Assembly: GCA_013287545.1 (NCBI GenBank)
Contig: JABDDQ010000003.1
Location: 1-33,063, forward strand
Direction of reading: 5' to 3'
DNA from: Bacteroidota bacterium
GTDB lineage: Bacteria; Bacteroidota; Bacteroidia; B-17B0; Aurantibacillaceae
DNA: 33,063 nucleotides
The position numbers and the translations under genes were made by a program. The stretch's first letter is position 1; every line of letters begins with the position of its first letter. The notes beneath the pieces are model-generated. The model was not told where the DNA came from, did not search any database, and saw only the letters and a list, made by a program, of their open reading frames with translations. Shown here piece by piece: positions 1 through 33,063 of this stretch.

Positions 1-207
1 ATATGTTTTAGTGGGTTTGATTATATTGGTCAATCGGGCTTTGCCGGAAAATTAGAACCCCTTGTTATAGGGCTCGGCATTAGCGACCATTACAATTCAT
101 TAAGTCGGGGTGTTATTGATACACGTGATGTGTTGTATTTTTTTAGTTTGATTTCTTTCTTTGTTTTATTAACCCGCTTTATGCTGGAGAAACGTAAATG
201 GCAATGA
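1..207 (+). CDS. gldF: GldF C-terminus (partial), ABC-type gliding/export permease
   Basis: The window opens inside a reading frame that runs from base 1 to the TGA at 205-207 and encodes the last 68 residues of a membrane protein. The segment contains HYNSLSRGVIDTRDVLYF, a pattern I recognise from the end of GldF-type ABC-2 permeases, then a hydrophobic segment (FFSLISFFVLL) and a short basic tail ending KRKWQ. GldF is the membrane subunit of the GldA-GldF-GldG ABC transporter associated with gliding. The next gene is gldG, whose start overlaps this end by 4 or 10 bases, so the two are translationally coupled. The 5' part lies outside the window. Confidence 0.85.
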   Translation: MCFSGFDYIGQSGFAGKLEPLVIGLGISDHYNSLSRGVIDTRDVLYFFSLISFFVLLTRFMLEKRKWQ

Positions 208-1907
208 AGAGTACCAAATCAAAACAAATATTTCAGTTAGTAGCTTGGCTACTTATATTGATTTTATTAAATTTTATAGGCTCTTACTTTTTTAAACGTT
301 TCGATTTAACAAGTGAAAAACGTTATACGTTGAACCCCGCAACGGTAGAAATGCTTAAAAACCTGGATGATGAAATTTATGTAAAAGTATATTTAGAAGG
401 TGATTTTAATGCGGCATTTACCCGTTTAAGAAACGAAACCAGGGAGATGCTGGATGAGTTTAGAGTATATGCAAAAAAAGGATTGAACTACGAGTTCATT
501 AACATATACGATCAAAAAAATAAGAATGATATAACAGAAGTTCAGCGCGAATTATATAACAAGGGCATAGACCCAACCGAGCTACGAACTAAAACAGGTA
601 AAGGCGAACAGACCCAAGTGCTTTTTCCGGGTGCGGTGATTTATTACAAAACACGCGAAGGCGTTTGGCAAATATTTAACAAACAAGATGGTATTCCGGC
701 AGAACAGTGTGTGAATAACTCAGTACAAAATTTAGAGTACGGTTTATCAAACACCATTCGTAAATTACAAGAAACTATTCGCCCCAGAGTTGCTTTTATT
801 CGTGGACATCATGAATTAGATACCAGTCACACCAGAGATATTTATAATGCTCTAAGTGAGTACTATGATGTGGAATATCTCCGCATAAAAAAACGCCTTA
901 ATGCATTAAAACCTTTTTCTGCTATTGTTTTGGCCTGGCCCGATTCGGTTGTTAACGAGCAGGATAAATTTATAATTGACCAATATGTAATGAACGGTGG
1001 AAAAGTTTTATGGTGCTTAGAGCCTGTTTACACCAATTACGATTCGCTTAAACTAAAAGGATACACGCTGGGTTTAAATAACAATATTAATTTAGATGAT
1101 ATTTTATTTAATTATGGTGCACGTGTAAACCCCGCATTGGTACAGGATATGCAGTGTGGTTACATTCCTATAAACCGTGGCTTTAAAGGAGGCTCGGCCG
1201 ATTTAAAAATGTTCCCTTGGATTTTTAAACCACTGGTTATGCCGCAAGGCAACCACCCTATTGTAAAAAACTTAGGTTTAGTTCGTTTTGAATTTGCCGG
1301 ATATATTGATACGGTTGGAGCACCGGGAATTAAAAAAACTATATTATTAGAATCGTCTAAAAACTCGCGTGTACAGGCAGTACCGGTGCGGGTAAATTTA
1401 TCTATTGTAGGAACTCAACTAAACGAAAAAAAGTTTACCAACGGCAATAAACCAATGGCAGTTTTATTAGAAGGAAGTTTTAAATCCAACTATCAAAACC
1501 GTTTAACCGATACTATTGCAAAAGATAGCGCTATTGCTTTTAAAGTAAAAAGTAAACCAACCTCGATGATTGTTATAGCTGATGGTGATATTATTAGAAA
1601 CGATTTTAATTACCAAACCATGTCTATTAGTCCGCTTGGGTATGATAAGTACATGAAACAAGAATTTGCCAATAAAACGTTTTTACTAAACTGTATGAAC
1701 TATTTAATTGACGGACCGGAATTAATGAGTGTGCGCACCCGCGAAGTAAAATTGCGTTTATTAGACCGTAAAAAAATAGGTTTAGATAATCCGTTGAAAT
1801 GGAAAATGTATAATGTAGTATTTCCTTTGGTAATTTTAATATTTGCAGGTGCCGTGTTAACAAGCATGAGACGAAAAAAATTTACTTCAACCAATGAAAA
1901 AAAATAA
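198..1907 (+). CDS. gldG: GldG, ABC transporter-associated gliding protein
   Basis: A 569-residue protein with one membrane segment near the N-terminus (about residues 12-32), a large extracytoplasmic region of the ABC_transp_aux type and a second membrane segment near the C-terminus (about 541-560), which is the normal GldG plan. It is the auxiliary subunit that accompanies GldF in the gliding-associated ABC transporter. Two starts fit: ATG at 198 and ATG at 204. The second makes the classic ATGA overlap with the gldF stop, and a GGAGA at 187-191 lies 6 bases before the first. The start therefore stays open by two codons. The end overlaps the following DUF4340 gene by 14 bases, so the three genes form one operon. 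Confidence 0.92.
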   Translation: MAMKSTKSKQIFQLVAWLLILILLNFIGSYFFKRFDLTSEKRYTLNPATVEMLKNLDDEIYVKVYLEGDFNAAFTRLRNETREMLDEFRVYAKKGLNYEFINIYDQKNKNDITEVQRELYNKGIDPTELRTKTGKGEQTQVLFPGAVIYYKTREGVWQIFNKQDGIPAEQCVNNSVQNLEYGLSNTIRKLQETIRPRVAFIRGHHELDTSHTRDIYNALSEYYDVEYLRIKKRLNALKPFSAIVLAWPDSVVNEQDKFIIDQYVMNGGKVLWCLEPVYTNYDSLKLKGYTLGLNNNINLDDILFNYGARVNPALVQDMQCGYIPINRGFKGGSADLKMFPWIFKPLVMPQGNHPIVKNLGLVRFEFAGYIDTVGAPGIKKTILLESSKNSRVQAVPVRVNLSIVGTQLNEKKFTNGNKPMAVLLEGSFKSNYQNRLTDTIAKDSAIAFKVKSKPTSMIVIADGDIIRNDFNYQTMSISPLGYDKYMKQEFANKTFLLNCMNYLIDGPELMSVRTREVKLRLLDRKKIGLDNPLKWKMYNVVFPLVILIFAGAVLTSMRRKKFTSTNEKK

Positions 1908-2934
1908 ATTAGTTATTGTTTTATTAGTTGCATTTATTGCTATGGCAATTTTTGTGATGGTAAAAAACAAACGCAAAACATTATCGGGCAATGATGATGA
2001 TTTTGCTGTGCCTGATACAGCCAGTATTACCAAAATATTTTTAGCCAATAAAAAAGGTGCTACTGCACTACTCGAAAAAAATGACAAAGGTGTGTGGATG
2101 ATAAATGGCAAATTTCCGGCGCGTAAAGATGCCATAGAAATACTCCTGGTCACCTTTATGCGTTCGCAAATAAAATTTCCGGCGCCACAAAACGCGCAGG
2201 AAAATTTATTGCGCGAAATTGCCTCAAAGGGGACCAAATGCGAAATATACCAAAACGGAAAACTTAGTAAAACCTGGTACGTTGGGCACGAAACGCAAGA
2301 CTTACGTGGCACCTATTGTTTATTACAGGGGCCAGATAATGATAAACCGTTTAACAAAGTATATGCTATAGAAATTCCAGGGTTTATAGGAACTATCGTA
2401 CCTCGTTTTTTTCTGACAGAAGCCGAGTGGCGCGAGAAAAAAGTATTATCACTTACTCCTGATAAAATAAAAAATGTAACATTTACTGTACCCGAATTTC
2501 CTGATACTTCTTTTAGCATTAATGTATATGGTTTACATAAGTTTGATGTAACTACACTTTCAGGTAGAAAAATACAACCTTTTGATACATTGGCTGTGCA
2601 GCAGTACTTATCGTACTTTATGAATTTATATGTGGAATACTGGTGTACAAACTCATTCCTTCCCGAAATTGATTCGGTAAGTAAAACACAAAGTTTTTTA
2701 CAAATTTCGATTACCGATATAAACAATCAAAAAGACACCTACAAATTTTATCATAAACCACCGGTTGAAGGCCATACGGAAGATGAAAAGGGAAATAAAG
2801 TACCTTATGACGGCGACAACATGTATATGAAATTTAAGGGTGATGCCGAATTTGCCCGGGTAGCTGCTTCCACATGGGGTAAGTTATTTCAAACATCCCG
2901 TTATTTTTTACCAAGACATACTGTTAAAAAGTAG
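1894..2934 (+). CDS. DUF4340 domain-containing membrane-anchored protein
   Basis: A 346-residue protein with an uncleaved N-terminal membrane segment (residues 5-23) followed by a predicted extracytoplasmic domain. Motifs such as KNDKGVWMINGKFPARKDAI and a central WREKKVLSLTPDKIKNVTF fit DUF4340, a family often found beside GldF/GldG-type ABC transporters. Its start overlaps the end of gldG by 14 bases, which supports co-translation. Its biochemical role is unknown; the neighbourhood suggests a partner of the GldFG complex. It is the last gene of this operon, since 76 bases with a separate promoter box separate it from dnaN. No clear intrinsic terminator is visible after the stop. Confidence 0.8.
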   Translation: MKKNKLVIVLLVAFIAMAIFVMVKNKRKTLSGNDDDFAVPDTASITKIFLANKKGATALLEKNDKGVWMINGKFPARKDAIEILLVTFMRSQIKFPAPQNAQENLLREIASKGTKCEIYQNGKLSKTWYVGHETQDLRGTYCLLQGPDNDKPFNKVYAIEIPGFIGTIVPRFFLTEAEWREKKVLSLTPDKIKNVTFTVPEFPDTSFSINVYGLHKFDVTTLSGRKIQPFDTLAVQQYLSYFMNLYVEYWCTNSFLPEIDSVSKTQSFLQISITDINNQKDTYKFYHKPPVEGHTEDEKGNKVPYDGDNMYMKFKGDAEFARVAASTWGKLFQTSRYFLPRHTVKK

Positions 2935-2979
2935 TTTAAAACTAAACACAAGTACCCAACCGTCTTTGCTTGTATAAAT

Positions 2980-2987
2980 TAACTTTG
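2980..2987 (+). promoter_or_regulatory. Bacteroidota -7 box upstream of dnaN
   Basis: TAACTTTG is an exact match to the Bacteroidota -7 consensus TAnnTTTG, 23 bases before the dnaN ATG. No good -33 TTG box is seen at 19-21 bases upstream. It would give dnaN its own transcript separate from the gldG operon. Confidence 0.6.
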
Positions 2988-3008
2988 CTTAGTCTAAAAA
3001 AACTAAGC
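2987..3008 (+). promoter_or_regulatory. Inverted repeat between the dnaN promoter and start codon
   Basis: GCTTAGT at 2987-2993 is repeated as its exact reverse complement ACTAAGC at 3002-3008, with an 8-base A-rich loop. The repeat begins at the last base of the -7 box and ends 2 bases before the dnaN ATG. It could be an operator, or a hairpin that covers the translation start. It has no T-run and so is not a terminator. Function inferred only from position. Confidence 0.4.
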
Positions 3009-3010
3009 AT

Positions 3011-4132
3011 ATGAATTTTGTTGTTTCAACCACCACACTTTTAAAACATTTAAAATCAATTAACGGGGTGCTAAACTCCAGCAATACAATTCCAATTTTA
3101 GATAATTTTTTATTCGAAGTAACTCCTAACCAGTTAATAGTTTCTGCATCAGATATGGAAACTACGGTTACCACACAACTTACTGTAGAAGCTAAAGAAA
3201 GTGGTAGCATTGCTATACCGGCACGCACATTGGTTGATACATTAAGCAATTTCCCTGAACAGCCTTTAACTTTTTTAATTGATAAAAAAACGTACGGTAT
3301 AAAAATCAGTACCGATAATGGTGAATATAAACTTACCGGACATAACCCTGAAGAATATCCTCGTACACCAAAATTAGAAGGTTCTGCATCTATCGATATG
3401 AAAACTGATGTGCTTGCAACTGCCATTACCAAAACATTATTTGCTACCAGTAACGATGATTTACGCCCGGTTATGTGTGGTGTATTTTGCCAGTTTACCG
3501 AAACCGATTCAGTTTTTGTAGCAACTGATGCGCACAAATTAGTTCGTTACCGTCGTAGCGATGCAAAAGCAACACACTCGGCAGCTTTTATCATGCCAAA
3601 AAAACCACTTACGCTTTTAAAAAATTTATTAGCAGGTGTTGATGATGTAGTAAGCATTGAGTACAACAAAACAAACGCAACGTTTATTTTTGGCAACACA
3701 TCGCTTGTTTGCCGTTTAATTGATGGCAAGTATCCTAACTACGATGCGGTTATTCCTAAACAAAACCCAAATAAATTAACGGTTGATAGGTCTGCTTTTG
3801 CGGGCGCTTTAAAACGTGTAAGCGTTTTCTCAAACAAAGCAACCCATCAGGTTCGTTTAAAAATCACAGGTTCTCAACTTAGCTTATCTGCCGAAGATTT
3901 AGATTTTGCTAATGAAGCAAACGAACGTTTAACCTGTACTTATGTGGGTGAAGACATTGAGATTGGTTTCAACTCAAAATTTTTGTTGGATATGATTAAC
4001 AACATGGAAGGTGACGAAATTCAAATAGAAATGAGTGCTCCAAACCGTGCTGGTATAATTACAGCTACAAAAAAAGATAATCCTGCTGAAGACATTTTAA
4101 TGCTGGTTATGCCTGTAATGCTAAATAACTAA
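3011..4132 (+). CDS. dnaN: DNA polymerase III subunit beta (sliding clamp)
   Basis: A 373-residue protein of the usual clamp length with the three repeated clamp domains. It begins MNFVVSTTTLLKHLKSINGVL and contains the typical NTIPILDNFLFEV, SDMETTV and a C-terminal EDILMLVMPVML ending, where clamps carry the P-M-x-L type tail that shapes the partner-binding groove. It forms the ring that tethers replicative polymerase to DNA. The gene lies far from any visible dnaA, after the gldG operon. Its TAA is followed at once by the ATG of the epimerase gene at 4133, so the two are co-transcribed and probably coupled in translation. Confidence 0.97.
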   Translation: MNFVVSTTTLLKHLKSINGVLNSSNTIPILDNFLFEVTPNQLIVSASDMETTVTTQLTVEAKESGSIAIPARTLVDTLSNFPEQPLTFLIDKKTYGIKISTDNGEYKLTGHNPEEYPRTPKLEGSASIDMKTDVLATAITKTLFATSNDDLRPVMCGVFCQFTETDSVFVATDAHKLVRYRRSDAKATHSAAFIMPKKPLTLLKNLLAGVDDVVSIEYNKTNATFIFGNTSLVCRLIDGKYPNYDAVIPKQNPNKLTVDRSAFAGALKRVSVFSNKATHQVRLKITGSQLSLSAEDLDFANEANERLTCTYVGEDIEIGFNSKFLLDMINNMEGDEIQIEMSAPNRAGIITATKKDNPAEDILMLVMPVMLNN

Positions 4133-5116
4133 ATGAAAAAAGTTTTAATTACAGGAGCTGCCGGTTTTTTAGGCTCTCATCTTTCTGACAAGTTTATTAA
4201 AGAAGGTTATCATGTTATTGCCATGGATAACCTTATTACCGGGGACATGCGTAACATAGAACACCTGATGAAACTTAAACAGTTTGAGTTTATTAATCAT
4301 GATGTTACAAAACATATACATATTGAAGGTGAACTGGATTATATTATGCACTTTGCATCGCCTGCAAGCCCCATAGATTATTTAAAAATTCCTATACAAA
4401 CCCTAAAGGTTTCCTCATTAGGCACACATAATGTACTTGGTTTAGCACGTGTAAAAAAAGCGCGTGTACTGGTTGCATCTACCAGCGAAGTATATGGCGA
4501 CCCTAATGTACATCCGCAACCTGAAGAGTATTGGGGTAATGTAAACCCAGTTGGGCCACGTGGTTGTTACGACGAGGCTAAACGCTTTATGGAAGCCATT
4601 ACGATGGCATACCACAATACACATGCCGTAGAAACTCGTATTGTAAGAATTTTCAACACATATGGCCCTCGTATGCGCCTGAATGACGGACGCGTGTTAC
4701 CTGCTTTTATCGGCCAGGCTTTGCGTGGCGAAGACTTAACCATGTTTGGTGATGGTTCGCAAACACGTTCGTTTTGTTATGTAAGCGATTTAGTTGATGG
4801 CATTTATAAATTACTTTTAAGTGATTATGTACTGCCGGTAAACATTGGAAACCCAAGCGAAATAACCATTAAAGAGTTTGGTGAAGAAATTTTAAAACTT
4901 ACGGGAGCAAAGCAAAAACTAATATCGTTAGCACTTCCTAAAGATGATCCTAAACAACGCCAGCCTGATATTACCAAAGCAAAAGCTTTACTGGGTTGGG
5001 AGCCAAAAGTAAACCGTGCAGAGGGTTTAAAAATTACGTATGAGTATTTTAAATCACTGCCGCATGAAGAGCTTTTTAAAACGGAACATCGCGATTTAGA
5101 AAAACTAAATAAATAA
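4133..5116 (+). CDS. UDP-glucuronate decarboxylase-type NAD-dependent sugar epimerase
   Basis: A 327-residue short-chain dehydrogenase/reductase of the extended type. It has the NAD-binding GAAGFLG at residues 8-14, Asp32 after the second strand, STSEVYGD at 116-123 and the catalytic pair Tyr146/Lys150 in [25 protein letters not shown] and [11 protein letters not shown] are the signature blocks of UDP-xylose synthase (Uxs), which turns UDP-glucuronate into UDP-xylose for surface polysaccharide. Length fits the stand-alone bacterial enzyme. It starts directly after the dnaN stop, and the acylphosphatase gene follows after 2 bases. A dTDP-glucose dehydratase or another epimerase is less likely, given the Uxs-type blocks. 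Confidence 0.85.
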
Positions 5117-5118
5117 AC

Positions 5119-5388
5119 TTGCGTCATTATAACATAACTGTTAAGGGCAAAGTTCAAGGCGTATCGTATCGTTTTGCTACGCTTACTAAAGCATTAAAAT
5201 TACATCTTACCGGTTATGTAAAAAATTTACATAATGGCGATGTTTATATTGAGGCTGAAGGCAACGAAGAAAAAATAAATAAACTTATTGAGTGGTGCTA
5301 TGTGGGTCCGCCATTGGCAGAAGTTACCGAAGTGTTTGCTGAAGAAGCCGATTTAAAAGAGTTTCGTAATTTTGAAATTAAAAAATAA
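5119..5388 (+). CDS. acyP: Acylphosphatase
   Basis: An 89-residue protein matching the small acylphosphatase fold in length. The phosphate-binding loop GKVQGVSYR (residues 10-18) ends in the catalytic Arg18, and GYVKNLHNGDV (32-42) supplies the catalytic Asn36. The enzyme hydrolyses acyl phosphates such as acetyl phosphate and 1,3-bisphosphoglycerate in the cytoplasm. No ATG precedes the conserved start of the fold; a TTG at 5119, two bases after the epimerase stop, is the best start and implies coupled, probably modest, translation. An MFS gene follows after 11 bases. Confidence 0.9.
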   Translation: MRHYNITVKGKVQGVSYRFATLTKALKLHLTGYVKNLHNGDVYIEAEGNEEKINKLIEWCYVGPPLAEVTEVFAEEADLKEFRNFEIKK

Positions 5389-5399
5389 AAACAATCAAT

Positions 5400-6608
5400 A
5401 TGACTACAGAAAACGCGTATAAAAAACCTTATCGTTGGGCTGTTTTAATGGCCTATTTTGGTGTAGCTGCTATGTGCCAAATGCTTTGGTTAAATTTGGC
5501 TCCGCTGGTTTCATTTATTCAAACTAAATATGCAGTAAGTGAAGGTGCGGCAAGTTCGCTCTTGCTCTCTTTCCCTTTATTATATGTATTACTTTCCATT
5601 CATTCAGGTACTATGATTGATAGAAAAGGTTATCGTTATGTAATTATTTTAGGAAGTGTTATCAGTGCTATTTTTGCTTGTGTACGTATTTTTGATGGCA
5701 ATTTTTACATGCTGGTTATCGGACAAACCGGTATAGCCATTGGACAACCTTATATTATAAATGGTATATCTAAATTAGTATCAGACTGGTTTGATAAAGA
5801 AGAAGTTGCTACTGCAACAGGCATTGGTACCGCGGGCATGCTTATTGGTATGGCTTTAGGTATGGGGCTTACACCCGCATTAAATGAGAGCATGGGCTTT
5901 CAACAAACTATGATAGTATTTGCTGTATTATCTATTGTACTGACTTTAATTTTTGTAGTATTTGGTAAAGAAAATAATGCTGTTAAACACCAAGCTGTTT
6001 CTATAAGTGCTATAGGAGAAATAAAAGCATTACTACAAAATAAAAATTTAGTTGTACTAATAACCGTATGCTTTTTTGCGTTGGGTGTATTTAACGGCCT
6101 AACCAGTTGGATGGAGCCCATTTTTAAACCTAATGGCGTTAATGCAGAGCAAGCAGGTTTAGTAGGTGCTTTTTTAATTGCAGGCGGTATAGTGGGGTCA
6201 TTAATTATTCCTACCCTATCAGATAAATTAAAAGTACGTAAACCATTTTTAGCTATTTGCTGTTTAGCAGCCTTACTTATTATTTATCCACTGTGTACTA
6301 TGGCTTCCTTAAACATGTTATATGTATTGGGTGGTATTTTGGGTTTCTTTTTCTTACCGGGCTATGCGCTTTTAATGGCTATGTGTGAAGAGATGGCTGG
6401 AGTTGAAAAAGCAGGCGCGGCAACCGGTTTGCTAATGATGGCAGGCAATGCAGGTGCAGTAGTAGTTATTGGTGTTATGCCTTTTATAAATGGCGAAGGT
6501 CCTTTTTGGACAAACTCAATTTACTTAATGCTGGCACTAATGGTTGTATCTTTACTATTGGTAGTAGTACCTTTAAAAGAAAGCTTTAAGAAAGAAGCTG
6601 TTAATTAA
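5400..6608 (+). CDS. MFS transporter
   Basis: A 402-residue integral membrane protein with about 12 hydrophobic segments. The loop between segments 2 and 3 has the MFS-type signature region SGTMIDRKGYRYVI (about residues 68-81), and the halves are separated by a loop near residues 195-215. Major facilitator proteins move small solutes using the proton or another gradient; the substrate cannot be told from the sequence. It is the last gene of the dnaN-epimerase-acyP run and overlaps the convergent M23 peptidase gene by 4 bases at the stop codons, leaving no room for a separate terminator. Confidence 0.88.
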   Translation: MTTENAYKKPYRWAVLMAYFGVAAMCQMLWLNLAPLVSFIQTKYAVSEGAASSLLLSFPLLYVLLSIHSGTMIDRKGYRYVIILGSVISAIFACVRIFDGNFYMLVIGQTGIAIGQPYIINGISKLVSDWFDKEEVATATGIGTAGMLIGMALGMGLTPALNESMGFQQTMIVFAVLSIVLTLIFVVFGKENNAVKHQAVSISAIGEIKALLQNKNLVVLITVCFFALGVFNGLTSWMEPIFKPNGVNAEQAGLVGAFLIAGGIVGSLIIPTLSDKLKVRKPFLAICCLAALLIIYPLCTMASLNMLYVLGGILGFFFLPGYALLMAMCEEMAGVEKAGAATGLLMMAGNAGAVVVIGVMPFINGEGPFWTNSIYLMLALMVVSLLLVVVPLKESFKKEAVN

Positions 6609-7471
6609 AACAACACATAATCTTGTGGATTAATGGGTGTGCCATTGTACCACAACTCAAAGTGTAAATGGGTGCCGCTACTGGTTTCGCCCGTGTTACC
6701 AATAATGGCAATGGGTTCTCCGGCTTTTACATGGTCGCCAATATTTTTTGTTATATCACTGTTGTGCTTGTAAATGCTCATTAAATTATTGCTGTGTTGT
6801 AGTTGTATTACATAACCATCGTTGGCAGTCCACCCTGCGTAAACAACTGTACCATCTAAAGCAGCTTTAATAAATTCGTTTTCTTTGGCAACTACATCAA
6901 CCCCATAATGTCCTTCGGCCATGTTAAACGAGTGCGTTACCATGCCCTTAACAGGCGAAAAGAAAAAATAACCACTAATGCCAGAAGACCCTATATTTTT
7001 ACTTAGTGTAAGCGAAAATTTATCTTCTTCTTCTATTTCTTGTCGTAAAACAGAATCAGTTCTTGAAGGTTTTATAGTAATGTGTTGGTTATTTTTCTCC
7101 GAAGCTTTTTCGGGTTTTATCGTATCCGAAGTTACATTACCGCTCAGTACATTTTGCAGATTTTCTATATACTCGTTTTTTGCTTTTATAAGCTCATCTA
7201 CTGAGTCTGCTTTAAGCGATAGGGCTATCAATGCTTTTCTATCCGATATATCGCCATAACCCGGAATATACTCCCGTAATGGGGTAAAAGCCACTAAACT
7301 GGTAACTACAATCGACATAACAATAGTAACTGCACTAACCATAATTAAAATGCCACCCGGTGTTAAACGCAAAGAAACTCTTTCTTCAAACGAGGCATCG
7401 TTTAAAATAACCAAACGATACTTACGACGTAAACGTTCAGAAAGCGGTATTTTCTTTTTTTCTTCAGGCAT
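6605..7471 (-). CDS. M23 family zinc metallopeptidase, membrane-anchored
   Basis: A 288-residue protein with a cytoplasmic basic N-terminus, one membrane segment at about residues 40-62, a linker with possible coiled coil (about 75-110) and a C-terminal M23/LytM domain (about 170-288). The zinc and catalytic residues are present: HYGVD (His188, Asp192), His236 in YKH and HLHFE (His268, His270). Proteins like this cut peptide cross-links in peptidoglycan or, when inactive, activate amidases; here the motifs are intact, so an active peptidase is likely. It is transcribed alone, divergent from ribF and convergent with the MFS gene. Confidence 0.92.
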   Translation of the reverse strand: MPEEKKKIPLSERLRRKYRLVILNDASFEERVSLRLTPGGILIMVSAVTIVMSIVVTSLVAFTPLREYIPGYGDISDRKALIALSLKADSVDELIKAKNEYIENLQNVLSGNVTSDTIKPEKASEKNNQHITIKPSRTDSVLRQEIEEEDKFSLTLSKNIGSSGISGYFFFSPVKGMVTHSFNMAEGHYGVDVVAKENEFIKAALDGTVVYAGWTANDGYVIQLQHSNNLMSIYKHNSDITKNIGDHVKAGEPIAIIGNTGETSSGTHLHFELWYNGTPINPQDYVLF

Positions 7472-7480
7472 TTAACAACA

Positions 7481-7488
7481 CAAAGGTA
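7481..7488 (-). promoter_or_regulatory. -7 box of the M23 peptidase gene
   Basis: On the minus strand this reads TACCTTTG, an exact TAnnTTTG match, only 9 bases before the ATG at 7471. The transcript would start within a few bases of the start codon. No -33 TTG at the right distance is seen. Confidence 0.5.
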
Positions 7489-7554
7489 ACAGTTCTCTCT
7501 AAACAATTATCAGTAAGTGTACAACATGCAATTAATGTGTAATTTTACCGCGTT

Positions 7555-8481
7555 TTGAAAATTTATAATTCCATACACGAAATACCAAAAATCACCAACC
7601 CTATTGTTACCATTGGCACGTTTGATGGTGTACATCAAGGACATAGACAAATCGTTAATCGTTTAAACAAAATAAAAAAAGAAACAGGCGGAGAGACGTT
7701 TATTTTTACGTTCGACCCACATCCGCGCCAGGTTTTATTTCCTCAGCAAACCGATTTAAAACTGCTTACCCTTACATCAGAAAAACTTAATTTATTGGAG
7801 CAAGCGGGCATAGACCATGTGTTAGTTTACCCTTTTACAAAAGAGTTTTCAAAGCAATCAGCACATAGTTACATAAAAGATATTTTAGTAGATGCTATTG
7901 GGGTTAAGCAATTAATTATTGGTTACGACCATCATTTTGGGAACAATCGTGAAGGAAATATTGGCACCCTAAAAAAGTACGCTCCCGAGTATAATTTTAC
8001 GGTAGAAGAAATTCCGGCGCATGAAGTTGATAGTATAAATGTAAGTTCCTCTAAAATACGGAAAGCATTGGAAGAAGGCGATATTAAAACCGCCAACGCA
8101 TTTTTAGGATATAATTATTTTATATCGGGTAAGGTGGTTAATGGTAAAAAACTCGGGCGTACCATTGGCTACCCAACCGCTAATATTTTTATTGAAAACC
8201 CTGCTAAATTAATCCCTAAAATTGGCGTATATGCGGCAACAGCTAACATTAATGGGGTTTTGCATAAGGGCATGATGAGCATTGGCTATAACCCAACTAC
8301 TGATACGGATAATAAAATAAAAACAGAGTTACATATTTTTAACTTTGATGCTGATATTTATGGTTGTAATTTAACGCTTCAAATAAAAGCTCGTTTACGT
8401 AACGAAGAAAAGTTTGCTTCATTAGACGAATTAAAAAAACAGTTACATGCAGATAAAGAACATGCGCTTTCGGTTTTATAA
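7555..8481 (+). CDS. ribF: Bifunctional riboflavin kinase / FAD synthetase
   Basis: A 308-residue protein with both halves of RibF. The N-terminal nucleotidyltransferase has TIGTFDGVHQGH (residues 19-30) and SSSKIRKAL (164-172). The C-terminal flavokinase has GRTIGYPTANI (201-211), whose Thr and Asn bind ATP/Mg. It converts riboflavin to FMN and then FAD in the cytoplasm. The start MKIYN is encoded by TTG at 7555; no upstream ATG fits the family. It heads a compact operon: the LRR gene overlaps its 3' end by 20 bases. A TAATTTTA at 7540-7547 resembles a -7 box but has a mismatch. The partner gene ribD lies elsewhere in this window (22269-23303). Confidence 0.96.
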   Translation: MKIYNSIHEIPKITNPIVTIGTFDGVHQGHRQIVNRLNKIKKETGGETFIFTFDPHPRQVLFPQQTDLKLLTLTSEKLNLLEQAGIDHVLVYPFTKEFSKQSAHSYIKDILVDAIGVKQLIIGYDHHFGNNREGNIGTLKKYAPEYNFTVEEIPAHEVDSINVSSSKIRKALEEGDIKTANAFLGYNYFISGKVVNGKKLGRTIGYPTANIFIENPAKLIPKIGVYAATANINGVLHKGMMSIGYNPTTDTDNKIKTELHIFNFDADIYGCNLTLQIKARLRNEEKFASLDELKKQLHADKEHALSVL

Positions 8482-9073
8482 ACTATTTATTATAGCATTT
8501 ATTTTTTGCGGAAAATTAGTTGCGCAAGAAAAAGAGTTGCTTGATTCTGCCGCAATAGAAGAAGTTTACACCTACATGGATTTAAAAGAAGCGCTTGAGC
8601 ATCCTGAGATGGTGATACGGTTAGAGTTGAAAAAACAAAAATTAAAATCTTTTCCGCCAGAAATTTTTCAGTTTAAAAACCTGCAATATTTATCACTCAG
8701 TAAAAATCAGTTGAAAGAATTACCCGATAGCCTTTATAAACTTACCCAGTTACAATATTTAGATGTGTCGCATAACAAATTAGCTGCCTTACCTAAAGAA
8801 ATTGGCAAATGCAATAATCTGGTTTATTTAAATGCAAACAACAACGATTTATTTAATCTGCCCCCGCAATTAGGCAATTTAGAGAAACTACGCACGCTTG
8901 ATTTATGGAGCAACGATATAGCTGAATTTCCACAAGCACTGAGCAATTTAAAACAACTTAACACGCTTGATGTACGTGCTATATTAATAAGCGATGAGGC
9001 TATGAACCTGCTTAAAAAATGGCTGCCAAACACCATTATTTATTCTAACCCGCCTTGCAACTGTAAACTATGA
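8462..9073 (+). CDS. Secreted leucine-rich-repeat protein
   Basis: A 203-residue protein if started at ATG 8462, which gives a clean signal peptide (RFRFYKLFIIAFIFCGKLVAQ, cut after Gln). An ATG at 8447 would add five residues. After a short N-terminal region come about six LRRs of 23 residues with the LPxxI/L pattern (LKSFPPEIFQF, LKELPDSLYKL, LAALPKEIGKC, LFNLPPQLGNL, IAEFPQALSNL), the type common in bacterial surface and effector proteins. The tail is PPCNCKL, whose cysteines might form a disulphide. LRRs bind protein partners; the target is unknown. The gene overlaps ribF by 20 bases and the ferredoxin gene by 4. Confidence 0.85.
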   Translation: MRFRFYKLFIIAFIFCGKLVAQEKELLDSAAIEEVYTYMDLKEALEHPEMVIRLELKKQKLKSFPPEIFQFKNLQYLSLSKNQLKELPDSLYKLTQLQYLDVSHNKLAALPKEIGKCNNLVYLNANNNDLFNLPPQLGNLEKLRTLDLWSNDIAEFPQALSNLKQLNTLDVRAILISDEAMNLLKKWLPNTIIYSNPPCNCKL

Positions 9074-9393
9074 GCACACCTGTTTTTGAGAAACATATTT
9101 TTGTTTGCACCAACCAACGCACCAATAGTGAGAAAAGAAGTTGCGGTGAGCAACATGGTTTGGAGTTAACAGCAGCTTTTAAAAAAGCCATAAAAGATAA
9201 AAATTTAAATATGCCCCTACGCGCGCAACGTGCTGGATGCTTGGGCATTTGCGACTTTGGCCCCACCGTTGCCATTTACCCTGAAGGAACCTTTTACGTA
9301 AATGTGCAATTAAGCGATGTAGAAGAAATTGTGCAAAAGCATGTGATTGAAAACAAGGTGGTAGAAAGGCTTTTGTTGCCTACCGAAAAATAA
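9070..9393 (+). CDS. Thioredoxin-like [2Fe-2S] ferredoxin domain protein
   Basis: A 107-residue cytoplasmic protein with the four cysteines of the thioredoxin-like 2Fe-2S fold: Cys13 (HIFVCTNQR), Cys25 (RSCGE), and Cys57 and Cys61 in GCLGICDFGPTVAIYPEG. This is the pattern of the stand-alone (2Fe-2S) ferredoxins related to NuoE and to the Aquifex ferredoxin. It probably carries electrons or stores a cluster; the partner enzyme is not evident from the operon, although ribF supplies flavin cofactor in the same transcript. It overlaps the LRR gene by 4 bases (ATGA) and is followed by the unknown 119-residue gene after 11 bases. Confidence 0.88.
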   Translation: MSTPVFEKHIFVCTNQRTNSEKRSCGEQHGLELTAAFKKAIKDKNLNMPLRAQRAGCLGICDFGPTVAIYPEGTFYVNVQLSDVEEIVQKHVIENKVVERLLLPTEK

Positions 9394-9404
9394 TTGCTTC
9401 GCTA

Positions 9405-9764
9405 ATGCCGCAAGATTTTTCTATACAACCTTATTTAAACGACGCGGATATTTTAAATAAAACAGCTGAACAAATACAAAAAGATTTTGCTTTTTTTGAT
9501 TTGCCTATTTTGTTTGAGCAAAATAAAACAAGTGCTTATACCCTATTGTACGAACAAGTTTTACCACAAATAAAAAAATTGTTAGCTATTAATTCGCAAA
9601 AAATATTTTCGTTGTTATATAGAATTGATATAAGCGAAAGCCAGCTAAAAATTGAATTGCAAAAAAATAACGAGCAAACAAACGAAGAAATAATTACCCA
9701 TTTAATTATTAAACGTTGTTTACAAAAAGTAGTTTTACGCAAATTATTTTCGCCACATGATTGA
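9405..9764 (+). CDS. Hypothetical 119-residue protein
   Basis: I do not recognise this family. The protein is soluble, without signal peptide or membrane segment, with alternating charged and hydrophobic residues that suggest an all-helical fold (for example YEQVLPQIKKLLAINSQKIF and EEIITHLIIKRCLQKVVLRKLF). There are no obvious catalytic motifs and only one cysteine. Position argues that it is real: it starts 11 bases after the ferredoxin stop and its end overlaps the GNAT start by 8 bases. A role linked to the ferredoxin or the acetyltransferase is possible but unproven. Confidence 0.75.
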   Translation: MPQDFSIQPYLNDADILNKTAEQIQKDFAFFDLPILFEQNKTSAYTLLYEQVLPQIKKLLAINSQKIFSLLYRIDISESQLKIELQKNNEQTNEEIITHLIIKRCLQKVVLRKLFSPHD

Positions 9765-10227
9765 TATAAAAATACGCAAAGGTGTAGAAACCGATTTAGA
9801 ACAAGTTTTAGGCTTGGTTAAAGAATTAGCCATTTACGAAAAAGCACCTAACGAAGTAGAAGTTACCCTTACAGAAATGCACAACTGGGGTTTTGGTAAC
9901 GATAAAGTATTTGAGTTTTTTGTAGCCGAACATAACAACAAAATTATTGGCATTGCACTATATTATTACAAATACAGCACCTGGAAAGGCAAGTGTTTAT
10001 TTTTAGAAGACATTATTGTAACCGAAACTTACAGGCGATATGGTTTAGGCTCTAAACTATTTAATGAAGTTGCTTTGGTTGCCAAACAAAAACAAGTGCG
10101 CCGTATGGAGTGGCAGGTACTTGATTGGAACGAACCCGCTATAAATTTTTACAAAAAGTATAATGCAAATTTAGATGGCGAATGGATTAACGGAAAACTA
10201 ACCCACAGCCAATTACAAAGTTTTTAA
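9757..10227 (+). CDS. GNAT family N-acetyltransferase, diamine acetyltransferase-like
   Basis: A 156-residue protein of the GNAT fold. It opens IDIKIRKGVETDLEQVLGLVKELAIYEKAPNEV, the start typical of the spermidine/spermine acetyltransferase (SSAT)-like branch. It has the acetyl-CoA loop RRYGLGSKLF at about residues 87-96 and the late WNEPAINFYKKYNA motif. It would transfer an acetyl group from acetyl-CoA to an amine; polyamine or thialysine-type substrates are known in this branch, but the substrate here is not shown. It is the last gene of the ribF operon and faces the broken repeat gene on the other strand. Confidence 0.85.
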   Translation: MIDIKIRKGVETDLEQVLGLVKELAIYEKAPNEVEVTLTEMHNWGFGNDKVFEFFVAEHNNKIIGIALYYYKYSTWKGKCLFLEDIIVTETYRRYGLGSKLFNEVALVAKQKQVRRMEWQVLDWNEPAINFYKKYNANLDGEWINGKLTHSQLQSF

Positions 10228-10230
10228 AAC

Positions 10231-10257
10231 AAAAAAGCCTGCTAAGTTTTAGCAGCT
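10231..10257 (-). terminator. Imperfect intrinsic terminator at the end of the repeat pseudogene
   Basis: Read on the minus strand, CTGCTAA pairs with TTAGCAG across a 3-base loop, the stem can be extended with one bulged G, and six T follow. The pseudogene's stop codon lies inside the stem. It also sits just after the GNAT gene on the other strand, where it lacks a T-run. Confidence 0.55.
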
Positions 10258-10986
10258 GATAACCAAAAGCACTATTATTGGAAGCTGTATTATTTTGAAG
10301 TGTATAATCTCCAAAGGCAGCATTATGATCGCCTGATACATTATGATAAAGAGCTTCAGTACCAAAAGCATTATTAAGAGAACCTGTTGTGTTGCTAAAA
10401 AGAGCATCATAACCAAAAGCGTGATTAGGAGTACCTGATGTGTTTGACTGAAGGGCAGCATATCCAAAAGCACTATTATAGAAGCAGTATTTGAACTAAG
10501 TGTATTATACCCAAAAGCATTGTTATTGCTACCTGTATTATTAGATGCTCCTGCAGCATATCCTACATAACTATTACTAACGCCAGTAGTATTATTACCC
10601 CCTGCAGAAGTTCCTAAACAAGAGTTATAACTACCAGAATTACTATTACTAAGTGCATTATAACCGACAACAATATTATTTGTACCTGTGTTACTGTTAC
10701 CTGCTAGCCCACCTAAAAAAACACTATTATAACTTCCTTGTTGTGATAAAAACGTGGTACCACCTATACGAAACTCCGTTGAAGTGTTTATATCTCCGCT
10801 TACATCAAGCATATAATTTGGGGAGTAGTTTCCAATACCTACAGGCTAAGTGGCAGCATACATAGCATTTGAGCTAGAACAACTTGTAAATAACCAATTT
10901 GCCAGACATGATTGACTATAGCCCTTAAAAGCCATTAATGTTAACCCCATCAAAAGGGTCGCCGTTTTCAATTTTTTTGTTTTCAT
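10249..10986 (-). pseudogene. Broken secreted repeat protein (YadA-head / tail-fibre-like)
   Basis: Reading from the minus-strand ATG at 10986 gives a signal-peptide-like N-terminus (MKTKKLKTATLLMGLTLMAF). An in-frame TAG follows at codon 47 (10846-10848). After it the frame continues with VGIGNYSPNYMLDVSGDI, the lead-in seen in Bacteroidota tail-fibre/adhesin proteins, then repeats of 16-17 residues of the form NNxAFGYxALxxNTxGS. Near 10480 one base is missing compared with the other repeats (gcttctataat against gcttccaataat), and the repeats continue in another frame almost to the terminator. About ten repeat units are visible, encoded by units of about 48-51 bases. The usual C-terminal part is absent. 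With a stop, a frameshift and a missing 3' end it is most likely dead; a product started at ATG 10812 would lack a signal peptide. Intact relatives would be cell-surface proteins. Confidence 0.8.
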
Positions 10987-11117
10987 ATAAATGTTTTTAT
11001 TTGCCTACTCACTTTTAGGCTCTTGGGCTTACTCCTTTTTTTAGCAGTTAAATTCTTTAACTACTAAACCAAAGTTGTAACCTTTAGTAACAAAATAAAA
11101 ATCAATCTTTTTAAAAA

Positions 11118-11133
11118 TCTTACATATGTAAGA
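11118..11133. promoter_or_regulatory. Perfect 16-bp palindrome, candidate operator
   Basis: TCTTACATATGTAAGA reads identically on both strands. The half-site ATGTAAGA recurs at 11223-11230, and TCTTACGTA, an inverted near copy, lies at 11250-11258. The spacing and dyad symmetry suit a dimeric regulator. It lies about 130 bases upstream of the pseudogene start and downstream of the lipoprotein gene. Function is inferred only. Confidence 0.4.
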
Positions 11134-11280
11134 AATGATAATTTTTTGCAGTTAATTATACTAATCAACTACAATGACAATAAGGCTTTCAGAAAAAAAT
11201 AAAAGCAAAAAAATTTACTAACATGTAAGATTTACAGGGAATTAAAATTTCTTACGTATTATACCTAAAAAGTATCCCAT

Positions 11281-11313
11281 AAAAAAGCCCGCTAAAAATT
11301 TAGCAGGCTTTTA
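11281..11313 (-). terminator. Intrinsic terminator of the lipoprotein gene
   Basis: On the minus strand AGCCTGCTAAA pairs with TTTAGCGGGCT (one U-G wobble) across a short loop and is followed by a run of T. It lies 17 bases after the lipoprotein stop. The 3' arm resembles that of the pseudogene terminator at 10231-10257. Confidence 0.75.
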
Positions 11314-11329
11314 AATTATTTGTTTTTAA

Positions 11330-12289
11330 TTAAGGCAGTGTAATAGTAACACTAAACGAACCTATGCTAACAACATAAGTTAAATCGCAAGTACCGGTGC
11401 CATAATCAATAGTACGTGTTAATTTACCTGTTGGGGTAAAATTAAGTGTACCAGCTACGTATAAATATTTTGAATAAAGTGGCTGAGAGCAATTCAGGTT
11501 TAAGACTAATGGAACACTTATGTTACCTGTGTATGTTTCGCCATCAGAAGCTGTTCCGTTAAAAGTACCTGTTATACTAAGAATTGCATGCGCCCAATCA
11601 ATCCAAGTATATGGGCTACCCGAACCTGGATAAACACCATTATATTGAACTCCATTGTAAGTAGTATTAGATGTGTTTAAAAGAGTTGAAGTCCAACTAG
11701 CTTGCCATTGTATGTTTCCTGTACCCGCACTGGCTGGTTTTACTATAGTAATATTTGATACATCTGTCCAAGTATAGTTACCATTAACTGTACCTGTGTT
11801 TTTAATTGTTTTTTGAGTAATTTCAACTGTATAATTATCAACTGAGTATGTGTTACCGGGTGTAGTTACATTTAGCACAAAGCCTGCATCTCTAAACCAC
11901 CTTGCACCACCAGTAGACAAATGCCAGTCATAAAGAAGAGTACCATTACGTGTATGACCATCACGTCCTACATATTGATTAAAAGTAACCATCATAGTTT
12001 TTTGAGTTGTATCAAATACAATGGTAACCCCAGAGCTTAATGGTGAAAATATACTTCCTTGTGATAAACGATAATTAGTTAAAGTTCCATTATTGTTTTC
12101 AATTCCATCGGAACCAATGTTTGTAATGTCATTCGCATTTTGTTGCGCCAAACTATTATCTGTTGAACTTGTTGTACTGGTGTCTGGCGTAGTTGTAAGA
12201 GTTGTTGTTTTCTTTGTACAAGAAGTTATAATAAGTGCGCTTGCAATAATTAAGCCACTTAATACTAAGCTTAGTTTTGTTTTTTTCAT
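11330..12289 (-). CDS. Hypothetical lipoprotein
   Basis: A 319-residue protein with a lipoprotein signal peptide: basic start MKKTK, hydrophobic core and a lipobox ending TSC with Cys24 as the lipidated residue. A Thr/Ser-rich tether (about residues 25-46) follows, then a predicted all-beta region rich in Thr, Asn, Gly and Trp (for example YNGVYPGSGSPYTWIDWAHA and a terminal YVVSIGSFSVTITLP). I do not recognise the family. It probably sits on the outer membrane or its periplasmic face. It is monocistronic, ends at a good terminator, and its upstream region carries a 31-bp inverted repeat shared with the divergent asd gene. Confidence 0.8.
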   Translation of the reverse strand: MKKTKLSLVLSGLIIASALIITSCTKKTTTLTTTPDTSTTSSTDNSLAQQNANDITNIGSDGIENNNGTLTNYRLSQGSIFSPLSSGVTIVFDTTQKTMMVTFNQYVGRDGHTRNGTLLYDWHLSTGGARWFRDAGFVLNVTTPGNTYSVDNYTVEITQKTIKNTGTVNGNYTWTDVSNITIVKPASAGTGNIQWQASWTSTLLNTSNTTYNGVQYNGVYPGSGSPYTWIDWAHAILSITGTFNGTASDGETYTGNISVPLVLNLNCSQPLYSKYLYVAGTLNFTPTGKLTRTIDYGTGTCDLTYVVSIGSFSVTITLP

Positions 12290-12306
12290 TGTTTAATTTT
12301 TTTAGG

Positions 12307-12337
12307 TTTTGCTAATTTGATATGCAATTTAGCAAAA
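12307..12337. promoter_or_regulatory. 31-bp near-perfect inverted repeat between lipoprotein gene and asd
   Basis: TTTTGCTAA (12307-12315) is matched by TTAGCAAAA (12329-12337), and the inner TTG/CAA also pairs. The arms are thus 13 bases with one T-T mismatch around a 5-base centre. For the lipoprotein gene, a weak minus-strand promoter can be drawn with TTG at 12351-12353, a 19-base spacer and TAAATTGC at 12324-12331, which places the -7 inside the repeat. That arrangement fits an operator; an mRNA leader hairpin is the alternative. It has no T-run on either side. Confidence 0.5.
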
Positions 12338-12384
12338 GGTTTAATTTGGGCAATAAAAATATTTTAAGCAAACGCATTAAAACG

Positions 12385-12392
12385 TACTTTTG
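12385..12392 (+). promoter_or_regulatory. -7 box of asd
   Basis: TACTTTTG is an exact match to TAnnTTTG, 18 bases before the ATG at 12411. The -33 region is weak (TTTTAAG near 12363). Confidence 0.55.
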
Positions 12393-12410
12393 CAGTAAAT
12401 ATTTTTGTTT

Positions 12411-13400
12411 ATGAAAGTAGCTGTAGTTGGCTGCACAGGCTTAGTTGGCAGTGTAATGTTAAAAGTTTTAGCCGAAAGAAATTTCCTCATTACGGAGTTA
12501 ATTTTAGTAGCTTCTGATAAATCAGTGGGTAAAGAAATTGTATTTAAAACCAAAACCTATAAGTTAATAAGTGCTGCAGATGCTATTGCTAAAAAACCAA
12601 ACATTGCTTTGTTTTCTGCCGGAGGAACCACTTCGTTAGAGCTTGCCCCTAAATTTGCCGAAGTTGGCACAACTGTAATTGATAACTCATCGGCCTGGCG
12701 AATGGATGTTGCAAAAAAACTTGTTGTACCCGAGGTAAATGCCCATGTACTTACCAAAAATGATAAAATTATTGCTAACCCAAACTGCTCAACTATACAA
12801 ATGGTGGTGGTTTTAAACCCACTGCACAAAAAATATAAAATAAAACGAGTGGTAGTTAGCACCTACCAATCGGTTACAGGTACAGGTGTTAAGGCAGTAA
12901 CCCAGTTAATGAACGAGCGTAAGGGAGTTAGTGGCGAAATGGCTTACAAATATCAAATCGACTTAAACGTGATACCACAAATAGATGTTTTTTTAGATAA
13001 TGCATATACCAAAGAAGAAATGAAAATGGTAAACGAAACTAAAAAAATTATGGGTGATGATAGCATTGGTTTAACTGCCACAACCGTTCGTATACCTGTT
13101 ATGGGTGGGCATAGCGAGGCTGTTAACATTGAGTTTGAAAACGATTTTGATGTAACCGAAATAAAAAAAATACTACACAACACACCCGGCATTATTGTAA
13201 TGGATGATGTGACAAACCACGTGTACCCGATGCCCATGCACGCACACAATAAAGATGAAGTTTTTGTGGGGCGCATTCGCCGAGATGAATCGCAACCAAA
13301 AACATTAAACCTATGGATTGTGGCCGACAATTTACGTAAAGGTGCTGCAACAAATGCAGTGCAAATAGCTGAATATTTAGTAGAAAAAAATTTAGTTTAA
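12411..13400 (+). CDS. asd: Aspartate-semialdehyde dehydrogenase
   Basis: A 329-residue protein from ATG 12411; a TTG at 12405 would add two residues. It has the NADP-binding start KVAVVGCTGLVGSVML, the active-site NPNCST with Cys126, GTGVKAV and the RIPVMGGHSEAV block with Arg227 and His234, all typical of Asd. It reduces aspartyl phosphate to aspartate semialdehyde, the branch point to lysine, diaminopimelate, threonine and methionine. It stands alone, divergent from the lipoprotein gene. After the stop there is only a weak hairpin (CTTTATT/AATAAAG, 13442-13461) without a T-run. Confidence 0.96.
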   Translation: MKVAVVGCTGLVGSVMLKVLAERNFLITELILVASDKSVGKEIVFKTKTYKLISAADAIAKKPNIALFSAGGTTSLELAPKFAEVGTTVIDNSSAWRMDVAKKLVVPEVNAHVLTKNDKIIANPNCSTIQMVVVLNPLHKKYKIKRVVVSTYQSVTGTGVKAVTQLMNERKGVSGEMAYKYQIDLNVIPQIDVFLDNAYTKEEMKMVNETKKIMGDDSIGLTATTVRIPVMGGHSEAVNIEFENDFDVTEIKKILHNTPGIIVMDDVTNHVYPMPMHAHNKDEVFVGRIRRDESQPKTLNLWIVADNLRKGAATNAVQIAEYLVEKNLV

Positions 13401-13567
13401 ATCCATTAAAAAGGGTGGGCATTAGGGCACAAAAAAACATCCTTTATTTTAGGTAATAAAGTAAAAAATAGTATGAATTATTTGCTTAATTTTTAATCTC
13501 CCCTTTGCCTAAAAAAATAGCTCAAAAAACCACTCAGATTAACATTTTATTAAAAATTAATCCACAA

Positions 13568-13599
13568 TTTGTTTTTTTATCTATTTTTTTCTACTTTCG
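13568..13599 (+). promoter_or_regulatory. Promoter of the porP/gldKLMN cluster
   Basis: A -33 TTTG at 13568-13571 is followed, after a 20-base spacer, by TACTTTCG at 13592-13599, one base off the -7 consensus. This is the best-spaced Bacteroidota promoter in the window and lies 54 bases before the porP-like start. Confidence 0.6.
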
Positions 13600-13653
13600 T
13601 AACCGAGTTATCTTGTAAAAGATAATTCATTTAACTTATTTTAAATAAAAAAT

Positions 13654-14643
13654 ATGAAAAAAATCTCTACGCTCTTATTCGCTGCATCGCTAGGTATATC
13701 AAGCCTTTCATTCGCTCAACAAGATCCGCAGTTTACACAATTTATGTTTTGCAAACAAGCATATAACCCAGCTGTAGTAGGTACAAATGGTAGTATTTGT
13801 TTCGATGCTTTATTCCGCCAACAGTGGGTAAGTTTTCCGGGTGCGCCTAAAACAGGTTTGTTTTGCTTTAATATGAAAGCTGGCAATTTTGGTGTAGGTT
13901 TAACCATTATGAACGACCAAATTGGGTTTCAAAATACCACGATGGCTCGTGCAGCAGGCGCTTACCACATAAATATTGGTACGGGCATTTTAGCTATCGG
14001 TGTTGATGCCGGTATTTATCAATCAAAAATAAACGGTAATTATATAGCTCCTCAAACATTAAATGACCCTTCAATTCCAAGTAATGGAGTAAATAGTGGT
14101 ACGGGTACAAATGCACAAAATTTAAATAAAATGAGTCCCGATTTTGGTGGTGGTATCTATTACACTATTCCAAACAAATTATACATCGGTATATCAAGCA
14201 CTCACTTAAGTGGTGAAACATTACAAGGGTCTGCTGCTCCTTTAAATAACCCAACCAATACTCCTTTAACTTTTGATGTAGCTCGCCACTATTATTTAAT
14301 GGCTGGTTATACATTTGGTTTAAGAAACGGCGAAGATGCCTTACAATCTAACCTATTGGTTAAAACAGATGCGGCTTCTACTCAAATGGACCTTAACCTT
14401 ACTTATATGTACAAAAAAATGATTGGTTTAGGTTTATCGTATCGTTTACAAGATGCAATTGCTCCAATGCTTGTTTATAAAGCACCATTTGGTTTACGTG
14501 TTGCTTATTCTTATGATATTACTACATCTAAAATTAAAGGATATAGCGCAGGAACACATGAAATTTCAATTGGTTATTGCATGAAACCAAAAGATAAAGC
14601 TAAAACGCAAAGTCACTGGAATACAAGGTTCTTTGCTGAATAA
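13654..14643 (+). CDS. PorP/SprF family type IX secretion outer-membrane protein
   Basis: A 329-residue protein with a signal peptide cut after SFAQ (about residue 21). It then has QDPQFTQFMFCKQAYNPAVVGTNG and FRQQWVSFPGAPKT, the hallmark start of the PorP/SprF family, followed by a long amphipathic beta-strand region. These proteins are outer-membrane barrels that act with the PorK/PorN (GldK/GldN) ring and with surface adhesins in T9SS. Its place directly before gldK matches the porPKLMN order known from Porphyromonas. A perfect 8-bp inverted repeat with a 2-base centre (14651-14668) follows the stop, but without a T-run. Confidence 0.92.
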   Translation: MKKISTLLFAASLGISSLSFAQQDPQFTQFMFCKQAYNPAVVGTNGSICFDALFRQQWVSFPGAPKTGLFCFNMKAGNFGVGLTIMNDQIGFQNTTMARAAGAYHINIGTGILAIGVDAGIYQSKINGNYIAPQTLNDPSIPSNGVNSGTGTNAQNLNKMSPDFGGGIYYTIPNKLYIGISSTHLSGETLQGSAAPLNNPTNTPLTFDVARHYYLMAGYTFGLRNGEDALQSNLLVKTDAASTQMDLNLTYMYKKMIGLGLSYRLQDAIAPMLVYKAPFGLRVAYSYDITTSKIKGYSAGTHEISIGYCMKPKDKAKTQSHWNTRFFAE

Positions 14644-14745
14644 TAAAAGGGTATTTTAGTTAAAATACGAAAAAAAATTAAAATAAATGAAACCTTTTTA
14701 AAAAAATTGCGTTAAAGCAAGCTACCGGTGTCTCAAAATAAATAG

Positions 14746-14753
14746 TATTTTTG
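14746..14753 (+). promoter_or_regulatory. -7 box upstream of gldK
   Basis: TATTTTTG is an exact -7 match, 30 bases before the gldK ATG. No -33 TTG at standard distance. It suggests gldKL can be transcribed separately from the porP-like gene. Confidence 0.5.
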
Positions 14754-14783
14754 GCGCGTTGGTAATAAACTAAACAAAAAAGT

Positions 14784-16322
14784 ATGAAAAAACTTTTGAT
14801 TTTGGCCTCTTTTGTTGCAATCGTTACCGGTTGTAATAGTTACAGCGGAGAGCTGGTTGGGGTAAAAGGTAGAGAAGAATGGTTTCAGCCCGATCCTTAC
14901 GGGATGCTTTATATGCCTGTTGGTAGCTACCACATGGGAGCAAACGATGATGAGGTTGGAACAGCACACACTACCAAATCTAAAATAGTTTCTATTCAGG
15001 CATTTTATATGGATGAAACTGAGATTTCTAATAATGAATATCGTCAGTTTGTACATTGGGTTAGAGATTCTATAGCACGCGTATTACTTGCTAATGGTGG
15101 AAACGCAGAAGCAGCAGACTATCAAGTGCCACAAGAAGAGTTTTTAGATATAAACCCACTTTACCGTACAGATAATAACTTAAAAGAGTTTTATATTAAC
15201 TGGGAGAAAAAAATTAAATGGGATTCTCCTGATGATGATTATCGTACGGATTTACAGCCTCTTTATTTACCTGAAATAGAACGTTACTATAACCGTAAAC
15301 AAATTGATGCTCGTAAACTTAATTACGAATATTATCGCATAGATATTAGATTAGCTGCTGCAAAAGGAAATCGTTTTTTACCACAAAAATCTCCTGATGT
15401 TCAGATTAATGAATTTAAAAAAGGTGAATATATTAACGGCGTAACCTTAAACGATGGTACAACCGATAAATTAGGTACAAAAACATCACCGGTTCAGGCA
15501 CCTGATAAAGATGCTAAAACATTAGGTAATTATGAAGTTGAAGACCAAACATCTGTTGGTCAAGGTGCTTACGTTCCTCGTCAAAGAAAAGGTGTTGATA
15601 GAAGCGTATTTATCATTAAAGATGTTCTTAACATATATCCTGATACATTAGCTTGGGTACATGATTTTACATATGCATTTAACGAGCCTATGACCAATAT
15701 GTATTTTTGGCATCCGGCTTACGATGCTTATCCTGTTGTGGGTATCAGTTGGAAACAAGCTCGTGCATTTTGCCAATGGCGTACAAATTTACTTAATGAG
15801 TTCTTAATTGGTAACGGGCAATCTATTGTAAACGATTTTCGTTTGCCAACCGAATCTGAATGGGAATATGCTGCACGTGGTGGAAATGATTTATCTCAAT
15901 ATCCTTGGGGTGGTCCATATATCCGCAACGCACGTGGTTGTTTCTTAGCTAACTTTAAACCAATGCGTGGTTCATACGAAGTGGATGGTGGTTTTCATAC
16001 CGTTCATATTTTCTCATACAATCCTAACGATTGGGGATTATATTGTATGGCAGGTAACGCAGCTGAGTGGACAAGAAATGCTTTTGACGAATCTGCATAC
16101 GATTTTGAACATGACATGAACCCTGATTATGAATACGAAGCACAAGATAACGAAGCAAACGTGTTGAAACGTAAAGTAATTCGCGGTGGTTCTTGGAAAG
16201 ATGTTGGTTTTTATCTTCAAAACAGCAGCAAAACATACGAATATCAAGATACTGCAAAATGTTATATAGGTTTCCGTTGTGTAATGACCTATTTGGGTCG
16301 TGCTAAAGGAGACGATATTTAA
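14784..16322 (+). CDS. gldK: GldK, type IX secretion ring lipoprotein
   Basis: A 512-residue lipoprotein: signal peptide with lipobox VTGC (Cys17), then a formylglycine-generating-enzyme-like (FGE-sulfatase) fold across most of the protein, with MPVGSYHMG near the start, FYMDETEISNNEYRQF, FRLPTESEWEYAARGG and a closing RGGSWKD...YIGFRCV. In GldK/PorK this fold is structural. With GldN it forms the large periplasmic ring under the outer membrane in T9SS. The insertion between the two halves (about residues 110-290) is normal for GldK. gldL follows after 64 bases. Confidence 0.96.
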   Translation: MKKLLILASFVAIVTGCNSYSGELVGVKGREEWFQPDPYGMLYMPVGSYHMGANDDEVGTAHTTKSKIVSIQAFYMDETEISNNEYRQFVHWVRDSIARVLLANGGNAEAADYQVPQEEFLDINPLYRTDNNLKEFYINWEKKIKWDSPDDDYRTDLQPLYLPEIERYYNRKQIDARKLNYEYYRIDIRLAAAKGNRFLPQKSPDVQINEFKKGEYINGVTLNDGTTDKLGTKTSPVQAPDKDAKTLGNYEVEDQTSVGQGAYVPRQRKGVDRSVFIIKDVLNIYPDTLAWVHDFTYAFNEPMTNMYFWHPAYDAYPVVGISWKQARAFCQWRTNLLNEFLIGNGQSIVNDFRLPTESEWEYAARGGNDLSQYPWGGPYIRNARGCFLANFKPMRGSYEVDGGFHTVHIFSYNPNDWGLYCMAGNAAEWTRNAFDESAYDFEHDMNPDYEYEAQDNEANVLKRKVIRGGSWKDVGFYLQNSSKTYEYQDTAKCYIGFRCVMTYLGRAKGDDI

Positions 16323-16386
16323 CCTAACACAAACAATCAAACAAATAAAATCATCATTAACTAACAATTAAACAAACAGAAAAGCC

Positions 16387-17184
16387 ATGAGCAGCAAGTT
16401 ACCAAAAATTACAGGCTATAAGAAAATTCTTCACATCATAGCCTCGGGGGGAGCGTCAGTAGTTATTGTAGGAGCATTATTTAAAATTATGCACTGGCCA
16501 GGATCGGCTATTATGCTTACAACAGGGCTTTTAATTGAGGCCTTAATATTTTTACTTTATGCCTTTGACGTACCACATGAAGAGTGGGATTGGTCTTTAG
16601 CATATCCTGAATTAGTTAGCATGGGAGCTCATCACGCAGAAGAAGAGGAAGAGCATGGTTCTGTTACACAAAAATTAGATAGCATGCTTGAGCAAGCTAA
16701 AATAGGACCTGAACTTATTGAAAGTTTAGGTAACAGCATGCGTTCATTAAGCGATAATGCAGGTAAAATTGCAGATGTTTCTAACGCTCATTTAGCTACT
16801 AACGAATATGTTGATAGCGTAAAAGGTGCTGCTAAAAATGTAAACAGTCTTTCTGACTCTTACAGCAAAGCTGCTGAATCATTAATGGGTTTATCATTAT
16901 CAAACGAGGCAGGTACATCATTTGGTGACCAATTAAGCAAAGTATCTAAAAATTTATCAGCTCTTAACGCTTCTTACGAACTTCAGTTACAAGGAAGCAA
17001 CGAGCATGTTAAAGCTACATCTCAGTTCTACGATAGTTTAGGTGAGTTAATGAAAAACTTACACGATTCGGTTGATGATACTCGTAAATACAAAACTGAA
17101 ATCTCTTCATTATCAACAAACCTATCTGCTTTAAACAGCATTTATGGTAACATGTTGACTGCTATGAATTATAAAAATCAATAA
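16387..17184 (+). CDS. gldL: GldL, type IX secretion motor protein
   Basis: A 265-residue inner-membrane protein with two transmembrane helices (about residues 16-34 and 40-60) and a long helical cytoplasmic C-terminal part. The second helix carries Glu51 in GLLIEALIFLLYAF, the position of the conserved membrane glutamate thought to take part in proton flow through the GldLM motor. KIMHWPGS between the helices is also a family hallmark. It works with GldM to convert proton motive force into movement for secretion and gliding. A strong terminator-like hairpin follows it before gldM. Confidence 0.96.
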   Translation: MSSKLPKITGYKKILHIIASGGASVVIVGALFKIMHWPGSAIMLTTGLLIEALIFLLYAFDVPHEEWDWSLAYPELVSMGAHHAEEEEEHGSVTQKLDSMLEQAKIGPELIESLGNSMRSLSDNAGKIADVSNAHLATNEYVDSVKGAAKNVNSLSDSYSKAAESLMGLSLSNEAGTSFGDQLSKVSKNLSALNASYELQLQGSNEHVKATSQFYDSLGELMKNLHDSVDDTRKYKTEISSLSTNLSALNSIYGNMLTAMNYKNQ

Positions 17185-17194
17185 AATTTAATCA

Positions 17195-17236
17195 GGAAAG
17201 AAAAAGAAAAACATGTCTCTTTTTCTTTCCTTTTTT
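17195..17236 (+). terminator. Strong intrinsic terminator between gldL and gldM
   Basis: GGAAAGAAAAAGA (17195-17207) is perfectly complementary to TCTTTTTCTTTCC (17218-17230), a 13-bp stem with a 10-base loop, followed directly by six T (17231-17236). It lies 11 bases after the gldL stop and 38 bases before gldM. It has the full form of a rho-independent terminator inside what is normally one T9SS operon, so gldM and gldN would depend on read-through or on a separate promoter. A near match to a -7 box, TATTTTTA at 17243-17250, follows it. Confidence 0.8.
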
Positions 17237-17274
17237 AAAAAATATTTTTACTAATTATTAAAAAAAATTAAACA

Positions 17275-18951
17275 ATGGCAGGCGGAGGAAAAGAAACCCC
17301 AAGGCAAAAGATGATTGGTATGATGTACCTTGTACTTACCGCACTTTTGGCAATGAACGTATCTAAAGATATTTTAAAAGCGTTTGTAACTGTTAACGAA
17401 AGTTTAGAAAGAACTAACAATAACTTTAACAAAAATACGCTTAAGGTAATGGAAGCTTTTGCTGAATCTAAAAAAAGTACACCTCGTGCTGTACCTTATT
17501 ATGAAAAAGCAGTTGTTGCCGAAAAAATGACTAACGAGCTTTATGAGTACATTGAAAAATTAAAGCACGAACTTATTGCACACACTGATGGTAACCCGGG
17601 CGGTGATACATTGCGTTTACGTTATGTTGATGCAAAAGATAACTATGATAAACCAACCCATTTATTAATTGGTGATGATGAAAGAAACCCAAAATCAGGT
17701 GAGTTTACCGCGGTAGAGTTAAAAACAAAAATTACTGCAGTGCACGATAATTTAATGAAAATGGTTGACGACATGCAAAAAAATCCGCAAACCAAATTCC
17801 TTCAAGCTGATTATGAAAGTTTAAAAAAGAAAATCGAGACCATTAAGCCTGATGTTGGTGATGAGAAGGAAGACGGTGTACCTGTAACTTGGGAAATTAT
17901 GAACTTTTATCACTTACCATTAGCCGGTACTATTACCAACCTTACCAAAATGCAAGCTGATTTAAAAAACTTAGAAGCGGAGATTGTTTCTAACTTTTCG
18001 GGTGCTGCAGGTAAAGTAATGGTTAAGTTTGATAAATTGGCTGCTAAAGTTGTTGCTCCTTCAAGCTACATACAATCTGGTCAAAAATATGAAGCTGATA
18101 TATTTATTGCAGCATCTTCTGCTTCTTTTACAAAAGAAAACATGGAGATTGTTGTTAATCCAACCTCTTATGATTCTATAAAAGGAACTATTACGGGTGG
18201 AACTCCAGTTGAGTTAGCCGCTGACGGTACAGGTAAATATTCTACCGGTACACAAGGGCAAGGAGAACAAAAATATAAAGCACTTATTAAATTTAAACAA
18301 CCTACGGGAGATTATAAATTTTATTCTTATGAAGCAAATTATATGGTTGCAGCACCTTCTGTAGCTGTATCTGCTGACCAAATGAATGTGTTTTATGTTG
18401 GTGTACCTAACCCAGTTTCAGTTTCTGCAGCGGGTGTATCTCCAACAGATTTGATAGTAAGCCCTACTGGTGGTGGTGTTAGATCTACCCCAAAGGGTGC
18501 AGGTGTTTATGAATTTAACTTCTCATCTCCTGGTGAGTGTGTTGTTAACGTATCTTCAAAAAATCCCGGAGGTACCGGATCAAAATCACAAGGTTCTAAA
18601 AAATTTCGCGTGAAACCACTTCCTCCACCATTAACAACTGTGGGTGGATTCTCTGGTTCAATTGATATGAAAAAAAGTCAATTATCAACCATTGGTGGTG
18701 TTGGTGCTCAAGCCCCAGGGTTTGATTTTAAAGCAAACTTTGTTGTGCAAGGTTTTGAAATTACTGGTAGCGTAAAAGGGCAAACTAAAATTGCAACTTG
18801 TACCGGTAACAGTTTAAGTGCCGATGCAAAAGCTATCATAATGGGCGCTGGTCCTGGAAGTAAAATATTTATCGATCAGGTTAAGGTTAAAGGCCCAGAC
18901 GGAAAAATGTGCCCTAACGTACCGGGTGTTACTATAAAAGTTAAAGCATAA
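17275..18951 (+). CDS. gldM: GldM, type IX secretion motor/shaft protein
   Basis: A 558-residue protein with the GldM start MAGGGKETPRQKMIGMMYLVL, one transmembrane helix (about residues 13-30) and a large periplasmic part of helical then beta domains ending GVTIKVKA. Two cysteines in the last domain (about residues 506 and 547) may be linked. The membrane helix packs inside the GldL pentamer, and the periplasmic shaft carries torque to the GldKN ring. It begins after the terminator-like hairpin at 17195-17236 and is followed by gldN after 14 bases. Confidence 0.96.
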   Translation: MAGGGKETPRQKMIGMMYLVLTALLAMNVSKDILKAFVTVNESLERTNNNFNKNTLKVMEAFAESKKSTPRAVPYYEKAVVAEKMTNELYEYIEKLKHELIAHTDGNPGGDTLRLRYVDAKDNYDKPTHLLIGDDERNPKSGEFTAVELKTKITAVHDNLMKMVDDMQKNPQTKFLQADYESLKKKIETIKPDVGDEKEDGVPVTWEIMNFYHLPLAGTITNLTKMQADLKNLEAEIVSNFSGAAGKVMVKFDKLAAKVVAPSSYIQSGQKYEADIFIAASSASFTKENMEIVVNPTSYDSIKGTITGGTPVELAADGTGKYSTGTQGQGEQKYKALIKFKQPTGDYKFYSYEANYMVAAPSVAVSADQMNVFYVGVPNPVSVSAAGVSPTDLIVSPTGGGVRSTPKGAGVYEFNFSSPGECVVNVSSKNPGGTGSKSQGSKKFRVKPLPPPLTTVGGFSGSIDMKKSQLSTIGGVGAQAPGFDFKANFVVQGFEITGSVKGQTKIATCTGNSLSADAKAIIMGAGPGSKIFIDQVKVKGPDGKMCPNVPGVTIKVKA

Positions 18952-18965
18952 TTAAATATTTTAAT

Positions 18966-19868
18966 ATGAAAAACACTTCTTTAATAGTTGCTTTTTTGCT
19001 GATGGTATCAGTAAACTTGCTTGCGAAGAGTAATTCTTCGTTAAATATGAGTATTGCTCCAGCTAACACATATACTGTTCCTGGAGGTGTTTTTCAACCT
19101 GGAGATTATTCTGACGGTATCTATACCAAGGAAAACTCTACTAACAGAAGATTTATTCCTTATACTTTTTTACGTGAGGCGGATGTACAATGGGAGAAAA
19201 GAATTTGGAGAAGCATTGATATGCGTGAAAAAATAAATCAACCGCTTTACTTTCCAACCGAATTTGTAACCAGTCGTATTTCATTTTTGCAAGTGGTAAC
19301 AAAGTATATTATGACAGATGAAATTATTGCGTTTAGCGATGATGAATTTTTAATTCCATTGAGACCAAATGATATTAAAACCAAATTACGTAAACAAGGT
19401 GACTCTACTGATCAAGTTTCGTTTGATAAAGATGGTAATGAGGTTAGGGTGAAAATTCTTCCTCCGGCAGATTCTACTTGGATGTATTTAGGTTTTAGAC
19501 AACTTAAGCTTAAAGAAGATTGGTTTTTTGATAAGCAAAAGTCGGTTTTAGAAGTTAGAATATTAGGTTTAGGAATATATACTTTTGACGAAGAAAAGCA
19601 GCTTGAGATACCTCAGTTTTGGGTTTATTTTCCTGCATGCCGACCTTACTTTGCAAAGCATGAAGTTTACAACACCAAAAATGATGCGGAAAGAAGAACT
19701 TATGATGATATATTTTGGAAACGTTTATTTAACAGCTATATTGAGAAAGAGTCAAATGTATACGATAGACGAATTGACTCGTACACTAAAGGCATAGATG
19801 CATTACTTGAGTCGGATAGGATTAAGAATGATATTTTCTTATACGAACATGATATGTGGCATTTCTAA
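18966..19868 (+). CDS. gldN: GldN, type IX secretion ring protein
   Basis: A 300-residue periplasmic protein with a Sec signal peptide (about residues 1-21). Family blocks are YSDGIYTKENSTNRRFIPYT, LREADVQWEKRIWR, IDMREKINQPLYFP and late RRTYDDIFWKRLFNSYIEKESNVYDR. GldN binds GldK to build the periplasmic ring. It sits 14 bases after gldM and ends the T9SS core cluster at a clear terminator. Length is near the usual value for the family. Confidence 0.95.
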   Translation: MKNTSLIVAFLLMVSVNLLAKSNSSLNMSIAPANTYTVPGGVFQPGDYSDGIYTKENSTNRRFIPYTFLREADVQWEKRIWRSIDMREKINQPLYFPTEFVTSRISFLQVVTKYIMTDEIIAFSDDEFLIPLRPNDIKTKLRKQGDSTDQVSFDKDGNEVRVKILPPADSTWMYLGFRQLKLKEDWFFDKQKSVLEVRILGLGIYTFDEEKQLEIPQFWVYFPACRPYFAKHEVYNTKNDAERRTYDDIFWKRLFNSYIEKESNVYDRRIDSYTKGIDALLESDRIKNDIFLYEHDMWHF

Positions 19869-19884
19869 TTGAGACACTTTACTT

Positions 19885-19910
19885 AAACCCGCCTTTTAGG
19901 CGGGTTTTTT
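19885..19910 (+). terminator. Intrinsic terminator after gldN
   Basis: AAACCCGCC pairs perfectly with GGCGGGTTT around a TTTTA loop and runs into T. It closes the T9SS cluster 16 bases after the gldN stop. Confidence 0.9.
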
Positions 19911-19947
19911 ATTTTATGCCGGGTAATTTTTATGTGTCCCTTAATAT

Positions 19948-19955
19948 TATCTTTG
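19948..19955 (+). promoter_or_regulatory. -7 box of the patatin-like gene
   Basis: TATCTTTG is an exact -7 match, 17 bases before the GTG start at 19973. Only a weak TTTT is present in the -33 region. Confidence 0.55.
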
Positions 19956-19972
19956 TTTGATACATAGGCAGC

Positions 19973-22279
19973 GTGCGGAATAATTACATAATACTATTTT
20001 TTCTTTTAAGTACCTTAATTTTATTTCATCAAAATATACAGGCTCAAAAGATAGGTGTGGTGCTAAGCGGTGGTGGTGCCGGTGGTGCTTGCCATGTTGG
20101 TGTTTTAAAGGCATTAGAAGAGAATAATATCCCCATTGATTACATAACCGGAACCTCCATTGGGGCCTTAATAGGTGGTTACTATGCGGCAGGTTACAGT
20201 GTAGAGGAAATTGAAAAAATGGTTACTTCTGAAAAATTTATAGAGCTTACAAAAGGATACCTTGAAAAAAAATATCAGTATTATTTTTTTAGAAAAGATG
20301 ATGATGCATCGTGGATTACATTAAAAGTATCATTCGACTCATCATTAGTAACTAATATACCAACTAATGTAATTAACTCGGTACCCATAGATTTTGAAAT
20401 GGTCAGCAATTTTTCAAATGCGGCGGCGGCGGCAACATATAATTTTGATAGTTTATTTATTCCTTTTAGATGTGTAGCTTCTGATATCGAAAACAAGAAA
20501 TCAATCGTATTTAAAGAAGGGAAATTAAATCAAGCTATTAGGGCTTCTATGACCTACCCATTGTATTTAAAACCAATTAATGTAAACGGAAAAATTTTAT
20601 TTGACGGTGGACTTTACAATAACTTTCCGGCAGATGTAATGAATAAAGATTTTAACCCGGATTATATTATTGGTTCGGTAGTTACCAGCGCTAATCCAAA
20701 AGTAGATGAAGAAAATTTATACGCCCAGTTACGCAGTATGCTTATTAATAATCCTGATTTTAGTTTACAAAACAAAACGGGCATCATAATTAAATCGTGG
20801 AGTGATGTTGGTACATTTAATTTTAGTGCTTGCAAAAAGCTTGTTGATAGTGGATATGTAGCCACTGTAAGGCAAATAGATTCTATCCGTAAAAATATTT
20901 CTGTATCAGTAACTAAAGAGCAGGTAAATGAAAAACGAAAAAAATTTAAACGAAAATTTTCAGAAGAAACAGTTATTGAAGAAATTGAGATAGAAGGATT
21001 AAACAAAAAACAACAGTTTTATGTAAAACATGTAATACAAAATAATCCTAAAAAACAATATACGATAGAAAGCATAAAAAAAACTTATTTCAGGCTTGCT
21101 GAAGACCCAAAAATACAATCTATTTTTCCGACACTGGTACTTAACCCACAAACAGGCAAGTATAAACTAAACTTAAAAATAAAGCGTCAAAAAGATTTGT
21201 TTATACAGTTTGGTGGCAACATATCTACACGCCCTATTAGTACAGGATTTGTATCAGCCCAATATAACTATTTTTCAAAATTTGCCATGTCGGTATATGC
21301 TAATGGTTATTTCGGAAGGCTTAATACATCAGGTTTGGGTAAAATCAGATTTGATTTTCCTTCTAAACTACCTATATACATAGAGCCTTTGGTATGTTTT
21401 TCAAGATGGGATTATTATAGAAGCAGCACTTTGTTTTACAATTTTCAACAACCTGCCTATCTTACTCAGAATGATAAATATGGCGAACTAAATATTGGTG
21501 TGCCCATTGGAAACAGATCTAAAGCCGTTATTAGTGGTGGTGTAGCCGAATTGAATAACATTTATTATCAAACAAGTTCGTTTGGTACAAAAGATACTGC
21601 CGACCAAACCAGGTTTCAGTTTATGTATGGGAACCTTGAATATGAATATAATACATTAAATAGAAAATTATACGCATCAGAGGGGGGTTATTTTAGTTTT
21701 AAAACGAGATACGTAAATGGTTTAGAAAGCCTTATACCGGGCACTACAGATAACCAAACAAAACAAATAAAACAGCTTGATGTTCCGCATGAGTGGGTTG
21801 TAGTTAAAATGAAATTTGATGGCTACTTGAAACCATTTAAATTTTTTAAAATTGGTATTTTGGGTGAAGGAGTTTACTCCACCCAAAATTTATTTTTAAA
21901 CTACACCTCCTCAGTGCTTTCTGCACCTGCGTTTATGCCCACACCTGAAAGTAGAACATTATTCCTACCCAACTTTAGGGCATACCAATATGTAGCAGGT
22001 GGAGGAAAAATGATTTTTAATCCCATCCCAAAATTAGATATACGTTTTGAGGCCTATATTTTTCAACCCTATCAGGCAATAAACAATAACCCAACCTATA
22101 CAGCAACGTTGGGTAAAGCCTTTGCTGATAGATACTATGTAGGAATGGCGGCACTTGTATATCATACGGCCTTAGGTCCGCTTAGTTTATCTGTAAACTA
22201 TTACCATGGCGAGGTGCAGCCTTTTACATTTTTAGTGCATTTTGGCTACACGTTGTTTAATAGAAAATCTATTGAGTAA
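19973..22279 (+). CDS. Patatin-like phospholipase with POTRA and outer-membrane barrel (type Vd-like)
   Basis: A 768-residue protein with a signal peptide (about 1-24). A patatin domain follows (about 26-225) with the oxyanion loop SGGGAGG (32-38), nucleophile Ser62 in GTSIG and Asp211 in the DGG motif. Then comes a POTRA-like segment (about 335-410, IEEIEIEGLNKKQQF ... KYKLNLKIKR) and a long C-terminal region of beta strands ending in FGYTLFNRKSIE. This order, patatin-POTRA-barrel, is that of PlpD/FplA-type autotransporters and related Bacteroidota proteins. The active-site pair is intact, so lipase or phospholipase A activity at the outer membrane is likely. The start is GTG at 19973; no nearby ATG preserves the signal peptide. 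It ends by overlapping convergent ribD by 11 bases. Confidence 0.9.
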   Translation: MRNNYIILFFLLSTLILFHQNIQAQKIGVVLSGGGAGGACHVGVLKALEENNIPIDYITGTSIGALIGGYYAAGYSVEEIEKMVTSEKFIELTKGYLEKKYQYYFFRKDDDASWITLKVSFDSSLVTNIPTNVINSVPIDFEMVSNFSNAAAAATYNFDSLFIPFRCVASDIENKKSIVFKEGKLNQAIRASMTYPLYLKPINVNGKILFDGGLYNNFPADVMNKDFNPDYIIGSVVTSANPKVDEENLYAQLRSMLINNPDFSLQNKTGIIIKSWSDVGTFNFSACKKLVDSGYVATVRQIDSIRKNISVSVTKEQVNEKRKKFKRKFSEETVIEEIEIEGLNKKQQFYVKHVIQNNPKKQYTIESIKKTYFRLAEDPKIQSIFPTLVLNPQTGKYKLNLKIKRQKDLFIQFGGNISTRPISTGFVSAQYNYFSKFAMSVYANGYFGRLNTSGLGKIRFDFPSKLPIYIEPLVCFSRWDYYRSSTLFYNFQQPAYLTQNDKYGELNIGVPIGNRSKAVISGGVAELNNIYYQTSSFGTKDTADQTRFQFMYGNLEYEYNTLNRKLYASEGGYFSFKTRYVNGLESLIPGTTDNQTKQIKQLDVPHEWVVVKMKFDGYLKPFKFFKIGILGEGVYSTQNLFLNYTSSVLSAPAFMPTPESRTLFLPNFRAYQYVAGGGKMIFNPIPKLDIRFEAYIFQPYQAINNNPTYTATLGKAFADRYYVGMAALVYHTALGPLSLSVNYYHGEVQPFTFLVHFGYTLFNRKSIE

Positions 22280-23303
22280 AAATAGCTAACTCATCATCCC
22301 CTATCATCTGTACGTTTGATTTATTTTTATTTATAATCGGGGCCTTAATTCCTGATTGAAAATATTTATTTCCGGTAAAAATTCGAGCTTCGTCCCACAA
22401 ATCTTTATTTATAAAACTTTGCAGTGTATGTGCTCCACCCTCTATAATAATAGAAGTAATTTTTTTATCATATAGATAATTTAAAATTTGTGAAACGATA
22501 TCTTTTGTAAAATCTATTTGATGATAGATAATATTATTTTTACTTAGTCTGTTTTTTTCGGTAAAAACTATAGTTTCTGCTGCTTCCGAAAAAATTGAGT
22601 TTGTAATCAGTACTTTTAATTCTTTATCAATTAAAATACGTAATGGATTTTTTCCTTCGGTTAAACGTACTGTTAACGCAGGATTATCGAGCAAAGCGGT
22701 ATTTGTACCAACTAATATTGCTTGCTCCTGTGCACGCCAAGTGTGTACTATTTTTTTACTTTCGTTATTGGTAATCCAGTTTTCTTCTTTAGTAAACGGA
22801 GGAAGTTTAGAAATGAAATTATCTTTAGTCTGAGCCCATTTTAAAATTATATAAGGTCGCTTTTTTTCGTGATAGGTGAAAAAACGTTTATTCAATTCAC
22901 GCGCTTCTTTTTCTAAAATACCCGTAAACACTTCTATACCGGCATTACGTAGCTTTGCAATACCCTTACCCGCTACTAAGGGATTTGTATCTAAACAGGC
23001 AACTACTACGCGTTTTACTTTATGTGCTATCAACAAATCGCTGCAAGGAGGAGTTTTACCATGATGCGAACAGGGTTCCAAGTTCACATACACCGTACTT
23101 TCTGTCAGTACTTCTTTATTTATGACGCTCGCAATAGCGTTTACTTCAGCATGTGCCTCGCCATATTTTTGATGATAACCCTCGCCTATTATTACATTAT
23201 TATGCACAATAACACAGCCCACCATTGGGTTTGGAGCTACATGACCCAAACCCTTTAACGCCAGTTGTAAACAGCGCCGCATGTGTTGATTAAACTCGTT
23301 CAT
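22269..23303 (-). CDS. ribD: Bifunctional riboflavin deaminase/reductase RibD
   Basis: A 344-residue protein with an N-terminal cytidine-deaminase-like domain: APNPMVGCVIV, zinc ligand His51 and catalytic Glu53 in HAEVNA, and zinc ligands Cys78 and Cys87 in EPCSHHGKTPPC. A C-terminal reductase domain follows (about 145-340, starting PYIILKWAQTKDN, with IIIEGGAHTLQSFI for NADPH binding). It carries out the second and third steps of riboflavin synthesis from GTP. It faces away from the tryptophan dioxygenase gene and overlaps the end of the patatin gene by 11 bases. Confidence 0.96.
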   Translation of the reverse strand: MNEFNQHMRRCLQLALKGLGHVAPNPMVGCVIVHNNVIIGEGYHQKYGEAHAEVNAIASVINKEVLTESTVYVNLEPCSHHGKTPPCSDLLIAHKVKRVVVACLDTNPLVAGKGIAKLRNAGIEVFTGILEKEARELNKRFFTYHEKKRPYIILKWAQTKDNFISKLPPFTKEENWITNNESKKIVHTWRAQEQAILVGTNTALLDNPALTVRLTEGKNPLRILIDKELKVLITNSIFSEAAETIVFTEKNRLSKNNIIYHQIDFTKDIVSQILNYLYDKKITSIIIEGGAHTLQSFINKDLWDEARIFTGNKYFQSGIKAPIINKNKSNVQMIGDDELAIFTQ

Positions 23304-23308
23304 CTGAA

Positions 23309-23316
23309 CAAAAATA
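23309..23316 (-). promoter_or_regulatory. -7 box of ribD, very close to the start codon
   Basis: On the minus strand TATTTTTG matches TAnnTTTG exactly and ends 5 bases before the ribD ATG, so transcription would begin at or next to the start codon. On the plus strand TATATTTA (23322-23329) is a one-mismatch box for the divergent dioxygenase gene. Confidence 0.45.
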
Positions 23317-23350
23317 AGCCCTATATTTAGCGGATAAAATTACATCAAAA

Positions 23351-24316
23351 ATGGAACTAAAGCCGGAGATAATTGAAAAAATAAAATTGCTGGATGCAAA
23401 GTATGCCGCTATGGGGCAAGATTTGAATGCTTATTTAGAGGGCTTACTGCATGCAGATTATTTAACTTATTGGAATTATATTCACTTGGATACATTGTTA
23501 TCACTACAAAGCCCGCTTACTAAAATACCTGATGAAGAAATATTTATCATGTATCATCAAATAACAGAACTGTATTTTAAACTTTGCATACACGAGTATA
23601 AACAAATTTGTAACCATACTGCTTTAACAGCCGATTTTTTACTTGCCCGTGTAACCCGCATTAACCGTTACTTTGATGCACTAACGCTAAGTTTTGATAT
23701 TATGAGCGAAGGCATGGAGAAAGAGCAATTTTTAAAATTCAGGATGAGTTTATTACCTGCCAGTGGTTTTCAAAGTGCACAATACCGCATGATTGAAGTT
23801 TACACTACGCCGTTTACTAATTTAATGCATAAAGATTATAGAGGCAAATTTGCTGAAATGCCGAGCGATGCAGAGGTTGAAACTATGTTTGAGCACATTT
23901 ACTGGAAAGAAGGCGCTACTGAGCTTGCAACAGGTAAAAAAACTTTAACATTAAAACAGTTTGAAGAAAAATATGCACACCAAATAATTGCATTGGCTAA
24001 AGAATACAAGAGTAAAAACGTTTGGACGCTTTATAAGCAATTACCTGAGGCAGAGCAGAAAAACCCGAAATTATTGGATGCTTTAAAGCATTTAGATGTG
24101 AATGTAAATGTTAACTGGCCTTTGGCACATTACAAAACTGCGGTAGCTTATCTACACAAAAACCCGGAAGATATAGCAGCTACGGGTGGTACCAATTGGC
24201 AAAAATACTTACCACCTCGTTTCCAAAAACGTATCTTCTTCCCTATTCTATGGACAGATGCTGAAAAAGAAGAATGGGGAAAACAATGGGTAAAGAAAAA
24301 TGTGTTTAACCAATAA
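23351..24316 (+). CDS. Tryptophan 2,3-dioxygenase family protein
   Basis: A 321-residue protein with the tryptophan dioxygenase blocks: DYLTYWNYIHLDTLLSLQSP, IFIMYHQITELYFKL with substrate-side His69, FRMSLLPASGFQSAQYRMIE with Arg131, and the late NWPLAHYKTAVAYL (likely heme ligand His260) with ATGGTNWQKYL. The enzyme is a heme dioxygenase that opens the indole ring of tryptophan to N-formylkynurenine. The overall length and the longer insertion before residue 240 are those of the Bacteroidota branch. No other kynurenine-pathway gene lies in the window. porQ follows after 35 bases with its own promoter-like box. Confidence 0.9.
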   Translation: MELKPEIIEKIKLLDAKYAAMGQDLNAYLEGLLHADYLTYWNYIHLDTLLSLQSPLTKIPDEEIFIMYHQITELYFKLCIHEYKQICNHTALTADFLLARVTRINRYFDALTLSFDIMSEGMEKEQFLKFRMSLLPASGFQSAQYRMIEVYTTPFTNLMHKDYRGKFAEMPSDAEVETMFEHIYWKEGATELATGKKTLTLKQFEEKYAHQIIALAKEYKSKNVWTLYKQLPEAEQKNPKLLDALKHLDVNVNVNWPLAHYKTAVAYLHKNPEDIAATGGTNWQKYLPPRFQKRIFFPILWTDAEKEEWGKQWVKKNVFNQ

Positions 24317-24331
24317 CACAATAATTTTATT

Positions 24332-24339
24332 TATCTTTC
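24332..24339 (+). promoter_or_regulatory. Probable -7 box of porQ
   Basis: TATCTTTC (followed by G) is one base from TAnnTTTG and lies 12 bases before the porQ ATG, suggesting a separate transcript from the dioxygenase gene. Confidence 0.35.
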
Positions 24340-24351
24340 GTTTCTAAAGCA

Positions 24352-25419
24352 ATGCGAAAAATTGTACTAATTTACTTACTAATTATCTCTTTCGGAAAAT
24401 CTTTTTCGCAAGTTGGAGGGTTAGCATCATACACCTATCTAAATCTTCCTATACCTGCACGTACTGCGGCTTTAGGTGGTAGTTCAATTGCTTTAAAAGA
24501 TGATGATATAAACACAGCGTTTCAAAACCCGGCATTGCTTTCAAGTAAAACAAGTAATGCCTTATCGGGCAGTTATATAAATTTTTTAGGCGCTGTTAAC
24601 TATGGTTATTTAGCCTACGGCAAAAGCTTTAAAAATATAGGCCATTTTGCTGTTGGTTTACAAGATGTAGGTTATGGAAGCATTAGCGAGCGTGACGAGT
24701 ATGGAAACCAAACAGGTACATTTAAGGCTAACGATTATAACCTTAGCTTAATGTACACCTACGATAAAGATTCTTTATTGAGTTATGGGGTTACACTTAA
24801 AACCTTGTACTCTAAATATTCGCAATATAGTTCGGTTGGTAATGCTTTAGATTTTGGTATAACCTATAATAAGGCTTCTAAATTGTTTACGTTATCTGCC
24901 GTAATACAAAATGTGGGTAAAGAGTGGAAAACATATACTGGTAGTCCTACTGAAAAACTGCCATTTAATATATTGTTAGGTGCTTCTAAAAAGTTTAAAC
25001 ATGCACCTTTCAGATTTCTTGTTACGTACGATTATTTAAACCGTTGGGATTTAACCTATACCGACCCAAATAACCCACCTGCTACGGTTGACCCTTTTAC
25101 CAAACTTCCTATTAAGCAACATCCGGCAAAACAGTTTATGGATAAATTAGGCCGACACTTTATTTTAGCTACTGAAATTGTACTTACTAAAACATTTTTT
25201 ATACGCGTTGGCTTTAACTACAAAATGCGCAAAGAACTTTCTTTAACCGATAAACAAGGCATAGCGGGTTTTTCGGGCGGTTTTGGGTTTAAAATTTCTA
25301 AGTTTAATTTTAGTTACTCGTATGCGCAAGTTAGTCCTGTATATTCAATGAACAGTCTTACGCTTGCAACCAATATAAACTCGTTTGCCAAAGTAGAGAA
25401 ACCTGTTGTTACTCCTTAA
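24352..25419 (+). CDS. porQ: Type IX secretion system protein PorQ
   Basis: A 355-residue protein with a signal peptide (MRKIVLIYLLIISFGKSFSQ) followed by the PorQ pattern YTYLNLPIPARTAALGGSS, NPALLSSKTSNALSGSYIN, FLGAVNYGYLAYGK and VGYGSISERDEYGNQTGTF. The remainder is alternating beta strands of an outer-membrane barrel related to PorV. PorQ works with PorZ in the attachment complex that anchors T9SS cargo at the cell surface. No porZ is next to it; a DUF2779 nuclease gene follows after 11 bases. The T9SS core cluster lies about 4.5 kb upstream. Confidence 0.85.
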   Translation: MRKIVLIYLLIISFGKSFSQVGGLASYTYLNLPIPARTAALGGSSIALKDDDINTAFQNPALLSSKTSNALSGSYINFLGAVNYGYLAYGKSFKNIGHFAVGLQDVGYGSISERDEYGNQTGTFKANDYNLSLMYTYDKDSLLSYGVTLKTLYSKYSQYSSVGNALDFGITYNKASKLFTLSAVIQNVGKEWKTYTGSPTEKLPFNILLGASKKFKHAPFRFLVTYDYLNRWDLTYTDPNNPPATVDPFTKLPIKQHPAKQFMDKLGRHFILATEIVLTKTFFIRVGFNYKMRKELSLTDKQGIAGFSGGFGFKISKFNFSYSYAQVSPVYSMNSLTLATNINSFAKVEKPVVTP

Positions 25420-25430
25420 TTTGTGATTCT

Positions 25431-26912
25431 GTGAGCGACAAGCACCTTCTTAGTAAAACTTCTTTCTTAAAATCAGTACAATGCACTAAGGCTTTTTTTC
25501 TTTATAAAAACCATTACAATTTAAAAGACCCATTACCTAAAGAGAAACAAGCTGTTTTTAATCGTGGGCACCAAGTAGGTTTGCTTGCACAAAGTCTGTT
25601 TCCAGATGGAATAGATGTTAGTCCTACACATGTTTCTAAGTTTAACGATTCGGTAAAAAGAACAAAGGAATTAATTGAACAAGGACAAAAAGTTATTTAC
25701 GAAGCTGCTTTTGTGTACGATGATGTACTAATTGCGCTTGATATTTTAGTGAATGAAGGTGGTAAGTGGTATGCTTACGAAGTAAAAAGTTCGTTAAAAA
25801 TAAGTGCCGCCTATGTAATGGATGCCGCTTTGCAATATTATGTATTAGCTAATTGTTTACCTAACCTGGAAGATTTTTATTTGGTGACTATGAATGCCAA
25901 TTATGTATTGCAGGATGAGTTAGATGTACAAGCTCTGTTTAAAATAAAATCGGTAAAAACAGATGCCGAAAAAAATACTGAGTTTATAAAATACCATATA
26001 CAACTGGCAAAAAATGTAATTGATAAAAATGTATTACCTAAAGTTGATATAGGCGAAAAATGTTTTACGCCTTACCAGTGTGATTTTTATGGCACCTGCT
26101 GGAAACATGAACCCACCAATAATATATTTGAATTCTCTGGTATATCTAAAAAGCAAGCGCAAATTTGGTTTGAAAAGGGTTTTAAAACGGTTTATTATAT
26201 ACCTGAAGAAGAATTAAGCGGCAATACTAAATTGATGGTGCAAGCCTACAAAAATCATACAGAGATAATTGATAAACCCGCGTTGCAACAATTTTTCAAA
26301 AAAATAAAATATCCTGTTGCATTTTTTGATGCTGAAATGTACGCACCTGCTATACCACAATACAAAGGCACCAGTCCGTTTGAGGCAATGCCCTTTTTAT
26401 TTTCGTGGCATAGTATGGCAAATGAAAAAGCTATACCGCAGCATAATTATTTTTATCAGGAAGAAAATAAATATGCAGGCAAAGCTCTGTTAGATTATTT
26501 AATTGCTGAAGCTGAAAAAGTGAACACCATTTTAGTATTTGATACCGCACAGGAGTTAAAGGCCCTTAGTGGAGTTGTTAAACATTTTCCTGAATACAAA
26601 AAAACAATAGATAAGCTGAAGAATAAATTTGTAGATTTTAGCGATGTGTTTACTAAACTTTGGTACTATCATCCACAAACCAAAGGCTCCATGTCTTTAA
26701 AAAAGATTTACGAAAGTGTTTTTGGTAAAAGTATTTTTGATGACTTAGCTATTAAGTCAGGTTTATTAGCCTCTTATAAATATGATGACTATTTAAAAGA
26801 AACCGACCTCTTTAAGAAAGACGAATTAAAAAACAATTTGATAGACTACTGCAAAACAGATACACAAGCCATGTACGATTTGTTTGTGTATTTAAGTATG
26901 TCTATTTCTTAA
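25431..26912 (+). CDS. DUF2779 protein: Cas4-like nuclease fused to DEDD-type exonuclease domain
   Basis: A 493-residue protein starting at GTG 25431, 11 bases after porQ. The N-terminal half (about 1-225) looks like a RecB/Cas4-type PD-(D/E)XK nuclease: Asp104, then YEVKS with Glu117 and Lys119, and four cysteines placed as for a 4Fe-4S cluster (Cys18, then Cys211, Cys217 and Cys223). The C-terminal half (about 290-490) contains FFDAEMY (Asp300, Glu302), VFDTAQE (Asp371) and DYCKTD (Asp477), spaced like a DEDD 3'-5' exonuclease/RNase H-like fold; this is the DUF2779 region. It is likely a DNA or RNA processing enzyme in the cytoplasm. The actual substrate is unknown, and no CRISPR array or cas gene is present. 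Confidence 0.8.
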   Translation: MSDKHLLSKTSFLKSVQCTKAFFLYKNHYNLKDPLPKEKQAVFNRGHQVGLLAQSLFPDGIDVSPTHVSKFNDSVKRTKELIEQGQKVIYEAAFVYDDVLIALDILVNEGGKWYAYEVKSSLKISAAYVMDAALQYYVLANCLPNLEDFYLVTMNANYVLQDELDVQALFKIKSVKTDAEKNTEFIKYHIQLAKNVIDKNVLPKVDIGEKCFTPYQCDFYGTCWKHEPTNNIFEFSGISKKQAQIWFEKGFKTVYYIPEEELSGNTKLMVQAYKNHTEIIDKPALQQFFKKIKYPVAFFDAEMYAPAIPQYKGTSPFEAMPFLFSWHSMANEKAIPQHNYFYQEENKYAGKALLDYLIAEAEKVNTILVFDTAQELKALSGVVKHFPEYKKTIDKLKNKFVDFSDVFTKLWYYHPQTKGSMSLKKIYESVFGKSIFDDLAIKSGLLASYKYDDYLKETDLFKKDELKNNLIDYCKTDTQAMYDLFVYLSMSIS

Positions 26913-26916
26913 ACCT

Positions 26917-27873
26917 CTAAAAATCGTTGCTTAATTGATTAGTTGCTTTTTGAAGTATTTCAAAAGCATTTTCAGCCATCAAGTTTTCTTTATCAAGGGT
27001 TGGGTTTATCTCCACCATTTCAAAACAAGCTATTTTTTTGCTTCGCATGATATAATATATAAGGTTACCTGCTTCTTTTTCAGTAATTCCGTTAGGTACA
27101 GGTGTACCGGTTCCGCTGCTTATACGGCTATCCATGCTATCTACATCAAAGCTTACGTATATAACATCGCAATGGTCTAAATAGTTTAAAGCCTCAATAG
27201 CTATACGCTCAACTGCCTTTTTACGAATCTCTTGCAAGTTAAAGATGCGAACTTTGTTCTTTTTAAGCAGGTAATCTTCTGCCGGTTCATAATCTCTAAT
27301 GGCAATGTAAACAAGGTCGTTATATTCAATTTTAGGGGTTATGCCACCTATACTTTTAAGTTTTTCCCAATACTCAATGGTTTCATCATCTAATTTATTC
27401 TGCTGGCGGTCGCGGTTATCCTCGCCAACTAAGCAAGCAATAGGCATACCGTGCATGTTCCCCGATGGGGTTGTGTAAGGTGAATGGATATCGGCATGGG
27501 CATCTATCCAAATTACACCTACTTTTTTATCGGGGTATGCCATTTTTATACCCGAAATAGTACCAATAGCTGAACTATGATCACCGGCAAGTACAATGGG
27601 GATAGCATTTTCTTTGGTTAGGGTCTTTTGAATTTCAGAGGCAAGACGTTCATTTAATGCAAAAACTCCCTTTATACGCTTTGCGTAGTCGTGTACAACG
27701 GGTTCAAGTAATAACTGATTTTCGTTCTTAATTTCGGCTGATTTAAACTTTTTAAAGAAATTACTTCCAAAGTCTAAAGCAGCTATTTTAATAGCATCAA
27801 CACCAAGGCTTGAACCACGGGTTCCGGCGCCAATTTCTGACTTTACTTCGATGATTTTAATTGGTTTAATCAT
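26917..27873 (-). CDS. rocF: Arginase
   Basis: A 318-residue ureohydrolase with all manganese ligands: His99 in GDHS, Asp124/His126/Asp128 in DAHAD, and Asp243/Asp245 in SFDVD. Glu288 is in EIN. The SGNMHGMP block (Ser137, Asn139, His141) is the arginase-type substrate pocket and argues against agmatinase. His130 stands where well-studied arginases have Asn, which may be a family variation. The enzyme cleaves arginine to ornithine and urea. It is divergent from arginine decarboxylase, which uses the same substrate, with operator-like repeats between them, and ends 4 bases from the convergent DUF2779 gene. Confidence 0.9.
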   Translation of the reverse strand: MIKPIKIIEVKSEIGAGTRGSSLGVDAIKIAALDFGSNFFKKFKSAEIKNENQLLLEPVVHDYAKRIKGVFALNERLASEIQKTLTKENAIPIVLAGDHSSAIGTISGIKMAYPDKKVGVIWIDAHADIHSPYTTPSGNMHGMPIACLVGEDNRDRQQNKLDDETIEYWEKLKSIGGITPKIEYNDLVYIAIRDYEPAEDYLLKKNKVRIFNLQEIRKKAVERIAIEALNYLDHCDVIYVSFDVDSMDSRISSGTGTPVPNGITEKEAGNLIYYIMRSKKIACFEMVEINPTLDKENLMAENAFEILQKATNQLSNDF

Positions 27874-27905
27874 ATAAAATTCACATTTAATTAATATTAT
27901 TTTTT

Positions 27906-27924
27906 AATGTAATTGACTTACATT
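27906..27924. promoter_or_regulatory. Operator-like inverted repeat, copy 1
   Basis: AATGTAATTGACTTACATT has perfect 7-bp arms (AATGTAA/TTACATT) around 5 bases and overlaps the -7 box of the arginine decarboxylase gene (27919-27926). Copy 2, 16 of 19 bases identical, begins 34 bases further on. It probably binds a regulator that controls one or both arginine genes. Confidence 0.55.
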
Positions 27925-27926
27925 TG
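27919..27926 (+). promoter_or_regulatory. -7 box of the arginine decarboxylase gene
   Basis: TACATTTG is an exact TAnnTTTG match, 39 bases before the ATG at 27966. Its first six bases are inside the right arm of the operator-like repeat at 27906-27924. Confidence 0.6.
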
Positions 27927-27939
27927 TATTTTAATAGGT

Positions 27940-27958
27940 AATGTAACTCACTTAGATT
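27940..27958. promoter_or_regulatory. Operator-like repeat, copy 2
   Basis: AATGTAACTCACTTAGATT repeats copy 1 with three changes, one of which breaks the symmetry of the right arm. It would lie in the 5' leader of the decarboxylase mRNA and ends 7 bases before the preferred ATG. Confidence 0.45.
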
Positions 27959-27965
27959 GCAAAAA

Positions 27966-29399
27966 ATGAAAGAAACTAAAGCAAAAACACATAAAGAAAC
28001 AAAAGAAAAGAACTATTCTGACCTTATACACCAGACGTTTAATTTTCCACAAGAGGGCTTTGAAGTAACTGATAATGAGCTTAGTTTCAATAATATCCCG
28101 TTAATGGAAATTATTAAACAATACGGAACTCCCTTAAAAATTACCTATTTGCCAAAAATTGGGCAACAAATACAAAAAGCCAAAAAGCTTTTTCATGTTG
28201 CTATGGCCAAAACCGACTACAAAGGCAAGTACTTTTACTGTTATTGTACCAAAAGCTCTCATTTTTCGTTTGTAACCGACGAAGTTTTAAAAAACGACGT
28301 CCATATAGAAACTTCATCTGCGTTTGATATACCTATTATCAAAGAACAATTTAAAAAGAAACACCTCAGCAAAGATACTTATATTATTTGTAACGGTTAT
28401 AAACGTGAGTTATACCAGCAAAACATAGTAGAACTGATAAATGACGGCTTTAATGTTATACCTGTTTTAGACCATAAAAATGAGATTGATTATTATCAAA
28501 AACATATAAAGGTTGGTAAAACTAAGCTCGGGATCCGTATTTCGACCGAAGAAGAGCCTTCATTTTTATTTTATTCATCTCGTTTAGGTATTAGGCATAC
28601 CGACATTGTAGATTATTACAAAGAAAAAATTAAGGACAACCCTAAATTTGAATTGAAACTACTTCACTTTTTTATAAATACAGGAATAAAAGATACCATT
28701 TACTATTGGACCGAGTTAATTAAGTGTATGAGTATTTATTTAGAACTTAAAAAGATTTGTCCGACACTTGATTCGCTTAATATTGGTGGCGGAATGCCCA
28801 TACGCAACTCCTTAGGTTTTGAGTATGATTACGAGTATATGATTGAAGAAATTGTAGAGCAAATAAAAAGTTTTTGCGTACAAAATGAAATTGATGAACC
28901 TAATATTTTTACTGAATTTGGATCATTTACGGTAGGTGAAAGCGGAGCTACCCTCTACTCCATAATAGACCAGAAACAACAAAATGATAGAGAAACCTGG
29001 TACATGATTGATAGTTCTTTTATTACCACATTGCCTGATACTTGGGGCATTAACCAACGTTTTATATTGCTTGCCATTAATCAGTGGGATAAATCTTTTC
29101 AGAATGTAAATTTGGGTGGTTTAACCTGCGATAGCATGGATTATTATAATAGCGAGGCACATACTAACCAGGTGTTTCTCCCTAAGGTAGATGAAAAAGA
29201 TAAACAACCTTTATACATTGGTTTTTTTCATACAGGTGCTTATCAAGAATCTTTGGCAGGCTATGGCGGTACACAGCATTGTTTAATTCCTGCGCCTAAG
29301 CATATATTGGTAGATAGGGATGAAAACGGCGAAATAACTACCCGTTTATTTGCTAAAGAACAGAGCTATAAAAGTATGCTTAAAATATTGGGATATTAG
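27966..29399 (+). CDS. speA: Arginine decarboxylase, Bacteroidota type (PLP-dependent)
   Basis: A 477-residue protein from ATG 27966; a TTG at 27957 would add three residues but falls in the operator-like repeat. It is a fold-III PLP decarboxylase: KYFYCYCTKSSHF with the PLP lysine (about residue 96), HFFINTGI, SLNIGGGMPI, IFTEFGSFTVGESG and the late GGLTCDSMDYY with the catalytic Cys-Asp pair, and a final GFFHTGAYQESL. It is shorter than E. coli SpeA but matches the form I know from Flavobacteria. It makes agmatine from arginine, the first step toward putrescine and spermidine. A Lys-rich N-terminal stretch of about 15 residues is extra to the core. It is divergent from arginase. Confidence 0.9.
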   Translation: MKETKAKTHKETKEKNYSDLIHQTFNFPQEGFEVTDNELSFNNIPLMEIIKQYGTPLKITYLPKIGQQIQKAKKLFHVAMAKTDYKGKYFYCYCTKSSHFSFVTDEVLKNDVHIETSSAFDIPIIKEQFKKKHLSKDTYIICNGYKRELYQQNIVELINDGFNVIPVLDHKNEIDYYQKHIKVGKTKLGIRISTEEEPSFLFYSSRLGIRHTDIVDYYKEKIKDNPKFELKLLHFFINTGIKDTIYYWTELIKCMSIYLELKKICPTLDSLNIGGGMPIRNSLGFEYDYEYMIEEIVEQIKSFCVQNEIDEPNIFTEFGSFTVGESGATLYSIIDQKQQNDRETWYMIDSSFITTLPDTWGINQRFILLAINQWDKSFQNVNLGGLTCDSMDYYNSEAHTNQVFLPKVDEKDKQPLYIGFFHTGAYQESLAGYGGTQHCLIPAPKHILVDRDENGEITTRLFAKEQSYKSMLKILGY

Positions 29400-29456
29400 G
29401 ATAGAACACCCCTATTTCAAAAAAAGTACTAACTTGCAGACTTTGTAAATTAACAG

Positions 29457-30125
29457 GTGAAAGTAAAATTCTGTTTTTGTATTATTCTACTCGCATTTTT
29501 TGCGTCATCGTGCAAATATGCCAATCCTAAATATATTAATGAGGGTGTTATAGAATATGATGCCAAGCCGGTTGATGAAACTAACCCTATGGCTGGTTTA
29601 GCTCCGGGCAAAATGACCGTTAAGTTCAAAGATGACAAACTCGCAGCCGAATTAAGTGTAATGGGCGTGTTTACTACTACTTTTATTTATAATCCCAAAA
29701 AAAAGAATTTGATTCAATTAGTTAAAATGTTTGATGTTAAGCAAGCCTGTATTGATGATGAAAAATCTATTAGTGAAGAGAATAAAAAGTATGAGTTAAC
29801 TTTTGAGGAGACCAGTGAAAAAAAAGAAATAGCAGGTTATAGTTGCAAAAAAGTTATTGCTACCATGGTTGATGACCCAAGCAATAAATTTGACGTTTAC
29901 TATACTGATGAACTTAACATAAACACCCCTAATGCAAATACTCCTTATAGCAAATTAAATGGCATGCTAATGCAATACAGGCTTAAAAAATTTGGTTTAG
30001 AAATGGAATTTACTGCTAAAGGAATTGAAAAAGAAAAATTACCAAGCGAAGATTTTGAATTACCGGCGTATTACAAAGTAATTTCGAAGCAAGAAATGGA
30101 TGAATTTTTTAAATCTATACAATAA
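29457..30125 (+). CDS. DUF4412-like lipoprotein
   Basis: A 222-residue protein starting at GTG 29457, with a lipoprotein signal peptide and lipobox ASSC (Cys19). The mature part begins NEGVIEYDAK and has the pattern KKEIAGYSCKKVIATM then KFDVYYTDELN. This is shared with the next gene (KKTIAGYEAKKAIVEV ... KLNVWYTEKLP), so the two are related. Such beta-rich proteins are grouped as DUF4412 or similar in Bacteroidota. The role is unknown; lipid or small-ligand binding in the envelope is possible. It is likely anchored to a membrane by lipid, unlike its neighbour. Confidence 0.75.
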   Translation: MKVKFCFCIILLAFFASSCKYANPKYINEGVIEYDAKPVDETNPMAGLAPGKMTVKFKDDKLAAELSVMGVFTTTFIYNPKKKNLIQLVKMFDVKQACIDDEKSISEENKKYELTFEETSEKKEIAGYSCKKVIATMVDDPSNKFDVYYTDELNINTPNANTPYSKLNGMLMQYRLKKFGLEMEFTAKGIEKEKLPSEDFELPAYYKVISKQEMDEFFKSIQ

Positions 30126-30211
30126 AAACCGTTCATCATTTTATCTCATTAAAACTGGCACATAAATTGTAATTTCAATCTTAAATAAAAACAAAAATCA
30201 ATACAAAACCA

Positions 30212-30871
30212 ATGAAAAAAATCTTGTTAACAGTAGTAGCTCTTGCAGGTTTATTTACCGCTCAGGCTCAAATTAAAGAAGGTTCTATAACTTATAGCGT
30301 TAGCGTTGATGGTATTCCGCCAGAACAAGCTGCTATGATGAAAGGCATGGAATTAAATATGTCTTTTAAAGATAAAAAATCGCGTGTGGAGTTTTCTTCA
30401 ACTATGATGACCAGTACTACCGTTTCTGATGATAACGGAAGTTTAACTTTAATGGATGGTATGGGAATGAAGTCTTTTACCAAATTGAGTAAAGCAGATT
30501 TGGACAAGGAAAGCAAAAAAAATCCGGAGCCAAAAATTACTTATACCGAAGAAAAGAAAACAATTGCAGGTTACGAAGCAAAAAAAGCTATTGTTGAAGT
30601 AAAAGACCAAAAAGGTGAAACACAAAAACTAAACGTTTGGTATACTGAAAAACTGCCTAATAATGGTGGCGGAAGAATGGGCCAATTTAAAGGTTTAAAA
30701 GGTGCGCCACTTGAATTTGAAACAAGCCAAGGGGGTATGAAAATGAGAATGACAGCTACTAAAGTTTCTTTAACTCCAATTGCAGACTCTCAATTTACAC
30801 TATCTACAGATGGGTATACCGAAATGAAAATGGAAGATTTACAAAAAATGCGTGGCGGAAGCGGAAAATAA
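30212..30871 (+). CDS. DUF4412-like secreted protein
   Basis: A 219-residue protein with a Sec signal peptide (MKKILLTVVALAGLFTAQAQ, cut after about residue 20). The mature domain starts IKEGSITYSVSVDG and is rich in Met (MMKGMELNMSFKD, MDGMGMKSF, GGMKMRMTATK). It shares order and motifs with the lipoprotein encoded just upstream, the two genes being 86 bases apart. The tail MRGGSGK is short and basic, with no visible T9SS sorting domain. The function is unknown. A strong terminator ends the unit. Confidence 0.75.
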   Translation: MKKILLTVVALAGLFTAQAQIKEGSITYSVSVDGIPPEQAAMMKGMELNMSFKDKKSRVEFSSTMMTSTTVSDDNGSLTLMDGMGMKSFTKLSKADLDKESKKNPEPKITYTEEKKTIAGYEAKKAIVEVKDQKGETQKLNVWYTEKLPNNGGGRMGQFKGLKGAPLEFETSQGGMKMRMTATKVSLTPIADSQFTLSTDGYTEMKMEDLQKMRGGSGK

Positions 30872-30890
30872 ACCTTCTCACTCTATTACT

Positions 30891-30923
30891 AAAAGAGCTT
30901 GTTAAAAAACAAGCTCTTTTTTT
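30891..30923 (+). terminator. Intrinsic terminator after the DUF4412-like pair
   Basis: AAAAGAGCTTGTT pairs perfectly with AACAAGCTCTTTT (13 bp) around a 4-base A loop and continues into T. It separates the pair from the acyltransferase gene. Confidence 0.9.
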
Positions 30924-30950
30924 ATGCTTATAATCTTACATTCATTTAAT

Positions 30951-30958
30951 TAACTTTG
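30951..30958 (+). promoter_or_regulatory. -7 box of the acyltransferase gene, next to its start codon
   Basis: TAACTTTG, the same box as at dnaN, ends only 4 bases before the ATG at 30963. The mRNA would have almost no leader. Confidence 0.5.
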
Positions 30959-30962
30959 CGTA

Positions 30963-31517
30963 ATGCAAAAAAAAGAAACCAGGCTTGCTTCATTCAATAA
31001 CAATTGGTACAAAACAGGTGGATCTGTTTTGGCAAGCATAATTTGGTACTTTGTAAGCGTGGTATTTTTTAAATCTGCCTTTCCTATAAATGCTGTAAAA
31101 GTGCTTTTACTAAAAATGTTTAGAGCACGCGTAGGAGAAAACGTTATTATTAAACCACATGTAAATATTAAATATCCCTGGCGTTTAAACATTGGTAGCC
31201 ATGTATGGATTGGTGAGCATGTGTGGATTGATAATTTGGCTGATGTGTGTATAGAAGATAATGTTTGCATATCGCAAGGGGCTATGCTTTTATGTGGAAA
31301 CCACGATTATAAAAAAACAAGTTTCGATTTAATTATTGGCAACATAACGCTAAAAAAAGGTAGTTGGGTTGGTGCTAAAAGTATCGTTTGTCCAGGAATT
31401 GTAATGGGCAGTCATGCTGTACTTACGGTTGGTTCAGTAGCCACAAAAAACATGAGTGATTATACCATTTATCAAGGCAACCCAGCACAAGCAGTTAAAG
31501 AACGAGTAATTAGTTAA
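30963..31517 (+). CDS. WcaF-like hexapeptide acyltransferase
   Basis: A 184-residue protein with a left-handed beta-helix acyltransferase fold. An N-terminal hydrophobic and helical part (about 1-55) has the WYKTGGSVLASIIWYFVS pattern of WcaF-like enzymes. Hexapeptide repeats follow from about residue 58 (VGENVIIKPHVNIKYP, IGSHVWIGEHVWIDN), with GNHDY containing the likely catalytic His and a closing YQGNPAQAVKERV. It likely O-acetylates a sugar in a surface polysaccharide from acetyl-CoA. No glycosyltransferase genes are adjacent; hemB follows after 28 bases. Confidence 0.85.
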   Translation: MQKKETRLASFNNNWYKTGGSVLASIIWYFVSVVFFKSAFPINAVKVLLLKMFRARVGENVIIKPHVNIKYPWRLNIGSHVWIGEHVWIDNLADVCIEDNVCISQGAMLLCGNHDYKKTSFDLIIGNITLKKGSWVGAKSIVCPGIVMGSHAVLTVGSVATKNMSDYTIYQGNPAQAVKERVIS

Positions 31518-31545
31518 AAGATTTAGAATACTTATTAAACGCAAA

Positions 31546-32520
31546 ATGATAACACATCGTCCTCGCAGAAATCGTAAAAACCAAGCTATTCGTAATCTGG
31601 TACAAGAAAATAATGTATTAGTAAGCGATTTAATATATCCTGTTTTTTTAAACGACGGAAAGAATATTAAAACAGAAATAAAATCGATGCCTGGCATTTA
31701 CCGTTGGAGTTTAGATTTATTATTAAAAGAAATTGAAAGCTGCTTGAAGCTTGGTATAACAACTTTTGCACCCTTCCCTAATATTGAAGAAAAATTAAAA
31801 AATAAAACCGCCAGCGAGAGTTGGAACAAAAAAGGAATTTATTTACGTGCCATTAAAGAAATTAAAAAGCAATTTCCGGAAACTATATTGATGACCGATG
31901 TTGCCATGGACCCATATAGCAGCGATGGGCATGATGGTTTTGTGAAAGATGGAGAAATTTTAAATGATGAAACGCTTGAAATTTTAGGCCGTATGGCTGT
32001 TGCCCAAGCCGAAGCCGGAAGTGATATTGTTGGTCCAAGTGATATGATGGATGGGCGTGTGGGTTATATACGCGAAGAATTAGACGATGCTGGATTTAGC
32101 AATACATCTATTATGGCGTATACAGCTAAGTACGCCAGTGCGTTTTATGGTCCGTTTAGAGATGCTTTAGAAAGTGCCCCAAAGTTTGGCGACAAAAAAA
32201 CATATCAAATGAACCCGGCAAATAGCAAAGAAGCTCTATTAGAAGCTGAATTTGATTTTGCAGAAGGGGCCGATTTTTTAATGGTAAAACCCGCCTTATC
32301 TTATTTAGATGTGATAAAATTATTGAATGATAATTTTACACTGCCTATAGCTGCTTATAACGTAAGTGGCGAGTATGCTATGGTAAAAGCAGCAGCGGCA
32401 AAGGGCTGGATAGATGGCGATAAAACGCGTGATGAAATTTTATTAAGCATGAAACGCGCCGGAGCAAAAGTTATACTTACTTACTTTGCTAAGGAGTGGG
32501 CTTTAAAACACAAGAAATAG
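31546..32520 (+). CDS. hemB: Porphobilinogen synthase (delta-aminolevulinic acid dehydratase)
   Basis: A 324-residue protein of the usual length with both active-site lysines, Lys195 (AYTAKYASAFYGPFR) and Lys248 (FLMVKPALSYLD). The metal-site segment reads DVAMDPYSSDGHDG (Asp118, Asp122, Asp130) with no cysteines, so it belongs to the Asp-rich, non-zinc-site class. It joins two aminolevulinate molecules into porphobilinogen for heme synthesis. It is probably co-transcribed with the acyltransferase gene and ends 3 bases from the convergent gene. Confidence 0.97.
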   Translation: MITHRPRRNRKNQAIRNLVQENNVLVSDLIYPVFLNDGKNIKTEIKSMPGIYRWSLDLLLKEIESCLKLGITTFAPFPNIEEKLKNKTASESWNKKGIYLRAIKEIKKQFPETILMTDVAMDPYSSDGHDGFVKDGEILNDETLEILGRMAVAQAEAGSDIVGPSDMMDGRVGYIREELDDAGFSNTSIMAYTAKYASAFYGPFRDALESAPKFGDKKTYQMNPANSKEALLEAEFDFAEGADFLMVKPALSYLDVIKLLNDNFTLPIAAYNVSGEYAMVKAAAAKGWIDGDKTRDEILLSMKRAGAKVILTYFAKEWALKHKK

Positions 32521-32523
32521 AGA

Positions 32524-32907
32524 TTATTTTTTTGGTACGTAAATAGACTTTTGAGCTGTATCACTAAGGCTATTTATAATTTGGACAATGGAGAAATGAG
32601 ATACTGTAAGTGTATCAGCTATAGCATAGTTAGCATCTTGATAACCTTCTTTTTTAAACCCTATTATATCGCCGGGTTTAGCCATTAAAACAAAAAAGCC
32701 ATCTTTATCGGTAGGTACCGAAAAAAAGTAGCTATAATCAATGCTATCTGTTTTTGTTATTTTAATAGATGCTCCTTGAACTGCTTTTAAACTATCACCG
32801 GTAACCAAAACACCCGATAACTGAATTTGTTTTTTTGCCGGTTTTGCACTTTGAGAAAAACCCTGAAACCCAATTAGTAAAACTAAAGCTACAACAAATG
32901 TTTTCAT
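32524..32907 (-). CDS. Small secreted carboxypeptidase-regulatory-like protein
   Basis: A 127-residue protein starting at ATG 32907, which gives a clean signal peptide (MKTFVVALVLLIGFQGFSQ). An in-frame ATG at 32937 would add ten residues that spoil it and would lie upstream of both -7 boxes. The mature part matches a single Ig-like carboxypeptidase-regulatory (CarboxypepD_reg) domain: QLSGVLVTGDSLKAVQGASI, then TDKDGFFVLMAKPGD and IGFKKEGYQDANY. In Bacteroidota such domains are often surface or periplasmic binding modules, usually part of larger proteins; here the domain stands alone. It is convergent with hemB. Confidence 0.8.
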   Translation of the reverse strand: MKTFVVALVLLIGFQGFSQSAKPAKKQIQLSGVLVTGDSLKAVQGASIKITKTDSIDYSYFFSVPTDKDGFFVLMAKPGDIIGFKKEGYQDANYAIADTLTVSHFSIVQIINSLSDTAQKSIYVPKK

Positions 32908-32912
32908 ATTAC

Positions 32913-32928
32913 CAAAAATACAAAAATA
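32913..32928 (-). promoter_or_regulatory. Two tandem -7 boxes before the small secreted protein
   Basis: On the minus strand TATTTTTG occurs twice head-to-tail (32921-32928 and 32913-32920), ending 13 and 5 bases before the ATG at 32907. Both match TAnnTTTG exactly. Confidence 0.5.
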
Positions 32929-32947
32929 TTTATGCAAAAAGAAGCGG

Positions 32948-33063
32948 TTACACTTTTGTGCGCAGCATTATTTGAGTAATAATTTTTTTTGTGTAATGTG
33001 TAAAATCTCCCTGCATCATCCAATGGTAATAAGAAGGTTCTTTTTTAAAAATTTCTTCGATAG
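32948..33063 (-). CDS. DnaQ-like 3'-5' exonuclease, C-terminus (partial)
   Basis: A minus-strand reading frame enters from the right edge and stops at TAA (32948-32950), encoding 37 residues. It contains IEEIFKKEPSYYHWMMQGDF and THYTKKIITQIMLRTKV. The pattern of Tyr-Tyr-x-Trp-Met-Met-x-Gly-Asp-Phe, then Tyr-Thr-Lys-Lys, is the usual C-terminal tail of Bacteroidota DnaQ-like 3'-5' exonucleases. The catalytic part is outside the window, so the call rests on this tail alone. The stop is 41 bases from the start of the next minus-strand gene. Confidence 0.7.
   Translation of the reverse strand, partial: IEEIFKKEPSYYHWMMQGDFTHYTKKIITQIMLRTKV

Follow-up and report, generated by a model that had tools for sequence, protein, structure and literature searches.

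A hairpin kept between gldL and gldM in several genera of a Bacteroidota family, and its possible role as an mRNA boundary

Strong hairpins between two genes of one operon have been described where the products are needed in unequal amounts, with the intercistronic hairpins of puf in Rhodobacter and of malE-malF as the familiar cases. The rplL-rpoB attenuator of E. coli, a leaky terminator inside an operon, is another such element. For E. coli, Dar and Sorek (2018) describe hairpins that protect upstream operon pieces and do so without the uridine tract of terminators (PMC5927463). The hairpin between gldL and gldM reported here shares with the puf, malE-malF and E. coli examples its position between two genes of the same operon, the unequal need for their products and a structure that is kept, with the T tract missing in most relatives. 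It differs from them in that the copy that drew our attention has a T run, in that the genes serve type IX secretion and gliding, and in being known from sequence alone. With the rplL-rpoB attenuator it has in common an internal hairpin with a U run and a possible excess of the upstream products, but at the gldL-gldM junction the T run is nearly confined to one genus. By analogy, we regard the gldL-gldM hairpin as most like the decay barriers of puf and malE, i.e. as what appears to be a fresh example of a kind of operon control that is already known. We found no published description of it in the open-licence library searched.

The window, by which we mean the whole 33,063-nucleotide stretch of DNA analysed, belongs to a 2.15 Mb assembly that is about 57% complete, and contains a porP-gldKLMN type IX secretion operon with the hairpin between gldL and gldM. 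Its features are as follows.

13654-14643: porP (PorP/SprF family), NCBIfam match over cut-off
14784-16322: gldK, NCBIfam match over cut-off
16387-17184, + strand: gldL, encoding the outer pentamer of the motor (GldL/PorL); NCBIfam TIGR03513 at 233 bits (cut-off 68)
17195-17207, + strand: 5′ arm of the hairpin, GGAAAGAAAAAGA, from sequence and fold
17208-17217, + strand: loop of the hairpin, 10 nt, AAAACATGTC, its letters not conserved among relatives
17218-17230, + strand: 3′ arm of the hairpin, TCTTTTTCTTTCC, from sequence and fold
17231-17236, + strand: six-T run (TTTTTT) behind the stem, a feature of the window's genus that nearly all other relatives lack
17237-17274, + strand: A+T-rich gldM leader, containing TATTTTTA at 17243-17250
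17275-18951, + strand: gldM, encoding the inner dimer of the motor (GldM/PorM); NCBIfam TIGR03517 at 293 bits (cut-off 180)
18966-19868, + strand: gldN (GldN/PorN), directly 3′ of gldM, NCBIfam TIGR03523, 177 bits, over cut-off
19885-19907, + strand: canonical terminator hairpin with T tract, 3′ of gldN, at the end of the operon

Between the gldL stop codon (17182-17184) and the gldM ATG at 17275, the 13-bp stem, 10-base loop and six T of the original prediction were confirmed letter by letter, and TATTTTTA is present where it had been placed. All 13 pairs of the hairpin (17195-17230) are perfect, with A17194 and T17231 as a possible 14th. The region 17180-17260 folds at -16.8 kcal/mol, against a mean of -7.9 (sd 2.6; z -3.4) for dinucleotide shuffles, of which 2 in 200 folded as well. 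No Rfam family scored over its gathering threshold anywhere in the window, and the stem sequence has a single copy in the 2.15 Mb assembly, for which reason a repeat or mobile hairpin was set aside. Past the gldN terminator, positions 19973-22279 encode a 768-aa protein, listed with a GTG start, which begins like a patatin-like phospholipase and whose NCBIfam matches lie below cut-off.

The original prediction had proposed looking for the same hairpin in related genomes, and it is there. GldL was detected in 60 of 60 relatives (E 0.001) and, at E 1e-30, in 80 of the family's 87 genomes, and 80 further named loci, many on the same contigs, came from one genome-contig scan. The 188 loci with gldL yielded 185 gldL-gldM spacers, 139 of them distinct; at L027, L100 and L182, gldL is cut by the end of the contig or stretch and gave no spacer. 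A hairpin was counted where a spacer folds at -8 kcal/mol or better, spacers shorter than 25 nt being scored as hairpin-free. With the genera of the family labelled g1 to g10 and the window's own genus as g1, the hairpin is found in all five readable g1 spacers (two of the seven g1 genomes were unreadable, G005 ending inside gldL and G006 having no GldL match at E 1e-30), as well as in g5 (3/3), g6 (1/1), g7 (14/16) and g9 (6/8). It is rare or absent in g2 (3/38), g3 (0/4), g4 (0/1), g8 (0/1) and g10 (0/2), and occurs in 2 of 23 spacers from other families and in 13 of 37 from loci known by contig only. A search at the level of the order added no further family. On a GldL tree of 117 of the 139 rows (18 of the 23 other-family rows were left out and four with unreadable or short gldL were skipped), the hairpin requires 12 changes compared with 36 in shuffles, none of 500 being as low; it has thus been passed down along the tree and has been lost or gained several times. 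Its absence from 35 of 38 spacers in g2, all four in g3 and 21 of 23 in other families means that the motor does not require it. Two loci of the survey stand out in other respects. At L059 (G028:C4:216924-217745), a gldL match of 40% identity crosses 12 stops (8 TGA, 1 TAG and 3 TAA) and is followed by a gldM start, be it through a decayed gene, a frameshift or another cause. G015, a genome of the family, has two gldL-gldM loci, L034 and L039, whose spacers differ and are both hairpin-free.

Within the operon, the hairpin singles out one junction. In g1, g5, g6, g7 and g9 together, 29 of 33 distinct gldL-gldM spacers carry it, compared with 1 of 33 gldK-gldL and 2 of 18 gldM-gldN spacers; over all lineages, the corresponding counts are 47/139, 5/135 and 5/96. 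Hairpins are also found in 43 of 93 porP-gldK spacers, but these are longer (median 130 nt), and at a z of -2.5 against shuffles in the same five genera, 3 of 22 porP-gldK spacers stand beside 28 of 33 at gldL-gldM. Its position varies little, with quartiles of 15-21 nt past the gldL stop and 43-48 nt before the gldM ATG. A hairpin between codirectional genes is in itself not very special: in three genomes of the family, surveyed over their stretches with a simple ORF caller and irrespective of transcription unit, codirectional spacers of 60-150 nt fold at -8 kcal/mol or better in 9 of 25 cases (G010), 9 of 21 (G032) and 23 of 50 (G000), with a T run shorter than four in 6, 4 and 11 of these hairpins, respectively. 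What is unusual is its persistence at one junction, within a gene set whose products form one complex, while its letters have turned over. The frequency of such hairpins, together with absence from several lineages, would suit a spacer structure without function or an insulator that keeps ribosomes terminating on gldL off gldM; we consider either very unlikely, given that the gldK-gldL and gldM-gldN junctions are mostly hairpin-free and, as regards neutrality, that pairing is kept through letter changes with a bias in the mismatches.

That pairing outlives the letters is apparent from spacers of the same genus. Stem letters vary between genera with pairing preserved, and within genera we compared arms that were picked and anchored by hand in small groups of close relatives (four plus two of the 16 g7 spacers, four of the eight in g9 and all three in g5); MAFFT alignments of whole spacers lost the register of the stem and were excluded from the pair counts. 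In the group of four g7 spacers, 60 of 60 cells are paired, with changes on both sides at 5 of 15 positions, and in the group of two, 30 of 30 cells, with a both-sided change at 1 of 15. The g9 spacers have 59 of 60 cells paired and both-sided changes at 3 of 15 positions, the g5 spacers 41 of 42 and 2 of 14. The mismatches point the same way. An excess of G-T on the coding strand is expected of an mRNA hairpin but not of a palindrome in the DNA. Among 32 hairpins of the family, a strand-neutral stem finder counted G-T over A-C mismatches at 29:2, in spacers first chosen by plus-strand folding and hence with a slight bias toward G-T; in a thinned set of 23, searched strand-neutrally over the whole spacer, the ratio is 24:3 (p 5e-5). 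Of the 32 hairpins, 21 fold better on the plus strand and 8 on the minus strand, with 3 ties. The preference for G-T over A-C points to selection on the mRNA, and the comparisons, taken at the level of letters, establish a structure kept on the mRNA strand behind gldL while the letters turn over.

Part of the original prediction concerned a promoter just behind the hairpin, at which transcription of gldM might restart. Relative to TTTG/TAnnTTTG, which we take to be the housekeeping promoter consensus of Bacteroidota, TATTTTTA matches the -7 box in 7 of 8 positions; the full TAnnTTTG box is not found at this site in the gldM leader of the window. Across the 139 gldL-gldM spacers, TAnnTTTG occurs once where 6.5 occurrences are expected, and the relaxed form TAnnTTT[AG], although present in three of the five g1 spacers, is found 19 times overall against 34.8 expected. 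The motif not being enriched, the restart promoter was rejected. Together with the alternative of a palindromic regulator site in the DNA, whose stem letters would hardly vary as they do and whose mismatches would hardly be G-T in place of A-C, we judge it extremely unlikely.

Other promoter-like blocks lie in the operon in relatives. TGTAAC followed after 14-18 nt by CGTT is present in 60 of 93 porP-gldK spacers of relatives (0.1 expected). The window's own porP-gldK spacer (14644-14783) has a variant only, GAAACC (14689-14694) with GCGTT (14709-14713), and the g1 porP-gldK spacers carry TAnnTTTG instead (3 of 3 examined). Between gldL and gldM, TGTAAC with GTAT or CGTT 12-18 nt further on is found in 14 of 38 g2 spacers (0.1 expected; e.g. 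L084 and L164), and the same TGTAAC-N12-18-(CGTT/GTAT) block in two of eight in g9 (L010 and L011). We take these blocks to be putative promoters, presumably of the kind used by extracytoplasmic sigma factors. In Porphyromonas gingivalis, an extracytoplasmic sigma factor, SigP, activates type IX genes (PMC5005315). In gldL-gldM spacers that lack the hairpin, or where it overlaps the block, the TGTAAC element might serve gldMN as an additional promoter, in which case some lineages would promote gldM exactly where others place the hairpin.

The T run sets the window's genus apart. With the terminator past gldN (19885-19907), which served as the yardstick for a genuine one, the window's hairpin shares a stem-loop and T run shortly past a stop codon, but it lies inside a co-acting gene set, has four G-C pairs in its stem compared with six, and belongs to a junction where the T run is not kept. 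A T run of 5-7 stands behind the hairpin in all five g1 spacers, whereas outside g1 a run of at least four is present in 2 of 42 hairpins (missing in 40) and at least five T within 8 nt in 8 of 42. By comparison, the 120 nt past gldN contain a hairpin in 94 of the 96 operons examined, with a T run of at least four in 88 and at least five T in 87. The 88 T runs past gldN indicate that these genomes do use T tracts for termination and, as the T run between gldL and gldM is gone in relatives while the hairpin stays, intrinsic termination is not what was conserved. The terminator proposed in the original prediction therefore holds by form within g1 but is not supported as a general reading, while its other proposal, a boundary element, fares better: the element is conserved at gldL/gldM and appears built to uncouple the expression of the genes before it from that of gldMN. 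The conserved element itself appears to be an intercistronic mRNA hairpin; its likeness to a terminator is peculiar to the window's genus, in which it may bring about partial termination as well. A leaky intrinsic terminator acting alone, at which some RNA polymerase would stop after 17236 and leave less gldMN transcript, has on its side the stem and six T in the window, the T runs throughout the genus and a T run of at least four in 12 of 23 codirectional hairpins of the window's genome. We think it unlikely, since many of the stems without T run outside the genus are equally strong and the four G-C pairs of the window's stem are few.

Our preferred reading, to which we give an even chance, is that the hairpin marks a 3′ boundary past gldL, as a decay barrier in much of the family and probably with leaky termination added in g1. 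We infer an effect of the hairpin on RNA and protein levels, which would arise as follows. In the gldKLMN mRNA, the intercistronic stem-loop would mark a 3′ boundary just past gldL; an endonuclease would cut further downstream, and the hairpin would then halt 3′-to-5′ exonucleases, so that the porP/gldK-gldL piece would outlast that of gldMN, in the manner of puf and malE-malF. The T run added in the window's genus probably makes RNA polymerase stop there part of the time as well. Both routes would provide more message for GldL than for GldM from one operon, toward a GldL:GldM ratio of 5:2. The enzymes that a decay barrier calls for are encoded in the genus, PNPase in seven of seven genomes and RNase E/G in six of seven. 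Dar and Sorek told protective hairpins of E. coli from terminators by the absence of a uridine tract (PMC5927463). Of the 42 hairpins outside the window's genus, 40 have no such tract; it is present in that genus, where it is a feature that a decay barrier does not need.

Outside the family, a related group of 15 loci (L031, L086, L091, L094-L096, L102-L104, L106, L108 and L110-L113) has hairpins at the gldL-gldM junction too. There, a small hairpin directly follows the gldL stop, and in most cases a T-rich stretch comes next and then another hairpin. On their own, the first 20 nt fold better than about 94% or more of the shuffles in 11 of the 15, and both-sided changes were seen at four of five pair positions of the first hairpin in the 12 spacers compared (all 15 were folded; L104, L095 and L096 were left out of the pair count).

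The hairpin could also serve the downstream genes, as a 5′ guard or processing site of the papBA or RNase III type: a cut at or before it would leave a protected gldMN piece and raise GldM and GldN. It keeps its distance to the gldM ATG about as closely as its distance from the gldL stop, and the promoter-like TGTAAC block in some hairpin-free g2 spacers would likewise raise gldM. We nevertheless hold this to be distinctly unlikely, the hairpin being near the gldL stop and some 44 nt from gldM, a spacing that resembles the terminators past gldN (outermost G-C pair mostly 19-28 nt past the stop among those listed).

How a 3′ boundary past gldL would relate to the motor itself is a further question. 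GldLM is a 5:2 motor encoded by one operon (PMC9389320), and a ring built of PorK and PorN contains about 32-36 copies of each (PMC4980022). In the literature searched, we found no explanation for how five GldL per two GldM are obtained from one operon. On the present sequences, it is plausible that the hairpin tunes GldL over GldM. Against a role in stoichiometry, the hairpin would lower gldN too, despite the equal numbers of PorK and PorN in that ring, and g2 and g3, as well as most of the other families, manage without it. Nor does it seem to be a general trait of 5:2 motor operons, a possibility that was set aside in view of the MotA/ExbB-ExbD junctions of the genus: at the four found (L231, L232, L237 and L240; families checked), the spacers of 26-61 nt fold at 0 to -5.9 kcal/mol and hold no comparable hairpin. 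This search covered 20 loci, of which 11 were parsed (seven without such a pair) and nine were not. A broader and more doubtful idea is that RNA sets motor stoichiometry at gldL/gldM by interchangeable means, i.e. a hairpin free in its letters across the family, a leaky terminator in one genus and a promoter-like block in other branches; we lean against it while taking it seriously. A conserved mRNA hairpin at this junction would, for its part, add the type IX secretion and gliding motor of Bacteroidota to the systems with operon-internal RNA barriers.
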